Source: Spirochaetota bacterium (lineage in GTDB: Bacteria; Spirochaetota; Spirochaetia; SZUA-6; Fen-1364). Taken from it: DNA of 59,189 bases. Within the stretch, counting starts at the first letter, position 1, and every line of letters begins with the position of its first letter. The stretch covers positions 1 through 59,189 of the forward strand of contig JAPLSM010000045.1 in assembly GCA_026398635.1 (NCBI GenBank). Reading direction: 5' to 3'. Positions 1 to 59,189 of the stretch are shown here, piece after piece. The translations under genes were made by a program, and so were the position numbers. Under the pieces are notes generated by a model. That model was not told the origin of the DNA. It did no database searches and worked only from the letters and a program-made list of their open reading frames with translations.

Positions 1-291
1 AACATCTTCGCCAGCCTCATGGATGCCCGGGCCTCGATCGTCAGCAACAACCTCAACGTGCTGATGAAGACCCTGAACCTCATCACGATCGCCATCATGG
101 TACCGACCCTCGTCGTGAGTATCTTCTCGATGAACGTCCGCATCCCCTTCGCGGAGCGGTCGCTGGGGTTCTGGATCATCGTCGGTCTGGCCGCCATCTC
201 GTCGGCGGCCTTCGCGGTGGTCTGGCGACTGTTGAGCGCCGCGCGCACCACCGTCGAACCGCGCCCCCGGCGCCGGCGCCGGCACCCCTAG
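1..291 (+). CDS. CorA-like divalent cation transporter, C-terminal fragment
   Basis: The gene is open from base 1, so its start lies outside the window and only about 96 C-terminal residues remain. They begin in the helix that leads into the membrane (NNLNVLMKTLN), continue into a first transmembrane segment (IAIMVPTLVVSIFSM), a short loop and a second segment (GFWIIVGLAAISSAAFAVVW), and end in an Arg-rich cytoplasmic tail. This is the two-helix end of CorA-family magnesium/cobalt channels. The signature loop reads SMN where CorA normally has GMN; related branches of the superfamily also vary the Gly. Its stop overlaps the end of the convergent Gre-like gene by 4 bp. Confidence 0.8.
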   Translation, partial: NIFASLMDARASIVSNNLNVLMKTLNLITIAIMVPTLVVSIFSMNVRIPFAERSLGFWIIVGLAAISSAAFAVVWRLLSAARTTVEPRPRRRRRHP

Positions 292-812
292 CGGTACTCG
301 ATCGAGAGTACCTTCAGCCGGGTGGGCCCCGCCGGAAGCTCGCAGCGCACCGTGTCGCCGACCCGCGCACCCATAAGCGATTTCGCGATGGGTGAGATCC
401 AGCTCACGTTTCCCGACCCCGGCTCCGCCTCGTCGACGCCGACGATGCGCACCCGCCGCTCGCCCTCAGGCGTTTGCCGCACGGTGACGGCGGCCCCGAA
501 CCGGACCCGGTCCGAACGCTGGACGGCGGGATCGACGACTTCGAGCAGGCTCTGCATCCGGGAGAGGTAGGCGATCCTCCGGTCGCACTCGCCGAGGGCA
601 CGGAGAGCCGGGCCCGGTGACGGCTCGGCAGCGGCTTTCGCGGCGAGGGCCGGGCGCCGCTCGAGCTGCAGTTTCCGCAGCTCGGCCGCCTGCCGGGCAA
701 CGCCTTCAGGGGTCATGAAGTTGCGGGTGCCCGGGGGCAGGGGTAGCTTCAGCGGCGCCACTTCCTCGCCCCGTCCGGAGGCGGCGTCCTCGTCGACGAA
801 TGCCCTGCTCAT
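288..812 (-). CDS. GreA/GreB-type transcription elongation factor lacking the acidic tip
   Basis: This 174-residue protein has a short N-terminal extension (MSRAFVDED), a predicted coiled coil at about 35-95, and a C-terminal FKBP-like Gre domain at about 98-174 with the pattern RVRFGAAVTV, RIVGVDEAEPG, ISPIAKSLMG and KVLSIEY. Gre factors enter the RNA polymerase secondary channel and stimulate cleavage of backtracked RNA. In classical GreA/GreB the coiled-coil tip carries an acidic D-x-x-E-N type motif that helps hold the catalytic metal. Here the corresponding stretch reads AAEPSPGPALRALGE, so cleavage stimulation is doubtful and a channel-binding role without cleavage is possible. The domain call is secure; the activity is inference. 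Confidence 0.85.
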   Translation of the reverse strand: MSRAFVDEDAASGRGEEVAPLKLPLPPGTRNFMTPEGVARQAAELRKLQLERRPALAAKAAAEPSPGPALRALGECDRRIAYLSRMQSLLEVVDPAVQRSDRVRFGAAVTVRQTPEGERRVRIVGVDEAEPGSGNVSWISPIAKSLMGARVGDTVRCELPAGPTRLKVLSIEYR

Positions 813-817
813 GAGCG

Positions 818-846
818 TATCATACCCCGGTTCCCTGCCGCGGGAA
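818..846 (-). promoter_or_regulatory. Candidate promoter of the Gre-like gene, apparently leaderless
   Basis: On the minus strand TATGAT (823-818) ends 5 nt before the ATG at 812, which places the transcription start on or beside the start codon. The -35 at 846-841 (TTCCCG) is weak. No Shine-Dalgarno sequence precedes the ATG. Confidence 0.4.
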
Positions 847-898
847 AGCGGCAGCAGGGAGGGGTGATCGGCCGGACCAGCTCGCGCGCTGCAACGGC

Positions 899-934
899 AA
901 AATGATGCGGGCCGGGGAAGGCCCCGGCCCGCAT
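899..934 (-). terminator. Rho-independent terminator of the GntR/ABC operon
   Basis: A perfect 13-bp inverted repeat (905-917 with 922-934, 4-nt loop) is followed on the minus strand by a short T tract (902-899). It lies 30 bp beyond the last small gene of the operon and before the Gre-like gene, so it separates the two transcripts. Confidence 0.8.
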
Positions 935-963
935 GCCGTACGATGTTTACCTCCGGCCGCGCC

Positions 964-1056
964 TCAGATGACCACGCCGATGATCACCACGACCGCCACC
1001 GCGATCAGCGCGAGGACGCCGAGCGCGCTCCAGAGGGCGATGGTGCTCTTCTTCAT
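964..1056 (-). CDS. 30-residue single-span membrane peptide
   Basis: An ATG at 1056-1054 overlaps the TGA of the GntR gene (ATGA), implying translational coupling. The peptide starts MKKSTIALW and continues as one unbroken hydrophobic stretch rich in Ala, Val, Ile and Leu to the TGA at 966-964. This is the profile of a small single-pass membrane protein. It is the last gene of an ABC transporter/GntR operon and is followed directly by a strong terminator. No homologue is recognised. A role as an accessory subunit or modulator of the neighbouring ABC permease is inference from position. Lack of a second sequence to compare leaves open that it is a chance ORF, but the overlap and terminator placement favour a real gene. 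Confidence 0.6.
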   Translation of the reverse strand: MKKSTIALWSALGVLALIAVAVVVIIGVVI

Positions 1057-1436
1057 GACGACTGCTCCTTTCCGTTGCCCCGGCCGCGGGCCTCGTGCAG
1101 GCCGCGCAGCTCGTCCATGCCCATGCCGAGCAGGTCCATGGTCCGGAAGACCCGCGGCAGGTCGCGGCTGACGAACGTCCGCCGCATCAGCTCCCGGGTC
1201 ACCTCGGGCGCGCGCTCGGCCACGAAGTAGCCGAGGCCGCGCTGGTTCTGAATGATTCCCTGGTCCTGCAGGTACGCGTAGGTGCGCACCACGGTGTTCG
1301 GATTGACCTCGGTCTCGCCGGCCAGCTCGCGCACGCTGGGGACCCGGTCGCCGGGCCGCCAGGCGCCCGAGAGCACGTTTTCGCAGGCGAGGTCCGCTAT
1401 CTGCAGGTAGATCGCCTCGTTCTGCCGGAACTCCAT
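1053..1436 (-). CDS. GntR family transcriptional regulator, YtrA type
   Basis: This 127-residue protein begins MEFRQNEAIYLQIADL, the usual opening of short GntR regulators. A winged helix (about 5-75) follows, with the GntR pattern GDRVPSVRELA, NPNTVVRTYAYLQ and GLGYFVAE. The C-terminal part (about 75-127) is short, as in the YtrA subfamily that controls ABC transporter operons and usually lacks a large effector domain. The ATG at 1436 is chosen because it lies 2 nt after the permease stop; upstream in-frame codons would run deep into the permease gene. It is third in the operon and probably represses the operon through the palindrome at 3121-3150. Confidence 0.88.
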   Translation of the reverse strand: MEFRQNEAIYLQIADLACENVLSGAWRPGDRVPSVRELAGETEVNPNTVVRTYAYLQDQGIIQNQRGLGYFVAERAPEVTRELMRRTFVSRDLPRVFRTMDLLGMGMDELRGLHEARGRGNGKEQSS

Positions 1437-1438
1437 GG

Positions 1439-2251
1439 CTACACCTCGATGTCCCGGAGCCGCAGCCAGCCGATCAGCCAGCACACGGGCGCCGTCCCGG
1501 CCAGGAACACGATCTTCAGTACACGATCGATCTCGACGAGCGGTCCGTAGCCCGCCACGGTCTGGCTCATCAGCCCGGCCCAGCCGGGGACGTCACCGAT
1601 GTCCAGGAGGCAGCCGTGGAAGTACTCCCGGAAGACGATGCGCGCCGTGATGCCGGCCACCACGGCCACTCCGACCGCGACGGCCTGGATCGTCAGAACG
1701 GTCTTCAGGAACGCGAGCTTCCGCCACCACACCGACCCAAGCAGGAAGACGGACTGGGCCACGAGGTAGTAGCCGAGCGCCTGGAGCACGCCGGTGTCGA
1801 ACGGGTTGAAGAACGCGTTGCCGAACCCGAAGATCAGCCGGTTGATGCCCTCACTCGCCGCCGCGACGGCCGTGTAGAAGACGGCGCTGCCCAGCGCGTA
1901 CCCGACCGACGTCGAGATGAGCTTGCTCGCGTACTTCTCCAGCGCGGAAGCGGGAAGGGTGAGGTAGAAGATTCCCCCGCCGTTCTGCCGAATCTCCCGG
2001 AACGCGAGGCTCGAGACGATGAATCCGCCGAGGAACAGCAGGTTGTTGTACAGGTTGAAGTGGAAGTTCGACGCGCCCGCGTGCCGGCCGGAAAGCTGCA
2101 TGCCGAGCACGGTGAGACCCGAGATGAGGATGACGGTGCCTGCAACCGCGGCCATGGCCACGAGCATGCTCCGGTAACCGCCCGTCAGGTCCCTCAGCAG
2201 GAGCTGGGCGAACCGGCTTGGCTTGAACACCTTGTTCAGACTGGGAGCCAT
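1439..2251 (-). CDS. ABC transporter permease
   Basis: A 270-residue integral membrane protein with about six hydrophobic segments, for example AMAAVAGTVILISGLTVLG near residue 35, LLFLGGFIVSSLAF near 75, and a final APVCWLIGWL near 260. It is preceded by the ATP-binding subunit with a 1-bp gap and followed by the GntR gene 2 nt later, which defines it as the membrane partner of that ATPase. The family resembles ABC-2 type permeases that travel with YtrA-like regulators in efflux or stress operons. Substrate cannot be read from the sequence. Start MAPSLNKVF gives a cytoplasmic N terminus before the first span. Confidence 0.82.
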   Translation of the reverse strand: MAPSLNKVFKPSRFAQLLLRDLTGGYRSMLVAMAAVAGTVILISGLTVLGMQLSGRHAGASNFHFNLYNNLLFLGGFIVSSLAFREIRQNGGGIFYLTLPASALEKYASKLISTSVGYALGSAVFYTAVAAASEGINRLIFGFGNAFFNPFDTGVLQALGYYLVAQSVFLLGSVWWRKLAFLKTVLTIQAVAVGVAVVAGITARIVFREYFHGCLLDIGDVPGWAGLMSQTVAGYGPLVEIDRVLKIVFLAGTAPVCWLIGWLRLRDIEV

Positions 2252-2252
2252 G

Positions 2253-3107
2253 TCACGCCCCCTTTCCGGCGGCAGCGCCGCCGAACACTTCGCGCACCCT
2301 GTCCCGGTTGGCGATCACGGTGTTGAAGAGGGTCTCCAGGTCCACGCGGTTCTCCGCGCCGGCCGCGTTCTCGCGCACGACCACGTACCCTCCCAGCGTC
2401 TTGTCCGAGTAGATCACCCCGCCGTCGGTCGGCTGCTCGCGCTCCATGCTCACGCAGAGCCGCCGCGCGGTCTCCTCGAGGGACTCCTGGAAGATCACTT
2501 TTCCCTCGTCGAGGATGATGATGGGGTCGATTAGGTTCTCCATGTCCCGCACCTGGTGCGTGGAGATCAGGACGAGCTGGTCCCCCGCGGTCGAGCGGGC
2601 GAGCGCGCTGCGGAACTGGCTCTTCGAGGGGATGTCCAGCCCGTTGGTCGGCTCGTCCAGCAGCAGCAGGCGGGTCCGGGAGGCGAGCCCGAAGGCGAGC
2701 AGGAACTTCTTCTTCTGCCCGTAGGAGAGCTCGGTGAGCTTCTTCGACCCGTCCAGCTCGAAATCTCGCAGGTGCTCGACAAACACCGCGTGGTCGAACC
2801 GGGGGTAGAACGGCGCGTACAGCCGCTCGAAGAACACCGGCGTGACTGGGGGCACATGCAGGTCCTCGCTGATGAGGCAGGTGTCCTCGAGCAGGCCTGC
2901 AGGCCGATTCTGCGGCAGGTAACCCAGCACCCGGCACTCGCCCGCCTGCGGGAAGCGCAGTCCGCAGATGAGCTTAAGCAGGGTGGTCTTGCCTGCCCCG
3001 TTCTTGCCGAGCAACCCGTAGATGTTGCCCGGTTCCAGGTAGAGGTCGAGCCCTTCGAAGAGCTTCTGCCTCTTGTACCCGAATGCCATTCCCTTGATCT
3101 CGATCAT
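2253..3107 (-). CDS. ABC transporter ATP-binding protein
   Basis: The 284-residue subunit contains a Walker A GKNGAGKTT at about 37-45, a Q-loop region, the signature LSYGQKKK near 129 (a variant of LSGGQ), a Walker B LLLLDEPTNGLD near 150 and a switch His in STHQVRD near 182. About 80 residues follow the nucleotide-binding fold. The ATG at 3107 is preferred over one ten codons upstream because AGGAGGGG lies 5-6 nt before it, and the upstream Met would be encoded inside the operator. It is the first gene of the operon and would energise the permease encoded next. Direction (export is likeliest for this ABC-2 like pair) is inferred from family, not shown. Confidence 0.9.
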   Translation of the reverse strand: MIEIKGMAFGYKRQKLFEGLDLYLEPGNIYGLLGKNGAGKTTLLKLICGLRFPQAGECRVLGYLPQNRPAGLLEDTCLISEDLHVPPVTPVFFERLYAPFYPRFDHAVFVEHLRDFELDGSKKLTELSYGQKKKFLLAFGLASRTRLLLLDEPTNGLDIPSKSQFRSALARSTAGDQLVLISTHQVRDMENLIDPIIILDEGKVIFQESLEETARRLCVSMEREQPTDGGVIYSDKTLGGYVVVRENAAGAENRVDLETLFNTVIANRDRVREVFGGAAAGKGA

Positions 3108-3120
3108 CCTTCCCCTCCTG

Positions 3121-3150
3121 ATTAGTGTACTATTCAACTAATACACTAAT
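3121..3150. promoter_or_regulatory. Palindromic operator of the ABC/GntR operon
   Basis: Arms ATTAGTGTA (3121-3129) and TACACTAAT (3142-3150) form a perfect 9-bp inverted repeat around 12 bp. It begins immediately downstream of the -10 box and ends just before the Shine-Dalgarno of the ATPase gene, so the transcription start falls inside it. AT-rich GTGTA/TACAC palindromes are typical of YtrA-type GntR sites; the operon's own GntR protein is the obvious ligand (inference). Confidence 0.75.
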
Positions 3151-3179
3151 CTTGTAACACATGGAATGGCGCGTGTCAA
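3151..3179 (-). promoter_or_regulatory. Sigma-70 type promoter of the ABC/GntR operon
   Basis: On the minus strand a consensus TTGACA (3179-3174) is separated by 17 nt from TACAAG (3156-3151, 4 of 6 to TATAAT). The operator starts at the next base, so bound repressor would block initiation directly. Confidence 0.7.
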
Positions 3180-3220
3180 TACCAATTTAATGTGTAGGAC
3201 ATAAAAAAGGGGATTGTATG

Positions 3221-3287
3221 GAGAACTCGAAAGGCATACGCTGACGCTGCAATATATCACGAAATAGTGGCAGTTCTCTGCGAGTTC
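3221..3287 (+). promoter_or_regulatory. Inverted repeats in the cyclase leader
   Basis: GAGAACTCG at 3221-3229 can pair either with AGTTCTC at 3272-3278 or with CGAGTTC at 3281-3287. Both partners lie just before the Shine-Dalgarno AGGAGG at 3288-3293. The pairings are mutually exclusive. Structure or regulation is inference; no known riboswitch is recognised. Confidence 0.35.
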
Positions 3288-3300
3288 AGGAGGAAGAAGC

Positions 3301-4578
3301 ATGACGAGAATCGATCAGCTGCTCTTCCATCGAGAAATCAAGGCACTTCAGATCGTGATCGTCTTCAGGCTGCTGTTCCTCTTCTCAATGATGTTCGGCA
3401 CCCCATTCGGGGGCAAGAGCGTCCTGGAGACGACCCTGGTCGCCGGACTGTGCGGGCCCACGCTGCTGTTCAGCATCTGGTCTATATTCCAGCTGCGCAG
3501 AGAGAAACGGGTGCGCATGGTGGGCACCATCGGCGCGATCCTCGACATCATCATCATCACCGCCCTGCCGGTCATCTGGTATTTTTCCGTCGGTGGCCCC
3601 GCCGTGCCCCCCGCCTACCTGATCAAGGGGCCATTCTACCAGGCCTTCCTCTGGGCGATTCTCGTCGTCAACAGCTTCGCCATCCAGCCGCTGTACCTGT
3701 TCATCGTCATCGGCGGGGGATTCCTCAGCGTAAGCGCGCACCTGCTGTATCTGGTCATCGACGGAAGGACCACGTTCACCGCGGATTTCATTGCGCATAA
3801 CCTCTCCAGCGTGGTCACCCCGTATTTCGTGATCACCTCGCTCCTGATGTTCGTGATCGTCGGTGTCGGCCTCGTGATTTTCGTGCGCAGGATCAAGGCC
3901 ACCGTGCATTCCGCCGCGAAGAGCGAGATCGCCGTGAACCAGCTCAGCAGGTTCTTCTCGCCCAGGATACGGGACGAGCTGATCGCGGAACACAACCAGT
4001 TCGCATCGGACCGCGGCAGGCTGCAGGACGTGGCGGTTCTCTTCAGCGACATCCGCAATTTCACGTCCATGTGCGAATCGCTGCCGCCGGAAGACGTGGT
4101 TTCCTTCCTGAAGGAGTACCACGCCCGCATGGTGGACATCATCTTCCGGCACGACGGCACGCGGGACAAGTTCATCGGCGACGGCATCATGGCGACCTTC
4201 GGAACGCCGAGTCCGACGAAGGATGACGCCCGCAACTCCGTCCTGGCTGCCATCGACATGCAGCGATCCCTCGCGGACCTGAACGCGCTCCGGATCGCGG
4301 ACGGGAAAGAGCCCATCCGCATCGGCATCGGAATCCATTACGGGCAGGTCGTCGTCGGAAACGTGGGCAGCGAGAACCGGCTCGAATACACGGTGATCGG
4401 GGACACGGTCAACACCGCGAGCAGGCTCGAAAGCGCGACGAAGGAGCTGCATCAGCCCATCGCGTTTTCGGAAGACGTGCGCGGGCGGATGGGAGACGAC
4501 ATCCCCGCGATCATGATCGGGGATATCCAGCTTCGGGGGAGGGCGAAAGGAGTCCGGGTGTACACGGTCGCAGCGTGA
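3301..4578 (+). CDS. Membrane-anchored class III adenylate cyclase
   Basis: This 425-residue protein makes cyclic AMP from ATP. Residues 1-200 hold about six transmembrane helices; residues about 240-425 form a class III cyclase catalytic domain. Both metal-binding Asp are present (D250 in LFSDIRNFTS and D294 in FIGDG). So are the purine-contacting Lys (K290 in DKFIGDG), the second substrate-selecting Asp (D368 in VIGDTVN), which points to ATP rather than GTP, and the transition-state Asn/Arg pair (N371, R375 in NTASRLE). A strong AGGAGGAAG precedes the ATG. The gene and its AT-rich leader look less G+C-rich than their neighbours, which may indicate transfer. No cAMP receptor gene is visible in the window. 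Confidence 0.93.
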   Translation: MTRIDQLLFHREIKALQIVIVFRLLFLFSMMFGTPFGGKSVLETTLVAGLCGPTLLFSIWSIFQLRREKRVRMVGTIGAILDIIIITALPVIWYFSVGGPAVPPAYLIKGPFYQAFLWAILVVNSFAIQPLYLFIVIGGGFLSVSAHLLYLVIDGRTTFTADFIAHNLSSVVTPYFVITSLLMFVIVGVGLVIFVRRIKATVHSAAKSEIAVNQLSRFFSPRIRDELIAEHNQFASDRGRLQDVAVLFSDIRNFTSMCESLPPEDVVSFLKEYHARMVDIIFRHDGTRDKFIGDGIMATFGTPSPTKDDARNSVLAAIDMQRSLADLNALRIADGKEPIRIGIGIHYGQVVVGNVGSENRLEYTVIGDTVNTASRLESATKELHQPIAFSEDVRGRMGDDIPAIMIGDIQLRGRAKGVRVYTVAA

Positions 4579-4718
4579 TGCTCGGACGCAGCGGAATCCG
4601 GCGCGGGATCCCGCAGCACCAGCGGGAGCAGTCCGTGCGATCGGCTTACGAGGCTTCGACCTTCAGCTTCAGCCGGCGAACCGGGCTGTCCATTTTTCCA
4701 GGCAGAGCGCTCTGAGTC
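4579..4718. other. Intergenic region between convergent genes
   Basis: This gap has no supported gene. It contains a 12-bp perfect palindrome CAGAGCGCTCTG at 4703-4714 close to the end of the PlsC-kinase gene, and CGCGGGATCCCGC near 4603, but neither is followed by a clear T tract. They may be weak terminators for the converging transcripts. Confidence 0.3.
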
Positions 4719-6428
4719 TCATCCCCCCGGCTTCCCGAAGTAGTGCGGGCCCTTCGGGTTGTAGATTACGCGCAGGGCTTTGGGCAGGATGTCGATGTCG
4801 TAGCGCTTCGCGAAGGTGACCTCACCGTCGAGGTGGGCGGGCGCCTCCGCTTCGAACTCGAACGTCGCCTTGTTCACCTGGTAGTAGTGCACCACGGGGT
4901 CGGAGAGGTGGGTCTGGTGCTGGAATGAGATGAGTTCCTTGAAGCGCATCGGCACCGAGAGGGGATCGGTCATGCACACGTCGAGCAGGCCGTCGTCGGC
5001 AAAGGCCTTCGGCGTGATGTGGATACCCGCGGCCATCCGGCGGCCGTTCGCGATGGTGTTGAGGAAGCTGCGCTGCTCCACGGTCCGGCCCTCGATCGTC
5101 ACCCGCATCGATTTCTCATGATAGAACAGGATGTTCTTCACGATCATCCAGGTGTACTTCGCCTTGCTGCCCTTCTTGACCTCGCCGCCGTTCTCCATGT
5201 GGAAGTTGTCCATCGCCACCTGCGCGTCGAAGCCAAGACCCATGCCGTTGATGAAATACTTGCCATTGCACCGGCCCACGTCCATGCCGGTCTCGGCAGC
5301 CTGGAACAGCGCGTCCCAGTGCTCCGGCGCGAACCGCTCGGGGAAGCCGAGGATGGCAATGAAGTCGTTGCCCGTGCCCGCGGCGACGGCGCCGAAAGTG
5401 ACGCCGTCCCGGCCGACCAGGGCCTGGGCCATCTCGCTCAGCGTGCCGTCGCCGCCCACTCCGACAATCCTCTTCGCGCCCCTGGCAGCGTGCTCGGCGG
5501 CCAGTTCCGTAGCGTGGCCCTTGCCGCGCGTCAGCACCACCTCGCCGTCGGCGCCGTGCCGGGCCATCATCTCCTTCACGGTCGGGACGAGGGAGGCCGC
5601 GAAGCCGTTTCCTGCGATCGGGTTCACAATGAACACCCATCCATCGGTGCGTTTCATGCGGGTTGCTCCTTGTTCTTCACGATGTGCCTTGATCTGACGC
5701 CGGACCAGCTCGACGATCTCGTCGTCGGGCAGGTTGGCGAGTTGGTCGTAGGCGATGGGCGGGTGCACCGTCACCTCGATGCGCTCGCGCGGGTCCATGT
5801 ACCAGCGGTCCTTCGGCTTCAGAGCCCAGGTTCCGTCGATGCGCAGGGGCAGCAGGTCGAGCCGGCCCTCGCGCAGCACGCGCACGAACCCCCGCCTCAG
5901 CCGCTGCACCTCGCCATCCAGGGTGCGGGTTCCTTCGGGGAACATACCGACCGACAGGCCCACCCGCGCGCGCTCGATCGCCTCGCGCAGCGCTTCCGCG
6001 GCCTTGCGGAGGTTGTCCGTTTCCACGGGGATGTAGTGGATGCACCGCAGGAAGAAGCCGAACAGGGGGATGCGGAGGAGTTTTTCCCGGCCCATGATCG
6101 CCAGGCTGGGCAGCACCGCGAGCATGGCCGGGATGTCGTACATGCTCGAGTGGTTGGCCAGAACGAGGTAGTGTCCTGACCGGGCGATGCGCTCGCGGTT
6201 CCGGATGTGCAGTCTCCTCCCCACGAACAAGAATGGTACGCGCGCCCACGCGGCCACCAGGCCGGTCAGCACGCCGCGCAGGCCGAGAATCGCGGCCACG
6301 CAGGCCGCGCTGACCATCAGGAAGGTGATGAGATAGACGAACAGGTAAGTCGAGAGCGTGGCGAGCGCCGCTCGGCAGGTTGAGAGGATACCCACGTGGA
6401 CTCCAGGCCGCACGGCGTGGCGAACCAT
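4719..6428 (-). CDS. PlsC acyltransferase - diacylglycerol kinase fusion
   Basis: The 569-residue reading frame joins two phospholipid enzymes. Residues 20-60 contain membrane segments. Residues about 75-250 are a 1-acyl-glycerol-3-phosphate acyltransferase with the HX4D motif (NHSSMYD, H93) and FPEGTRT near 163-169. From residue 258 (MKRTDGWVFIV) a diacylglycerol/lipid kinase catalytic domain follows, with NPIAGNG near 269 and GVGGDGTLSE near 323-332. The first half would make phosphatidic acid, the second could recycle diacylglycerol to phosphatidic acid. The junction Met is preceded by AAGGAG, so the kinase may also be made separately. Start ATG at 6428 has AAGGG about 8 nt upstream. Confidence 0.9.
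   Translation of the reverse strand: MVRHAVRPGVHVGILSTCRAALATLSTYLFVYLITFLMVSAACVAAILGLRGVLTGLVAAWARVPFLFVGRRLHIRNRERIARSGHYLVLANHSSMYDIPAMLAVLPSLAIMGREKLLRIPLFGFFLRCIHYIPVETDNLRKAAEALREAIERARVGLSVGMFPEGTRTLDGEVQRLRRGFVRVLREGRLDLLPLRIDGTWALKPKDRWYMDPRERIEVTVHPPIAYDQLANLPDDEIVELVRRQIKAHREEQGATRMKRTDGWVFIVNPIAGNGFAASLVPTVKEMMARHGADGEVVLTRGKGHATELAAEHAARGAKRIVGVGGDGTLSEMAQALVGRDGVTFGAVAAGTGNDFIAILGFPERFAPEHWDALFQAAETGMDVGRCNGKYFINGMGLGFDAQVAMDNFHMENGGEVKKGSKAKYTWMIVKNILFYHEKSMRVTIEGRTVEQRSFLNTIANGRRMAAGIHITPKAFADDGLLDVCMTDPLSVPMRFKELISFQHQTHLSDPVVHYYQVNKATFEFEAEAPAHLDGEVTFAKRYDIDILPKALRVIYNPKGPHYFGKPGG
5655..5671 (-). promoter_or_regulatory. Internal ribosome-binding site and ATG at the kinase domain
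   Basis: AAGGAG (5671-5666) lies 8 nt before an in-frame ATG at 5657-5655, exactly where the diacylglycerol kinase domain begins. Initiation here would give a free 312-residue kinase. It looks like the relic, or the living use, of a separate downstream gene. Confidence 0.55.
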
Positions 6429-6506
6429 GATTGCTACCCTTCTACAATGATTTCCAGTACGATTTCCAGCCCCCCGGCTACCCCCTCCAGCCTCATCACG
6501 GTTGCG

Positions 6507-6552
6507 GCGGCTGTCGACATCCCTATCTACGCCGCCCTACGGCGTCCGTGCC
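6507..6552 (+). repeat. 46-bp dispersed repeat family 2, copy A
   Basis: Matches the copy at 38353-38398 at 39 of 46 positions by eye. It contains an inverted repeat ACGCCG-CCCTA-CGGCGT near its 3' half and TGTCGACA near its 5' half. It overlaps the 3' end of the cupin gene on the other strand and supplies its last codons and TAG stop. Confidence 0.7.
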
Positions 6553-7020
6553 TTGGGGAGGCATTGGGGACACCCTGGCCGCTCCCTCCTTCGCCAGATG
6601 CCGTTGCGTTGCGTCGATCGACTCACCGAACACATCAAAGGGTTTGAAGGGCGGTAGGAAGAAGCACACGAGGGTGAGGCAACTCGTCGGGCTGGGATTG
6701 ATGCATTCATGCCACACGCCTCGCGGGGCTGTCACGATGCCTTCGCCGGCCAGATCGTAGTCCTCGCTGTCCAGGCGCACCTTCGCCGGCCCTGAAAAGT
6801 AAATGATCTCGTCGCTCTCCTCGTGCACGTGCCCGTTCGAGATGCCCTTGGGGTCGAGGATCACATGGGTGACCAGGTAGCGCTCGTCACCGGTCGTGTA
6901 GGGCGACAGGGGCAGCCGCACCTGCCTGCGCGGTTCTGGGTCGCGGTATACGAACGGCAGGCTGCGAATGTCGACGACACAGCTTCGGTATTTCTCCGCC
7001 ATCGGATCCTCCGTCGCCAT
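6523..7020 (-). CDS. Cupin domain protein
   Basis: A 165-residue single-domain cupin. The metal-binding motif 1 reads GHVHEESDEIIYFSG (about 63-77) with His, His, Glu, and motif 2 reads PRGVWHECIN near 99-108 with a His. The beta-barrel core spans about 35-125. The last dozen residues (PPQGTDAVGRRR) and the stop codon are encoded by dispersed repeat copy A, so the native C terminus was probably replaced when that repeat arrived. The start lies 3 nt after the M81-family gene, and the pair is downstream of the broken DegT gene in one operon. Substrate is unknown; sugar or small-ligand binding is typical. Confidence 0.85.
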   Translation of the reverse strand: MATEDPMAEKYRSCVVDIRSLPFVYRDPEPRRQVRLPLSPYTTGDERYLVTHVILDPKGISNGHVHEESDEIIYFSGPAKVRLDSEDYDLAGEGIVTAPRGVWHECINPSPTSCLTLVCFFLPPFKPFDVFGESIDATQRHLAKEGAARVSPMPPQGTDAVGRRR

Positions 7021-7023
7021 CGG

Positions 7024-8526
7024 TTACAGCTCGTACTCTTCGGACTTCACGAAATCCGTAAGATCGTCGAGGGGATAGATGGGCCTCCGTACTTTCTGGA
7101 AACCGTGGAGCGCTAGGTCTCGCGCCGTCGGGCCCGGCGTGTCGACGTACTCGCACGCGTTCATGATGTCCCGGTAGGCGGGTTTGAAGAGATGGTGCGA
7201 CTTCTGGATGATCAACGCCGCCCGTGACGGCTCGCACCCCATTGATCGATATGCCTCCGGATCGTGCAGGAAGGCGGTGTGCTGGGCGACGAGCAACCGG
7301 ATGGTGCCGATCTCGAGGAGCGCGCGCCAACCTGCGTTCACGGTGAATCCGCTGAGCGCCGGGCCCTTCGGGGTGAACGGCTTGTCCGTCACGCGCAGGA
7401 CCCGGGCTTTCACGCGAGTTTGGGCGTTGTAGCCTCGGGACGCGCTTCCGAGTTCCACGTCCACCACGCTTCCCGCTGCGGCCGCGCGTGCGACCTCAAC
7501 GGCGCCGGGATCGACGATGGTGATCAGGGCATTGGTGGTCACCCGGTTCTCGAGCAGTTTCCTGAGGAGGAAGGTGCTGTCACCGGGCCCCCCGGCGGTG
7601 ATGACGTCGCCGAGGTCGACGGCACAGACCGGCGCGGCGAGCGACGCCAGCCCTACCATGAATCCAGTGAAGTCCGCAACGGGCACGGTGTACGCGTGCC
7701 GGCTCTCCCAGATGAACCGGAGCACGTCGTCCCGCTTCGCGGCGAGGTCCTGCAGGTCGGCGTCCTCGTCGCAGCAGACGAGGAGGGAGGTGCCATGGCC
7801 TTCCACATCCAGCCATGGCTGGGTCATCGAGTGGACGACGGTGAGAACTCCGGCGGCGCCGTCCAGACGGGAAAGCATGCCCACGACAGCGGCGGAAGGA
7901 TCGGTGTCGGTGGAACAATGCTCGACGGGGACGATCAGGGGCACGCGCGCGAAGAGTTTCCGCACCCTTCTCCCGTGCGACAGGAGGCGGAGCATGCATT
8001 CCGCTGCCCGCCTGCCCGTGTCGGCGAGATCGGTGTGAGGATAGGTTCGATACCCGACGAAGGCGTCCGCGTGCATCAACATCCGTCGGGTCATGCAGGC
8101 GTGCCAGTCCAGCGAGACGACGATCCTTACCGCGTCGCCGACGAGGGCGCGCACATTTTGTAGAAGGAGGCCTTCGCAATCATCATCGCCATCGGCGACC
8201 ATGGCGCCGTGGAGCGAGAGGTAGACTCCGTCGAGCTTTCCCGCCACCCGTATGCCGGCATACAGGCGGTGCGCCAGCGCGCGGAAAGTTTCGTCGGTCA
8301 CTTTTCCACCGGGGACACCCCACGTGACGAACCCCGGGACGACCGAGATGCCTTCGTGCCGATCCATGGCCGAATAAAAGCCGCCGACCTCGACATTGGC
8401 GCCGATGAGACCCCGTGTCTCTTCTCCCTCGGCCAGGTAGGTGTTCTGGAATGCCTCGAGATCGGTGCGCAACGGGCTCGATGTGTTCGCCTCGAAGAGC
8501 AGACAGCCCACGTAGAGGCGCTTCAT
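7024..8526 (-). CDS. M81 family metallopeptidase, MlrC-like
   Basis: This 500-residue protein matches the MlrC family, named for an enzyme of microcystin degradation but widespread beside sugar and peptide catabolic genes. The N-terminal two thirds carry the family pattern: EANTSSP near 14, SLHGAMVADG near 104, the metal-site strand SLDWHACMT near 138 and YRTYPHTDLADTG near 158. The C-terminal domain (about 290-490) contains GDVITAGGPGDST. The His and Asp residues in these motifs are the likely zinc ligands. The start overlaps the stop of the degT-like reading frame by 4 bp (ATGA). The true substrate is unknown; microcystin should not be assumed. Confidence 0.87.
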   Translation of the reverse strand: MKRLYVGCLLFEANTSSPLRTDLEAFQNTYLAEGEETRGLIGANVEVGGFYSAMDRHEGISVVPGFVTWGVPGGKVTDETFRALAHRLYAGIRVAGKLDGVYLSLHGAMVADGDDDCEGLLLQNVRALVGDAVRIVVSLDWHACMTRRMLMHADAFVGYRTYPHTDLADTGRRAAECMLRLLSHGRRVRKLFARVPLIVPVEHCSTDTDPSAAVVGMLSRLDGAAGVLTVVHSMTQPWLDVEGHGTSLLVCCDEDADLQDLAAKRDDVLRFIWESRHAYTVPVADFTGFMVGLASLAAPVCAVDLGDVITAGGPGDSTFLLRKLLENRVTTNALITIVDPGAVEVARAAAAGSVVDVELGSASRGYNAQTRVKARVLRVTDKPFTPKGPALSGFTVNAGWRALLEIGTIRLLVAQHTAFLHDPEAYRSMGCEPSRAALIIQKSHHLFKPAYRDIMNACEYVDTPGPTARDLALHGFQKVRRPIYPLDDLTDFVKSEEYEL

Positions 8527-9786
8527 GTTCCTTGCCTGCGGTAATGACCGAGTACCTTGGCGATGGCTGCTCCCATGGTGCGTGCCATGGGCGGGGTGAT
8601 CTTCTCATTCCACTGCATGAATATTCCCGTGCTGCAGCAACGTTGCATTCCGGGACACGACACCGTCCGATAATCCATCTTGCCGTGGTAGTACGGGCAC
8701 TCGAGGGGGCAGCGCGTCTCATTGTACATCTTGACGTTGGCCAGGAAATCGTACTCGTAGAGCGGCTTGGGAAGGTAGCTCGGCAGGACACCCACTCCTT
8801 CGGCTCGTATCGCCTCGACCAGGCGATCCCTGCCGACCGTGAACTTCCCGGGATCCACGGTGAACTGGTAGGCGAAATAGGTGTACCGCGCCCACGGAAC
8901 CTCGGGCGGCAGCGTGACGCCGGCCGATTCACCGATGGCGGATGAGAGTGCCATTGCGGACCGGCGCCTCGCCTCGACCATCGGGTCGAGCTTTCGCAGC
9001 TGCGCCAGGGCCACGGCAGCCTGGAGGTCTGAAAGATGGTAGTTGGGTGCCAGGAAGAGGTGCTCCCGGTACTGTTCCCGCGGCCAGCCCTTGTCGGCAC
9101 ACAGCTGCAGTTTCCGCCCGCGCAGCGAATCCGCGCGCGCGATCACCATGCCGCCCTCCCCAGCGGTCACGTGCTTCGTCTGCTGGAAGCTGAAGCATCC
9201 CACGTCGCCTATCGATCCGCACTTTCTTCCCTTGTAAAGCGTCGCGTGCGCCTGCGCGCAATCCTCCACCACTATCAGGTTGTGCTTCCCCGCGATCGCC
9301 ATGATTCGGTCCATGTCGGCGGGAAACCCGAACATGTGCACGGGGATGACCGCATTGCTGCGCGGCGTGATTTTGCCTTCCAGATCGTCCGGATCGAGGT
9401 TCATGGTGTCCGGCTGAACGTCGACGAACACCGGAATCGCGTTCTGGAGAAGCACGGCGATGACGGTTCCCATGTCCGTTGCGGCAGGAATCAAGGACCT
9501 CGTCACCGGGGCCCATGCAGAGAAAGATCATCGCGGCGTGCAGTGCTGAAGTGCCGCTGTTCGTGGCGACGGCGACCGGCACGCCGAACGCTGCCGCCCA
9601 TTCCTTCTAGAGCTGCTTGACCTTCTCGCCGTTCACCATGCCGAGGTGCCCGGAGTCCAGGACCTCGAGCACGAGCTTGCGTTCCTCCCTCCCCATGCTG
9701 CGGCCGGTGCGGTCATCCCATTGGGGTATCCGGAATCGCACGGCGGGAGAGCCTCCCTCGAGGGCGAGCCGATCGTGTTCAGGCAT
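8523..9786 (-). pseudogene. DegT/DnrJ/EryC1/StrS aminotransferase, broken by stop and frameshift
   Basis: Joining three segments gives a normal-length (about 420 residues) PLP-dependent sugar aminotransferase. Segment one starts at the ATG at 9786 (MPEHDRLALEGG) and runs to GEKVKQL, where TAG at 9609-9607 stops it. The same frame continues KEWAAAFGVPVAVATNSGTS to GPGDEV near 9497, where one extra base shifts the frame. The remainder (LIPAATDMG onward to 8523) holds the PLP lysine in SFQQTKHVTAGEGG. Two independent lesions argue for a decayed gene, although sequencing error could explain one. Loss of this enzyme would leave the downstream M81 and cupin genes without their usual partner. Confidence 0.85.
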
Positions 9787-9885
9787 GCCGCATGGTGCGG
9801 TCGACGCGAGGGCGCTGTCAAGTTTTGATGATGCGCGAGGTGCCTGTCTTGACCAACGCCGCACGCCCTCCCCACACTCCGGACC

Positions 9886-12744
9886 ATGAATGAGATGATC
9901 GCACAGCTCAGCAGGTTGAAAACCCGTGCGAAGGGCTACTGGGCGGAACGCATCAACGCGGAACTGGAATACGCCACGAGGCTCTCCAGGATGGAAGGTC
10001 GCCGGCACGACACGCTGCTCCGGTCGGTCATTGCCTCCCTCGAGTCCGAGGCCGACGAGGCCGGGGCCGTCACGCGCGAGATCGTCGAGGAAACCGAAGG
10101 GAAGCTCGGCTCCCTGGGGGCCGAGGCGAAGGGGTACACCCTGGTGTGCGCGGCCCACGCGCACATCGACATGAACTGGCTCTGGCGCTACGACGAGACG
10201 GTCTCCCTGACGCTGGACACCTTCCGGACCATGCTCGACCTGATGAACGAGTACCCGTCGTTCACCTTCTCGCAGTCGCAGGCCTCGGTCTACCGCATCG
10301 TCGAGGAGCACGACCCGGAGCTGTTGAAGGAGATCCGCCGGCGCGTGAAGGAGGGCCGCTGGGAGGTGACGGCTTCCACGTGGGTCGAGTCGGACAAGAA
10401 CATGCCCTGCGGCGAGAGCCTGGCCCGGCACGTGCTGTACACCAAGCGGTATCTCGCGCGCCTTTTCGACCTCGCGCCCGAGCGGCTCGCGATCGACTTC
10501 GAGCCCGACACCTTCGGCCACAGCCGCAATGTGCCCGAGATCCTGACCCAAGGCGGCGTGCGGCACTACTACCACTGTCGGGGATACGACGAGCACAATC
10601 TGTACCGGTGGCAGGCGCCCTCGGGCTCCGAGGTGCTCGCCTACCGGGACCCGTTCTGGTACAACGCGGAAATCTCCCCCGACATGGCCGCTCCCGTGCC
10701 CGAGTTCTGCCATCGTCACGGGATGGACACCATGCTGCGTTCCTACGGCGTGGGCGACCACGGCGGCGGGCCCACGCGCCGGGACATCGAGCGCATCATC
10801 GACATGGACACCTGGCCCGTGTTCCCCCGTGTGCGATTCGGGACCTTCGCCGGGTACTTCGCCCTTGCCGAGAAGGTCCGCGAGCGCCTGCCCGTGGTGA
10901 ACAGGGAGCTGAACGTCGTCTTCACCGGCTGCTACACGACCCAGACCCGGATCAAGGCTGCCAACCGAACCGTCGAGGCGCGCCTCGCGGAGGCCGAGGC
11001 TTTCTCGGGCGTCGCGGCCCTCGCGGCCGGGGGGCAGTATCGCGCTGATGTCTTCGGCCGCGCCTGTGAGAAGGTGCTCTTCAACCACTTCCACGACATC
11101 CTGCCCGGCTCGGGCATCGTGGACACCCGGGAGTACGCGCTTGGCCAGTTCCAGCAGGCGATGGCATCAGCCACAACCGAGCAGACCCTCGCGCTGCGCC
11201 GGATCGCCGCGCAGGTCGACACCGCGGATCTCGCCGATCCGCGCGCGGCCGTGGCCGCTGCACCCTGGGACGAATCCCGGGCCAGCACCTCCGAGGGCGC
11301 GGGGGTCGGCTGGGGCATAGACGGTTTCCAGGTGGCTGCGGTCGACCGGGGCAGGGGCCGCACTCGTATCTTCCACGTCTTCAATGCGCTGGCGCACGCC
11401 CGGTCCGGCACCGCCGAGCTCGTCGTGTGGGACTGGGAGGGCGATCCGAAACAGCTGGTGGTGAAGGACGCGTCAGGGACGGTGATCGCGCACCAGATCC
11501 TGCCGGCGGAGCCCTATCTTTTCTTCAAGGCGGGGGAATACTGGGGGCACAAGTACCTCCGCGTGATCGTTCCGGTGCAGGTACCCGGCCTCGGATACAC
11601 CACTTGCACGCTCTCTGAAGCCGTGCCGTCCGAGATGGACCTGCCCGCGCCGAACGATCCCCGGGTCGAGCGGCCCGACACGTTCGTGCTCGAGAACGAG
11701 CGCCTGCGCGCGGAGTTCGACACCGTGACCTGCGCCGTGCGTTCGATCGTCGACAAGTCCTCGGGCGAGGAGCTGCTTGGCCGCTCGGGCGCCGCTTTCC
11801 GCCGCGTCGACGAGGACGACGCGAAGGGCATGACCGCGTGGACGGTCGGCCGGTGGATGAGCGTGCGGAGCCTGCGCGAAGGCGTGCGCGTCGCTCCCTG
11901 CGGCCTGGTGAAGGGACCGGTGCGCCAGTCCCTCTCCTACGAGATTGCCTTCGACTCATCCAGGCTCAAAGCCGTCGTTTCGCTGGACAAGGCGAGCCCG
12001 GTGCTGCGATGGAGCGTGGAATGCGAGTGGCTGGAGGTGGGCAGGAAGGGAGTCTCCGTGCCCCAGCTCAACTTCCACCTTCCCCTGGCCTTCGAGTGCA
12101 AGTCATACCGGTATGATGTGCCGTTCGGCACCGTCGACCGCGTTCCGGTGGCGCAGGACATGCCTGCCTCGAGCTGGGCGGCGGCCGTGTCGAAGAAGGC
12201 CGGCCGCCGGACCGTGATGCTGGTGGCCGGGCAGAAGCACGGCTTCCGGTGCGTGGACGACTCGCTCTCGCTCACCCTCATCAGGAGCTCCTACGATCCC
12301 GATCCCTTCCCCGAGCTGGGCGTGCACCGGTTCGACTTCGGCATCTCGCTCGGCGAGGGAGGCTCGTCGGCCGGGCTCATCAGGACGGCAGCCGAGTACA
12401 ACCACGGGTTCAGCGTCGTCTCCGCTGCCCCGCACCCGGGAACGCTGCCGAAGGCGCACGGCTTCGCGGAGCTCGAGACGGGGTCCGTCGTCCTGGCCGC
12501 GATGAAGATGGCGGAGGACGGCGGCCGGCACCTGGTGCTGAGGCTGCACGAGGCTGACGGGAAGGAAGCGACCGCGGTCCTGCGCTTCTTCAAGGCGCCC
12601 ACTGCCGCGTGGCTCGCCGACCTGAACGAGCACCGGCTCGAAGCCGGGGCGTCCGTGCGCATCGACGGCCTGGCGGTGAGCGTGGCGGTGGCGCCGCATT
12701 CCTTGGTCACCCTGGTCGTGGAGTTCCCGGGAGCAACAGCCTGA
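9886..12744 (+). CDS. Glycoside hydrolase family 38 alpha-mannosidase
   Basis: A 952-residue GH38 enzyme that removes alpha-linked mannose with retention. The zinc-binding motif AHAHIDMNWLW sits at about 91-101 (H93, D95). The catalytic nucleophile is D208 in IDFEPDTFGHS. Other conserved catalytic-domain stretches include TASTWVESDKNM near 164 and RSYGVGDHGGG near 285. A helical middle domain follows near 350-440 with FNHFHDILPGSG, then the long C-terminal beta-sandwich domains. No signal peptide is visible, so it is probably cytoplasmic and acts on imported oligosaccharides. It is divergently arranged from the degT remnant, and the lactonase gene begins at its stop codon. Confidence 0.93.
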   Translation: MNEMIAQLSRLKTRAKGYWAERINAELEYATRLSRMEGRRHDTLLRSVIASLESEADEAGAVTREIVEETEGKLGSLGAEAKGYTLVCAAHAHIDMNWLWRYDETVSLTLDTFRTMLDLMNEYPSFTFSQSQASVYRIVEEHDPELLKEIRRRVKEGRWEVTASTWVESDKNMPCGESLARHVLYTKRYLARLFDLAPERLAIDFEPDTFGHSRNVPEILTQGGVRHYYHCRGYDEHNLYRWQAPSGSEVLAYRDPFWYNAEISPDMAAPVPEFCHRHGMDTMLRSYGVGDHGGGPTRRDIERIIDMDTWPVFPRVRFGTFAGYFALAEKVRERLPVVNRELNVVFTGCYTTQTRIKAANRTVEARLAEAEAFSGVAALAAGGQYRADVFGRACEKVLFNHFHDILPGSGIVDTREYALGQFQQAMASATTEQTLALRRIAAQVDTADLADPRAAVAAAPWDESRASTSEGAGVGWGIDGFQVAAVDRGRGRTRIFHVFNALAHARSGTAELVVWDWEGDPKQLVVKDASGTVIAHQILPAEPYLFFKAGEYWGHKYLRVIVPVQVPGLGYTTCTLSEAVPSEMDLPAPNDPRVERPDTFVLENERLRAEFDTVTCAVRSIVDKSSGEELLGRSGAAFRRVDEDDAKGMTAWTVGRWMSVRSLREGVRVAPCGLVKGPVRQSLSYEIAFDSSRLKAVVSLDKASPVLRWSVECEWLEVGRKGVSVPQLNFHLPLAFECKSYRYDVPFGTVDRVPVAQDMPASSWAAAVSKKAGRRTVMLVAGQKHGFRCVDDSLSLTLIRSSYDPDPFPELGVHRFDFGISLGEGGSSAGLIRTAAEYNHGFSVVSAAPHPGTLPKAHGFAELETGSVVLAAMKMAEDGGRHLVLRLHEADGKEATAVLRFFKAPTAAWLADLNEHRLEAGASVRIDGLAVSVAVAPHSLVTLVVEFPGATA

Positions 12745-13604
12745 GGCAGATCGAGCTGATCGCGGACTACGCCTGCCTGACGGGGGAGAATCCGCTCTGG
12801 CACCCGATGGAGAAGCGCCTGTACTGGCTCGATATCCCTCGGGGCCGGATGTTCCGCTACGACCCCGCGACCGGGAAGCACGAGCAGTGCCACCAGGGCG
12901 AGCAGGTCGGCGGGTTCACCGTCCAGGCTGACGGCGGCCTGCTCATGTTCGGCACTCACGGCTCGATTCGCGTCTGGCGCGAGGGCATCGTGCGCACGAT
13001 CGTGGAAGAGATCCCCGAGGAGCTTGAGTCGCGGTTCAACGATGTGATCGCCGACCCGTCGGGTCGCGTTTTCTGCGGCACCATGCCGAAGCCCGATGGC
13101 AGCCCGGGTAGCCTGTACCGGCTCGACCGTGACGGGACGCTCACGCGCCTGTTCGGCGGCATCGGGTGCTCCAACGGCATGGGCTTCACGCCCGACCGGA
13201 AGCGCATGTACCACACCGACTCGAAGCCCCGGGAGGTGTACACCTTCGCATACGACGAGCGGACGGGCTCGCTCGCCGATCGGCGGTTGTTTCTCCGCCT
13301 GCCGGAGGGCAGCACCCCCGACGGCATGACCGTGGATGCTGAGGGTTTCGTATGGTGCGCGATCTGGGGGGGCAGCTGCGTCATCCGCTTCAGCCCGGAG
13401 GGGTGGGAGATGGAGCGCATCGAGCTGCCCGCCAGGCTCTGCGCGAGCCTCACCTTTGCCGGCCCGGACCTCTCGGACCTCTACGTCACGTGCGCTGGCG
13501 GAGACGACAGGCAAACGAACGGGCCGGGCGCCGGCGGCCTCTACCGGGTGCGCGGCACCGGGCACCGGGGCGCACCGGAGTTCGTCTCCCGCGTAATGCT
13601 CTAG
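12741..13604 (+). CDS. SMP-30/gluconolactonase/LRE family protein
   Basis: A six-bladed propeller lactonase-like protein of about 287 residues. It opens with IELIADYACLTGENPLWHP, whose Glu is the first metal ligand of the family. NDVIADPSGRVFCGTMP (Asn ligand) and PDGMTVDAEGFVW (Asp ligand) follow. It probably hydrolyses a sugar lactone. The start is unusual: no ATG, GTG or TTG lies between the mannosidase stop and the conserved opening, and the next ATG (12810) would delete the Glu. The CTG at 12741, overlapping the mannosidase stop and preceded by GGGAG, is my best choice. An upstream start inside the mannosidase gene is the alternative. Confidence 0.8.
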   Translation: MRQIELIADYACLTGENPLWHPMEKRLYWLDIPRGRMFRYDPATGKHEQCHQGEQVGGFTVQADGGLLMFGTHGSIRVWREGIVRTIVEEIPEELESRFNDVIADPSGRVFCGTMPKPDGSPGSLYRLDRDGTLTRLFGGIGCSNGMGFTPDRKRMYHTDSKPREVYTFAYDERTGSLADRRLFLRLPEGSTPDGMTVDAEGFVWCAIWGGSCVIRFSPEGWEMERIELPARLCASLTFAGPDLSDLYVTCAGGDDRQTNGPGAGGLYRVRGTGHRGAPEFVSRVML

Positions 13605-13626
13605 CCCGGCTCCGTCCGCAGCTCTT

Positions 13627-14658
13627 TCAGAAACACCACTCCTCGAAGCATGCGCAGATCTCCTCGATGTTCTGCATCGGCACCTCGCCCCAGATGCTCG
13701 CGGCCAGGCCGAACCCGCCGCGCGGGTCGTGCATCACGTCGATCACCCGCCGGATCTGGTCGCGGATCTCCCCTGGGCTCATGAAGGAGAAGCCCTGCCG
13801 GTCGAGATCGACATTGGCGAAGAGTTTCCCCTTGTAGGCCTTCGCGATCCCCTCGAGGGTCGTGGCGCGCAGCTGCGGGTCGTGCGCCTGCATCCCGCAT
13901 TCGACGAGGTCGTCGACGATGCCCGCGATGTTGCCGTCCGACGAGAGGTACACGAGGCTGCCCGCGTCGCGCACGGCCTGGAACAGGGCGCGGAACATCG
14001 GCTTCACGTGCCTGCGGAACGCGGCGGGGCTGATCATCGTCGACTGCTGGGTGCCGATGTCGGTGTGGAAGCTGATCATGTCCACGCCGATCTTCCGCCA
14101 TTCCGCGACAACCGAGAGCTCGTGTTCCGTGAGCGCCGCGATGAGCCGGTCCAGCTCGGGCGGCTCCTCGGCGAAGTCCATCATGAGATTGTCGAAGCCC
14201 CGGAGGAAGTAGAGCCGGTCGAACAGGCGCCCGGCGTCGCCGTGCGTGAGGAGGCCCTTCGCCGTGCGGGCCTCCATGTCGCGGCGGATGACGAGCCAGT
14301 CCCGGGTGCCCCGCTCGGTCTGCGTCAGGGGATCGGGCGGATGCCAGGTCTTCAGCGCCTGCCAATCCGCAAGGGGATGCTCGACCACCTGTCCCTCGAG
14401 CCCTTCCTGGAGGTTGTACCAGACGCAGCCCCAGTTGTCCCGGTAGCGTTCCCCCTGGCGGTAGGCGGGCGGCATCTCGTCGCAAAAGTCGAACGTTGCC
14501 GGATCGTACTCGGGGAAGATCCGGGGGTGGTCGCGCATCAGCCGGTCCAGCTCCGCCTTGTGCCGGTGCAGGGTGATCGGCGCGAAGCCGATCTCGCACG
14601 GAATGCGCTCGGGGCTCCTGAAGGTTACGGCCCGGATCCAGTTCTCACGGTCGGTCAT
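13627..14658 (-). CDS. Uroporphyrinogen decarboxylase (URO-D) superfamily protein
   Basis: A 343-residue TIM-barrel protein of the URO-D/methyltransferase superfamily, recognised by an opening typical of the uncharacterised branch (MTDRENWIRAVTFRSPERIPCEI) and by a C-terminal part with YLSSDGNI, ANVDLDRQG and GGFGLAASIWGEVP. Canonical HemE lacks this opening and its porphyrin-binding Arg/Asp motif is not seen, so heme synthesis is unlikely. Members near sugar genes are thought to act as methyltransferases or corrinoid-linked enzymes, but no reaction is established. The start ATG at 14658 is chosen because homologous sequence begins there. It is convergent with the lactonase gene and 11 nt downstream of the preceding hypothetical gene. 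Confidence 0.82.
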   Translation of the reverse strand: MTDRENWIRAVTFRSPERIPCEIGFAPITLHRHKAELDRLMRDHPRIFPEYDPATFDFCDEMPPAYRQGERYRDNWGCVWYNLQEGLEGQVVEHPLADWQALKTWHPPDPLTQTERGTRDWLVIRRDMEARTAKGLLTHGDAGRLFDRLYFLRGFDNLMMDFAEEPPELDRLIAALTEHELSVVAEWRKIGVDMISFHTDIGTQQSTMISPAAFRRHVKPMFRALFQAVRDAGSLVYLSSDGNIAGIVDDLVECGMQAHDPQLRATTLEGIAKAYKGKLFANVDLDRQGFSFMSPGEIRDQIRRVIDVMHDPRGGFGLAASIWGEVPMQNIEEICACFEEWCF

Positions 14659-14669
14659 GGTGGGAGGAG

Positions 14670-15074
14670 CTAGAGCGTTCCCGGATATTCGGCGAGCTTG
14701 TCCATCACGAGGTCGGCGATGTCCGGGTCGAGGCGCTTCGATGCCTCCCGGAAGCGCTCGCTCACGCTCGCGCTGTCGAAGGCACCGTCGGCCACGAGGA
14801 TCGGTGTCGACTTCATGCCGCCCCATCCGTCTTCGCCCGTGTCGACCTTCTCGTGCGAGAACCCGCGGGCGCGCCTCCAGGTGAGCGCGCGCTCACCGCC
14901 CCCCTTGCCGTAGCAGAGCTGGAAACCGCTGATGGCCGTGCGACGGGGCTTGGGACCGTCGTACCAGACGATCAGGTCGAAGTACTCGTCCGAAAACCAG
15001 CGGCGGTGACCTTCTCCGCGAATCTGCCGCACGTTCCTGTATTCGACCAGCACCCGCGGCCTCCTCCCCCCCAT
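14670..15074 (-). CDS. Conserved hypothetical protein
   Basis: A 134-residue soluble protein. I do not recognise a named domain, but the arrangement (an N-terminal strand VEYRNVRQI, a DLIVWYD strand, GFQLCYGK, ALTW, then GFSHEKVDTGEDG and TPILVADGAFD followed by a helical tail) looks like a small conserved bacterial family found as a hypothetical protein. Trp and Asp/Glu-rich turns and no signal peptide suggest a cytoplasmic protein. The frame has consistent codon use and ends 11 nt before the URO-D-like gene, so the two are probably co-transcribed. Function unknown. Confidence 0.65.
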   Translation of the reverse strand: MGGRRPRVLVEYRNVRQIRGEGHRRWFSDEYFDLIVWYDGPKPRRTAISGFQLCYGKGGGERALTWRRARGFSHEKVDTGEDGWGGMKSTPILVADGAFDSASVSERFREASKRLDPDIADLVMDKLAEYPGTL

Positions 15075-15171
15075 GGTAGCACCACGATCTTGTGAAAGAA
15101 AGCGTCGGCCCGGCTCGTCATTCCGATGGTTCCCGGATCGAAGGCCGCGTCCAGCCGGCGGCTGGCGGGGG

Positions 15172-17034
15172 TCAGCGGAGCGCCCGAGTCGCGTTGAGGA
15201 TCGCGGCCAGCGCCACCCCCATGTCTGCGATCACGGCCTCCCACATCGTGGCCACCCCGAGGGCTGCGAGGAGAAGGAACGCGGCTTTCACGCCCAGGGC
15301 CAGGGCGATGTTCTGGACCACGATGGACCGGGTGCGCCGGCCGCGCCGAACGGCCTCGGCCACCAGCGAGGGGTGATCCATCATAAGCACCACGTCCGCG
15401 GTCTCGACCGCCGCGTCCGCGCCGTAACGCCCCATGGCAATGCCCACGTCGGCCCGCGCGAGGACCGGCGCGTCGTTGATGCCGTCGCCGACGAACGCAG
15501 TCGGGCCGCGGCCGTTTCCGGCCATGATCCGTTCGAGATGCGCGAGCTTGTCCTCCGGCAGGAGGTCGCCGTGGACCTCGTCCACGGCGAGGGAGCGGCC
15601 GAGCGCCGCGGCCACGTCCGCCCCGTCGCCGGTCAGGATCGCGATCCTGCGCACACCGAGGGAGCGAAGCTCCGCCACCCCCCGTGCCGCGTCGTCCTTC
15701 GGCTCGTCGGCGATGACGAGGTAGCCGGCGTAGCGACCGTCCACGGCTACGTGCACCACCGTCCCCTCCACGGAGCAGGTGTCGTGCGCGATGCCTTCGT
15801 CGTGCATCAACAGGTCGTTGCCGGCCAGCACCTGACGCCCGGCCACCACGGCGGCCACGCCCCGGCCGCCGATTTCCCGGTGGTCCGCCGACTCGGAGCT
15901 GCCGGGCGGCTCCCCGGTTGCTGCGGCCTGCTGCGCCTCGCGGATGGACTGCGCGATCGGATGGTTCGAGTGCGCCTCCGCGGCCGCCGCCAGTCCGAGC
16001 AGCTCGCCGCACGTGAAGTCGTCGGCGGCCACGCACCGCGTCACCCGGAAGACCCCCTTCGTGAGCGTGCCGGTCTTGTCGAAGACCACGGTTCCGAGGC
16101 CGGCCAGCGTGTCCAGGGACGCGGCGTCCTTCACGAGGATGCCCCGGCGTGCGGCGCCGCCGATCCCGCCGAAGTAGCCGAGAGGCACGCTCACCATCAG
16201 CGCGCACGGGCAGGAGATGACGAGCATGATCAGGGCCCGGTAGACCCAGTCCCCGAGCCGGGCGCCGGGCGTGATGAGCGGGGGCACGAACGCGATGAGG
16301 GCCGCGACGGCAACCACCGCGGGCGTGTAGAACCGGGCCAGGCGCGTGATCAGGCGTTCGGTGGGCGCCTTCGCCCGTGAAGCGCCCTCCACCATCGCGA
16401 TGATGCGGGCAGCCGACGACTGGTCGGCCGGCCGTTCCGCCCGGACGGTGAGCACGCCGTCGAGCGGCACCGTGCCGGCGAGCGCCGGGCTGCCCGGCGA
16501 CACCCGCCGGGGCACCGGCTCGCCAGTGAGGGCAGCCGTGTTCACGAGCGCGGCCCCATCCACGACGGTGCCGTCGAGCGGGATGCGCTCCCCGGGCTTC
16601 ACGAGGATCTCGGCGCCGACGGGCACCTCCTCGGGTCGCACGGTCCGCCAGCCATCGGGTGACCGTATCCGGGCACTGTCGGGCCGCAGCTCGAGCAGCG
16701 CCCAGATGGATCTCCGTGACCGGCCGATGGCTGCCGACTGGGCCAGCTCGCCGAGTTTGAAGAAGAGCATGACACCCACCGCCTCCTCGAGCGCGTGCAC
16801 GGCGAAGGCGCCGAGGGTGGCGATGGTCATGAGGAGGCTCTCGTCGAACGGCCGGCCGCGGAGGATGTTGCGGCCTGCGGCGGCGACCACGTTCCAGCCG
16901 GCCGCAAGCCAGGCAGCGCCGAAGATCACATATTCCAGCCACGGGAAGGGCGAGGAGTGCAGGCGCGGCTCCAGGAGCACCCCGGACGCGCCGAGGGCCA
17001 GCGACAGGCCGGCGAGCAGGGCGTCACGGAGCAC
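15172..17034 (-). CDS. Zinc/cadmium-type P1B heavy-metal exporting ATPase
   Basis: A 620-residue P1B-type ATPase with no N-terminal metal-binding domain. In order it shows paired N-terminal membrane helices, the actuator motif LTGEPVP near 169, the ion-channel motif SCPCALMVS near 274, the phosphorylation site DKTGTLT (D319), the nucleotide-binding SNHPIAQS, and the hinge GDGINDAP. The last helices carry ADMGVALAAILNA, whose Asp is typical of Zn/Cd/Pb pumps. The GTG at 17034 is chosen because AAGGAGG stands about 9 nt upstream; the longer frame from 17163 lies wholly inside arsR. The start overlaps the ArsR gene by 11 bp, giving a regulator-pump operon. Confidence 0.92.
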   Translation of the reverse strand: MLRDALLAGLSLALGASGVLLEPRLHSSPFPWLEYVIFGAAWLAAGWNVVAAAGRNILRGRPFDESLLMTIATLGAFAVHALEEAVGVMLFFKLGELAQSAAIGRSRRSIWALLELRPDSARIRSPDGWRTVRPEEVPVGAEILVKPGERIPLDGTVVDGAALVNTAALTGEPVPRRVSPGSPALAGTVPLDGVLTVRAERPADQSSAARIIAMVEGASRAKAPTERLITRLARFYTPAVVAVAALIAFVPPLITPGARLGDWVYRALIMLVISCPCALMVSVPLGYFGGIGGAARRGILVKDAASLDTLAGLGTVVFDKTGTLTKGVFRVTRCVAADDFTCGELLGLAAAAEAHSNHPIAQSIREAQQAAATGEPPGSSESADHREIGGRGVAAVVAGRQVLAGNDLLMHDEGIAHDTCSVEGTVVHVAVDGRYAGYLVIADEPKDDAARGVAELRSLGVRRIAILTGDGADVAAALGRSLAVDEVHGDLLPEDKLAHLERIMAGNGRGPTAFVGDGINDAPVLARADVGIAMGRYGADAAVETADVVLMMDHPSLVAEAVRRGRRTRSIVVQNIALALGVKAAFLLLAALGVATMWEAVIADMGVALAAILNATRALR

Positions 17035-17464
17035 GCCGGGCCCCCTCCTTAGGGCGGCGCTCCCGCGACCCGCTGCGCGGCTCGCTGCCGCGCCAGTGGG
17101 CCGCCGCATCGCCCCTAGGGCGGGCCACCGCACCGCCTTCGGCGAGGTGCACCCGCGCCGCATCGACGAGCTGCCGGACGTGCCGGTCGCAGAGCCCGTA
17201 GTACACCGACCGACCGGCCCGGCGCGCCTTCACCATACGTGCGCGGCGCAGCAGCGCGAGCTGGTGACTCGTCGCCGACTCGCTCATGCCCAGCGCTTCG
17301 CTCAGGTCCCGGACGCACAGCTCGCCGGGCGCAAGCGCGTGGAGGATGCCGAGCCGGGTCGGGTCGCCGATGAGCTTGAAGAAGTCGCCGAGCGCCGCGA
17401 GCGGTTCCGGCGCTGGCACCGACTCCCGGGCCTTCCTCACGGCGTCCGCAGGACGGGAGCTCAT
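17024..17464 (-). CDS. ArsR/SmtB family metal-sensing repressor
   Basis: A 146-residue winged-helix repressor. The recognition region reads LCVRDLSEALGMSESATSHQLALLR (about 49-73, split here by family convention into helices 3 and 4). The alpha-3 Cys pair of CadC/ArsR types is missing (ELCVRDL rather than ELCVCDL). The alpha-5 site of zinc sensors is complete: D93, H95, H106 and E109 fit D-x-H-x10-H-x2-E. This predicts zinc sensing as in SmtB/CzrA. A charged 35-residue tail follows. It precedes and overlaps the P-type ATPase, which it should repress until zinc binds. The start ATG at 17464 gives a short N-terminal arm. Confidence 0.9.
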   Translation of the reverse strand: MSSRPADAVRKARESVPAPEPLAALGDFFKLIGDPTRLGILHALAPGELCVRDLSEALGMSESATSHQLALLRRARMVKARRAGRSVYYGLCDRHVRQLVDAARVHLAEGGAVARPRGDAAAHWRGSEPRSGSRERRPKEGARRAP

Positions 17465-17505
17465 GAGGGCGTACCACGGCCCCGAGGATTCACGCGCGGA
17501 ATCTC

Positions 17506-17541
17506 TTCATTCATGAACAGTTGAGCAATCATTCAAATGAA
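17506..17541. promoter_or_regulatory. Candidate ArsR/SmtB operator
   Basis: An AT-rich stretch in an otherwise G+C-rich gap upstream of the ArsR gene contains nested inverted repeats: TTCAT (17506-17510) with ATGAA (17537-17541), and TTGA (17521-17524) with TCAA (17533-17536) around GCAATCAT. ATGAACA-like half-sites resemble known SmtB/ArsR operators. Its placement between the divergent transcripts could allow control of both. Confidence 0.5.
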
Positions 17542-17677
17542 AGATAACGGCCGACGCGGGCGGGGTCAAGGCGCAGGCGGGGGGGCAGGACATGCACGGG
17601 CAAAGCAGCGCGCGTTCACGGTCCGTTCACACAGCTGGAGTAGGTTCCTTAGCAGCATCGGGTACGAGGAGGTACAC

Positions 17678-18367
17678 ATGCATCGTTCCTTGAAGGCGGC
17701 CGCGGTGATTGCGGCCATGAGTCTCCTGGCAGCGGCTTCCATCGGAGCAGCGCCCCGCGGGGCGGGCCAGGGCATGATGGGCGGCAGGGAGTTCGACGAC
17801 GGCTTCGGCCCCGGCATGATGCGCGGAGGCTGGAACACCGTCCCCGGGTGGGAGGATCTGAAGAAGCTCGACAAGGCGCTCACGGTCGAGACCGCGAAGG
17901 AGCGCGTCGTGTCCGCGCTGAAGGACTGGGGGTACGCCGACCTCGTGGTCGACACGGTTACAGAGTACGACAACGGGTTCTACGCCCTCGTGAAGGAGAA
18001 GGTGTCGGGCAAGCCCGCGCTGGAGACCTTTGTCGACCCGACGTACGGCACCGTTTCCGCCGGGCAGGGTCCCGAAACGAGCTGGAACACGAAGTACGGC
18101 CGGGCTCTGAACTGGCCGCTGCCGTCGGGGAAGACCATCACGGCCGACGAGGCGAAGAAGCTCGTCCAGCAGTGGCTCGACCGCAGCCGCGACAAAACGG
18201 CGTACGAGCTGAAGGTCGTGGAGCTGCCGGGGTACTTCTCGGTGCAGCTGCAGAACGGCGGCAAGCTCGCGGGCGTTGCGGCGGTCAATGCCTACACGAG
18301 CCAGGTGTGGTATCGTGGGGGGCGCGGCGGCAGGCTCGCCGTCTCCGACGGATCCGACGCCGGCTGA
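17678..18367 (+). CDS. Secreted PepSY-like protein with Met/Gly-rich N terminus
   Basis: A 229-residue exported protein. Residues 1-27 form a signal peptide (MHRSLKAAAVIAAMSLLAAAS then IGAAPRG). The mature N terminus is Met/Gly-rich (GMMGG, GMMRGGW), a composition that can bind copper or silver. Two PepSY-like alpha-beta repeats follow, one from about 65 (TVETAKERVVSALKDWGY) and one from about 155 (TADEAKKLVQQWLDR), each ending in strands with aromatic residues. The ATG at 17678 is preceded by GAGGAGG. It is the first of four co-oriented genes ending in a two-component system, so a periplasmic metal-binding or sensing role is inferred from context and composition. Confidence 0.72.
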   Translation: MHRSLKAAAVIAAMSLLAAASIGAAPRGAGQGMMGGREFDDGFGPGMMRGGWNTVPGWEDLKKLDKALTVETAKERVVSALKDWGYADLVVDTVTEYDNGFYALVKEKVSGKPALETFVDPTYGTVSAGQGPETSWNTKYGRALNWPLPSGKTITADEAKKLVQQWLDRSRDKTAYELKVVELPGYFSVQLQNGGKLAGVAAVNAYTSQVWYRGGRGGRLAVSDGSDAG

Positions 18368-18390
18368 CGGTGCTCTGAAGGAGGCAGCAC

Positions 18391-18678
18391 ATGCAGGGAC
18401 AATTCGACGGTCTGGTTCAGTTCACTCGGGACTTCGGGTACGGGCTGCGCGGCGGCGGGCCCGGCTTCCCGGTCCACGGTTGGGGATTCCCGATCGGGTT
18501 CGTCATCGCAGCGCTGATCTTCGCGGGCCTCGTGGCCGCGGTGATCATCCTCTCCGTACGCCTGGCCCGCCGTGACCGGCGCCGGACGAGCGAGAGCATC
18601 GAGATCGTCAAAGTCCGCTACGCGAAGGGCGAGATCTCGAAGAACGAGTTCGAAGAGCTGAAGGAGGACCTTTCCTGA
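18391..18678 (+). CDS. SHOCT domain membrane protein
   Basis: A 95-residue protein. It has a Gly-rich N terminus (RGGGPGFPVHGWGF), one transmembrane segment at about 36-58 (IGFVIAALIFAGLVAAVII), a basic stretch (RLARRDRRR) and a C-terminal SHOCT motif (KVRYAKGEISKNEFEELKED). SHOCT ends are short oligomerisation or localisation tags on membrane proteins. GGAGG lies about 7 nt before the ATG. It sits between the PepSY-like secreted gene and the response regulator, a common grouping in envelope or metal stress loci, and is probably co-transcribed with both. Confidence 0.8.
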   Translation: MQGQFDGLVQFTRDFGYGLRGGGPGFPVHGWGFPIGFVIAALIFAGLVAAVIILSVRLARRDRRRTSESIEIVKVRYAKGEISKNEFEELKEDLS

Positions 18679-18781
18679 TCCACCGGTGACGGGCCGCCCG
18701 GGGCGCAGGCCCCGGGCGCCTGCCCGGTATGCGCTCCCGCCTCGACCGCGGTCGGGGCAGGGGCACCGCGTGCGGGGGAAT

Positions 18782-19495
18782 ATGGCAACGGTGCTGATCG
18801 CCGACGACGAACCGAAGATCGTGCGCCTCGTGGCCGGGTACCTCGAGCGGGAAGGCCACCGGACGCTGCACGCCGCGACGGGTCGGCAGGCCGTCGAGCT
18901 GTTCCGCGCGCACCACCCCGACCTCGCGGTTCTCGACGTCATGATGCCCGACCTCGACGGCATCGAGGCCGCGCGCGCCATGCTCCGCGAGGCGGACCTC
19001 CCGATCATCTTCCTCACCGCCCGGGCCGGCGAGGCCGACCGGGTCGCCGGCCTGGAGCTCGGCGCCGACGACTACGTGGTGAAGCCGTTCAGTCCCCGCG
19101 AGCTCGCGGCCCGGGTGCGCTCCGTGCTGCGCCGCACTCGCCGCGGGATCTCGGGAGCGCGGCCCCCGGTCGACGGGCCGGTGCGCATCGAGATCGGCGG
19201 CCTCGCCGTCGAGCCCGTGAAGCGCGCGGTACGCGTGGACGGGGCGCCGCGTGCGCTCACGGCCGTGCAGTTCGATCTGCTGGCCGCCCTCGCGCGTGAG
19301 CCGGGCAGGGTCTTCACCCGGGAGCAGCTGCTCGAAGCGATTCACGAGGACGCGAGCGAGGGCTACGAGCGGACCATCGACGCCCACGTGAAGAACCTGC
19401 GCCGGGCGCTCGGCGATCGCAGCGTGCGGCCCCGCTTCATCGCCACCGTGCGCGGCGTGGGCTACAAGCTCCTGGAGCCCGAGGCCGGCCCGTGA
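18782..19495 (+). CDS. OmpR/PhoB family response regulator
   Basis: A 237-residue regulator. The receiver domain (1-118) has the acidic pocket in ADDEPK, the phospho-acceptor D52 in VLDVMMPD, and the conserved Lys in YVVKPFSP. The C-terminal winged helix (about 135-232) has the OmpR pattern LTAVQFDLLAALAREPG, FTREQLLE, RTIDAHVKNLRRALG and TVRGVGYKL. The ATG at 18782, after GGGGGA, gives the standard receiver start; the longer upstream frame is Arg/Pro-rich nonsense. It overlaps the histidine kinase gene by 4 bp. It likely controls the metal-response genes around it (inference). Confidence 0.95.
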   Translation: MATVLIADDEPKIVRLVAGYLEREGHRTLHAATGRQAVELFRAHHPDLAVLDVMMPDLDGIEAARAMLREADLPIIFLTARAGEADRVAGLELGADDYVVKPFSPRELAARVRSVLRRTRRGISGARPPVDGPVRIEIGGLAVEPVKRAVRVDGAPRALTAVQFDLLAALAREPGRVFTREQLLEAIHEDASEGYERTIDAHVKNLRRALGDRSVRPRFIATVRGVGYKLLEPEAGP

Positions 19496-20937
19496 GCCTC
19501 CGCACGAGGCTGCTTCTCCTGCTCACCGGCGTCGTGGTCGGCGCGGCGCTCGCCAGCATGGGGGCGGTACGCTTCGCGGCCGGAGCCCGGTTCCGAACCT
19601 TCGTGAGCGCGGGGGACGCGCAGCGGGCCGAGGAGTACGCGCTCCTGCTCGCGGCGTTCTACGACATGCATGGCTCATGGGACGGCGTGCAGGACATTTT
19701 GGGCGAAATGGGCCCGGGCGGACGCGCGGGCATGGGCGGGATGATGCGCGAACCGCGGATGGGCGGCCCCGGCCGGCTCGGCTCCCCGATGGCCGGCGCC
19801 CGGTCGCGCCTCGTCCTCCTGGACCGTGACGGCACCGTGGTCGCCGACAGCCTCCGGGAGCTGCTCGGAAGCCGGCGCCCGGCCACCAGCGCGTCTGCGG
19901 GTGTCGCGGTCGTGGGCCGCGAGGGCACGGTGGGCACCCTGTTCGTGGGCACCATGCTGGAGCCCGGTCTGGCCGCCTCGGACGCTGCGTTCCTCGCCTC
20001 GGTCACGCGGGCGATCGTCGCGGCCACCGTGCTCGCGGCGGCCGCCGCCCTCGTGGCCGGCCTCTTCGCGGTTCGCCGACTTACGCAGCCCGTCGCCGAG
20101 CTGACCCGGGCGGCCGAGCGCGCCGGGGCCGGCGACCTCGACGTGCGGGTGGCCGTGCGCGGCCGCGATGAGATCGCCCGGCTCGCCGGCACCTTCAACC
20201 GGATGACCGAGGCCCTCCGGGACCAGGAGGAGGGCCGACGGCGCATGATCGCGGACTCGGCGCACGAGCTGCGCACGCCGGTCAGCCTCATCCAGGGCAC
20301 GGTGGAAGCCATGCTCGACGGCGTCTACCCGCCCGACCGGTCGACCCTCGAGGGGCTGCACGAGGAGACCCTCCGCCTCTCGCGGCTCGTGGAGGATCTG
20401 AACGAGCTGTCGCTGCTCGAGTCCGGTACCTTCGCGCTGGCGATCGAGGACACCGATCTCGCCGAGATTGCGCGAAGCGAGGCCGGGCGCTTCGCGGCCA
20501 GGGCGGCGGAGCAGGGCGTGTCCGTCGCGGTGGAATCCGCGGCCAGCCTGCCGCGCGTGGCCGTGGACCGCCTGCGCATCGGCCAGGTGATCGCCAACCT
20601 GCTCGGCAACGCGCTCCGCCACACGCCGCGCAGCGGAGCGATCGCGGTGCGCCTCGAGGCGCCGGGGGGCGGCCGGCTCAGGCTGGCCGTCGAGGACTCC
20701 GGTCCCGGCATCCCCGAAGCCGAGTGGGCGAGGGTGTTCGAGCGCTACTACCGTGTGGACAGGGCCCGGGCGGCGGCCGAGGGCGGGCGTGGGCTGGGCC
20801 TGGCGATCGCGGCGGGCATCGTAAAGGCGCACGGAGGCACGATGCACGCCGGCGCCTCTGCGGCTTTGGGCGGAGCCATGGTCGTCATGGAACTTCCGGC
20901 TCCCCGCCTTGACGCTGCGGCGCCCGCACCGTTATAG
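19492..20937 (+). CDS. Sensor histidine kinase with Met-rich periplasmic loop
   Basis: A 481-residue kinase starting at GTG 19492 inside the response regulator stop (GTGA). Helix one is at about 5-25. A periplasmic domain (about 30-180) contains a Met/Gly-rich segment (GMGGMMREPRMGG near 80). The second helix is at about 168-192, followed by HAMP (about 190-245), HisKA with SAHELRTP (H258), and HATPase_c with NLLGNALRHTP, DSGPGIP and GRGLGLAI. The Met-rich loop parallels the Met-rich secreted protein three genes upstream and suggests sensing of a soft metal such as copper or silver. The signal is inferred; the kinase assignment is firm. Confidence 0.94.
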   Translation: MSLRTRLLLLLTGVVVGAALASMGAVRFAAGARFRTFVSAGDAQRAEEYALLLAAFYDMHGSWDGVQDILGEMGPGGRAGMGGMMREPRMGGPGRLGSPMAGARSRLVLLDRDGTVVADSLRELLGSRRPATSASAGVAVVGREGTVGTLFVGTMLEPGLAASDAAFLASVTRAIVAATVLAAAAALVAGLFAVRRLTQPVAELTRAAERAGAGDLDVRVAVRGRDEIARLAGTFNRMTEALRDQEEGRRRMIADSAHELRTPVSLIQGTVEAMLDGVYPPDRSTLEGLHEETLRLSRLVEDLNELSLLESGTFALAIEDTDLAEIARSEAGRFAARAAEQGVSVAVESAASLPRVAVDRLRIGQVIANLLGNALRHTPRSGAIAVRLEAPGGGRLRLAVEDSGPGIPEAEWARVFERYYRVDRARAAAEGGRGLGLAIAAGIVKAHGGTMHAGASAALGGAMVVMELPAPRLDAAAPAPL

Positions 20938-20938
20938 T
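20909..20938 (+). promoter_or_regulatory. Candidate promoter for the zinc-ribbon gene
   Basis: TTGACG (20909-20914), an 18-nt spacer and TATAGT (20933-20938, 5 of 6) overlap the 3' end of the histidine kinase gene. The downstream zinc-ribbon gene begins about 77 nt later. Confidence 0.5.
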
Positions 20939-21015
20939 CCGTCCGTCACGCGGGGCGTGGCCGCCCGCGCCGGGTCGCGGAGAGGTCGCCTGCCCCCCGG
21001 GCCCCAGGAGGAACC

Positions 21016-21294
21016 ATGTCGAAAGGCCATCGCGGGAAGGGCATCAAGAGCCTCGTGAAGCACGGGCGCGCCGCCTGCCCCGTGTGCAAGAGGACCGCGG
21101 TGAAGGTGCTCTACGAGGTCACGATCAAGGAGAAGACGGTCAAGGTCTGCAAGACCTGCAAGGCCGCCCTCGCGAACGGCACGTTCAAGAAAAAAGCCGA
21201 CGCCCCCGTTCCCGCGCCCGCACCGGAATCCGCGCCCGCCCCCGTTCCCGCGCCCGTTCCCGCACCCGCACCGGAATCCGCACCCGCGACCTAG
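21016..21294 (+). CDS. Small zinc-ribbon protein with Pro/Ala repeat tail
   Basis: A 92-residue protein. Residues 1-58 form a basic N-terminal segment (MSKGHRGKGIKSLVKHGR) and a four-Cys zinc ribbon, CPVC near 21 and CKTC near 48. Residues 63-92 are a repetitive tail of PVPAPAPESAPA type units encoded by near-identical DNA repeats. The front part closely resembles a small conserved protein I associate with spirochaetes; its function is not known to me, though the basic ribbon fold suits RNA or ribosome binding. AGGAGG is 5-6 nt before the ATG. The repeat tail is probably a recent expansion. Confidence 0.82.
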   Translation: MSKGHRGKGIKSLVKHGRAACPVCKRTAVKVLYEVTIKEKTVKVCKTCKAALANGTFKKKADAPVPAPAPESAPAPVPAPVPAPAPESAPAT

Positions 21295-21325
21295 CGCCGA
21301 CCCCGTCCGACAGCGCCCCGCGGCT

Positions 21326-21523
21326 TTAGTCCCGTCCCGTTTTGTCGGGCCCGTCGCCGCCGTGCGTGCGGCCCCGGCCGAAGAGGCGCGCCACGAGCCA
21401 CGCGACCCTCGCAATCGACGAGACGAAGCCGGCTGCAGCGCCCACGGCTGCGAGCACGACGAGGAACGCGATGCCGATCTTTGCCGCAATGGAGAGGGAG
21501 TCGAACCAGGCGGAGAGGGTCAC
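21326..21523 (-). CDS. Small membrane protein
   Basis: A 65-residue protein starting at GTG 21523. Residues about 10-35 and 36-48 are hydrophobic (AAKIGIAFLVVLAAVGAAAG and SSIARVAWLVARLF), followed by a short basic, polar tail. It begins 18 nt after the stop of the ribbon-helix-helix gene on the same strand and converges on the zinc-ribbon gene. No family is recognised. Position suggests co-transcription with the DNA-binding protein upstream. Confidence 0.5.
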   Translation of the reverse strand: MTLSAWFDSLSIAAKIGIAFLVVLAAVGAAAGFVSSIARVAWLVARLFGRGRTHGGDGPDKTGRD

Positions 21524-21541
21524 GGCGGACCCGCCGTCGCG

Positions 21542-21856
21542 CTACGCCTTGGTCTTCGACGTGCGGGGAGAAGCGCTGCCCCGTGCCGTGCGCGCCGGCC
21601 GACGGGCGGCCTTCCCCGTCGTCTTCCGCGGGGATTTCTTCAGGCTCTTTTTCGCGCCCTTCTTCCCCCCCCGCTTCGCGGACGCTGCGCGACGCTTCGC
21701 GCCGGTCGTACGCGGCCTGCCGCGGCGACCCTCGCCGACCTCGCGCGCGAGCAGTCGGACGATGGCTTCCTCCATGCTGACCTTGCGGTCGCGGCATGCC
21801 TGCTTGAATTTCCGATGCACCCCACCGGGAACCTTGCGAATGAGTATGCTTCCCAT
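21542..21856 (-). CDS. Ribbon-helix-helix DNA-binding protein with histone-H1-like tail
   Basis: A 104-residue protein in two parts. Residues 1-43 fit an Arc/FitA-type ribbon-helix-helix fold: strand SILIRKVPGGVHRKF, then helices KQACRDRKVSMEEAIVRLLA. Residues 50-104 are a Lys/Arg/Ala/Ser tail (KRGGKKGAKKSLKKS, TTGKAARRPARTARG) like bacterial histone-H1-like proteins that coat DNA. Such fusions combine specific binding and charge-driven compaction. The start at 21856 is preferred over an ATG at 21865 because the latter lies inside the -10 box. The gene appears to be leaderless and autoregulated through a palindrome at its start. No partner toxin is visible. Confidence 0.75.
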   Translation of the reverse strand: MGSILIRKVPGGVHRKFKQACRDRKVSMEEAIVRLLAREVGEGRRGRPRTTGAKRRAASAKRGGKKGAKKSLKKSPRKTTGKAARRPARTARGSASPRTSKTKA

Positions 21857-21867
21857 GCTTAGCATGG
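21853..21867. promoter_or_regulatory. 15-bp palindromic operator over the start codon
   Basis: CCATGCTTAGCATGG is a perfect palindrome around a central T. It covers the start codon of the ribbon-helix-helix gene and overlaps its -10 box. Its core recurs in the hairpin at 21916-21948, giving three copies of TGCTTAGCAT-type sequence within 100 bp. An autorepressor site is the simplest reading. Confidence 0.65.
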
Positions 21868-21892
21868 TAGCATGGGACCGCGTGACCGTCAA
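21864..21892 (-). promoter_or_regulatory. Promoter of the ribbon-helix-helix gene
   Basis: On the minus strand TTGACG (21892-21887), a 17-nt spacer and TACCAT (21869-21864). Seven nt separate the -10 from the ATG at 21856, so the mRNA should start at or next to the start codon. Confidence 0.55.
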
Positions 21893-21915
21893 GCACCGCG
21901 CGGGGCTGCCCGCCG

Positions 21916-21948
21916 CTGCTTAGCATCGTTCGCGTTGATGCTAAGCAG
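21916..21948. repeat. Perfect 12-bp inverted repeat sharing the operator core
   Basis: CTGCTTAGCATC (21916-21927) and GATGCTAAGCAG (21937-21948) are perfect complements around 9 nt. It directly follows the nitroreductase stop on the minus strand, but lacks a T tract, so a terminator role is weak. Both arms contain the core of the operator at 21853-21867, favouring a protein-binding site. Confidence 0.65.
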
Positions 21949-22521
21949 TCACGCCGGGTATCGGTCGATGCACGCCAGCTCGTCCGCGGGCCTCCGCTGC
22001 GGCCGCACGAGCTCGCCGGCCCGCTGCTTTTCGGAGAGCAGCGGCGACGGTTCGGCGGACCGGCGGCCCACGATGACCAGGCTGACGACGGACATGCCCT
22101 CGGGCGCTCCCACCGCCTCCGCGGCCGTGCTCTCGGAGTAGCCGGCGATGGGATGGGCCACGAGGCCCGCTTCGGTCAGCAGCAGCTGCAGGTACGCCGT
22201 GGCCATGCCCGTGTCGAAGAGGAAGTACTCGCGGGCCGGACGGTCCGGGGATTCGGTGACGCAGTCGAGGTCGCGCCGGCTTAAGACCGCCACGATCATG
22301 GGCGCCGCCTGCGCCCACGCGTTGCCCCTGCTCAGCGCGGCTTTCACGGCCGCGAGCGGCCCGGCCGAGCGGACGAACACGAACCGCCAGGGCTGGTTGT
22401 TGAAACACGAGGGCGCCAGGCGCACCCGCTCCATGACGTCATGTACCAGCGTCTCGGGAACGGGGTCCGGATCGAACGAGCGATAGGCGCGCCTCGCGTC
22501 GATGGCTTCTTTCAGCTCCAT
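21949..22521 (-). CDS. Nitroreductase family protein
   Basis: A 190-residue FMN-dependent oxidoreductase of the nitroreductase fold. FMN-contacting residues appear in DARRAYRSFDPDPV near 8-21 and in LAPSCFNNQPWRFV near 37-50; YLQLLLTEAGLVAHPIAGYS near 122-141 forms the dimer core. The start at 22521 (MELKEAIDARRAYRSF) fits the family; eight additional codons upstream are possible. The stop lies next to an inverted repeat that also resembles the operator of the following gene. Substrate is not predictable; family members reduce nitroaromatics, quinones or flavins. Confidence 0.87.
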   Translation of the reverse strand: MELKEAIDARRAYRSFDPDPVPETLVHDVMERVRLAPSCFNNQPWRFVFVRSAGPLAAVKAALSRGNAWAQAAPMIVAVLSRRDLDCVTESPDRPAREYFLFDTGMATAYLQLLLTEAGLVAHPIAGYSESTAAEAVGAPEGMSVVSLVIVGRRSAEPSPLLSEKQRAGELVRPQRRPADELACIDRYPA

Positions 22522-22640
22522 GGGCACGGAGCGTACGGACGGCACAGGGTCCGGTCAAGGCCAGCCCAGCCCTGCTGGTCGGGCCGGGCGTCGTCTGCTA
22601 CACTCGGCGCAAGCCGGATCCCCCGGACCCGGAGGTGTCG

Positions 22641-22802
22641 ATGCTGCGTGCAGAGGTTATCGTGCCCATGGAGATTCCCTTCGTTGGAGACGATGCCCGT
22701 GGCGACCGGGCCGGCTTCGGCTTGTGCACCGGAGGCTGGCCTGAAACGTACGAGGGCTGGCGACGGCTAGCCTGGACCATGGGCAGGGAGGTGACGGAAT
22801 GA
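22641..22802 (+). CDS. Small hypothetical protein, 53 residues
   Basis: An ATG at 22641 follows GGAGGTG by 4-5 nt, a strong ribosome site. The frame encodes MLRAEVIVPMEIPFVGDD and continues acidic and Gly/Trp-rich to VTE, ending with TGA at 22800-22802 that overlaps the ATG of the DUF6941 gene (ATGA). The strong Shine-Dalgarno, the coupled overlap and its position as first gene support real translation. No family is recognised and it has no membrane segment or signal peptide. It may be a leader that couples translation, or a small partner protein. Confidence 0.55.
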   Translation: MLRAEVIVPMEIPFVGDDARGDRAGFGLCTGGWPETYEGWRRLAWTMGREVTE

Positions 22803-23251
22803 CCGAGCCCGTGTTCGTAGCGCTGCTTATAGCCGACCGGGTCATCAGCGAGGACAACGGCAAGAAGGGAATCATCGGCACCTTCACGCAGTTCAATGCA
22901 TTGCAGTTCCCCGCGAGGTTCCCGCCCTGGTTCGTCTACGCGGCGGTCACCAATCTCGTGGACGACCACTCGTTCTCGCTGAACATGGTGAACGACGAGA
23001 CGCAGCAGGTCGTGTTCTCCGCAGCGGGGCAGTTCAAGGTGGACCAGCCGCGCAAGGTGGTGGAGCTGGTGGTCCCGATGCTGAACGTCGTGTTCCCGGC
23101 CCCCGGCACCTACAACCTGCTCTTCAACGTCGACGGCGCGCAGATCGGGTCGCGCCTGCTCGAGGCCGCGAAGGTCGAGGCGCCGCAGCATCCGGGGATG
23201 CCGGGGCAGCCGTTCGGCCCGCAGCCGGGACCGCGGACGGACGGGAACTGA
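22799..23251 (+). CDS. DUF6941 family protein
   Basis: A 150-residue soluble protein. The opening (VFVALLIADRVISEDNGKK then GIIGTFTQFNALQFPARFP) and the alternating beta strands (FVYAAVTNL, FSLNMVN, VVFSAAGQF, VVELVVPM, GTYNLLFNVDG) fit a conserved single-domain beta-sandwich family of unknown function. The C-terminal 20 residues are Pro/Gly-rich. The start overlaps the stop of the 53-residue ORF. Nothing in the context defines a role. Confidence 0.75.
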   Translation: MTEPVFVALLIADRVISEDNGKKGIIGTFTQFNALQFPARFPPWFVYAAVTNLVDDHSFSLNMVNDETQQVVFSAAGQFKVDQPRKVVELVVPMLNVVFPAPGTYNLLFNVDGAQIGSRLLEAAKVEAPQHPGMPGQPFGPQPGPRTDGN

Positions 23252-23394
23252 CCGGTTCGGCAGGACACCGCGCCGCAGCCGTGCGATCTTGAAGTTCCTG
23301 ATGCCGAAGCCCCGGACGTCGAAGGAGAACCCGACGGCCTGCCCGGTTCGATCCGTGACAGGAGCCGGGCGCGGCGCTCCAGCAGCGCCAAGTA

Positions 23395-23423
23395 TTGACA
23401 AAAGGACCGCCTTTGTACATATT
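23395..23423 (+). promoter_or_regulatory. Promoter of the tRNA operon
   Basis: Consensus TTGACA (23395-23400), 17-nt spacer and CATATT (23418-23423, 4 of 6) in an AT-rich island 13 nt before tRNA-His. The spacer holds an imperfect inverted repeat (AAAGG with CCTTT). The preceding 143 bp (23252-23394) hold no supported gene. Confidence 0.7.
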
Positions 23424-23435
23424 TATTTTCCGCGC

Positions 23436-23510
23436 GGTGGGTGTAGTTCAATTGGTTAGAGCGCCAGACTGTGGATCTGGAAGTTGTGGGTTCAAGTCCC
23501 ATCACCCACC
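23436..23510 (+). tRNA. tRNA-His (anticodon GTG)
   Basis: The acceptor stem GTGGGTG (23437-23443) pairs with CACCCAC (23503-23509), with the histidine-specific extra G at 23436 opposite C at 23510. The anticodon loop CTGTGGA (23469-23475) gives GTG. The T loop TTCAAGT is standard. The CCA end is not fully encoded. Confidence 0.95.
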
Positions 23511-23575
23511 CATGGCCGGCGCTCCTGAGCACCCGCGGAGGCGGAAGCCGGGCGGGGCGGGGGGACCGCTCCGAT

Positions 23576-23649
23576 GCGTCCGTAGCTCAGCTGGATAGAG
23601 CGCCGGGCTTCGAACCCGTAGGCCGCAGGTTCGAGTCCTGCCGGACGCG
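23576..23649 (+). tRNA. tRNA-Arg (anticodon TCG)
   Basis: Acceptor GCGTCCG pairs with CGGACGC (23642-23648). The anticodon loop CTTCGAA gives TCG, reading CGA-type Arg codons. The first anticodon-stem pair is a C-T mismatch. T arm GCAGG/CCTGC is perfect. CCA is not encoded. Confidence 0.93.
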
Positions 23650-23662
23650 CGTTTGACAACAC

Positions 23663-23735
23663 GGGCCGCTAGCTCAGTTGGTAGAGCAGAAGACTCTTAA
23701 TCTTCGGGTCGCAGGTTCGAGTCCTGCGCGGCTCA
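23663..23735 (+). tRNA. tRNA-Lys (anticodon CTT)
   Basis: Acceptor GGGCCGC pairs with GCGGCTC (23728-23734) with one G-T wobble. Anticodon stem GAAGA/TCTTC encloses CTCTTAA, giving CTT. CCA is not encoded. Confidence 0.95.
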
Positions 23736-23790
23736 AGGCGATGGGCTCCGGTCAGCTTGACGGTGCCGAAGGGCCCATGCTACTTTCCTG

Positions 23791-23873
23791 GCGAGAGTGG
23801 TGGAACCTGGCAGACACGCCAGACTTAGGATCTGGTGCCGAAAGGCTTGAGGGTTCGAATCCCTTCTCTCGCA
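23791..23873 (+). tRNA. tRNA-Leu (anticodon TAG)
   Basis: Acceptor GCGAGAG pairs with CTCTCGC (23866-23872). Anticodon stem CCAGA/TCTGG encloses CTTAGGA, giving TAG. A long variable arm (TGCCGAAAGGCT) marks a class II tRNA. CCA is not encoded. Confidence 0.95.
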
Positions 23874-23887
23874 TTGGGAGAGGTTGT

Positions 23888-23960
23888 GCGGGAATAGCTC
23901 AGTTGGTAGAGCTCCACCTTGCCAAGGTGGACGTCGCGGGTTCAAGTCCCGTTTCCCGCT
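23888..23960 (+). tRNA. tRNA-Gly (anticodon GCC)
   Basis: Acceptor GCGGGAA pairs with TTCCCGC (23953-23959). Anticodon stem CCACC/GGTGG encloses TTGCCAA, giving GCC. CCA is not encoded. Last gene of the array. Confidence 0.95.
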
Positions 23961-23965
23961 CGTGG

Positions 23966-24001
23966 AAAGGCGACCAGGATCGGCTCCGGGTCGCCTTTTT
24001 T
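23966..24001 (+). terminator. Rho-independent terminator of the tRNA operon
   Basis: AAAGGCGACC (23966-23975) and GGGTCGCCTTT form a stem of about 10 bp followed by TTTTTT ending at 24001. It lies 5 nt after tRNA-Gly and isolates the array from the trigger factor gene. Confidence 0.92.
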
Positions 24002-24033
24002 AGCGTTCAGCGACAATCGACGAGGTGGCCGGA

Positions 24034-25380
24034 GTGAACACGACCAGGGAAGTGACGCTGCTCGACAACGCGCAGGTGAGGATGCGCATCACCGTGCCGG
24101 GCGACGAGGTGCGCCGGGAGTACGATGCGATCGTGCGCGAGTACTGCGAGCACGCGCACCTCAAGGGGTTCCGGAAGGGGCGGGTGCCCGCCGACGTCAT
24201 GATCCGCAAGTTGGGCCCTTCTCTGGCCGACCAGACTAGAGCCCAGGTGCTCGAGAAGGCCGTCCAGGAGGCCTTCGAGCACGCCGAGCAGAAGCCGTTC
24301 CCCTACGCGAACCCCGACGTAAAGGCGGACGAGGCGATCGAGCCGGGGAAGGACTGGATCTTCGAAGTCATCTACGACACGTTCCCCGTGGTCGAGCTCG
24401 GCCCCTACACGGGCCTCGAGATCGAAGAGCCGTCCTGGCAGGTGGACGACGAGGACATCGGCCGCGAGCTGAAGTCGGTGCAGGAGCAGAACGCGCTGTT
24501 CACGGACAAGGAGCCGGCCGTTATCGCGAAGGGCGACATCGCGAACATCGACCACGTGGAGTTCGAGGCCGGGGCCGAAAAGACGGTCACCCGGCGGCAG
24601 GCGTTCGTGTTCGAGGTCGGCACGGGCTACAACTACTACCGCATCGACGACGAGATCGTCGGCATGGCGAAGGGCGAGACCCGGGACATCACGAAGGTCT
24701 ACCCCGCGGACGCGGAGAACACGGACCTCACGAACCGCAGCGTGACGCTCCGCGTCACGGTCAACTCGGTGAAGGAGAAGCGCCTGCCCGAGCTGAACGA
24801 CGAGCTCGCCCAGGACATCAGCGAGAAGTTCAAGACCCTCGACGACCTGAAGGCCGACATCCGCGCGAAGCTCGAGGCAGCGGTGAAGGCAACGCTCCGC
24901 GCCGCCTCGATCAACACGGTGCTCTCCCGGGTGGTGGAGTCCTCGAAGATCCCCCTGCCCCGGAGCCTGGTTGAGTACCAGCTCGACTCGATGTGGCGCG
25001 ACTACGTGCGCGAGACCCGGCTCGACGAGCGGCGCCTCGTGGAGCTGCTCGCCGCGCAGGGCCGGGACCCCGCGGCGATGCGCACCGAGATGACCCCGGC
25101 AGCGGAGCAGCGCGCGCGCCTCCAGCTCGTGATCAGCGAGGTCTCGAAGCGCGAGCAGGTCGGCGTGGAGGAGGCGGAGGTCGAGGCCGAGATCGGCCGG
25201 CTGGCCGAAGCCCGGCGACTCGAGGTGAAGGAGCTGAAGGAGAACCTCGCGAAAAACGACCTCATCGACACCCTGGCGGGCAACCTTCGCCTGGAGAAAC
25301 TCTACGACCACATCCTGTCGAAGTCAGTCACGAAAAAAACGGGGACGAAGAAAGTATTGGACATCCTGCGGGGCGCTTGA
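24034..25380 (+). CDS. tig: Trigger factor, ribosome-associated chaperone/prolyl isomerase
   Basis: A 448-residue trigger factor that binds nascent chains at the ribosome exit. The N-terminal ribosome-binding domain holds the signature GFRKGRVP near 45-52. The FKBP-like isomerase domain spans about 150-240 but is divergent ([28 protein letters not shown]). The C-terminal helical chaperone domain runs to about 430 and ends with basic residues. Start GTG at 24034 is preferred (GAGG about 8 nt upstream); GTG at 24025 is the alternative. It heads the order tig-clpP-clpX-lon, the classical proteostasis cluster, immediately downstream of the tRNA terminator. Confidence 0.94.
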
Positions 25381-25409
25381 GTATGCTTGGAGCAGGGGAT
25401 CCCCGGGAT

Positions 25410-26030
25410 ATGGACGAGAAATCAAGCGGCCTCGTGCCGATCGTCATCGAGCAGACCGGCCGGGGCGAGCGCAGCTACGACATCTTCTCGCGCCTGCTGA
25501 AGGACCGCATTGTGTTCGTCGATGGCGAGATCTACGACGTCACGGCGGACCTCGTGGTGGCGCAGCTGCTCTTCCTCGAGAGCCAGGACCCCGAGAAAGA
25601 CATCCACCTCTACATCAATTCGCCGGGCGGCAGCGTCACGGCCGGCCTCGCCATCTACGACACGATCCAGTACCTGAAGCCGGCCGTGCAGACCATCTGC
25701 CTCGGCCAGGCCGCCTCGATGGGCGCGTTGCTGCTCGCCTGCGGCACCCATGGCAAGAGAGCCGCGCTGCCCTCCGCGCGCATCCTCATCCACCAGCCGT
25801 GGGGTGGCGTCTCGGGTCAGGCCGTCGACATCGGCATCCAGGCCCGGGAGCTCGTGAGGATCAAGCGCCTGATCGTGCAGTACTTCGCCGAGCACGCCGG
25901 AAAGTCGCCCGAGAACGTCGAGCGGGACCTGGAGCGGGACTTCTACATGTCCGCCGAAGAGGCGCTGCAGTACGGGATCATCGACAAGATCCTCAAGCGG
26001 GTGAAGAATGGCGAAGTCGCCAAAAAGTGA
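25410..26030 (+). CDS. clpP: ATP-dependent Clp protease proteolytic subunit
   Basis: A 206-residue serine protease subunit that forms the barrel of ClpXP. It shows [20 protein letters not shown] at the start, [11 protein letters not shown], the catalytic Ser in GQAASMGA (S103), the catalytic His in [11 protein letters not shown] (H128), and the Asp-containing [15 protein letters not shown]. Start ATG at 25410 gives normal family length; an ATG at 25383 would add nine residues. The 3' end overlaps clpX by 23 bp, which implies coupled expression of protease and unfoldase. Confidence 0.96.
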
Positions 26031-27264
26031 CCCGGGCTTCAAGGTCTGCTCGTTCTGCGGCAAGAGCGCGGACGTGGCGCGCCGGCTCATCGCCGGGCCC
26101 GGCGTGTTCATCTGCGACGAGTGCGTGCACGTCTGCAAGAAGATCCTCGACGACGAGGAGGAGCACCTCAGCGTCGAGTTCACCGAGGACATCCCCAAGC
26201 CGCGCGAGATCAAGGCGTACCTCGACGGCTACGTGATCGCCCAGGAGCAGGCCAAGCGGACGCTCTCGGTGGCGGTCTACAACCACTACAAGCGGATCGC
26301 CCTCGGGCACAAGGTGGCCGACGAGGTGGAGCTGGAGAAGTCGAACGTCCTGCTGATCGGGCCGACCGGCACGGGGAAGACCCTGCTCGCGCGCACGCTG
26401 GCGCGGAAACTCCGGGTGCCGTTCGCCATCGCCGACGCCACCACGCTGACCGAGGCCGGCTACGTGGGCGAGGACGTCGAGAACATCCTCCTGAAGCTCA
26501 TCCAGAACGCGGGCAACAGCATCCCCGCGGCCGAGCGCGGCATCGTCTACATCGACGAGATCGACAAGATCGCCCGCAAGACCGGCGACAACCCCTCGAT
26601 CACCCGCGACGTCTCGGGCGAGGGCGTGCAGCAGGCGCTGCTGAAGATCATCGAGGGCACCGTGGCCTCGGTGCCGCCGCAGGGCGGGCGCAAGCACCCC
26701 AACCAGGAGATGCTGCGCATCGACACCTCGAACATCCTCTTCATCTGCGGCGGCGCCTTCGTCGGCCTCGAGAAGGTGGTGGAGGCGCGCACGGTGGTGC
26801 ACCCCCTCGGCTTCGGCGCGGACGTGAAGGGCGCGAAGGAGAAGAACCTCGTCGAGCTCTATGCCCAACTGCAGCCCGACGACCTGATCAAGTACGGCCT
26901 CATCCCCGAGTTCGTCGGGCGCCTCCCGATCGTGGTTGCCCTCGAGGAGCTGGACGCGGACGCGCTGCGCCGCATCGTCAGCGAGCCGCGCAACGCCATT
27001 CTCAAGCAGTACCAGGCCTCGTTCAAGCTCGACCATGTGGAGCTGGAGTTCACCCCGGCGGCCGTGGAGGCCATCGCCCGGCGCGCCATGGACATGAAGA
27101 CCGGGGCGCGCGGCCTGCGCGCCATTGTCGAGGCGCTCATGATGGACGTGATGTTCGACATCCCCTCGCTCTCGGACGCCCGGCGCGTCCTCGTGACCGA
27201 GGAGGTGGTGCTCCAGACCGCCAAGCCTGAGATCGTCTTCGGGAGCCAGAAAAAGACCGCATGA
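26008..27264 (+). CDS. clpX: ATP-dependent Clp protease ATP-binding subunit ClpX
   Basis: A 418-residue AAA+ unfoldase. The N-terminal zinc-binding domain has C14, C17, C36 and C39. The AAA+ core holds Walker A GPTGTGKT near 116, the GYVGEDVE pore loop 1 region near 150, Walker B VYIDEIDK near 180, and sensor 2 in TGARGLRAI near 370. An IGF-type ClpP-binding loop is seen as the less typical LGFGADV region near 270, so pairing with ClpP is supported mainly by adjacency. The stop overlaps the lon start by 4 bp (ATGA). Confidence 0.96.
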
Positions 27265-29981
27265 AGATCCAGCTGCGGCGCCACGAGCTTTTCATGGTCC
27301 CGCTGAAGGACCTCGTGGTGTTCCCGCACATGGTCGTACCGTTCTTCGTCGGCCGGCGCCGCTCGGTGCGCAGCGTCGAGGCGGCCATGACCCAGGGACG
27401 GCTCCTCTTCCTCGTCCCCCAGAAGAAGGGCGGCGTGGAGGAGCCGGGCGAGGCGGATTTCCACCCCGTGGGCACCGTGGCGCGCATCCTGCAGCTCTCG
27501 AAGCTGCCCGACGGCAAGCTGCGCCTGCTCGTCGAGGGCGAGGAGCGCGCCGCGGTCGTGCGCTTCACCGACACCACCGATGCCTTCCGGGTGCAGGTCC
27601 GGCCGCTGAAGGCAGCGCGCGAGGTGACCCCGCAGCTCGCTGCGCTCAGCCGTTCAGTCCGGCGGGCGTTCACCCAGTACCAGGAGGTCTCCCGCAAGGT
27701 TCCGCCCGAGGTGCTCGCGGCCGTCGAGGCCGCGGACGATCCGGACCGGCTCGCCGACCTCGTGGCCGGCGGTCTGCCGCTGTCGGCGGAGCACAAGCTC
27801 GAGCTCCTCTCGCTCGAGGACACCGCGGGGCGCCTCGAGCGCCTCGTGGCGTTCCTGTCCGCGGAGACCGAGCTCGCAGGCCTGGAGCAGGAGATCGCCT
27901 CCCGGGTGAAGCGCCGGGTCGAGAAGTCGCAGAAGGACTGGTTCCTCACCGAGCAGATGAAGGAGATCCAGCGCGAACTCGGAGCCGAGAGCGACGACCC
28001 GACTGGCGCGAAGGAGCTCGAGGAGAAAATGAAGGCCTGCGGCCTGAGCGCCGAAGCGCTCGAGAAGTGCCAGCGCGAGCTGAAGCGCCTCGCGCGGATG
28101 CAGCCGATGTCACCCGAGAGTGCGGTGCTGCGCACCTACCTCGAGTGGGTCACGGACCTGCCGTGGCGCGAGACCACCGCGGACAACCGGGACATCGAGC
28201 GCGCGCGCGTGATCCTCGACGAGGACCATTACGACCTGAAAAAGGTGAAGGAGCGCATCCTCGACTTCATCGCGGTCCGGCAGCTCAAGGGTCGGGTCAA
28301 GGGGCCCATTCTCTGCTTCATCGGCCCTCCGGGCACGGGCAAGACCTCGCTCGGCCGCTCGGTGGCCCGGGCGCTCGGCCGCACGTTCGTGCGCATGTCC
28401 CTCGGTGGGGTGCGCGACGAGGCGGAGATCCGGGGACACCGCAAGACCTACGTCGGAGCCCTCCCGGGCAAGGTGCTCCAGGCGATGCGCAAGGCCGGCA
28501 CCCGCAACCCCGTCTTCCTGCTGGACGAGATCGACAAGATGAGCTCCGACTGGCGGGGCGACCCGGCCTCGGCGCTCCTGGAAGTGCTCGACCCCGAGCA
28601 GAACGCCACGTTCCTGGACCATTACCTCGAGGTGCCCTACGACCTGTCGGACGTGATGTTCATCACCACGGCGAACTCCGCGCACAACATCCCGTTCCCG
28701 CTGCGAGACCGCATGGAGGTGATCGAGATCTCGGGCTACACGGATCTCGAGAAGCTCGAAATCGCCGATCGGTTCCTCGTGCCGAAGCAGCTGGGCGAGA
28801 ACGGCCTCGCGTGGGCGGACATCCGGTTCCAGCGCTCGGCGATCCTCAAGCTCATCCGGTCGTACACCCTCGAAGCGGGGGTGCGCAACCTCGAGCGCGA
28901 GATCGCCAATGTGCTGCGCAAGATCGCCCGGGACGCGGTGAAGCGGGGACTGATGCCGCCGCTACCCGAGCCCGAGCCGGCAGCTGCGGTCGAGACGGCG
29001 CCCGAAGCGCCGGCGGAGCCGGCTGCGGCCCCCGACGAGGCCGCGGTCGCTACCGCGGACGGGGCGCCGGCCCCTGCAGCGCCCGAAGCGCCGGCTGCAC
29101 CCGCCGTCGATGCCCCCGCACCGGCGGCCGCCGCCCCGGCGCCGGCTGAGGCGGCCGCGGCACCGGCCCCCGCGCTCGAGCTGCGCGTGACGGTCACCGG
29201 CCGTTCCGTGGCCTCGTACCTCGGCAAGGTGAAGTTCATCGAGAGCTCGTTCGCCCGGGAGGTGAAGCCCGGCCTGGCCTACGGCCTCGCGTGGACCGAG
29301 CTCGGCGGACAGCTCCTGCCCGTGGAGGTCGCGATCCTCGTCGGCAAGGGCGAGCTGCTGCTGACGGGCAGCCTCGGCGACGTGATGAAGGAGAGCGCGC
29401 AGGCCGCCCTCTCCTTCCTGCGCGCCCGGCACGCCGAGCTCGGCATCCCCGCGGATTTCGCGAAGGACCGGGACATCCACGTGCACGTGCCCGAGGGCGC
29501 CATTCCCAAGGATGGCCCCTCGGCGGGCATCACGCTCGTGGCCGCGATGCTGTCGGCGGTGCGGGGCGTGGCCTCGGCCAGCGGCTTCGCCATGACCGGC
29601 GAGATCACCCTGACCGGGCGCCTGCTGCCGATCGGCGGGGTCAAGGAGAAGGTGCTCGCCGCACACCGGTACAAGATGACCCGGGTGCTCCTGCCCCGAC
29701 AGAACGAGAAGGACCTCGAGGACATCCCCGAAGAGGTGCGCGAGGCACTGAGCTTCGTGTTCGCCGACTCGGTCACCGACGCCCTGGCGATCCTGTTCCC
29801 ACCGGCCGACCGCGCCGGGGAGCCGGCTGCGGCGGACGGACTGTCCTCCGACGCGCGACCCACAGCGGGGATCGGGGAAACCCGGGTGCCGGGTGAACCT
29901 GCCGTGCCCGTAGATCCTGCAGCCTTCATCGAGCCTTCCGTGCCGGTCGAACCGGTCCAGGACGCGCCGCCGCCGAGCTGA
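27261..29981 (+). CDS. lon: Lon protease with Ala/Pro-rich insertion
   Basis: A 906-residue ATP-dependent serine protease, longer than the usual 770-820. The N-terminal substrate domain spans about 10-210, a coiled coil near 215-270, AAA+ with GPPGTGKTS near 355 and FLLDEIDKM near 420, and the peptidase domain with the Ser-Lys dyad S754 (KDGPSAGIT) and K795 (GGVKEK). Between the AAA+ lid and the peptidase domain, about residues 567-640, lies a low-complexity stretch of Ala, Pro and Glu not found in ordinary Lon, and the last 60 residues are also Pro/Ala-rich. The reading frame is intact throughout. It is the last gene of the tig-clpP-clpX-lon cluster. Confidence 0.95.
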
Positions 29982-30003
29982 TCCCCCGCGCGAGGAGGGC
30001 ACC

Positions 30004-30774
30004 ATGGCCTTCATTCAATGCAGCTTCCGCAGCTCGATGCTCGACATCGCCGCGGGCATGAACGTCGTCCTGCCCCAGCGCGACGACCTCACGGACCGCC
30101 GGCCGTTCCCGTGCCTGTTCCTGCTGCACGGTCTTTCCGACGACCACACCATCTGGAGCCGCCGCACGTCCATCGAGCGATATGCGGAGGCCCATGGCAT
30201 CGCGGTGGTTATGCCTGCCGGCGGCAGAGGCTGGTATGTGGACAATGCCGAGGGGCCCCGGTGGGGTGCCTTCGTTGCCGACGAGTTGCCCGCCGCCGCA
30301 CGCGCCTTCTTCCCCCTGTCCCACCGGCGCGAGGATACGTTCGTCGCCGGCCTCTCCATGGGTGGGTACGGGGCTTTCCGGATCGCACTGGCACACCCCG
30401 ACCGGTTCGCCGCTGCGGGGAGCTTTTCGGGCGCGCTGGACGTGGCCCGTAGGCCGGCGGACGCGGAGCCGGCCTGGACCACGGAGCTCACCCGTGTTTT
30501 CGGCGACCTCGGCGCCCTGCCGGGCTCGACGGACGACCTCTTCGAGCTGGCGCGCCGGCTGGACCCGGCCGACCGCCGACGTCTGCGCCTCTTCCAGTGC
30601 TGCGGCACCGAGGATTTTCTGTACGACGCCAACGTGCGCTTCCGCGACCACAGCCGTTCCCTGGGCCTCGACCTGACCTACGAGGAAGGCCCGGGCACGC
30701 ACGAGTGGGGATTTTGGGACGCGGCGGTGCGTCGGTTCCTGGACTGGCTGACCGGGCCGGGTCCCGCCGCCTGA
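30004..30774 (+). CDS. Alpha/beta-hydrolase esterase (EstA / esterase D type)
   Basis: A 256-residue cytoplasmic esterase. The opening FIQCSFRSSMLDIAAGMNVVLP and FPCLFLLHGLSDDHTIWSRR match tributyrin-esterase and S-formylglutathione-hydrolase relatives. The nucleophile elbow is GLSMGGYGA near 118, the catalytic Asp probably lies near 200 (GTEDFLYD), and the His is in GTHEWGFWD near 236. A strong GAGGAGGG lies 5 nt before the ATG. It follows lon by 22 nt and may be read through from that operon. Acyl substrate is unknown. Confidence 0.87.
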   Translation: MAFIQCSFRSSMLDIAAGMNVVLPQRDDLTDRRPFPCLFLLHGLSDDHTIWSRRTSIERYAEAHGIAVVMPAGGRGWYVDNAEGPRWGAFVADELPAAARAFFPLSHRREDTFVAGLSMGGYGAFRIALAHPDRFAAAGSFSGALDVARRPADAEPAWTTELTRVFGDLGALPGSTDDLFELARRLDPADRRRLRLFQCCGTEDFLYDANVRFRDHSRSLGLDLTYEEGPGTHEWGFWDAAVRRFLDWLTGPGPAA

Positions 30775-30816
30775 CGGTCAGCCCAGGGCACATGAACGCT
30801 CCACGGCCCGCTTTCC

Positions 30817-30845
30817 TTGACGCCCCTCGGGGCCGATCGTAGACT
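30817..30845 (+). promoter_or_regulatory. Promoter of the second URO-D-like gene, apparently leaderless
   Basis: TTGACG (30817-30822), 17-nt spacer and TAGACT (30840-30845, 4 of 6). Eight nt separate the -10 box from the ATG at 30854 and there is no Shine-Dalgarno, so transcription probably starts within 1-2 nt of the start codon. Confidence 0.55.
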
Positions 30846-30853
30846 CCCCGTTC

Positions 30854-31990
30854 ATGACCGACCGCGAACGTCGGATCAGTACGCTCGCCTTCGGCAGCCC
30901 CGACCGGGTGCCGCTCGAGCCCGGCTACGGCAGGGAGTCGACGCTGAAGCGCTGGCACGCCGAAGGCCTGCCCGTGGACCTCACCGGTGGCGACGAAATC
31001 GCGGCGTTCGCCTACCGGGCCGCGGGCGGACGCGAAAAGCTGCCGGTGGTGGGCGACGGATTCCCCGTGAATATTCGCATGATCCCGCAGTTCGAGGAGA
31101 AGGTGTTGGAGCGCCGGGGCGACACGCAGGTGGTCCAGGACTGGAAGGGCAATGTCTGCGAGATCGGCTCGGAGTTCGACGTGAGCTACCTGTCGAACGC
31201 CGTCGACTTCGTTACGCGCCGCTGGATCCGCTGCCCGGTGGAGTCCCGGTCGGACTGGCTGGACATCGCGCGGCGCTACGATCCCGCCGACCCGTCGCGC
31301 CTGCCCGGCGACGCGGCCGAGCGCGCCCGGCGGCTCGCCGGCCGGGAGTGGACGGTCAGTCTCGACATCCCCGGTCCCTTCTGGCAGCTGCGCGAGTGGC
31401 TGGGATTCGAGCGCCTGTGCATGCTCTTCTACGACGATCTGCCGTTCCTCAGGCACATGATCGGGTTCTGGTCGACGTTCGTGGCCCTCGTGCTCGAACG
31501 GACCTTCGCGGTGTTCGTGCCCGACGAGATCCACCTCAGCGAGGACATGGCCTTCAAGGGCTTCTCGATGGTCTCGCCCGCAATGGTGCGCGAGCACCTC
31601 CTGCCGGTGTGGGCCCGGTGGGGGAAGCTCATCCGCGAAGCCGGCTGCCCCGTGTACGCCATGGACAGCGATGGCTTCGTCGGCGAGCTCATCCCGCTGT
31701 GGATCGAGGCGGGCATCACCGTGTGCGATCCCGTGGAGGTCGCTGCGGGAAACGACATCGCGGCCTTTCGCGCCCGATTCGGCAGGCGCATGGCCTACCG
31801 GGGCGGCGTCGACAAGCGTGCCATCTCGAAGGGCGGGACGGCGATCGAGGAGGAGATCGCGCGGGTCCGGCCCGTCATCGCCTCGGGCGGCTACATTCCC
31901 GGCTGCGACCACGGCGTGCCGGCGGACGTGTCCTGGCCGGACTTCGTGCGCTACGTGGGGCTGCTCGCCCGGGCCACGGGCTGGATGTGA
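30854..31990 (+). CDS. Uroporphyrinogen decarboxylase superfamily protein
   Basis: A 378-residue URO-D superfamily protein of the branch outside heme synthesis. It opens MTDRERRISTLAFGSPDRVPLE, like the paralogue at 13627-14658, and has a TIM-barrel organisation with DIPGPFWQLREWLGF near 175, MDSDGFVGELIPLW near 277 and GGYIPGCDHGVPAD near 350. The His of the final motif is a candidate metal ligand, as in corrinoid-dependent methyltransferase relatives. The reaction is unknown. Its 3' end overlaps the convergent aconitase gene by 40 bp. Confidence 0.84.
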   Translation: MTDRERRISTLAFGSPDRVPLEPGYGRESTLKRWHAEGLPVDLTGGDEIAAFAYRAAGGREKLPVVGDGFPVNIRMIPQFEEKVLERRGDTQVVQDWKGNVCEIGSEFDVSYLSNAVDFVTRRWIRCPVESRSDWLDIARRYDPADPSRLPGDAAERARRLAGREWTVSLDIPGPFWQLREWLGFERLCMLFYDDLPFLRHMIGFWSTFVALVLERTFAVFVPDEIHLSEDMAFKGFSMVSPAMVREHLLPVWARWGKLIREAGCPVYAMDSDGFVGELIPLWIEAGITVCDPVEVAAGNDIAAFRARFGRRMAYRGGVDKRAISKGGTAIEEEIARVRPVIASGGYIPGCDHGVPADVSWPDFVRYVGLLARATGWM

Positions 31991-33900
31991 GATGCCAGGT
32001 TCAGCAGGCCGCCAGCCGCGAGGATAGCCCGGTCGCGCGCGGAAGCGTCGAGCCGGGTCCTGATCCGTCGCCCGCCCGTTACCGCGACGATCTCGGCGGC
32101 GCCGTCGATGATGGCGCGCCGGATGCCCGGGAACCGCACTATGTCGCCCTGGTGCAGCGTCGCCCAGTCCGCCGGGTCGGCGAACACGAGCGGTACGATG
32201 CCGAAGTTGACCAGGTTGGCCTTGTGGATCCTGGCGAATCCCTTCACCAGCTTCACCCGCACGCCGAGGAAGCGCGGCGCGATGGCCGCGTGCTCGCGGC
32301 TCGAGCCCTGGCCGTAGTTCTCACCACCAACCACCATGCCGCTGCCGCGCTCCTTCGCCCGCTTCGGGAACTCCGGGTCCACCTGGTCGAAGACGAATCC
32401 GCTGATGGCGGGGATGTTGCTGCGGTAGGGCAGGACCCGGTTGCCCGCGGGCATGATGCGGTCCGTGCTGATGTTGTCGCCGACTACGAGCAGCACCTCG
32501 AGTTCCAGGTCGTCCTCGAGCGCGGCGAACGTCGGGAACGGCTGGATGTTCGGCCCACGCCGGATCTCCACCCGCGAACCGTCCGACGGGGGCTGCACGA
32601 ACCACTCGGTCCTCCACGCGAAGCGTTTCGGCCATGGCACCTGCGGGCACTTCCCGAGGGTCCGAGGATCCGTGATCCGTCCGCGCAGTGCCGAGGCGGC
32701 GGCCGTCTCGGGCGAGCACAGGTACACGGCGTCATCCGCGGTGCCGCTGCGGCCCTTGTAGTTGCGCGGGAAGGTCCTGAGCGAGTTGGTGCCCGTTGCC
32801 GGCGCCTGGCCCATGCCGATGCAGCCGAGGCAGCCCGCCTCGTGGATCCGTGCCCCGGCCTCGACCAGGGGGGCGAGGCCGCCCATCTCGGTGACGGCCC
32901 GCAGCGTCTGCCGGCTGCCGGGGTTGATCTCGAAGCTCACCTCCGGGTGCCGCATCCGGCCCGCCACCGCGAGCGACGCGATCATCAGGTCCCGGTAGTC
33001 GCCGTTCGTCGACGAGCCGATCACGACTTGATGCACGGGAACATCGGCGAGCTCCTCTGCCGTCTTCACGTTGTCGGGGTTCGACGGGAAGGCCACCATG
33101 GGCACCAGGGAGCCGAGATCGATCTCCGTCACCGTGTCGTACCGCGCGCCATCTTCCGCGGCGAGCTCCACCCAGGCGTCGCGCCGGCCGTTCAGGCCGA
33201 GCCAGTCCCGGGTGACCCGGTCGGAGGGGAACACGCAGGCCGTGGCGCCCATATCGACGCTCATGTTGGCGATGGTGGCCCGCGCCGGCAGGTCGAGCGC
33301 CGCCACCCCGGGCCCGAAGAACTCGAGCACCCTGCCCGTGGCACCCTTCGCCGAGAACCGGCGTAGCAGCTCCAGGATGAGGTCCTTGCCGGACACCCAC
33401 GCCGGAAGCGTGCCGGTCACCCGGATGCCCCACACCTCCGGTGTCAGGAGCCGGTAGGGCTCGCCGGACATCGCCATCGCGACCTCCAGGCCGCCCGCGC
33501 CCATGGCGAGCATGCCGATGCAGCCGCCCGTAGTGGTGTGGCTGTCCGACCCCAGCAGCGTGAGGCCGGGCCGGCCGAAGCGCTCGCGGTGGACGTGGTG
33601 GGAGATGCCGTTCCCCGGCGGCGAGAAGACCGCGCCGAATCGCGCGGCCGCGGACTGGAGGAACCGGTGGTCGTCCGCGTTGCGGAAATCGGTCTGGATG
33701 ATGTTGTGGTCCACGTAGCTCACGCTCAGGCCGGTGCGCACCCGGGGGATGCCCATCGACTCGAACTCGAGGTACGTCATGGTGCCGGTGGCGTCCTGCG
33801 TGAGGGTCTGGTCGATGCGCAGGGCGATCTCGCCTCCGCGCCCGATCTCGCCCCCCACGAGGTGGGCGCGGATGAGCCGCTCCGTCAGGGTCCCCTTCAT
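31951..33900 (-). CDS. Aconitate hydratase family protein with Ser replacing a cluster Cys
   Basis: A 649-residue single-chain aconitase-family dehydratase of the shorter bacterial type. It has DQTLTQDATGT near 30, GSDSHTTTGG near 117, and the C-terminal swivel domain with NISTDRIMPAGN near 515 and GGENYGQGSSREHAA. Aconitases hold a [4Fe-4S] cluster with one Cys in a GSCTN motif and two in a CxxC motif. Here the CxxC is present (CLGCIGMG, C357 and C360) but the first motif reads GSSTN, with Ser at about 297. Ser may coordinate iron, or the enzyme may differ from aconitase. Start ATG at 33900 is chosen to begin MKGTLTERLIRAHL; twelve upstream codons are unlike the family. Confidence 0.88.
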   Translation of the reverse strand: MKGTLTERLIRAHLVGGEIGRGGEIALRIDQTLTQDATGTMTYLEFESMGIPRVRTGLSVSYVDHNIIQTDFRNADDHRFLQSAAARFGAVFSPPGNGISHHVHRERFGRPGLTLLGSDSHTTTGGCIGMLAMGAGGLEVAMAMSGEPYRLLTPEVWGIRVTGTLPAWVSGKDLILELLRRFSAKGATGRVLEFFGPGVAALDLPARATIANMSVDMGATACVFPSDRVTRDWLGLNGRRDAWVELAAEDGARYDTVTEIDLGSLVPMVAFPSNPDNVKTAEELADVPVHQVVIGSSTNGDYRDLMIASLAVAGRMRHPEVSFEINPGSRQTLRAVTEMGGLAPLVEAGARIHEAGCLGCIGMGQAPATGTNSLRTFPRNYKGRSGTADDAVYLCSPETAAASALRGRITDPRTLGKCPQVPWPKRFAWRTEWFVQPPSDGSRVEIRRGPNIQPFPTFAALEDDLELEVLLVVGDNISTDRIMPAGNRVLPYRSNIPAISGFVFDQVDPEFPKRAKERGSGMVVGGENYGQGSSREHAAIAPRFLGVRVKLVKGFARIHKANLVNFGIVPLVFADPADWATLHQGDIVRFPGIRRAIIDGAAEIVAVTGGRRIRTRLDASARDRAILAAGGLLNLASHIQPVARASSPT

Positions 33901-33903
33901 GTG

Positions 33904-33917
33904 CGTGGTGTACCACG
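33904..33917. promoter_or_regulatory. Inverted repeat between aconitase and nuclease genes
   Basis: CGTGGT and ACCACG flank GT, a perfect 6-bp inverted repeat 3 bp upstream of the aconitase start codon. It may be an operator or a chance palindrome. Confidence 0.35.
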
Positions 33918-33929
33918 GGCCGCCGGTCC

Positions 33930-33958
33930 TTGTCATGCCCCGGGCTTTGTTCTATCTT
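33930..33958 (+). promoter_or_regulatory. Promoter of the bifunctional nuclease gene, leaderless
   Basis: TTGTCA (33930-33935, 5 of 6), exactly 17 nt, then TATCTT (33953-33958, 4 of 6). Seven nt lie between the -10 box and the ATG at 33966. No Shine-Dalgarno is present. Confidence 0.65.
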
Positions 33959-33965
33959 TGGCGTG

Positions 33966-34583
33966 ATGCTGGTTCCCGCCGAGGTCTGGACGGTGGCGAA
34001 AGCCGAACAGCAGGGGAACGCCGTGCTCGTGCGTCCCCTGGGGCTGGAGGTCGCCGTGCCCATCTTCATCGCTCCGCTGGAGGCCCAGTCGATCCTGATC
34101 GGCCTCGGCAACGTGAAGATGCCCCGGCCTCTGACCCACGACCTGTTCCTCTCCGTGCTCGAGAGCCTCGAAGCCTCCATCAACCGGGTGGAGATCATCT
34201 CGCTGAAAGAGGGCACCTTCTTCGCCAAGCTCGTGCTCGACGCCTCGGGATCGGAGATCGCCATCGACGCCCGACCGTCCGACTGCCTCGCGCTCGCGGT
34301 CCGGGTGAAGTGCCCGATCTACATCGACGAGTCGGTCGTGGACGAAGCGGGGATCTCCGTCAAGATGGTAGAGGAGCGGCGCGGCGACATCCGGCAGGAG
34401 GAGTCCGCGGCCCAGGGCATGGAGCAGGCCCAGGCCCCGGCTCCGGCGTCCGGGATGCCCCATCTCCTGCACGACGCGGAACTGGCCACGCTGAAGAAGA
34501 AGCTCGAGAGTGCCCTCGAGGAGGAGAACTACGAGGAGGCGGCACGCCTGCGCGACCGCATCCGCGAGCTCGAGTCCTCCTGA
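33966..34583 (+). CDS. Bifunctional nuclease domain protein with C-terminal UVR motif
   Basis: A 205-residue protein. Residues 1-135 match the BFN (bifunctional nuclease, DUF151) fold: VLVRPLGLEVAVPIFIAPLEA near 20, MPRPLTHDLF near 54 and DARPSDCLALAVR near 104. A charged linker leads to a C-terminal UvrB/UvrC motif (LKKKLESALEEENYEEAARLRDRI), a helical hairpin known from nucleotide excision repair and Clp-adaptor proteins. This domain pair is familiar from spirochaetes. Nuclease activity is only established for distant plant and mycobacterial relatives, so the role here is uncertain. It is divergent from the aconitase gene. Confidence 0.85.
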   Translation: MLVPAEVWTVAKAEQQGNAVLVRPLGLEVAVPIFIAPLEAQSILIGLGNVKMPRPLTHDLFLSVLESLEASINRVEIISLKEGTFFAKLVLDASGSEIAIDARPSDCLALAVRVKCPIYIDESVVDEAGISVKMVEERRGDIRQEESAAQGMEQAQAPAPASGMPHLLHDAELATLKKKLESALEEENYEEAARLRDRIRELESS

Positions 34584-34593
34584 TCCCGTCCGC

Positions 34594-35547
34594 ATGAACC
34601 CCGATCCTTACGCCCCCTGCCTCCTGTGCCCCCGCGTCTGCGCGGTCGACCGCACACGCGGCGAGACGGGCTTCTGCGGCGAGACCCGGGCCGTGCGTGC
34701 CGCGTGCGCGTGCCTGCACTTCGGCGAGGAACCGCCCGTGACCGGCCCGCGCGGTTCGGGCACCGTGTTCTTCACCGGCTGCACGCTGCGCTGCCGGGCT
34801 TGTCAGAACGCTCAACTGAGCCGCAATGGGCTCGGAGCCGAGCTCTCCGTGGACGACCTGGCGGGGATCTTCCTGCGCCTCCAGCGGGAAGGCGCGGGAA
34901 ACGTGAACGCGGTGACGGGCACGCACTTCCTGCCGGGCATCCTCGAGGCCTGGCAGGCGGCCTGCGCGCGGGGCCTCGCCATCCCGCTCGTGTGGAACTC
35001 CTCGGGCTACGAGACCGTCGATACCGTGCGGATGCTCGCGCCCCACGTCGCCTTCTTCCTGCCCGACCTGAAGACCCTCGACCCCGCGCTTGCTGCCTAT
35101 TGGTTCAAGGCGCCGGATTACCCCCGGAGAGCGGCAGAGGCCCTGCCCGCCATGGCCGAAGCCCGGCCCCTCGAGCGCGGGCCGGACGGCCTGCCGACCA
35201 GGGGCGTGATCGTCCGGCACCTCGTGCTCCCGGGCAGGATCGATGCCACTCGCGAGGTGCTCGCGTGGTTCTCCGAGCACCTGGCCGGTCGGGCGCTGCT
35301 GTCGCTGATGTCCCAGTACACCCCGATTCCCGGCCAGCCCCTTGAACCGCCGTTCGACCGGGGCCTGACCCCCGGGGAGTGGGACGCAGCGCTCGCGACG
35401 CTCGAGGAGCTGGGCATCGAGGACGGGTACGTGCAGGACCTCGAGCCCGGCACCGAGTGGCTGCCCGACTTCTCGCGCGAGCGGCCGTTTTCCGCGGAGT
35501 TGTCGCGCATGGTCTGGCACGCACGTGACGGCGCTCCGGCGGGCTGA
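34594..35547 (+). CDS. Radical SAM protein, PflA-like
   Basis: A 317-residue radical SAM enzyme. An N-terminal Cys-rich segment (CLLCPRVCAVDR, then GFCGE) precedes the SAM cluster motif FFTGCTLRCRACQN (CxxxCxxC) near 60-73. The TIM-barrel follows with NSSGYETVDTVRML near 132 and LMSQYTPIPGQP near 246. The family belongs to uncharacterised pyruvate-formate-lyase-activating-enzyme relatives (COG1313). A candidate glycyl-radical partner is not encoded in this window. The ATG at 34594 lies 10 nt after the nuclease gene stop, so the two are probably co-transcribed. Confidence 0.88.
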   Translation: MNPDPYAPCLLCPRVCAVDRTRGETGFCGETRAVRAACACLHFGEEPPVTGPRGSGTVFFTGCTLRCRACQNAQLSRNGLGAELSVDDLAGIFLRLQREGAGNVNAVTGTHFLPGILEAWQAACARGLAIPLVWNSSGYETVDTVRMLAPHVAFFLPDLKTLDPALAAYWFKAPDYPRRAAEALPAMAEARPLERGPDGLPTRGVIVRHLVLPGRIDATREVLAWFSEHLAGRALLSLMSQYTPIPGQPLEPPFDRGLTPGEWDAALATLEELGIEDGYVQDLEPGTEWLPDFSRERPFSAELSRMVWHARDGAPAG

Positions 35548-35565
35548 TGCCGGACCGCGCCCAGC

Positions 35566-36261
35566 TCAGGCGGGGCCTATCGTGGTACCGATGAAGGGCC
35601 GGCCCTCGAGGATGGATGCGAGGTTCGCGAGGTCACGCCCGTCCGCGAAGATGACCCGCAGGCGCGCCGCGGCGGCAGCTTTCGTCGCCGCGGGATCGAA
35701 CGGGGTGTTCCTGCCCGGCGACCATTCCTCGCCGACGATCTTCCGGAATTCCGGCCACGACACCGTGTCGAGGGGCCGGGCCGACGGGTCCTTCTTCGGA
35801 TCCGCGGTGTACACCTTCGCGATGTTCGACAGGTTGACCAGGGTGTCCGCCGCGAATCGCCGGGCGAGGATGACCGCGTCGTTGTCCGTGGAGAAGCCGG
35901 GCTTCCACCCCGCGGCAACCAGGACGCGTCCCGCGAACTTCCGGGCCGCGGTCGGATCGGTCAGCACCCCGCTGCCGCACAGGCTGCCGAACATGCGGCG
36001 CACCAGCTCGGCGTTGACGCGCGTGGCCGCGATCCCGATCCAGTCGAGGTCGTCGTTCGATGCCGACGGTGCGAGTTCCCGGAAGGCTGCCTGGTAGCGC
36101 CGGGCGAGGCCGCCGCCGCCGCAGATCACGATCAGCTTCCTCCGTCGGTCGGCCTCGAGGTGGCCGAGCGCGAGCCGGTGAAACGACGCCAGGAACGCGG
36201 TGTCCACCGCGTCCGGGGCGATGAGCGATCCGCCCAGGGAGATGACCGTCGCGTCCGCCAT
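35566..36261 (-). CDS. Archaeal-type UMP kinase-like amino acid kinase
   Basis: A 231-residue amino-acid-kinase fold protein. It starts ADATVISLGGSLIAPD (phosphate-binding loop), then VICGGGGLARRYQAA near 43, an aspartate-rich NDDLDWIGIAATRVNA near 70, and STDNDAVILARRFAADTL near 120, with NIAKVYTADPKKDPSA matching the nucleotide region. The spacing resembles the archaeal-type UMP kinases that also occur in spirochaetes. It should phosphorylate UMP to UDP. TATAGT ends 6 nt before the ATG with no Shine-Dalgarno, suggesting a leaderless mRNA. Divergent from serA. Confidence 0.8.
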   Translation of the reverse strand: MADATVISLGGSLIAPDAVDTAFLASFHRLALGHLEADRRRKLIVICGGGGLARRYQAAFRELAPSASNDDLDWIGIAATRVNAELVRRMFGSLCGSGVLTDPTAARKFAGRVLVAAGWKPGFSTDNDAVILARRFAADTLVNLSNIAKVYTADPKKDPSARPLDTVSWPEFRKIVGEEWSPGRNTPFDPAATKAAAAARLRVIFADGRDLANLASILEGRPFIGTTIGPA

Positions 36262-36267
36262 GCGGTC

Positions 36268-36273
36268 ACTATA
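36268..36273 (-). promoter_or_regulatory. -10 box of the UMP-kinase-like gene
   Basis: TATAGT on the minus strand (36273-36268, 5 of 6), 6 nt from the ATG at 36261; no convincing -35 hexamer. Confidence 0.45.
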
Positions 36274-36376
36274 CCCGGTTCGCCGGCGCCAAGCCAGAAG
36301 CCCCCGCGCCCTCATGGGGCTTCCCGCAACCGTGGGTGCGGGTGGCGCAGCGCCCCGGACCCCTTCCCATGTAACT

Positions 36377-36390
36377 TGCATAATTATGCA
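36377..36390. promoter_or_regulatory. 14-bp palindrome upstream of serA, ARG-box-like
   Basis: TGCATAATTATGCA is a perfect palindrome 20 bp before the serA ATG, in a divergent gap of 149 bp. It resembles ArgR half-sites (TGCATA/TGAATA type) and embeds CATAAT, a good -10 hexamer on each strand. Regulation by an ArgR-like protein is inference. Confidence 0.5.
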
Positions 36391-36410
36391 CCGGGAGCTA
36401 AACCTGCCCC

Positions 36411-37367
36411 ATGGCGAAGATGAAGGTGTTCGTGGCGGATTCGATCGCGAAGGAGGGCATCGCCGAGTTCGGCCGGTTCCCCGAGCTGGAGCTGGTGGTG
36501 AAGACGGGTCTGCCTCCTGCGGAGCTGGCGGCCGCCCTGGGCGACGCGGCGGGCCTCGTGGTGCGCTCGGCCACGCAGGCGAGCCGCGCGGTGATCGAGG
36601 CGGGGAAGGCGCTGAGGGTGATCGGCCGGGCCGGAGCCGGCGTCGACAACATCGACGTGGCAGCCGCCACCGAGCGGCGGATCCTCGTGACGAACACCCC
36701 CGGCGGCAACGCCGAGGCGGCTGCCGAGCTCGCGGTCGGCCTGATGTTCGCCCTCGCCCGGGAGATCCCCCGCGCGGACGCCTCGATGAAGGCGGGCACG
36801 TGGGACAAGAAGAGCTTCTCGGGCTCGGAGCTGCTGGGCAAGACCCTCGGCCTGGTGGGCATCGGCAACGTCGGAGGCGCGGTCGCGCGCATGGCCCGGG
36901 GCCTCGGCATGGCCGTGGTGGCGTACGACCCGTACGCGCGGCCCGACAAGGTCGCCTCGCTCGGCGTGCTGCTCGCGGGGCTGGACGAGGTGCTCGCCTC
37001 CGCGGATTTCATCTCGGTGCACGCCCCGAAGACCGGCGAGACGAAGAACCTCCTCGACGCGAAGGCGTTCGCGAAGATGAAGACCGGCGTGTTCGTGGTG
37101 AACTGCGCGCGCGGCGGGATCGTGGTGGAGAAGGACCTCGTCGCCGCCCTCGACGCGGGGAAGGTGCGGGGCGCGGCCGTGGACGTCTACGACAAGGAGC
37201 CGCCTGCGGACTGGACCCTCGCGAAGCACCCGAAGGTGATCGCCACGCCCCACCTCGGGGCGACCACCGGGGAAGCCCAGGTGAACGTCTCGGTGATGAT
37301 CGCCCGGCAGATCGGCGCGTACCTCACCAAGGGCGAGGTGATCAACGCGGTCAACACGGTGACCTGA
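36411..37367 (+). CDS. serA: D-3-phosphoglycerate dehydrogenase, short form
   Basis: A 318-residue D-isomer-specific 2-hydroxyacid dehydrogenase. Rossmann motif GLVGIGNVGGAVAR near 145-158, catalytic Arg in NCARGGIV near 225, Glu in DVYDKEPP near 253 and His in ATPHLGATT near 273. It is closest in pattern to phosphoglycerate dehydrogenase, first step of serine synthesis, but is the short form without the regulatory ACT domain, so it should not be feedback inhibited through ACT. Other 2-hydroxyacid substrates remain possible. Divergent from the UMP-kinase-like gene with an ARG-box-like palindrome upstream. Confidence 0.86.
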   Translation: MAKMKVFVADSIAKEGIAEFGRFPELELVVKTGLPPAELAAALGDAAGLVVRSATQASRAVIEAGKALRVIGRAGAGVDNIDVAAATERRILVTNTPGGNAEAAAELAVGLMFALAREIPRADASMKAGTWDKKSFSGSELLGKTLGLVGIGNVGGAVARMARGLGMAVVAYDPYARPDKVASLGVLLAGLDEVLASADFISVHAPKTGETKNLLDAKAFAKMKTGVFVVNCARGGIVVEKDLVAALDAGKVRGAAVDVYDKEPPADWTLAKHPKVIATPHLGATTGEAQVNVSVMIARQIGAYLTKGEVINAVNTVT

Positions 37368-37398
37368 CCGCCAAGCGCCCGCCGTCCCGAGGGAACGC

Positions 37399-37448
37399 GG
37401 GCTCTCGCCTTCGCGCGCCAAAAGCGCGCTAGGGCTGCCGCCCTAGGG
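37399..37448 (-). repeat. 50-bp three-hairpin repeat family 1, copy 1
   Basis: Read on the minus strand it starts CCCTAGGGCGG and ends GAGAGCCC. It matches copies 2 and 3 at 42 and 44 of 50 positions by eye. Hairpin 1 is perfect; hairpin 2 has a G-C pair where copy 3 has A-T. It lies between serA and the UVR protein gene. Confidence 0.85.
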
Positions 37449-37532
37449 CTGTCGGCGTCGCCACCTCGTACGTGGCTGGGCACCTTGTCGCCGCGCTCGC
37501 GTGGCGCTACATTGTGCGTGGAGGGGACGCCC

Positions 37533-38315
37533 GTGAACGGTGACATCACCGACATTCTCAAGGGCTGGGAGTTCGACTCGGACAACCAGATACGCATCAT
37601 CCAGGCTGACGACGGCCGGCAGGTGCTCCAGGTGCGCCAGCCCCTCGGCATCGAGCAGTACGAGCTCGACGGGCGGCCGGACGGCCGGGAACCCTTCGGC
37701 CGCGCGACCATGCTCGACGAGATCCGCGCGCGCCTCGAGAGCCACCGCAGCGCGCGGGGCTCCGACGAGGGCTTCGCCATCGCCCACGACGACTTCACGG
37801 CCCTGCAGAACGAGGGCCTGCTCTTCTATTTCCGCTACCTCGTCCTGTTCCAGATCGGCGACTTCGTGCGCACGAGCCGGGACACGGAGCACAACCTGGC
37901 CCTCTGCGAGCTCGTGGAACGCTTCGCTGAGAGCGACGAGGACCGCAAGGAGCTGCTGCAACATCGGCCGTACATATTGCGGATGAATGCGATCTCCCGG
38001 GCCATGATCTCGCTGCACAAAGAGATGAAAGCCGCCGCCGAGGAGATTCTCGCGGGGGCGATCAGCGCCATCGAGGGCATGGAGGAGATCGACACCCCGG
38101 CGTTCCAGTTCGAGCGCATGCGGTCGCTGAACTACCTGAAGGCCACGCTGAAGCAGATCCACGACAAGCAGTCGTCGCCCGTCGATGGCCTGAAGGCCGA
38201 GCTCGCCACGGCCGTGGACGAGGAGGACTACGAGCGCGCCGCGTCCCTGCGCGACCGCATCCACGATCTCTCGGCCGACGTCGATGTCGAGACCGGCGGG
38301 TTCGGGGACTCCTGA
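37533..38315 (+). CDS. UvrB/UvrC motif protein, spirochaete-type
   Basis: A 260-residue soluble protein. An N-terminal segment (MNGDITDILKGWEFDSDNQI, then IRIIQADDGRQVLQVRQPLG) is followed by a helical middle and a C-terminal UVR motif (LKAELATAVDEEDYERAASL near 228). It resembles a conserved spirochaetal protein of unknown function that ends in a UVR hairpin. The GTG at 37533 is chosen because GGAGGGG lies 6 nt upstream. It is the second UVR-ending protein within 4 kb; both may engage a common partner such as a Clp ATPase or UvrA (inference). Confidence 0.78.
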   Translation: MNGDITDILKGWEFDSDNQIRIIQADDGRQVLQVRQPLGIEQYELDGRPDGREPFGRATMLDEIRARLESHRSARGSDEGFAIAHDDFTALQNEGLLFYFRYLVLFQIGDFVRTSRDTEHNLALCELVERFAESDEDRKELLQHRPYILRMNAISRAMISLHKEMKAAAEEILAGAISAIEGMEEIDTPAFQFERMRSLNYLKATLKQIHDKQSSPVDGLKAELATAVDEEDYERAASLRDRIHDLSADVDVETGGFGDS

Positions 38316-38327
38316 CCGCCCAGCCGA

Positions 38328-38353
38328 CGGCTGTCGACATCCATGCCCAAGGG
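38328..38353 (+). repeat. Partial copy of repeat family 2
   Basis: Joins the first 18 bases and the last 10 bases of the family 2 unit, lacking the central hairpin. It directly abuts the full copy at 38353-38398, so the pair looks like a tandem duplication with an internal deletion. Confidence 0.55.
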
Positions 38354-38398
38354 CGGCTATCGACGTCCTTGTCTACGCCGCCCTCGGGCGTCCATGCC
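38353..38398 (+). repeat. 46-bp dispersed repeat family 2, copy B
   Basis: Matches copy A (6507-6552) at 39 of 46 positions by eye. It contains ACGCC...GGCGT inverted repeats and ends TCCATGCC. It sits in the leader of the small cupin gene. Confidence 0.7.
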
Positions 38399-38452
38399 CA
38401 AGGCTTGGCGCCTTCCCCCCTTCCTGCTATCCTCGCTCGGGAGTCCAAGGTA

Positions 38453-38800
38453 ATGGTGAAACCCGGTACGAAGATGGAGCGCGAGATCCGCGAGCGGATG
38501 CGCGGCGGAGCGGGATCCGTGGAGATCCTTCACGTGTTCCGCCAGGAGGAGCTTGGCGGCGCCGCGCGCCTGTTCGCCCGCATGCGCCTCCCGCCGGGCT
38601 CGTCGATCGGCCACCACGTGCACGATGCGGAGGAGGAGGTCTTCTATATCCTCTCGGGCAGAGGCGTCGTCACCGAGGACGGCGTCGCGACCGGCGTAGG
38701 CCCCGGCGACGCGGTGCTCACGGGCGGCGGCGCGGGGCATGCCCTCGAGAACCGGGGCGGCGAGCCGCTCGAGTTCATGGCCGTCATCCTCCGCCGCTGA
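38453..38800 (+). CDS. Small cupin protein
   Basis: A 115-residue cupin with motif 1 GHHVHDAEEEVFYILSGRG (His, His, Glu) near 50-68 and motif 2 GPGDAVLTGGGAGHALEN near 80-97 (His). It starts MVKPGTKMEREIRERM, a helical arm seen in small cupins. Its ATG at 38453 follows GGAG by about 8 nt; an in-frame ATG at 38369 lies in repeat sequence and is not used. Family 2 repeats fill the leader. Ligand unknown. Confidence 0.82.
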   Translation: MVKPGTKMEREIRERMRGGAGSVEILHVFRQEELGGAARLFARMRLPPGSSIGHHVHDAEEEVFYILSGRGVVTEDGVATGVGPGDAVLTGGGAGHALENRGGEPLEFMAVILRR

Positions 38801-38814
38801 CCGGGCCGCCGCGC

Positions 38815-41229
38815 ATGCTTCGACTCCCCTTCTTCGGGGCGCGCCGCGCGTCCCGCCGCATCGCGACCGGTTTCGGACCTCTCTCGGGCAGGCCCTTCGC
38901 CGAGGCTGACAGCCCGGCCTACACGGCACGGTACGAGCGCGGCGCCTACCGGCTCGAGGTGCGCCGGACCGGATACTTCGCCTGGGAGCCCCTCGCCGGG
39001 GGAAGGGCCTTCGGCGATGCTGTCATCGAGGCGGAGGTGGAGGGAGACCCCGCGAACGGGCACTCGGCCGCGGGACTGCTCTTCCGCCGGGCGAGCGACG
39101 AGAACTACTACTGCCTGCTCGCCGGCAGCCGGGGCACGTGGCGGTTCGATCTCGTGTTCAACAACCACCAGATGCCCCTGGTCGGCTGGACCCCGATGCC
39201 CGAACCCTCCGGTCCGACCCGGCTCCTGCGCGTCGTGGCCCACGGGACGCGGTTCACCGTGACCGTCGACGGGGAGTGGGTCGGGGAGATCGAGGACGAG
39301 ACGCTGGCAGAGGGGGCGGTCTGCTTCGCGGCGCAGAACTACGAGGAGCGGCCGGACGCGCTCTTCCGGCTGCACCGCATCGCGGTGGACGCCCGGCCGG
39401 TCGAGGTCGAGCGCGAGCACCTGCGCCTGTCATACTACTTCCCCGTCCAGCCCGCCGCGCGGCTCGCGCTGGCCGAGACCCTCTTCGCCCAGGGAGGCCA
39501 CGGGGCGGCCGCGGTGCAGCTGCGCAAGGCGCTGCGCGGCCGGGAGGGCACCCCGCGCGAGCGGTTCCTGCTCGCCGAGTGCTATGCCCGGATGGGCGCC
39601 AATCCCCTCGCCCTCGAAGAGCTGGACCGGGTGCTCGCCGCCGAGCCGGCCCACAACGAGGCCCGGCTCGAGCAGGCGGGGGTGCTGTACCTCTCGAACC
39701 GGTTCCTCGAAGCGCGCGACCGGACCGCGGCCCTGCTCGCCGACCCCGGCTACGCTTCCGGTTCCGCGGCGTGGAACCTGCTCGGCAACGCGGAGTACGC
39801 GCTCGGCAACTGGCGCCGGGCTGCGGACGCGTACCTGCGGGCGGTCGCTCTGGAGCCCGGCATGCCGCTGCTGCTTCGCAACGCCGCCCGGGCCCTGGAG
39901 CTTGCGGGCGACCGGTCCGAGGCGCTGCGCCGGTACCTCGAGGCCGCGCGCCTCTTCGACCGGGAGGATGCGCGCGACGAGCTCTCGTTCATCACGTCCC
40001 GGGTGCAGGCCCTCGAGCCGGCGAACCGCGAGGTTCGGGAGCTCGCGGCCCGCGCGCTCTGGCGGGAAGGCCGGCACGACGATGCCCGGCGCGAGCTCGA
40101 GGCACTGGCCGCTGAGGGCTCGACCGACGCGGAGGTGCACCACCTCCTCGGCCTACTCGCGGTCGAGGCGGGCGACCGGGCCGGCGCGCTGCCGCTGTTC
40201 GAGCGCGCGGCGGCCCTCGAACCGGATGCCGCTGCGTACCAGCTGCGCCTCGCCGAGACGCTCCACCTGCTGGGCCGCGACCCCGGCCCGGCCATGGAAC
40301 GCGCGCGCGAGATCGCGCCCGCCGACCCGTGGCTCGCGAACCTCGAGGGATTGCGCCTGCTCGCCGCGGGCGATGCCGCGTCAGCCGCCGACCGGTTCGC
40401 CGCGGCGCTCGCGGCCGCGCCGCGCGAGGTCGACATACGGCTGAACCTCTCGGAGGCCCTTTCGCGCGCGGGCCGGCTCGAGGAGGCGATGGCCGCGGTG
40501 GAAGGGGAGGACGACTCCCGGATCCTCAACCAGCGCGGAACCCTGCACACCCGGGCGGGCCGGTTCGACGCGGCCGTTCGGGACTACGAGGCGGCCATCC
40601 GCGCCGACCCGCAGAACCGCGCTTACCGCGAGAACTGCGCCGCGGCATGCCTCGAGATCGACCTCGTGAGCCGGGCGGAGGAGCTGCTGGCGGCTCTCGC
40701 CCGCGAGCAGCCGACCGCGTCGGTGTACAACCTGCTCGGCAACGTGGCGGGCCTGCGGGGCGAGCGCCAGCGCGCCATGATCGCATGGGCGGCCGGCCTG
40801 GCCCTGGACCCCGGCAGCCCGGACATCCGGGCCAACCTCGCGGCGATGCACCTGGACCGGGGCAACTGGCAGCGGGCCCGGGAGCTCGTCGACGAGGCCC
40901 TCACGCTCGCTCCCGCTCACGCGCACGCCGCCCGCCTCGACGCGCGCATCAAGGCCGCGCACGAGAGCCGCTGCGACTGCGACGGCTGCGGGCGGACGTG
41001 GTGGGCGCCGCGGGAGCTCCCGCCGCAGCCGGGGTTCCAGGCGCGCGGCGAGCCGCCGGGGGATGCGCCCGCCGGCCGGTGCGAGCGCTGCGGGAGGCTC
41101 TACTGCGTGGCGTGCGCCTCGGCGCACGTGGTCGACGGCCGGCTCACCTGCGCCGACTGCGGCGGCCGGTTGAAGCTGTCCGACGACGCGCTGCGCTGGC
41201 TGTTCAACCGCAGCGTGGGTCGCGGGTAG
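38815..41229 (+). CDS. TPR protein with N-terminal lectin-like domain and C-terminal zinc ribbons
   Basis: An 804-residue protein in three parts. Residues about 25-200 form a concanavalin-like beta-sandwich of the DUF1080/laminin-G kind (AGLLFRRASDENYYCLLAGS, FNNHQMPLVGWTP, FTVTVDGEWVGEI). Residues about 215-700 are some fourteen TPR-like helical repeats (for example LAECYARMGANPLALEELDR, WNLLGNAEYALGNWRRAADA). The end (about 720-800) carries three Cys pairs, CDCDGCG, CERCGRLYCVAC and CADCGG, as zinc ribbons. No signal peptide is visible, so it is probably cytoplasmic. It looks like a scaffold; function unknown. Confidence 0.82.
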   Translation: MLRLPFFGARRASRRIATGFGPLSGRPFAEADSPAYTARYERGAYRLEVRRTGYFAWEPLAGGRAFGDAVIEAEVEGDPANGHSAAGLLFRRASDENYYCLLAGSRGTWRFDLVFNNHQMPLVGWTPMPEPSGPTRLLRVVAHGTRFTVTVDGEWVGEIEDETLAEGAVCFAAQNYEERPDALFRLHRIAVDARPVEVEREHLRLSYYFPVQPAARLALAETLFAQGGHGAAAVQLRKALRGREGTPRERFLLAECYARMGANPLALEELDRVLAAEPAHNEARLEQAGVLYLSNRFLEARDRTAALLADPGYASGSAAWNLLGNAEYALGNWRRAADAYLRAVALEPGMPLLLRNAARALELAGDRSEALRRYLEAARLFDREDARDELSFITSRVQALEPANREVRELAARALWREGRHDDARRELEALAAEGSTDAEVHHLLGLLAVEAGDRAGALPLFERAAALEPDAAAYQLRLAETLHLLGRDPGPAMERAREIAPADPWLANLEGLRLLAAGDAASAADRFAAALAAAPREVDIRLNLSEALSRAGRLEEAMAAVEGEDDSRILNQRGTLHTRAGRFDAAVRDYEAAIRADPQNRAYRENCAAACLEIDLVSRAEELLAALAREQPTASVYNLLGNVAGLRGERQRAMIAWAAGLALDPGSPDIRANLAAMHLDRGNWQRARELVDEALTLAPAHAHAARLDARIKAAHESRCDCDGCGRTWWAPRELPPQPGFQARGEPPGDAPAGRCERCGRLYCVACASAHVVDGRLTCADCGGRLKLSDDALRWLFNRSVGRG

Positions 41230-41241
41230 GCTCTCGCCCTC

Positions 41242-41268
41242 GCGACGTTCTGCAAAGCGGGACGTCGC
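41242..41268 (+). terminator. Candidate hairpin after the TPR gene
   Basis: GCGACGT (41242-41248) pairs with ACGTCGC (41262-41268) around 13 nt. There is no T tract, and it abuts the lolA promoter, so it may be a weak terminator or an operator. Confidence 0.35.
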
Positions 41269-41272
41269 TGGG

Positions 41273-41300
41273 TTGACAAAGCTCCGTGCCCGGCTACACT
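41273..41300 (+). promoter_or_regulatory. Promoter of the lolA-rodZ-rimO-pcrA gene series
   Basis: Consensus TTGACA (41273-41278), 16-nt spacer and TACACT (41295-41300, 4 of 6). The TTG start of lolA is only 11 nt beyond the -10 box, so the leader would be about 4 nt. Confidence 0.65.
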
Positions 41301-41310
41301 GGGGCCAGCC

Positions 41311-41997
41311 TTGAGCGCTAAAACCCTTCCGATCATCGGCATCCTCCTCGTGCTCGCGGCCGGCGCAGCCGGCTCGCAGGAGATACTGTCCGCCGAGAAA
41401 TTCCTCGACGCGGTCAGCAAGCAGTTCGGGGCGGTGACCGACCTGGAGGCGGACATCGCCTTCACGCAGGGCACGAACAGCACCTGGCGGGGCACCCTGT
41501 CCTACCGCACGCCCCTTTACCTGCGGATCGACTTCACCACCCCCAAGGGCCAGTTCATTGCCATCGACGCCGAGCAGCTGGTAATCTACGTGCCCAGCCT
41601 GAACGTGGTGATGGTGCAGGCACTGAAGAAGCGCTCGTCGGGGCAGCTTGCCGAGATGGTCACCGCCAAGGGCCTCGGGATGCTGACCCGCAACTTCTCG
41701 GTCGCCTGGTCGACGGGTCCCGACCCGGTGCCGCTCGACGACGGGTCGCCCGAGATGGTCTACAAGCTGAAGCTTACGCCCCGGGTCGCCTCGACCGGCT
41801 TCCGCAGCATGACGCTGTCGGTCACCCGCGACCGCGCGTTCCGCCGCCTCGAAGGCGTGCGCGCCGACGGCGAGCGGCAGGTCCTGGACTACCTCAGCGT
41901 GCGGACGAATCAGAACCTGCCCGACCAGCGCTTCCGCATCGACACGCCGGCGGACGCCAATATCATCCCCGACTTCCTGTTCGATCCCGAAGAGTGA
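41311..41997 (+). CDS. lolA: LolA-like outer-membrane lipoprotein carrier
   Basis: A 228-residue exported protein starting with TTG. Residues 1-22 form a signal peptide (LPIIGILLVLAAGAAG, cleavage near GS-QE). The mature part fits the LolA/LolB open beta-barrel: FLDAVSKQFGAVTDLEADIAF, GTLSYRTPLYLRIDF, GQFIAIDAEQLVIYVPSLN. It would ferry lipoproteins through the periplasm, consistent with a diderm envelope. No other start codon precedes the signal peptide. It is first of a run of closely spaced genes including the RodZ-like gene 7 nt downstream. Confidence 0.84.
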   Translation: MSAKTLPIIGILLVLAAGAAGSQEILSAEKFLDAVSKQFGAVTDLEADIAFTQGTNSTWRGTLSYRTPLYLRIDFTTPKGQFIAIDAEQLVIYVPSLNVVMVQALKKRSSGQLAEMVTAKGLGMLTRNFSVAWSTGPDPVPLDDGSPEMVYKLKLTPRVASTGFRSMTLSVTRDRAFRRLEGVRADGERQVLDYLSVRTNQNLPDQRFRIDTPADANIIPDFLFDPEE

Positions 41998-42004
41998 GCG
42001 CGGC

Positions 42005-43144
42005 ATGGAATCGATCGGCGAGAAGCTGAGGCTCGCGCGGGAGCAGCACACCTACACCCTGGACCAGGTCGCCCGGGATACGCGCGTGGCCCGCCGCTTC
42101 CTCGAGGCCCTCGAGGCGGAGGACTTCTCCGCCTTCCCCGGCGAGACGTACGCCATGGGCTTCCTCCGCACCTACGCGGAGTACCTCGGCCTCGACGCCG
42201 ACGAGCTCATCGGGCTGTTCCGCAACCTGCAGATCCAGGAGCAGCCCCTCCCGATGAACGAGCTCCTGGACACGCGGCGGCATATCCCGCCCCGGCTGCT
42301 GTACCTCGGCGGCGGGGCCGCGGTGGTGGTGCTCGCGATCGTCGCCCTCGTGCTGTGGCAGGTCCTGTCCCCGCGCACGGGCGGCGCCCGCGCGCCGCTC
42401 GCCGCCCGCGGCGCGGCCGAGGAGTTCGTGTTCCAGGACCAGGTACGCACGCGCTGGTTCACGCGCGGCGACGCCATCGTGGTGCCGGCCGCGGACCGCA
42501 GCTACCGGCTCGTGGTGACCGCGATCGGCGACACGCTCATCCTCACGGTGCCGGGCGGCACGGTCGAGATGGGCATCGGCAAGGAACGCCTCATCGACCT
42601 CGACGGCGACGCGAGAGCCGATCTCCGCGTGGTCTGGAACGACGTCGACCGCACCGCGGCCGAGCGCCGGGTCAACCTGGGCCTCTACCGGGTCTCCCTC
42701 GCTGCGGTCGAGACCTCCCCCGCAGCGGCCGGGACATCGACGGAGACGGCCGCACCCGTGACCGATGGCGCGACAGGGTCCGCCACGGCGGGTTCCGCGG
42801 CACCGCCGATGCGCCAGGCCTCCTTCAAGACGCTCGCAGCTGCCCGGGCCGAGGCCGCAGAGGAATTCACCGTGAAGTTCCGGTTCCGCAGCTACTGCCT
42901 CTTCCGCTTCCTCGTGGACACGAAGGAACGCGAGGAGCGCTTCTTCCAGCAGGACGAGACATTCGCGCTCGACGCGAAGAGCCGGATCACTCTCTGGCTG
43001 TCGAACGCCGGCGCGGTCAAGGCGACGGTCGGCGGCACGGAGTACGACCTGGGGCGTTCCGGGGAGGTCGGCACGCGCACGATCGCCTGGCGCAAGGACT
43101 CCGGCTCGGGCGCCTATGTGCTGGAGATCGCGCCCCTCTACTGA
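42005..43144 (+). CDS. RodZ-like HTH membrane protein
   Basis: A 379-residue protein. Residues 1-75 are an HTH of the RodZ type (MESIGEKLRLAREQHTYTLD, FPGETYAMGFLRTYAEYLGL). One transmembrane helix lies near 99-121 (LLYLGGGAAVVVLAIVALVL). The outer part is a long beta-rich region with a Ala/Thr/Ser-rich linker near 240-275 and a terminal DUF4115-like domain (SRITLWLSNAGAVKATVGGT). RodZ links MreB to the cell wall machinery; in other bacteria such proteins sit beside rimO, as here. Confidence 0.8.
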   Translation: MESIGEKLRLAREQHTYTLDQVARDTRVARRFLEALEAEDFSAFPGETYAMGFLRTYAEYLGLDADELIGLFRNLQIQEQPLPMNELLDTRRHIPPRLLYLGGGAAVVVLAIVALVLWQVLSPRTGGARAPLAARGAAEEFVFQDQVRTRWFTRGDAIVVPAADRSYRLVVTAIGDTLILTVPGGTVEMGIGKERLIDLDGDARADLRVVWNDVDRTAAERRVNLGLYRVSLAAVETSPAAAGTSTETAAPVTDGATGSATAGSAAPPMRQASFKTLAAARAEAAEEFTVKFRFRSYCLFRFLVDTKEREERFFQQDETFALDAKSRITLWLSNAGAVKATVGGTEYDLGRSGEVGTRTIAWRKDSGSGAYVLEIAPLY

Positions 43145-43180
43145 GCGCAGCTCAGAACGAACTCGGCCCGAAGGGCGTCG

Positions 43181-44725
43181 ATGAGTACTGACCGCCGTCC
43201 GACGCGCGACGCCCGATCAAGCCGGATGGCCCGCACCTTCCACGTCGAGAGCCTCGGTTGCGCGAAGAACCAGGTCGATGCCGAGGTGATGATCGCCGCC
43301 CTCGAGCGCGCGGGGTGGACGTTCGCGGGAGCCCCCGACAACGCGGAAGTCCTCATCGTGAACACCTGCGGCTTCATCGACGCGGCCCGCCGGGAGTCCA
43401 TTGACACCAGCCTCGCGCTGCGGGCCCGGTTCCCTGCGAGCCGCCTGTACCTCGTCGGCTGCCTGTCGGAGCGCTACGCAGCGGAGCTCGCCGTGGAAAT
43501 GCCGGAGGTCGACGGGTTCCTCGGCAACCGCGACCCCTCGCGGATCGTGGACCTCGTGGAGGGGCGGCTTCCGACGTCCCTAGGGCGGCAGCCCAAGCAC
43601 GCCTCCGGCGTGCGAAGGCGGAAGCCCCTGTCTCCGCCGCCCTTGTGCGTCCTTGCACAGGGAAGGGCAGGACCTGGTGAGTCGCCCGGGCCGGGCGTAG
43701 CGCGGAACACCGCCGTCCCGGCGACGGCCGCGCCCTCCAGTCCGCGTCGCGTGCGACTGCTCTCCTACCCGGGCAGCGCGTACCTCAAGGTGGCCGAAGG
43801 ATGCGCCAATCGCTGCTCGTACTGCGCCATCCCGCTCATCCGGGGTGATCTCGCGAGCCGGCCCCGGGCGGACGTCGTGGACGAGGCGCGCGGCCTGCTC
43901 GCGGCCGGTGCGCACGAGCTGGTCCTCATCGCCCAGGATCTCGGGTCGTACGGGCTCGACCGGGGCGCCGCGGAGCTCCCGGCCCTGCTCGTGGACCTCT
44001 CGGCGCTGCCCGGCAGCTTCTGGGTCCGCCTGCTGTACGTGCACCCCGACCACTTCCCCCCCGACGTGCTGTCGGTCATGCGCGACGACCCCCGGTTCCT
44101 GCGCTACCTCGACGTGCCGTTTCAGCACGCGTCCCCGGCGATCCTGGCTGCCATGGGACGGAAGGCCGACCCCGACGCCAACCTCCGGCTCGTCGAGTGG
44201 ATTCGCGCGACGCTGCCCGGCGTCGTGCTGCGCTCGACGTTCCTCGTCGGCTTCCCGGGCGAGACCGACCGGGACGCCGAACGCCTGGCCGACTTCCAGG
44301 AGGAGGCCGCGCTCGACTGGGTTGGCGTGTTCACGTATTCGCGCGAGGAGGGCACCCGCGCTCACGGCCTGCCCGGCCGGGTTCTGCGCCGCACCGCGGA
44401 CGCGCGCCGCGCGGCGGTCGAGGAACGGCAGGTGCCGATCACGTGGCATCGGCTGGACCGGCACCTCGGAGCGGAGCTCGACGTGCTGGTCGAGGAGCGG
44501 GTGGAAGGGGAGGAGCTCTCGCTCGGCAGGGCGTACCTGCAGGCGCCCGACGTGGACGGCCTCACGGTGGTGCGCGCAGCCTGCGCCCCGGGAAGCCTGG
44601 TGAGGATCCGCATCGAGCGCCGCAACGGCTTCGACCTCGAGGGGGCGCCGGTCGCGGACCACGGCCGGCCGGAAACGGCCCGGACGGGGGACGCGGCGGA
44701 GTCCGCGCGTCCGGACACGGCATGA
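43181..44725 (+). CDS. rimO: Ribosomal protein S12 methylthiotransferase RimO with repeat-derived insert
   Basis: A 514-residue radical SAM methylthiotransferase that modifies an Asp of ribosomal protein S12. The N-terminal domain has its three cluster Cys in SLGCAKNQ, VNTCGFID and VGCLSERY. The SAM motif is GCANRCSYCAIP near 206. The C-terminal TRAM domain covers about 415-490. Between the two domains, about residues 131-190, lies an extra Pro/Arg/Ala-rich stretch that RimO normally lacks; its first 17 codons are copy 2 of repeat family 1. The frame stays open, so the insert is translated. The start at 43181 follows AAGGG; an ATG at 43226 is the alternative. Confidence 0.92.
   Translation: MSTDRRPTRDARSSRMARTFHVESLGCAKNQVDAEVMIAALERAGWTFAGAPDNAEVLIVNTCGFIDAARRESIDTSLALRARFPASRLYLVGCLSERYAAELAVEMPEVDGFLGNRDPSRIVDLVEGRLPTSLGRQPKHASGVRRRKPLSPPPLCVLAQGRAGPGESPGPGVARNTAVPATAAPSSPRRVRLLSYPGSAYLKVAEGCANRCSYCAIPLIRGDLASRPRADVVDEARGLLAAGAHELVLIAQDLGSYGLDRGAAELPALLVDLSALPGSFWVRLLYVHPDHFPPDVLSVMRDDPRFLRYLDVPFQHASPAILAAMGRKADPDANLRLVEWIRATLPGVVLRSTFLVGFPGETDRDAERLADFQEEAALDWVGVFTYSREEGTRAHGLPGRVLRRTADARRAAVEERQVPITWHRLDRHLGAELDVLVEERVEGEELSLGRAYLQAPDVDGLTVVRAACAPGSLVRIRIERRNGFDLEGAPVADHGRPETARTGDAAESARPDTA
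43578..43627 (+). repeat. 50-bp three-hairpin repeat family 1, copy 2, inside rimO
   Basis: Same orientation as rimO. It matches copy 3 at 44 of 50 positions. Hairpin 1 has one mismatch; hairpin 2 is perfect with loop TCC; hairpin 3 has a GGAA loop where the other copies have GAGA, both GNRA. It encodes LGRQPKHASGVRRRKP in the rimO frame. Confidence 0.85.
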
Positions 44726-46803
44726 GCGATCCCGCCTACCTGTCGGCGCTCAACCCCGAGCAGCGCCGGGCCGTGGAGCACTTCGGGGCGCCGCTCCTGA
44801 TCCTCGCGGGCGCGGGATCGGGCAAGACCCGGGTGATCACCACCAAGATCGCGCTCCTCGTGGAACGCGGGCTGGCGGACGCGCGGTCGATCCTCGCGGT
44901 CACCTTCACCAACAAGGCCGCCAACGAAATGAAGGGCCGCGTGCTCGCGCTCGCGCCGCATGCGGGGGCCGTCATGGTCCGGACCTTCCACTCTTTTGGT
45001 GCGTGGCTGCTGCGCGTGAACGCCGCGGCCGCCGGGCTCGAGCCGGGCTTCCTCATCTACGACGAGGACGACTCGCTCGGCCTCCTGCGTGTCGAACTCG
45101 GCGGCGAGCCGGACCGGGGTACCCTGCGAAGGCTCCTCGAGGGCATCTCGCGTGCCAAGGACCTCGGCCTGTCCCCGAGCGACGCACCGGAGGACCTCGC
45201 CGCGGCCGGCTGCGATCCCGCCGCGTACGCGGCCTACGAGCGCCGCCTGCGCGCCACCGGCAACGTCGATTTCGGCGACCTCATCCTGATGCCCCTGCGC
45301 CTGCTTCGGGAGCGCTTGGAAGTGAAGGCGCGCACGCAGGACCGGTTCCGCGTGGTGTTCGTCGACGAGTACCAGGACTCCAACGTCGCGCAGTTCCGGC
45401 TCCTGCACGAACTGCATCGCAGCGACGGCTACCTCTGCGTGGTAGGCGACGACGACCAGTCCATCTACCGGTTCCGAGGCGCCGAGGTCGGCAACATCCT
45501 GTCGTTCCCGGACGCGTTCCCGGGCACCGAGATCGTCCGCCTGGAGCGCAACTACCGTTCCACGCAGGCCATCCTCGACGTGGCCGCGGCGGTCGTCAGC
45601 CGCAACACGGGACGACTGGGCAAGACCCTGTGGACGGAGGCGGCCGGTGGGGAGCCGGTCAGCCTGAGCCGGCTCGTCGACCAGGACGACGAGGCCGCGT
45701 GGTGCGCCCGGCTCGTGACCCGGGGCGGCGCGATGGATACCGCCATCCTCTACCGGACCAACGCGCAGTCCCGGCCGTTCGAGGAGCTGTTCTTCCGGCT
45801 CGGAATCCCGTACCGGGTGGTGGGGACCGTCCGGTTCTACGCGCGCGAGGAGGTGAAGGACGCGATCGCCTGGCTCGCGTTGCTCGCCAACGGCCGGGAC
45901 GAGGTCGCGTTTCGCCGGGTGGTGAACCGGCCCCCCCGGGGGGTGGGCCGCTCGAGCGTCGAGCGGATCGTCGACTCCTGGCGGGAGGGCGGCGGTACTC
46001 TCTGGGACGCCTGCCGGAGGGTCGGTCCCCGGCTCACCTCGAAGGCGCGGGCGGGCCTCGCGGACTTCGTCGCTGCGCGGGACGACATGGCCGGCCTCCT
46101 GGACTCCTTGCCCCTGGGTGCGCTGCTCCAGGCGGGTCTCGAGCGCACGGGCCTCAAAGCCCTCTACGCGGAACGGGACCGGGCCGACGGCACCTCCAAG
46201 GCCGGCAACCTCGAGGAGCTGGTCAACGCCACCGCGGGGTACGCGCCGGGCGTCGAGGGGCTTACACGTTTCCTCGAGCATTGCGCCCTGAACGCCGCGC
46301 CCGAAGAAGCGGATGACGGCGGGGCGGGGGCGGGGCGGGTGACGCTGATCACGCTGCACAACACCAAGGGCCTCGAGTTCGACCGGGTCGTCGTGACGGG
46401 GCTGGAGGAGGGCATCTTTCCCTACGAATCGGGCCTCCACGACCCGGACGAGGTCGAGGAGGAACGGCGCCTGTTCTACGTGGGCGTCACCCGCGCCCGC
46501 GAACGCCTCCATTTAACCTGGTGCGCGCGCCGGCAGCTCTTCGGCCGGTGGCAGGAGCGCGAGCCGTCGCGGTTCCTCGCCGAGATCCCCGCGCGCCTCC
46601 TCGCCCTCGAGGAGACGGAGGAGGCGGCCGACGGCGGGTGGCCGCTCGGGGCAGGGGTCTTCCACGAGGAGTACGGCACGGGTACCATCACCGGCCGGTC
46701 GGCCTCGGGCGGGAACCTCGTGCTCCAGGTGCGCTTCCGCTCGGGCCGCACGGCCCGGTTCCTCCCGAAGTACGCGCGGCTGGAACGGGTGAGCGAGGAG
46801 TGA
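44722..46803 (+). CDS. pcrA: UvrD/PcrA-type DNA helicase
   Basis: A 693-residue superfamily 1A helicase. Motif order: Q motif LNPEQRRAV near 9, Walker A ILAGAGSGKTR near 29, TFTNKAANEMKGR, motif II FVDEYQDSN near 213, motif III VVGDDDQSIYRFRGA, motif IV LERNYRST, motif V TLHNTKGLEFD and motif VI YVGVTRARE. The last 45 residues (EEYGTGTITGRSASGGNLVL) form a Tudor-like fold that in PcrA binds RNA polymerase. It unwinds DNA in repair and replication restart. The start overlaps the rimO stop (ATGA). Confidence 0.93.
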   Translation: MSDPAYLSALNPEQRRAVEHFGAPLLILAGAGSGKTRVITTKIALLVERGLADARSILAVTFTNKAANEMKGRVLALAPHAGAVMVRTFHSFGAWLLRVNAAAAGLEPGFLIYDEDDSLGLLRVELGGEPDRGTLRRLLEGISRAKDLGLSPSDAPEDLAAAGCDPAAYAAYERRLRATGNVDFGDLILMPLRLLRERLEVKARTQDRFRVVFVDEYQDSNVAQFRLLHELHRSDGYLCVVGDDDQSIYRFRGAEVGNILSFPDAFPGTEIVRLERNYRSTQAILDVAAAVVSRNTGRLGKTLWTEAAGGEPVSLSRLVDQDDEAAWCARLVTRGGAMDTAILYRTNAQSRPFEELFFRLGIPYRVVGTVRFYAREEVKDAIAWLALLANGRDEVAFRRVVNRPPRGVGRSSVERIVDSWREGGGTLWDACRRVGPRLTSKARAGLADFVAARDDMAGLLDSLPLGALLQAGLERTGLKALYAERDRADGTSKAGNLEELVNATAGYAPGVEGLTRFLEHCALNAAPEEADDGGAGAGRVTLITLHNTKGLEFDRVVVTGLEEGIFPYESGLHDPDEVEEERRLFYVGVTRARERLHLTWCARRQLFGRWQEREPSRFLAEIPARLLALEETEEAADGGWPLGAGVFHEEYGTGTITGRSASGGNLVLQVRFRSGRTARFLPKYARLERVSEE

Positions 46804-46810
46804 GGGGACG

Positions 46811-47584
46811 ATGAAGGACGTGCAGGCGGAACCCGACCGGCGCGGGGTGCCCATCGAGAAGGTGGGCATCCGCAACATCCGCTACCCCATCACGGTGCGC
46901 GACCGCAGCGCGGAGCGGCAGCACACCGTGGCCAGCGTGAGCCTGAGCGTCAACCTGCCCCACACCTACCGGGGCACCCACATGAGCCGGTTCGTCGAGG
47001 TGCTGGACCGGCACGCGAGCGAGGTGAGCTACCACACCCTCGGGGAGATCCTCGGGGAGATCCGGCGCTCCCTCAATGCCGAGGAGTCCCACATCGAGGT
47101 GGCCTTTCCGTACTTCATGCGCCGGCGCGCACCGGTCTCGGGCCTCGAGGCGACGATGTCCTACGACTGCACGATCTCGGCCACGCTGGCCGGCTCGCTC
47201 GAGATCGCGGCCCGGGTCGAGGTGCCCGTGCACACCCTCTGCCCGTGCTCTCGTGAGATCTCCTCGGTGTCGGCCCACAACCAGCGGGGCCTGGTGACCA
47301 TGACGGTGGGCATGACCCGGTTCGTCTGGATCGAGGATCTCATCGGCATCGCCGAGGAGTCCGGCTCCAGTCCCCTGTTCGCGCTGATGAAGCGCGAGGA
47401 CGAGAAGTTCGTCACCGAGCGGGCGTACGCGAATCCCCGGTTCGTGGAGGACGTGGTGCGCGAGGCGGCGCTGCGCCTCGACCGCCTTTCGGGCCTGCGC
47501 TGGTACACGGTCGAGGCCGAGAACTTCGAGAGCATCCATAACCACAGTGCGTACGCGGTGATCACCCGGAGGAAGGATGGCTGA
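46811..47584 (+). CDS. folE2: GTP cyclohydrolase FolE2 (type IB)
   Basis: A 257-residue enzyme of the metal-tolerant type IB cyclohydrolases that open GTP to dihydroneopterin triphosphate for folate or queuosine. The active site holds the conserved Cys in HTLCPCSREIS (about 136-146), followed by SAHNQRG, with TVEAENFESIHNHSAYA at the C terminus containing conserved Glu and His. FolE2 replaces or backs up zinc-dependent FolE when zinc is scarce, which fits a genome with zinc-responsive loci, though no Zur site is seen here. It lies 7 nt after pcrA and overlaps the next gene by 8 bp. Confidence 0.93.
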   Translation: MKDVQAEPDRRGVPIEKVGIRNIRYPITVRDRSAERQHTVASVSLSVNLPHTYRGTHMSRFVEVLDRHASEVSYHTLGEILGEIRRSLNAEESHIEVAFPYFMRRRAPVSGLEATMSYDCTISATLAGSLEIAARVEVPVHTLCPCSREISSVSAHNQRGLVTMTVGMTRFVWIEDLIGIAEESGSSPLFALMKREDEKFVTERAYANPRFVEDVVREAALRLDRLSGLRWYTVEAENFESIHNHSAYAVITRRKDG

Positions 47585-48386
47585 GCGAGAGCTGCGGGAC
47601 GAGGTGCCCCGGATACGCCGAGCCCGGGGCTTCCGCCTGTACGACGTCACGGGCCGGCGGCTCCTCGACCTCTGGCAGGCCTGCGGCGAGGCCATCCTGG
47701 GCCACCGAACCGCCCACGCGGGGTCGGCCCTGAAGGCCGCGCTGGACCGCGGTCTCGCCGCGCCGCTGCCTACGGCGTGGGAGTCGCGCCTCATCTCCTC
47801 GCTCGCGGCCCGGTTCCCTTCCTACCGGTCGTTCCGGCTCTTTACCACCCGTGAGCGCGCCCTCGAGGCCGCATCGCGCGTGCTCGGCGCGCCCGTGACG
47901 GTCGACGACGTGGCGGACCCGGGGCTCGGGACGCGCGGCGCCGGCCAGGCAGGCTTGTGGCGGCCGTTCCTCGGGGAGGAGCCGGATTGGCCGGTGCTCC
48001 TGCCCGTGCTGCCGTTCACCCTCGGCGGTTCGCCCGCGGCCGCCTGCTTCCGGGTTGCTCTCCCGGACGATGCGGAACCGTCAGACAGCGTGCCGGGCGT
48101 CGCGGCGGTCGCGGCGCTGCGCGGCCTCGCCGGCCTCGCCCGGGCAAGGCCGGTCGACCCGTTCGGCCCGCGTGACCTCGAGGGAGCCCCGGGCTGGGAA
48201 CGCCGGGGACCCTACGTCCGGCCCGTGTTCGCCGCCGGGGCGTACCCGCAGGTGTTCCGCACCTTCCTCGCACGCGGCGTGCTCCTCTCGCCGTTTTACC
48301 CCGGACCGTCGATACTTCCAGGGGAAGCGTCGGAGGGTGAGCGGCGCCTCGTCGCCTCGCTGTTCCATTCCATTCCGGGAGGTTGA
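47577..48386 (+). CDS. Degenerate aminotransferase-like protein
   Basis: A 269-residue protein whose beginning looks like class III aminotransferases of the glutamate-semialdehyde group (GFRLYDVTGRRLLDLWQACG, LGHRTAHAGSALKAALDRGL). Family members have about 430 residues; here the central block with the PLP lysine and cofactor-binding Asp is missing. A C-terminal part resembling the small domain (FRTFLARGVLLSPFYPGP) remains. PLP catalysis is therefore unlikely. The frame is intact and coupled to folE2 by an 8-bp overlap, suggesting a retained, non-catalytic function, or a slow decay product. Conservation in relatives would decide. Confidence 0.6.
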   Translation: MAERELRDEVPRIRRARGFRLYDVTGRRLLDLWQACGEAILGHRTAHAGSALKAALDRGLAAPLPTAWESRLISSLAARFPSYRSFRLFTTRERALEAASRVLGAPVTVDDVADPGLGTRGAGQAGLWRPFLGEEPDWPVLLPVLPFTLGGSPAAACFRVALPDDAEPSDSVPGVAAVAALRGLAGLARARPVDPFGPRDLEGAPGWERRGPYVRPVFAAGAYPQVFRTFLARGVLLSPFYPGPSILPGEASEGERRLVASLFHSIPGG

Positions 48387-48390
48387 TCGC

Positions 48391-48690
48391 ATGGGCATCC
48401 AGGACTTCGTGGCCGAGTCGTTGCACCTGCTCTTCGGCGCGTTCGCGACGTTCTGCGCCATACTGTTGTGGTCGAGGACCCGGGACATGGCATGGACGTT
48501 CGTGATCGTGGGCACCATCATCTCGTACGCGGGCATCATGTATGGCACGCTCGCGACCTTCGGCATCATCGACGAGGCGGCCTTCGCCCTGCGGGGCGTG
48601 CCCGTGGTGCGGATCGCGCTCGCGGATCTCCCGCCGCTGTTCCTCGGGATCGGCTTCGTCATCGCCGTGTCCCGGCGGAGGGCCCCCTGA
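48391..48690 (+). CDS. Small membrane protein, three spans
   Basis: A 99-residue protein with hydrophobic segments near 12-27 (LLFGAFATFCAILLW), 33-55 (WTFVIVGTIISYAGIMYGTL) and 78-92 (ADLPPLFLGIGFVIAVS), and a basic C terminus. GGGAGG lies 8 nt before the ATG. It stands between the aminotransferase-like gene and the NagB/PIG-L fusion gene, with the latter starting 1 nt after its stop, so the genes form a transcription unit. I recognise it as a type of small conserved membrane protein but know no function. Confidence 0.65.
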   Translation: MGIQDFVAESLHLLFGAFATFCAILLWSRTRDMAWTFVIVGTIISYAGIMYGTLATFGIIDEAAFALRGVPVVRIALADLPPLFLGIGFVIAVSRRRAP

Positions 48691-48691
48691 C

Positions 48692-50197
48692 ATGGTCCCT
48701 ATCCGGATCGTGCCGGCGAGCGACGAGGAGCACGTCCACCGCAAACTCGTCACGCTGCTGCTCGCCGCGGTGGTGGAGAAGCCCGACCTGGTGGTGTCCG
48801 TGTTCGCCGGCACTCCGGCGTTCGGGCTCTACCGGCTGCTGACCGAGCGTGCGGCGGCCGAGGAGGTGGACTTCGGCCGGGTGCGATTCGTGGTGTTCGA
48901 CGAGCTGACGGGAACGGCGACGGACGCGCCTCCGCCATCGGCACGCCACCGCGCCGCCGAGGCGCCGTTTCGGACGGTGCTGCAGGAGCGACTGTTCGGG
49001 CCGCTCGGCGTGCCGGCCTCCCGGGTCGTGGCCTTCAATCCCGCAGCCGACCCCGCGGCCGAGACCGCTCGCATCCGGAGCTGGCTCGACCTCGCCGGCG
49101 TGGACATCGCGCTGCTCTCCGTGGACTCGCGCGGTCACGTCGGCTTTCACACGGCGGGCGCCGCGCTCGACTCGGCCGCCGGACTGGTGAACGTGGAGAA
49201 CCGCGCCCGATGGGGCGCGGACCGCGCGTTCAGCCTCGGCCTCGCGGACCTCGGACGGGCGTCGCACGTGCTGCTGTTCGCATGCGGCAAGAACCTCGCC
49301 GAGGTCGTGCAGCGGCTCACCGAGGGCAGCTTCGACCCCGACCAGCCGGTCTCGGTGCTCCAGCGCCACCCCCACGTGACGCTCGTGGCCGACCGGGGCG
49401 CGCTGTCGCAGGTGAACCAGGTCGAGCGGATCTCGGGATTCCACGCGGGCTTCTACATCCTCGACGCCGCAGCTCCTCCGACTGGCCGCATCGTTCTCGT
49501 GGTGTCGCCGCACCCCGACGACGCGGCCATCAGCGCGGGCGGGACAATGGCGCTGCTCGCGCCTTCCAACCGGGTCGTGACCGCCGTCATGACCACGGGC
49601 CACCGATCGTTCATCCCGAATACCCGGCGCGAGGAGCGGATTGCGATCCGTGAGCGCGAGGCAGCGCAGGAGGCCCGGGTGCTGGGTTCCGAGCCACGGT
49701 TCCTGCACCTGCCGTTCTACGACGCCGATTCCGAGGTGACGGACCGGGACGTGGACATCGTGGCTGCGCTGCTCGTGGAGATCCGCCCGGACTGGCTGTT
49801 CATCCCCCACCGGAAGGACGGCCATCCCGCCCACCAGGCGAGCCGCCGGACCGTGCTGCAGGCGGTGCGCCGCGCAGTGCCGGGCGGGGGCGTCGAGGTG
49901 TGGAGCTACGAGGGCCCCTGGGCGCTGTTCGGCCGGGGCGACTTCGACACGATCGTGCCGCTACCGCGCCCGGCCTTCGAGAAGAAGGCGGAGGCCATCC
50001 GCGCGCACGCGTCGCAGGTGAGCCGCACCCCCTTCGACGTGGCGGCCGAATCGCTCGCCCGCCTGCGGTCCGCGCTCGTGCCCGAGTCCGAGCTCGCGGG
50101 TTTCGGCGCCCGGCCGCCGCGCCTCGAGCCCTGGGTGGAGCTGTTCCGTCGTGAGGGGTCCCGTTCCGACGCGTCGCCGGCCGGCGACGGGGAATAA
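48692..50197 (+). CDS. NagB-like isomerase - PIG-L deacetylase fusion
   Basis: A 501-residue two-domain protein. Residues 1-255 fit the glucosamine-6-phosphate deaminase/6-phosphogluconolactonase fold: VVSVFAGTPAFGLYRLL near 34, VRFVVFDELTG near 66 and SRGHVGFHTAG near 149 (the NagB GHIGFN motif, altered to GFH). Residues 268-490 are a PIG-L/LmbE zinc deacetylase with VVSPHPDDAAISAGG near 270 and IPHRKDGHPAHQAS near 371. Acting in series, the two domains could deacetylate and then deaminate or isomerise an amino sugar. The departures from the NagB active-site pattern leave the first activity open. Confidence 0.85.
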   Translation: MVPIRIVPASDEEHVHRKLVTLLLAAVVEKPDLVVSVFAGTPAFGLYRLLTERAAAEEVDFGRVRFVVFDELTGTATDAPPPSARHRAAEAPFRTVLQERLFGPLGVPASRVVAFNPAADPAAETARIRSWLDLAGVDIALLSVDSRGHVGFHTAGAALDSAAGLVNVENRARWGADRAFSLGLADLGRASHVLLFACGKNLAEVVQRLTEGSFDPDQPVSVLQRHPHVTLVADRGALSQVNQVERISGFHAGFYILDAAAPPTGRIVLVVSPHPDDAAISAGGTMALLAPSNRVVTAVMTTGHRSFIPNTRREERIAIREREAAQEARVLGSEPRFLHLPFYDADSEVTDRDVDIVAALLVEIRPDWLFIPHRKDGHPAHQASRRTVLQAVRRAVPGGGVEVWSYEGPWALFGRGDFDTIVPLPRPAFEKKAEAIRAHASQVSRTPFDVAAESLARLRSALVPESELAGFGARPPRLEPWVELFRREGSRSDASPAGDGE

Positions 50198-50219
50198 AAA
50201 ACCCGGCCGGGGGCCGGGT
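50196..50219 (-). terminator. Rho-independent terminator of the ferredoxin gene
   Basis: On the minus strand ACCCGGC and GCCGGGT form a stem followed by TTTTTT (50201-50196). It overlaps the TAA of the convergent fusion gene and lies 35 bp past the ferredoxin stop. Confidence 0.85.
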
Positions 50220-50254
50220 CGCGGGTGCGGTGCGCGGGGCGCCGCCGGACGCTC

Positions 50255-50440
50255 CTACGAGAAGAGGATCGCCTCCGCAGGGCAGTCGCTCGCCGCGTCC
50301 TTCACCGCGCCCTCGATGTTCGCGGGCACGTCCGCCGCGATGACCTCCGCCACGTCCTTGCCCATCTTGAAAACCTGCGGCACGCTGTCGGTGCACAAGC
50401 CGCATGCCGTGCAGAGGTCAGCATCTATCTTGACCTTCAT
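50255..50440 (-). CDS. Ferredoxin, single [4Fe-4S] cluster
   Basis: A 61-residue electron carrier. The cluster ligands are three Cys in DLCTACGLCTDS (C-x2-C-x2-C near 9-15) and a fourth in SDCPAEAI near 53. The length and spacing match the monocluster ferredoxins of Bacillus, Thermotoga and Desulfovibrio. GGGAGGAA stands 5 nt before the ATG. It has its own terminator and is transcribed alone, divergently from the small membrane gene at 50625. A redox partner is not evident nearby, although the radical SAM enzymes in the window would need a reductant. Confidence 0.93.
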   Translation of the reverse strand: MKVKIDADLCTACGLCTDSVPQVFKMGKDVAEVIAADVPANIEGAVKDAASDCPAEAILFS

Positions 50441-50535
50441 GAAAGTTCCTCCCCCCGTGGTGTTCGGCGGCCGGCTGAAGGCAAAACGCCGCCGCCACGC
50501 ACCATACCCCGGATCGCCCGCCGAGCGCAAGATCC

Positions 50536-50561
50536 GCGGTGTGTGTCTGCGGTGTGTGTCC
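50536..50561 (+). repeat. Tandem 13-bp direct repeat abutting a promoter
   Basis: GCGGTGTGTGTCT (50536-50548) and GCGGTGTGTGTCC (50549-50561) differ at one base. The second copy ends at the -35 hexamer of the next promoter. The spacing of 13 bp and the position suggest an activator site. Confidence 0.6.
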
Positions 50562-50590
50562 TTGACAGCCTCCCTTTTTCCTCCTATCTT
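50562..50590 (+). promoter_or_regulatory. Promoter of the small membrane protein gene
   Basis: TTGACA (50562-50567), 17-nt spacer and TATCTT (50585-50590, 4 of 6). It immediately follows the tandem 13-bp repeats. Confidence 0.7.
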
Positions 50591-50624
50591 TCGACGGAAA
50601 CCACAGACGGATCGGAGGCCAACC

Positions 50625-50876
50625 ATGATCGCGTTGACAATAGGCGTCCTGCTCGTCCTTTTCGCCGTGTACGCCGTGCTGCCAGTGTCCTGGGGTCTGC
50701 AGTGGTGGCCCGACGTGGTCCAGTTCCTCAAGGGCGGGGCGCCCATCCTCGCGCTCTTCATCGGCCTGATCGCGTTCTTTGTCGGGGTGGCCGACATGAA
50801 GGACAAGGCCGAGGCGAAAAAGGAAGAGGAAGAGGAGAAGAAGGAGAGCACGAAAGGGGAGAAGCCGGGCACTTGA
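50625..50876 (+). CDS. Small membrane protein with charged tail
   Basis: An 83-residue protein with two transmembrane segments, near 1-22 (IALTIGVLLVLFAVYAVLPV) and near 38-57 (GAPILALFIGLIAFFVGVAD). A highly charged tail follows (DKAEAKKEEEEEKKESTKGE). GGAGG lies 8 nt before the ATG. The clear promoter, flanking direct repeats and good ribosome site support a real, regulated gene. No family is recognised. The rplM promoter overlaps its end. Confidence 0.75.
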   Translation: MIALTIGVLLVLFAVYAVLPVSWGLQWWPDVVQFLKGGAPILALFIGLIAFFVGVADMKDKAEAKKEEEEEKKESTKGEKPGT

Positions 50877-50902
50877 CACGCGGGCTGACCGCGTGCCATC
50901 TT
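50873..50902 (+). promoter_or_regulatory. Candidate promoter of rplM-rpsI
   Basis: TTGACA (50873-50878) overlaps the preceding stop codon; with an 18-nt spacer the -10 is CATCTT (50897-50902). A TATACA at 50914-50919 lacks a matching -35. Confidence 0.4.
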
Positions 50903-50932
50903 CTTCCTTCCGTTATACAGAGTGAGAGGGCA

Positions 50933-51364
50933 ATGAAGACACTGTTCGTGAAACCCGTCGACGTTGAGCGGAAGTGGTACCTCGTCGACGCAGAAGGCAA
51001 GGTGCTCGGCAGGCTCGCTTCACGGGTGGTCGCGCTCCTGCGCGGCAAGAACAAGCCTGTGTTCGCGCCGCACTGGGACCTCGGCGACTCGGTCATCATC
51101 GTGAACGCGGGCAAGATACGCCTGACGGGCCGCAAGCCGGCGCAGAAGATGTACTACCGGCACTCGGGCTACCCCGGCGGCTTCCGGGTGGAGCCGTTCG
51201 AGAAGCTGATCGTACGCCGGCCCACGGCTCCCCTGGAGCGGGCCATCCGCGGCATGCTGCCCAAGGGACCGCTGGGGCGCCAGATGTTCCAGCACCTCAA
51301 GGTCTACCCCGGCGCGAACCACCCCCACGCCGCCCAGCAGCCCATCAAGATCGATCTGTCGTGA
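50933..51364 (+). CDS. rplM: 50S ribosomal protein L13
   Basis: A 143-residue large-subunit protein that binds 23S rRNA early in assembly. The fold is covered by KWYLVDAEGKVLGRLASRVV near 14, HWDLGDSVIIVNAGKIRLTG near 47, KMYYRHSGYPGG near 72 and the signature RAIRGMLPKGPLGRQMFQHL near 104. GAGAGGG precedes the ATG by 3 nt. It is followed after 11 nt by rpsI, the usual L13-S9 operon. Pyrimidine-rich leader between the promoter and start may hold control elements that I cannot define. Confidence 0.97.
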   Translation: MKTLFVKPVDVERKWYLVDAEGKVLGRLASRVVALLRGKNKPVFAPHWDLGDSVIIVNAGKIRLTGRKPAQKMYYRHSGYPGGFRVEPFEKLIVRRPTAPLERAIRGMLPKGPLGRQMFQHLKVYPGANHPHAAQQPIKIDLS

Positions 51365-51375
51365 GAGGTCAACCC

Positions 51376-51768
51376 GTGGTCAAGAATCTTTCCGTCGCGA
51401 CGGGCAAGCGCAAGACGTCGGTGGCCAGGGTCTTCCTGCGGGACGGCTCGGGCGCCATCACCGTGAACGGCAAGCCCATGGAGCAGTACTTCGCCGGGCT
51501 CGAGACGGCGTCGTCGGTGCGCGCCCCCCTGGACGTCACCAACAACACCGGCAAGTTCGACGTGCTCATCAGCGTCCGGGGGGGCGGCCCCTCGGGGCAG
51601 ATCGAGGCGTGCCGGCACGGCATCGCACGGGCCCTCACCGCGCACGACGAGACGAACAGGCCCGCCCTGCGCGCCAACGGCTACCTGACCCGCGACTCGC
51701 GCATGGTCGAGCGCAAGAAGTACGGACAGGCAGGTGCCCGGCGGCGGTTCCAGTTCTCCACGCGCTGA
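51376..51768 (+). CDS. rpsI: 30S ribosomal protein S9
   Basis: A 130-residue small-subunit protein. It starts at GTG 51376 (VVKNLSVATGKRKTSVARVF), with AGAGGT 6 nt upstream. The family signature GGGPSGQIEACRHGIARAL lies near 66-84, and the basic C-terminal tail YGQAGARRRFQFSTR reaches the decoding site and contacts tRNA in the P site. The recX frame begins inside its last codons. Confidence 0.97.
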   Translation: MVKNLSVATGKRKTSVARVFLRDGSGAITVNGKPMEQYFAGLETASSVRAPLDVTNNTGKFDVLISVRGGGPSGQIEACRHGIARALTAHDETNRPALRANGYLTRDSRMVERKKYGQAGARRRFQFSTR

Positions 51769-52438
51769 GCCCAGCGGCCCGAACCGCGAGCCCGGGGACG
51801 AGCGCCGCGCCGTAGCCGGCGATCCCCCTCGGACTATTCTCTCCATCGAACTTCGTGGAGCCGGAGGCGAGACTGCGACCGTGCGTCTCTCCGACGGCTC
51901 TTCTTTTATCGCCCCGGCAGAGATCGTGTCCGGCGAAGGTCTCTCCACCGGTGCGGCGATCGACGACGACCGTCTCCAATCGCTTCAGTCCCGGTCCGAG
52001 TTCGTGCTCGCCCGCTCCCGGGCGCTCTCTCTTCTCTCGCGCTCGGCGCACACCCGGAGCGGGCTCGCGCGCAAGCTCGAGGCCCGAGGGTTCAGTCCCG
52101 GGGCGGTGAAGGCGGCCATCGACCGGATGGCGGAGCTCGGGTACCTCGACGACCGTGCGTTCGCCCTCGACTGGGCCCGCGCGCGGATCGCCGGCCGAGC
52201 CGAGGGGTGGAAAGCCGTCTACCGTGGGCTCCTCGGGAGGGGGGTCCCGCGGTCGATCGCCGGGGAAACCGCGACCGAGGTCTGCTCCGACGAGGCTGAG
52301 CTGGAGATGGCCCGCCGGCTGGCCGGGAACCTGCCGCCCCGCACGGCTGCAAGCCGGCTCGCAGCCCGAGGATTTCGGGCCCGGACCATCGCCCATGTGC
52401 TCAGGGAGATCGATGGCCGCCGATCGGCGCCGCCTTGA
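51734..52438 (+). CDS. recX: Recombination regulator RecX
   Basis: A 234-residue protein that modulates RecA filaments. The C-terminal 150 residues consist of RecX three-helix repeats: ALSLLSRSAHTRSGLARKLE, FSPGAVKAAIDRMAELGYLDD, RAFALDWARARIAG and LAARGFRARTIAHVLRE. The N-terminal part (ILSIELRGAGGETATVRLSD) is a short beta domain seen in some longer RecX. The start is uncertain: GTG 51734 overlaps rpsI by 35 bp and has only weak ribosome-site sequence; a GTG near 51881 would remove the beta domain. Its 3' end overlaps the convergent DUF434 gene by 38 bp. recA is not in the window. Confidence 0.82.
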   Translation: MPGGGSSSPRAEPSGPNREPGDERRAVAGDPPRTILSIELRGAGGETATVRLSDGSSFIAPAEIVSGEGLSTGAAIDDDRLQSLQSRSEFVLARSRALSLLSRSAHTRSGLARKLEARGFSPGAVKAAIDRMAELGYLDDRAFALDWARARIAGRAEGWKAVYRGLLGRGVPRSIAGETATEVCSDEAELEMARRLAGNLPPRTAASRLAARGFRARTIAHVLREIDGRRSAPP

Positions 52439-53084
52439 AGCCGTAGCGCCATTCCAGTGCATGGCGGGGGAGGTCGAGTACCTTCGCCGCACTGTCCAGC
52501 ACCACCGAATCCGAAGAGGCGACGATCCCCTGGTAGCGCTTCAAGGGCCAGTCTGCGCTGGCCGCGAGCGCCACGGCGCACGCTGCGCCCGGCACCGCCT
52601 GCCCGATGCGGCTGCGCAGCTCGGCCGCCAGCTCGCCCGAGAAGGCGACGGGTGAATCGAGGAATACGTCGATCCGGCTAGGCCCGATGCGCTCGAGCGC
52701 CGAGACAATGGCGTCAGTCGCCGGCCCGGTCACCGGGGACCGACGCCAGCTGCCGTGCACGGCTGCGGCGTCGCGGGTCACCCCGTCGTCTGCCAGGAAG
52801 AGCACCCCGCCCTTGAGGTATGTCTCGGCCGTGATCAGCACGTTGTACCAGTCGATGCCGAGGCTGGAGCCGCGCGCCCCGTCAGGAAGGACCATTTTCC
52901 GGCGCCGGGTTTCCGCTGTCTCGTCGTCGACGATACCCCTGAACAGGCAGTTCCGCTCGATCCGCGAGAGGCGATGCCTGTCCCCCACCAGTTTGAGCGC
53001 TGCTTTATCAGGATACCCCTTGGAAAGCAGGTATCGGTATTCATCGCACGCTTCTAGCGTTATTGGTCTTGAAGTTATGGACAT
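52401..53084 (-). CDS. DUF434 domain protein
   Basis: A 227-residue soluble protein. The N-terminal 60 residues (EYRYLLSKGYPDKAALKLVG, DRHRLSRIERNCLFRG) match the DUF434 opening known from archaea and scattered bacteria. The C-terminal part (GIDWYNVLITAETYLKGGVL, DVFLDSPVAFSGELA, AASADWPLKRYQGIVASSDS) fits the associated DUF5616-like nuclease-type fold with conserved Asp residues. Function unknown. TATTAT ends 7 nt before the ATG and no Shine-Dalgarno is present, suggesting a leaderless mRNA. Divergent from the HTH-receiver gene; the two -10 boxes overlap. Confidence 0.78.
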   Translation of the reverse strand: MSITSRPITLEACDEYRYLLSKGYPDKAALKLVGDRHRLSRIERNCLFRGIVDDETAETRRRKMVLPDGARGSSLGIDWYNVLITAETYLKGGVLFLADDGVTRDAAAVHGSWRRSPVTGPATDAIVSALERIGPSRIDVFLDSPVAFSGELAAELRSRIGQAVPGAACAVALAASADWPLKRYQGIVASSDSVVLDSAAKVLDLPRHALEWRYGFKAAPIGGHRSP

Positions 53085-53097
53085 ATTGGATATAATA
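53069..53097. promoter_or_regulatory. Overlapping divergent promoters
   Basis: Plus strand: TTGAAG (53069-53074), 16-nt spacer, perfect TATAAT (53091-53096), giving a leader of about 50 nt for the HTH-receiver gene. Minus strand: TATTAT (53097-53092) ends 7 nt before the DUF434 ATG. The two -10 boxes occupy the same bases, so the promoters must compete. Confidence 0.65.
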
Positions 53098-53155
53098 CAG
53101 GTAAGAGAAAGCTATTGATCATGACGCGGGTATCCGGAGCCACAGGATAATCAAG

Positions 53156-53776
53156 ATGGCAAGGAATGAGAAGCAGGTGCGGATTTATTCGGCGCTCGAA
53201 GCTGCGCGCATCTGCGGCGTGGTCAACCAGACCGCGATCAACTGGATCAAGAATGGCCATCTCAAGGCATTCCAGACACCCGGCGGGCAGTACCGGGTGT
53301 ACGAGGAGGACCTGGTCTCATTCCTCACCTCGCGGGGCATGCGCGTGCCTGCGGACCTCACAACCGGCGAGGAGTTGCAGCCCGACCGGGACCTGGTCCT
53401 CATCGTCGACGACGACCCGCAGATCAACACGCTGCTGATGCGGTTCCTCCTGAAAAAGAACCCGACCCGGCGGATCCTGCAGGCCTTCGACGGCTTCGAG
53501 GCGGGGCGCCTCATCTCCGATCGACGGCCCGAGGCTGTCATCCTCGACATCGGGCTGCCCGGTCTCGACGGGCACAAGCTGTGCCGGCGGATCAAGCAGG
53601 ATATCGGGCTCGCGCGGCCGGTGATCGTGGCGATCAGCGGGCTGGACCAGGGCGTGGACGGCGCTGTCATCATTGAAGAGGGTGCCGATGCCTTCTTCGC
53701 CAAGCCGCTGGATCTCGAGCAGCTCGAGGCGCGCCTGCGCGAGCTCGTCTCGGTCCGCCGCGGCGGGGGAGGGTGA
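53156..53776 (+). CDS. HTH (MerR/excisionase) - receiver domain fusion regulator
   Basis: A 206-residue protein with the DNA-binding part first. Residues 8-62 are an excisionase/MerR-type winged helix (ALEAARICGVVNQTAINWIK, GHLKAFQTPGGQYRV). A receiver domain follows from about 78 with VLIVDDDP, the phospho-acceptor D131 in VILDIGLPGLDG and FFAKPLDL. The order is the reverse of ordinary response regulators. No transmitter kinase is adjacent; the next gene is a second receiver, so phosphate may be shared through a distant kinase. It is the first of three coupled genes and has its own TATAAT promoter. Confidence 0.88.
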   Translation: MARNEKQVRIYSALEAARICGVVNQTAINWIKNGHLKAFQTPGGQYRVYEEDLVSFLTSRGMRVPADLTTGEELQPDRDLVLIVDDDPQINTLLMRFLLKKNPTRRILQAFDGFEAGRLISDRRPEAVILDIGLPGLDGHKLCRRIKQDIGLARPVIVAISGLDQGVDGAVIIEEGADAFFAKPLDLEQLEARLRELVSVRRGGGG

Positions 53777-54135
53777 ATCGTGTGAGCGAACGACCCGTGA
53801 TACTGGTGGTGGAGGACGAGGACTCGATCCGCCTGACCCTGCGCGACTACCTCCGGCGGAAAGGCTACGAGGTGGTCGTCGCTTCCGACGGCGTCGGCGC
53901 CATCAAGCAGATCCTCGACCATGCCGTCGACCTCATCGTCACCGATTACCGCATGGAGGTGTTCGGCGGCGACTACTGGATCCGGTTCCTCAAGGATTTC
54001 TGCGGCAACCGCCGGGTGATCATCACGAGCGGTTTCCTGCAGCCTGAGTTCCCCATCCCGTTCCCCGTCGTGTACAAGCCGTTCGAGTACGGCGACCTCG
54101 AGGCGCTGATCCGCAAGACGCTGCAGGGGCCCTGA
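53773..54135 (+). CDS. Stand-alone receiver domain response regulator
   Basis: A 120-residue single-domain receiver starting at GTG 53773, overlapping the previous stop (GTGA). The acidic pocket is VVEDEDS near 12-18, the phospho-acceptor is D58 in LIVTDYRM, the switch Ser is in IITSGF, and the Lys is in VVYKPFEYG. There is no output domain. Such proteins act as phosphate relays or bind a partner. The HTH-receiver protein next door is the obvious companion. Confidence 0.88.
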   Translation: MNRVSERPVILVVEDEDSIRLTLRDYLRRKGYEVVVASDGVGAIKQILDHAVDLIVTDYRMEVFGGDYWIRFLKDFCGNRRVIITSGFLQPEFPIPFPVVYKPFEYGDLEALIRKTLQGP

Positions 54136-54136
54136 G

Positions 54137-54424
54137 GTGCCCGACGCCGGGCCGCGCGCGTTCCGGGCCCGGGTGACCGGGAGGGTGCAGGGCGTAGGCT
54201 TCCGCTGGTCGGCCGTCCGCGAGGCCAGGAGGCTCGGACTGCGGGGCTGGGTGCGGAATGCCGACGACGGCAGCGTGGAGGTCGAGGCCGAGGGCGCGCC
54301 CCCCGCGCTCGAGGACTTCCTCGCGTGGCTGCGCAGGGGACCTGCGGGCGCGTTCGTGAGCGACGTGGAGGTCCACCCCGTGTCGACGGGGGGGGCACGC
54401 GGGGATTTCGACGTCGAATTCTAG
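54137..54424 (+). CDS. acyP: Acylphosphatase
   Basis: A 95-residue enzyme that hydrolyses acyl phosphates such as acetyl phosphate or 1,3-bisphosphoglycerate. The catalytic Arg is R23 in GRVQGVGFRWSA and the water-binding Asn is N41 in GWVRNADDGSVEV. The GTG at 54137 begins 1 nt after the receiver gene stop. Linkage to two receiver proteins is notable because acetyl phosphate can phosphorylate receivers, and this enzyme could lower that input (inference). Copy 3 of repeat family 1 begins 20 bp after its stop. Confidence 0.92.
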   Translation: MPDAGPRAFRARVTGRVQGVGFRWSAVREARRLGLRGWVRNADDGSVEVEAEGAPPALEDFLAWLRRGPAGAFVSDVEVHPVSTGGARGDFDVEF

Positions 54425-54443
54425 GACGCGCCGCGATCGCCAT

Positions 54444-54493
54444 CCCTAGGGCGGCAGCCCTAGCACGCCTCTGGCGTGCGGGGGCGAGAGCCC
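54444..54493 (+). repeat. 50-bp three-hairpin repeat family 1, copy 3
   Basis: All three hairpins are perfect here: CTAGGGC/GCCCTAG with loop GGCA, GCACGCC/GGCGTGC with loop TCT, and GGGC/GCCC with loop GAGA. It lies between the convergent acylphosphatase and phosphatase genes. Confidence 0.85.
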
Positions 54494-54507
54494 GTGGCCT
54501 GACCGAC

Positions 54508-55854
54508 TCAATCCACCGTAAAGGACACGTCGTTGTCGGCGGGCTCGAGGTCGGTGCCGATCGCATCAAGGAGCTGCCGCGCGGCCGCCTCGGCGAGGCG
54601 GGACCACGGACCCAGCACCGACCGGTCCACCGGTGCGACCGGCCCTGGTTCGTCCCCCGCAAAAAAGGCGGAGAAGGCCACGACCACCCTGCGGGCGATG
54701 GCAAGCGCCGGCTCCCCGTGGACGCCCCGGCGCGCCAGCAATGCCAGGGCCTCGTCCCGCAACCCTTCGGCGAGCCGCAACTCCGCGTGGGAAGCGAACG
54801 TTGCGCCCCGGGACGGGGTGACCGTCACCCGCCGGCTCGAGATCCTGACCGCCGCGCCGGGACCGACCTCGACGAGCCGCCAAGGATTCGGCCACGACAC
54901 GAGCGAGCCCGTCTCCACGTCCCAGACCGGGCCCTCCGCGGTCGTGCCCCGGACGATGTCCTGCGCATGGACGTGCCCCGTGAAGGCGAGGTGGACCCCC
55001 GCGCCGGCCAGGAACCGTGCCGCGGCATCGTGACCGTCGAGCAGGTAGGCGTCGAGCCATCTCTCCATGCCTGCGAAGTGCGGTATCACGGCGTGGTGGA
55101 GGAACACGATCGTCGCGGCCCCGTCGGCTCGCGCGCGCGCGAGCACTCGAACCGCCCATGCCCGGGTCGCCCGCGGCAGCCTCCCGTCGGTCCGCGGACT
55201 GCCCGGCTCCCCGAGGTACCGGCACGCGTCGAGCGCGAGCACGCGCAGGCCGGGCACCGGTTCGGCGACGTAGCTGAGCGAGGCGGGATCCCGCTCGAGC
55301 GCCTCCCGGTAGCCGAGGTCTGCGTGGATGGCCGCGAAATCTTCCGGCGTGACACCGGCGACCGGCTCGGCTGTCTCGCCCGAGAAACGCGCGGCCCGGG
55401 GATTGAGCACGTCGTGATTCCCCGGCACCACGAGCACCGGTACACCCGCCGCGTCGAGCCTGCCGAGCATCGCCGCGGCCAGCTCGTGCGCGGAACGCTC
55501 CCCATCGTGGGTGAGGTCGCCGCAGACGAGGAGGAAGTCCGGGCGCTCGGCCGCGATGTCGGCGAGAGCCTGCGCGAGGATCTCCCGGCTCTCGGCGTAG
55601 AGCTTCATGTCGGAGTCGACGGCCCGGTCGAACGCCGGACCGGGCGAGCTCGTGGTGACGTCGAACAGGTGGGGGTCCGCGATCACCGCGAACCGGATGG
55701 CTGGATAGCCGACGGGTGCCGGAGACGGCCCGGCGCCCGGCCCGGCCGTCGCGCATCCCGCGAGGAGCGCGGCAAGCGCCAGGACAGCCGCGGGCAGGGC
55801 GCGACGCCGCCCGGTCTCGGACCTGACCGTACCCCCCGCCGTCTGCCCTTTCAC
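54508..55854 (-). CDS. Lipoprotein metallophosphoesterase
   Basis: A 448-residue exported calcineurin-like phosphatase. The N terminus (basic residues, then LPAAVLALAALLAGCATAG) is a lipoprotein signal with lipobox LAGC. Metal-binding motifs follow: FAVIADPHLFD (D-x-H), LLVCGDLTHDGE (GDxxxxG variant), VVPGNHDVLNP (GNHD), FLHHAVIPHF (H) and AFTGHVHAQD (GHxH). The GTG at 55854 is chosen because GGGAGG stands 6 nt upstream; the longer upstream frame lies over the glmS promoter region and is Arg-rich. The enzyme would face the periplasm, attached to a membrane; its phosphate ester substrate is unknown. Confidence 0.88.
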   Translation of the reverse strand: MKGQTAGGTVRSETGRRRALPAAVLALAALLAGCATAGPGAGPSPAPVGYPAIRFAVIADPHLFDVTTSSPGPAFDRAVDSDMKLYAESREILAQALADIAAERPDFLLVCGDLTHDGERSAHELAAAMLGRLDAAGVPVLVVPGNHDVLNPRAARFSGETAEPVAGVTPEDFAAIHADLGYREALERDPASLSYVAEPVPGLRVLALDACRYLGEPGSPRTDGRLPRATRAWAVRVLARARADGAATIVFLHHAVIPHFAGMERWLDAYLLDGHDAAARFLAGAGVHLAFTGHVHAQDIVRGTTAEGPVWDVETGSLVSWPNPWRLVEVGPGAAVRISSRRVTVTPSRGATFASHAELRLAEGLRDEALALLARRGVHGEPALAIARRVVVAFSAFFAGDEPGPVAPVDRSVLGPWSRLAEAAARQLLDAIGTDLEPADNDVSFTVD

Positions 55855-56044
55855 CCGGCGCCTCCCTTGCCTGCCGGCCCTGTTGTCCCTTACCCTGCGG
55901 GGAACGGCCCGGCGACGCTCGCGACATCCATGTCGGCGTCGCCCTCCGCCCATCCGTGGGCTAGGGGCGACGCGGCGATCGTTCCCCAGCGTGCCGGCCT
56001 TGTCAAGCGAGCGGTGCGGTCTCAGGCGCCGGGGAGGACTCACC

Positions 56045-57868
56045 ATGTGTGGGATTTTCGGGTACGCGGGCGAGGGCGTGACGTCCGCGGTGCTCGTCGA
56101 GGGCATCAGGCGGCTCGAGTACCGCGGTTACGATTCCTGGGGGCTCGCCCTGGCCTGCGACGACGGGATCGCCCTGCTGCGCCGGGTGGGCAGGATCGGC
56201 AGCGCGGAGGACACGGCCCTCGACGGCTGCTCGTGCCGGGCCGGCGTGGCGCACACCCGGTGGGCCACCCACGGCGCCCCCACGGAGGAGAACGCGCACC
56301 CCCACCGCGACTGCACGGGGCGCATCGCGGTCGTCCACAACGGCATCATCGAGAACCACGCCGCGCTGCGCGCGCGCCTCCAGGGACTCGGGCACGTCTT
56401 CGCGAGCGAGACCGACACCGAGGTGATCCCGCACCTGATCGAGGAGATGTGGAAGACCGAGCCGGATTTCGGCGAGGCGTTCCTCGCTGCGGTGCGCCTG
56501 CTCGTGGGCACCTTCGGCATCGCGGTCGTGCAGGCGGACGCTCCCGACCGGCTCTGGGCCGCCCGGCTCGGCAGCCCGATGGTGCTCGGCCTCGGGAAGG
56601 GCCGGACCCTGCTCGCGAGCGACCCTGCGCCCCTCGTCGCGCATACCCGGGAGGTGATCTACCTCGACGACGGCGAGATCGCCGTCCTCACGAGCGACGG
56701 GTTCGAGACCCGCACCCTCGAGGGCGGCACCGTGACCAAGCCGGTCCAGCGGATCGCCTTCGACCTCCCCGCCATCGAGCGCGGCGGCTTCCCGCACTTC
56801 ATGCTCAAGGAGATCCACGAGCAGCCGGAGAGCCTCCGCAACGCCTTCCGGGGGCGGATCGTGCGCGCGGAGGGCACGGCGAAGCTCGGCGGCGTCGAGC
56901 CGCACCTGCTGCGGTCGGCGAAGCGGTGCCACATCGTCTCCTGCGGCACGTCGCTCAACGCGGGGCTCATCGGCAAGTACCTCCTCGAGCAGCTCGCGCG
57001 CCTGCCGACCCAGGTGTCCAACGGAGCCGAGTTCCGCTACGCGCAGCCGGTGGTCGAGCCGGACACGCTCGTCATCGCGATCAGCCAGTCGGGCGAGACC
57101 GCGGACACTCTCGGCGCCGTGCGCGAGGCCAAAATGCAGGGCGCCTCCGCCGTGGGCATCTGCAACGTGGTCGGCTCGACGATCGCGCGCGAGTGCGGGC
57201 AGGGAGTCTACATCCACGCGGGCCCCGAGATCGGTGTGGCCTCCACCAAGGCGTTCACGAGCCAGCTGGTGGTGCTGGCCCTGCTCGCGGTGCACCTCGG
57301 CCGCATGCGCGGCCTGAGCCTCCGCGCGGGGCTCCAGTACCTCGACGCCATCGAGTGCCTGCCCGCGCAGGCCGCCCGCATCCTCGAGCGCGAATCGGAG
57401 CTGGCCGAAATGGCGGGCCTGCTCGCGCGCGCGAGCCACGTCCTCTACTGCGGACGGCTCTACGAGTGGCCCGCGGCGCTGGAGGGCGCGTTGAAGCTGA
57501 AGGAGATCTCGTACATCCACGCCGAGGGCGTGCAGGCCGCCGAGCTCAAGCACGGACCCATCGCGCTGGTGGAGCCCGACGTGCCCGTCGTGGTACTGGC
57601 CGCGCAGGCGGCGGTGCGCGCGAAGACCCTCGGGAACATCCACGAGATACGGGCCCGGGGCGGGCGGGTGATCGCGCTGATCCGGGAGGGCGACGGCGAG
57701 GCAGCCGCGCTCGCCGAGCGGTCCTTCGCCGTACCCTCGACCCTCGACCCGCTTCTGCCCGTGCTCGAGGCCATCCCGCTGCAGCTGCTCGCCTATCACG
57801 CCGCGGTCGCGCTCGGCCGTGACGTGGACCACCCCCGCAACCTCGCGAAGAGCGTCACGGTGGAATGA
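56045..57868 (+). CDS. glmS: Glutamine-fructose-6-phosphate aminotransferase (isomerizing)
   Basis: A 607-residue enzyme making glucosamine-6-phosphate, the first step to UDP-GlcNAc for peptidoglycan and lipid A. The N-terminal glutaminase domain opens with the nucleophilic Cys (MCGIFGYAG) and shows RLEYRGYDSWG, HTRWATHGAPTEENAHPH and VHNGIIENH. Two SIS domains follow, with SCGTSLNAGLIGKYL near 300, AISQSGETADT near 345 and STKAFTSQ near 400. The C-terminal end KSVTVE is conserved. GGGGAGGA lies 6-7 nt before the ATG. No glmS ribozyme is evident in the short leader. It is followed after 4 nt by a GlmU-like gene. Confidence 0.96.
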   Translation: MCGIFGYAGEGVTSAVLVEGIRRLEYRGYDSWGLALACDDGIALLRRVGRIGSAEDTALDGCSCRAGVAHTRWATHGAPTEENAHPHRDCTGRIAVVHNGIIENHAALRARLQGLGHVFASETDTEVIPHLIEEMWKTEPDFGEAFLAAVRLLVGTFGIAVVQADAPDRLWAARLGSPMVLGLGKGRTLLASDPAPLVAHTREVIYLDDGEIAVLTSDGFETRTLEGGTVTKPVQRIAFDLPAIERGGFPHFMLKEIHEQPESLRNAFRGRIVRAEGTAKLGGVEPHLLRSAKRCHIVSCGTSLNAGLIGKYLLEQLARLPTQVSNGAEFRYAQPVVEPDTLVIAISQSGETADTLGAVREAKMQGASAVGICNVVGSTIARECGQGVYIHAGPEIGVASTKAFTSQLVVLALLAVHLGRMRGLSLRAGLQYLDAIECLPAQAARILERESELAEMAGLLARASHVLYCGRLYEWPAALEGALKLKEISYIHAEGVQAAELKHGPIALVEPDVPVVVLAAQAAVRAKTLGNIHEIRARGGRVIALIREGDGEAAALAERSFAVPSTLDPLLPVLEAIPLQLLAYHAAVALGRDVDHPRNLAKSVTVE

Positions 57869-57872
57869 CCGC

Positions 57873-59117
57873 ATGAAAACCCGCATCGTGCTGTTCGAGG
57901 ACCAGTTCCTTCCCGACATGAGCCCCGTCACCCTGACCCGCCCGGCGTTCGCCGTCACGTGCGCCTGTCTCACGCTGTGGGAGGTCGCGTCGGCGGCGGG
58001 GGAGGCGTCCTGGCTGGTGCGGGGCCACCTCGAGAAGATCGCCGCGCGCCGCTTCGGCGCTGCAGCGGCGTTCCGCGGAGGCGAGATCGGACAACCGACG
58101 CTGTTCCTGAACGCATCGGTCGTCCCCGACGCGCGCTACGCGCCGCGCATCGGCGAGCTCGCCGACGCCGGCAGGCCGTTCGTCTGCACGGCCGGCCGGC
58201 GGGTGTCGGCCGCCCTCGTACCCGCCGGCACAAGGGCGCCCGATCCCCTGACCGCCGAGGCGGTCACGCCGTGGCTGCTCGAGCTGAAGCTCCCGCTGTC
58301 GCCGGAGGAGACGTTCCGGACGCTCGACCACACGTTCGAGCTGGTGAAGCATCTCGAGGAGCTTTTTCCCGGCAATCTCGCCTTCCGGATAGGCCGGGAC
58401 GGGTTCCGGGAGGTGCGGCCCGGCGTGTTCGCCGCGGAGGGCGTCACGATCGCCGACACGGCCGTGTTCCACGTGAAGGCCGGCCCGGTGGTGCTCGACC
58501 GGGACGCGGTGGTCGGGGACTTCTCCTACTTCGAGGGGCCCGTCTACGTCGGTCCCCGGGCCCGGCTGATCGAGCGGGCGTCGCTCAAGGGCTTCGTGTG
58601 CGTGGGCGCGGTGTGCAAGATCGGCGGCGAGATCGAGGCGAGCGTGATCGAGCCGTACACGAACAAGCAGCACCACGGGTTCCTCGGCCACTCGTGGATC
58701 GGTTCGTGGGTCAACCTCGGCGCGGGCACCAGCAACAGCGACCTCAAGAACACCTACGGCGAGGTGCGGATCGAGTTCCCCCACCGGCGGGTGGACACGG
58801 GCATGCAGTTCCTCGGGTGCATCGTCGGCGATTTCGCCAAGAGCGCGATCAACACCAGCATCTTCACCGGCAAGGTGATCGGCGTGGCGAGCATGCTCTA
58901 TGGGTTCGTCGGCTCGAGCGTGCCGAGCTTCTGCAACTACGCCCGGTCGTTCGGCCAGATCACCGAGTGCCCCCTGGAGCAGGCGCTGCTGATCCAGAAG
59001 CGCATGTTCGCCCGGCGCGGGATCGAGCAGACCCCTGAGGACGTGGAGCTGCTGCGCGCGGTGTTCGAGATGACCCAGGGGGAGCGGCTCCTGTCCGACG
59101 AGCCGCCGTCGCTGTGA
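57873..59117 (+). CDS. Putative sugar nucleotidyltransferase/acyltransferase, GlmU-like
   Basis: A 414-residue protein. The N terminus (MKTRIVLFEDQFLPDMSPVT, then LTRPAFAVTCACLTLWE) fits a family of putative sugar nucleotidyltransferases. From about 210 a left-handed beta-helix follows (GPVVLDRDAVVGDFSYFEGPVYVGP, LIERASLKGFVCVG, SVIEPYTNKQHHGFLGHSWIGS) ending with TSNSDLKNTYG, as in GlmU-type hexapeptide proteins. The classical GlmU nucleotide-binding motif is not seen. Its place 4 nt after glmS suggests a role in UDP-GlcNAc synthesis. The stop overlaps the next gene (GTGA). Confidence 0.83.
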   Translation: MKTRIVLFEDQFLPDMSPVTLTRPAFAVTCACLTLWEVASAAGEASWLVRGHLEKIAARRFGAAAAFRGGEIGQPTLFLNASVVPDARYAPRIGELADAGRPFVCTAGRRVSAALVPAGTRAPDPLTAEAVTPWLLELKLPLSPEETFRTLDHTFELVKHLEELFPGNLAFRIGRDGFREVRPGVFAAEGVTIADTAVFHVKAGPVVLDRDAVVGDFSYFEGPVYVGPRARLIERASLKGFVCVGAVCKIGGEIEASVIEPYTNKQHHGFLGHSWIGSWVNLGAGTSNSDLKNTYGEVRIEFPHRRVDTGMQFLGCIVGDFAKSAINTSIFTGKVIGVASMLYGFVGSSVPSFCNYARSFGQITECPLEQALLIQKRMFARRGIEQTPEDVELLRAVFEMTQGERLLSDEPPSL

Positions 59118-59189
59118 ACCCGGCCCCCGCTGCGGCCCTGCTCGAGCGCATCGCCGGGGCGGTCGTCGCCAACGCCGCCGAGGGCCGCG
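59114..59189 (+). CDS. Start of an unidentified gene, cut by the window end
   Basis: A GTG overlaps the stop of the GlmU-like gene (GTGA), and the frame stays open for 25 codons to the end of the window (NPAPAAALLERIAGAVVAN and on). The sequence is too short to identify. The overlap suggests that it belongs to the glmS transcription unit. Confidence 0.45.
   Translation, partial: MNPAPAAALLERIAGAVVANAAEGR

Follow-up and report, generated by a model that had tools for sequence, protein, structure and literature searches.

A palindromic repeat nested in the hairpin loop of a second repeat within the rimO reading frame of an uncultured spirochaete

Background

In-frame palindromic repeats are best known from the obligate intracellular Rickettsia and Wolbachia, where weak selection is a usual explanation. 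The locus described here raises the question of what has lengthened a linker of the RimO protein in an uncultured spirochaete, and whether the additional DNA is read as protein. The window, i.e. the whole stretch of 59,189 nucleotides analysed in this work, belongs to a GC-rich metagenome-assembled genome of 3.94 Mb, distributed over 491 contigs and with a contamination estimate of 7.4 percent. Comparisons were carried out with 25 other genomes of the order, two from the same family (G001 and G002) and none from the same genus. In addition to rimO, the window hosts a cluster of five tRNA genes (His, Arg, Lys, Leu, Gly; 23437-23961). The first-pass annotation had assigned region 43578-43750, inside rimO, to a translated repeat copy, plausibly part of a composite element.

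Results

The rimO CDS (43181-44725, + strand; ribosomal protein S12 methylthiotransferase, 514 aa plus stop) is an uninterrupted ORF, in which 514 codons (43181-44722) are followed by a stop codon ending at 44725; a second potential start ATG is found at 43226. Pfam domains UPF0004 (residues 20-115), Radical_SAM (204-372) and TRAM_2 (430-491) all score above their cut-offs, and the RimO equivalog TIGR01125 is passed as well (396 bits versus a cut-off of 357). Residues Cys 27, 63, 94, 208, 212 and 215 are invariant in a 28-sequence alignment, in keeping with both iron-sulphur clusters of the enzyme. Other RimO-like matches in the same genome are 28-35 percent identical, and resemble MiaB-type paralogues. 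The nearest named RimO outside the genome is that of Spirochaetaceae bacterium fen_1364.

The segment from VDGF to LLSYPG measures 83 residues in the window RimO, 33 in G001 and 35 in G002. The excess of 48-50 residues agrees with the 45-55 originally estimated, and the alignments indicate that the insert is missing from the same-family RimOs. In 108 homologues the linker has a median length of 44 residues and ranges from 30 to 68. The suspicion that the same linker might occur in distant RimOs was not borne out, as the longest homologous linker is 15 residues shorter, and no such sequence is present in the 70-odd linkers displayed. At the position of the insert, the linker is short in the structure of Thermotoga RimO. 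In the structure model of the window protein pLDDT values are >90 in the domains flanking the insert, and fall to <50 at residues 134-185, a stretch starting with the first residue of the element here called A. The low pLDDT suggests that the insert is disordered, in line with its proposed location in a loop or linker.

The DNA responsible is made of two interspersed palindromic repeats, A being nested in the first hairpin loop of B. The 5' part of B (GGGCGGCTTCCGACGTCC, 43562-43579, + strand) includes the left arm of an outer helix and, as far as the RTCC loop, the first hairpin; after removal of A it can be aligned with other B copies. Element A (LGRQPKHASGVRRRKP, 43580-43627, + strand; model core 43583-43627) is 48 nt, or 16 codons, long and directly follows the GTCC of this loop. 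The 3' part of B (43628-43662, + strand) provides the right arm of the outer helix and a second hairpin (CCCTTGTGC-GTCCTT-GCACAGGG), and reads LSPPPLCVLAQG; B-model matches span 43562-43660 and 43563-43662. Removal of the 48 nt of A from rimO leaves a 53-nt sequence, which aligns end to end with other B copies. The composite is 101 nt long and has no stop codon. Of the 33 codons added in all, 17 derive from B (51 nt net) and 16 from A (48 nt). The second hairpin of B carries GTGC/GCAC in rimO, in place of the GGGC/GCCC found elsewhere, a compensatory change.

The repeat had thus been correctly spotted, since over 20 sites across the genome match the noted stretch, and the conceptual translation across the unbroken frame would yield exactly the 16-residue peptide claimed. 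Its bounds need correction, as repeat material begins further upstream and runs from 43562 to 43662. A composite origin is retained, one repeat lying within the loop of another and not beside it. The TGTGC/GCACA hairpin reported near 43645 exists, and coincides with the second hairpin of B instead of marking a separate further element. The remaining linker (43663-43750, + strand) is single-copy, and a genome sequence search found no second copy of 43669-43750. Subtraction of the 33 A and B codons leaves a linker of about 50 residues, within the 30-68 range of the 108 homologues, so no further element is needed; the residual segment is most likely, on linker lengths, a pre-existing, lengthened RimO linker. 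No Rfam family matched the insert site, and searches of plasmid, phage and viral contig collections gave no match. The GC3 of the insert (0.70) is lower than that of the flanks (0.79-0.90), a difference which we count against the interpretation favored below. The rimO junctions rest on a single assembly of one metagenome-assembled genome.

Element A is a hairpin of 45-48 nt, with the consensus GGGCGGCAGCCC-TA-GCRCGCC-TCT-GGCGYGC-GAAGGCGAGAGCCC derived from aligned copies. The genome hosts at least 33 copies, since a covariance model retrieves 33 at E<=1e-4 and 40 at E<=0.1. The same model detected none in the 25 other genomes of the order, the two same-family genomes included. Two additional copies reside in the window, at 37399-37443 (- strand) and at 54449-54493 (+ strand), the latter located after ATCC. 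The rimO-frame codon of A is TAG in 16 of 19 copies and AAG in rimO. The AAG codon would fit a rare open copy having been inserted as well as loss of the stop by mutation, and is supportive only, because the amber codon is missing also in two of the 18 non-rimO copies (about 11 percent). A variant with the same outer arms and an inverted inner hairpin (CTCC-GCACGG...CCGTGC-TAG) was noticed in contigs C487, C403, C374 and C385.

Family B came to light when a different repeat of the window (38344-38412) was used as the query. Members are 53-56 nt long, and fold into two hairpins with RTCCNT loops. At E<=1e-3 the B model identifies at least 47 copies in the window genome and at least seven each in G001 and G002; these are lower bounds, obtained from the best 150 candidates per genome, and omit weak matches in G020, G006 and G024, not confirmed as B. 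In 23 aligned copies, one each from G001 and G002, the two loops (C-RTCC-N-T) are almost the only invariant positions, and 88 percent of the stem cells are paired. Compensatory cells are 48 versus 13.7 in shuffles, and the covariation score is 0.403 versus at most 0.113 for slid partners. Perfect stems closing RTCCNT loops number 29, versus 7.9 expected, over 403 kb of contigs partly chosen for repeats; the window alone has one match versus 0.35 expected, and is uninformative. Three B copies lacking A reside in the window on the + strand, at 6505-6557, 38351-38403 and 55911-55965, the last belonging to another stem subfamily; all are intergenic according to a rough gene caller. Tandem pairs were encountered as well, one consisting of identical copies 52 nt apart (contig C28:9744-9849), another located about 2 kb from an IS200-like Y1 fragment in contig C305.

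The nested organization is not peculiar to rimO. RTCC is found a few bases upstream in 12 of 24 well-flanked A copies, where roughly one is expected by chance. Flanking sequences pair across A with stems of at least 5 in seven of the 24, versus 1.9 expected from mismatched flanks. B copies interrupted at RTCC by A or A-like inserts occur at C385:27303 and C302:11484, and A copies lie within B-type hairpins in contigs C105, C278, C296, C81 and C39.

B resides in frame also in genes other than rimO, namely polA, lnt, uxaE and those encoding a STAND-type ATPase, an rlmL-like methyltransferase and an M24 prolidase. Members of the 53-nt subfamily are set in the same sense frame in four of them, reading EGRLPTS...LSPPPLCVLAQGR in rimO, MSGGRLPTSVSPPPSGVHAQGLYLLDGYS in polA and EEGRLPTSVSPPPSGVPAQGRY in the STAND-type AAA ATPase, and forming part of the C-terminal tail in the rlmL-like methyltransferase. 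Empty-site comparison with relatives covered rimO, the STAND ATPase and polA. The 17 B residues of the STAND ATPase are missing from all of its 14 homologues. In the window genome, MSG and the conserved LYLLDGYS of PolA are separated by 17 residues which are missing from G001, where the polA gene starts MSRELYLIDGYS. PolA homologues align from about residue 20. No start codon is found between the end of B and LYLLDGYS, so that any production of PolA must involve translation of B, at least in part. The idea that B is always read in one frame was rejected: members of the other subfamily are in frame and antisense between the two domains of the prolidase, and, as a nested copy with an A-like insert at the RTCC loop (C302:11484-11575), between the LNT_N and CN_hydrolase domains of the apolipoprotein N-acyltransferase encoded by lnt; the uxaE copy, also from the other subfamily, is in a sense frame unlike that of the 53-nt copies. 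A ribbon-helix-helix-like gene in contig C318 (L182, 1504-1680), which has no Pfam match and is left out of the count of in-frame genes, ends in a repeated RLPxSV tail reminiscent of a degenerate tandem B read in one frame.

Discussion

The data make it very probable that the RimO insert is a translated and tolerated sequence, derived from A nested in B, two families of mobile, non-autonomous palindromic repeats. According to this view, both families would have spread in a spirochaete lineage. A copy of B may have inserted where rimO encodes the flexible linker, with a net gain of 51 nt, and a copy of A, which often resides just 3' of RTCC in the B loop, may have added 48 nt inside it. As both lengths keep the frame and introduce no stop, RimO would be translated through, and a disordered insert of 33 residues, hosted between intact domains, would be tolerated. 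Movement at the DNA level was plausibly promoted by an enzyme favoring hairpins, through a recognition process which leaves no target duplication. None is seen for A at RTCC; the 53 nt of B account for 51 nt net in rimO, so that a 2-nt overlap is possible.

Elements of the IS200/IS605 type move by single-strand Y1/HUH transposition. Insertion 3' of a fixed tetranucleotide, with no duplication of the target, resembles this process, and by analogy may reflect a similar one. The search with PF01797 retrieved a single match, an incomplete IS200-like Y1 transposase gene (L144, 1-240) bordering the end of contig C305. No A or B copy adjoins it in the sequence available up to that end. The proposal that this transposase mobilizes A was dropped as unsupported, its neighbourhood holding a typical IS200-type end and no adjoining A or B. 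No transposase tied to either repeat, and no parent element, was found by the PF01797 search.

Different explanations of the locus deserve consideration. The linker could be an ordinary low-complexity expansion rich in Pro, Arg and Ala, similar to repeats by chance. The genome is GC-rich and RimO linkers do vary between 30 and 68 residues; still, A matches a sequence elsewhere at 91 percent over 53 nt (E 3e-14), the match of B to other copies extends over 53 nt, and base-pair covariation is present in both. Extremely unlikely as an account of the whole insert, a chance expansion is refuted by the copy searches for 43562-43662, and is probably the best account of 43663-43750. It could also be argued that rimO is decaying, either inactivated by the insertion or translated from a restart downstream, all the more as the hairpin of the repeat copy has strong predicted stability and could slow ribosomes. 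Yet all 514 codons are open, the six cluster cysteines are conserved, domain and equivalog cut-offs are passed, the fold outside the insert is modelled with high confidence, and the other RimO-like genes look like MiaB-type paralogues. Decay is hence a very unlikely explanation. Alternatively, the insertion might be adaptive, and RimO, or the way it folds on the ribosome, might be regulated by the mRNA hairpins or by the basic segment rich in Pro. Pairing of B hairpins is indeed kept in coding copies, as GTGC/GCAC in rimO and GGGCCGC/GCGGCCC in the rlmL-like gene; against this, the host genes (rimO, polA, lnt, uxaE and others) are functionally unrelated and the insert is predicted to be disordered, which makes an adaptive role very unlikely.

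A bolder scheme, which we regard as conceivable and clearly tentative, extends the interpretation of A nested in B to a hierarchical mobile system, in which the single-stranded RTCC loop of a B hairpin would serve as the specific target site of A, inserted with no target duplication, and composites would become coding; B in turn might be a dispersed, two-site CsrA-binding RNA. On the opposite strand B shows two ANGGAU hairpin loops closed by C-G, about 26 nt apart, which match the core of the CsrA consensus hairpin RUACARGGAUGU (PMC8668096). One csrA gene is present in the window genome, and most of the order has the gene. The orientation of intergenic B copies relative to genes (about 11 co-directional forward, 8 reverse, 8 convergent, 4 divergent, as counted with a rough gene caller which missed rimO itself) reveals no preference, and CsrA regulation was set aside as the main explanation and kept as a lead.

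The host is here an uncultured spirochaete with a GC-rich genome of 3.9 Mb, B is in frame in at least seven genes, polA, rimO and lnt among them, and repeats are nested. It would appear that selfish DNA hairpins serve to encode protein, and the system opens the question of the origin of disordered protein segments. As a defined insertion site, open to testing, the RTCC loop also allows one to ask how repeats choose their targets. By virtue of its fixed loops and covarying stems, B is a structured element deserving a family entry.

Several known systems are related. The first-pass annotation had likened the insert to Rickettsia palindromic elements (RPEs; Ogata et al. 2000, reviewed in PMC2229807), which have Wolbachia counterparts. 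For an in-frame palindromic repeat the comparison is supported at the functional level. Like RPEs, A and B are dispersed palindromic repeats, located both in intergenic regions and in frame within conserved genes, preserving the frame in hosts which probably keep their function. They differ in phylum and in size, A being 48 nt, B 53-56 nt and the rimO composite 101 nt long, versus the 105-146 nt of RPEs (PMC2229807). Moreover, the two hairpins of B carry fixed RTCCNT loops, and one repeat is nested in the loop of the other. Scattered in-frame or intragenic cases are on record outside Rickettsia and Wolbachia; GTAG and CGTC REPs lie inside genes in several species, and CGTC types, whose families have no known transposase, occur also in Spirochaetes (PMC3733652). 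A and B share with these REPs the small hairpin format, the mostly intergenic location, with some copies in genes, and the covarying stems. In contrast, the consensus ends of A and B carry neither GTAG nor CGTC, the latter being found only in some B loops, and B has a fixed loop motif at which A interrupts it. Bacterial MITEs known to give in-frame fusions, such as ERIC, Correia, YPAL and RU-3 (PMC2229807), are likewise non-autonomous and palindromic, with an open reading frame used as protein; no evident terminal inverted repeats of insertion sequences, nor clear target duplications, were seen for A and B. Compared with all these systems, the novelty lies in the loop-targeted nesting, in a covarying B family with fixed loops, and in the use of B in at least seven genes.
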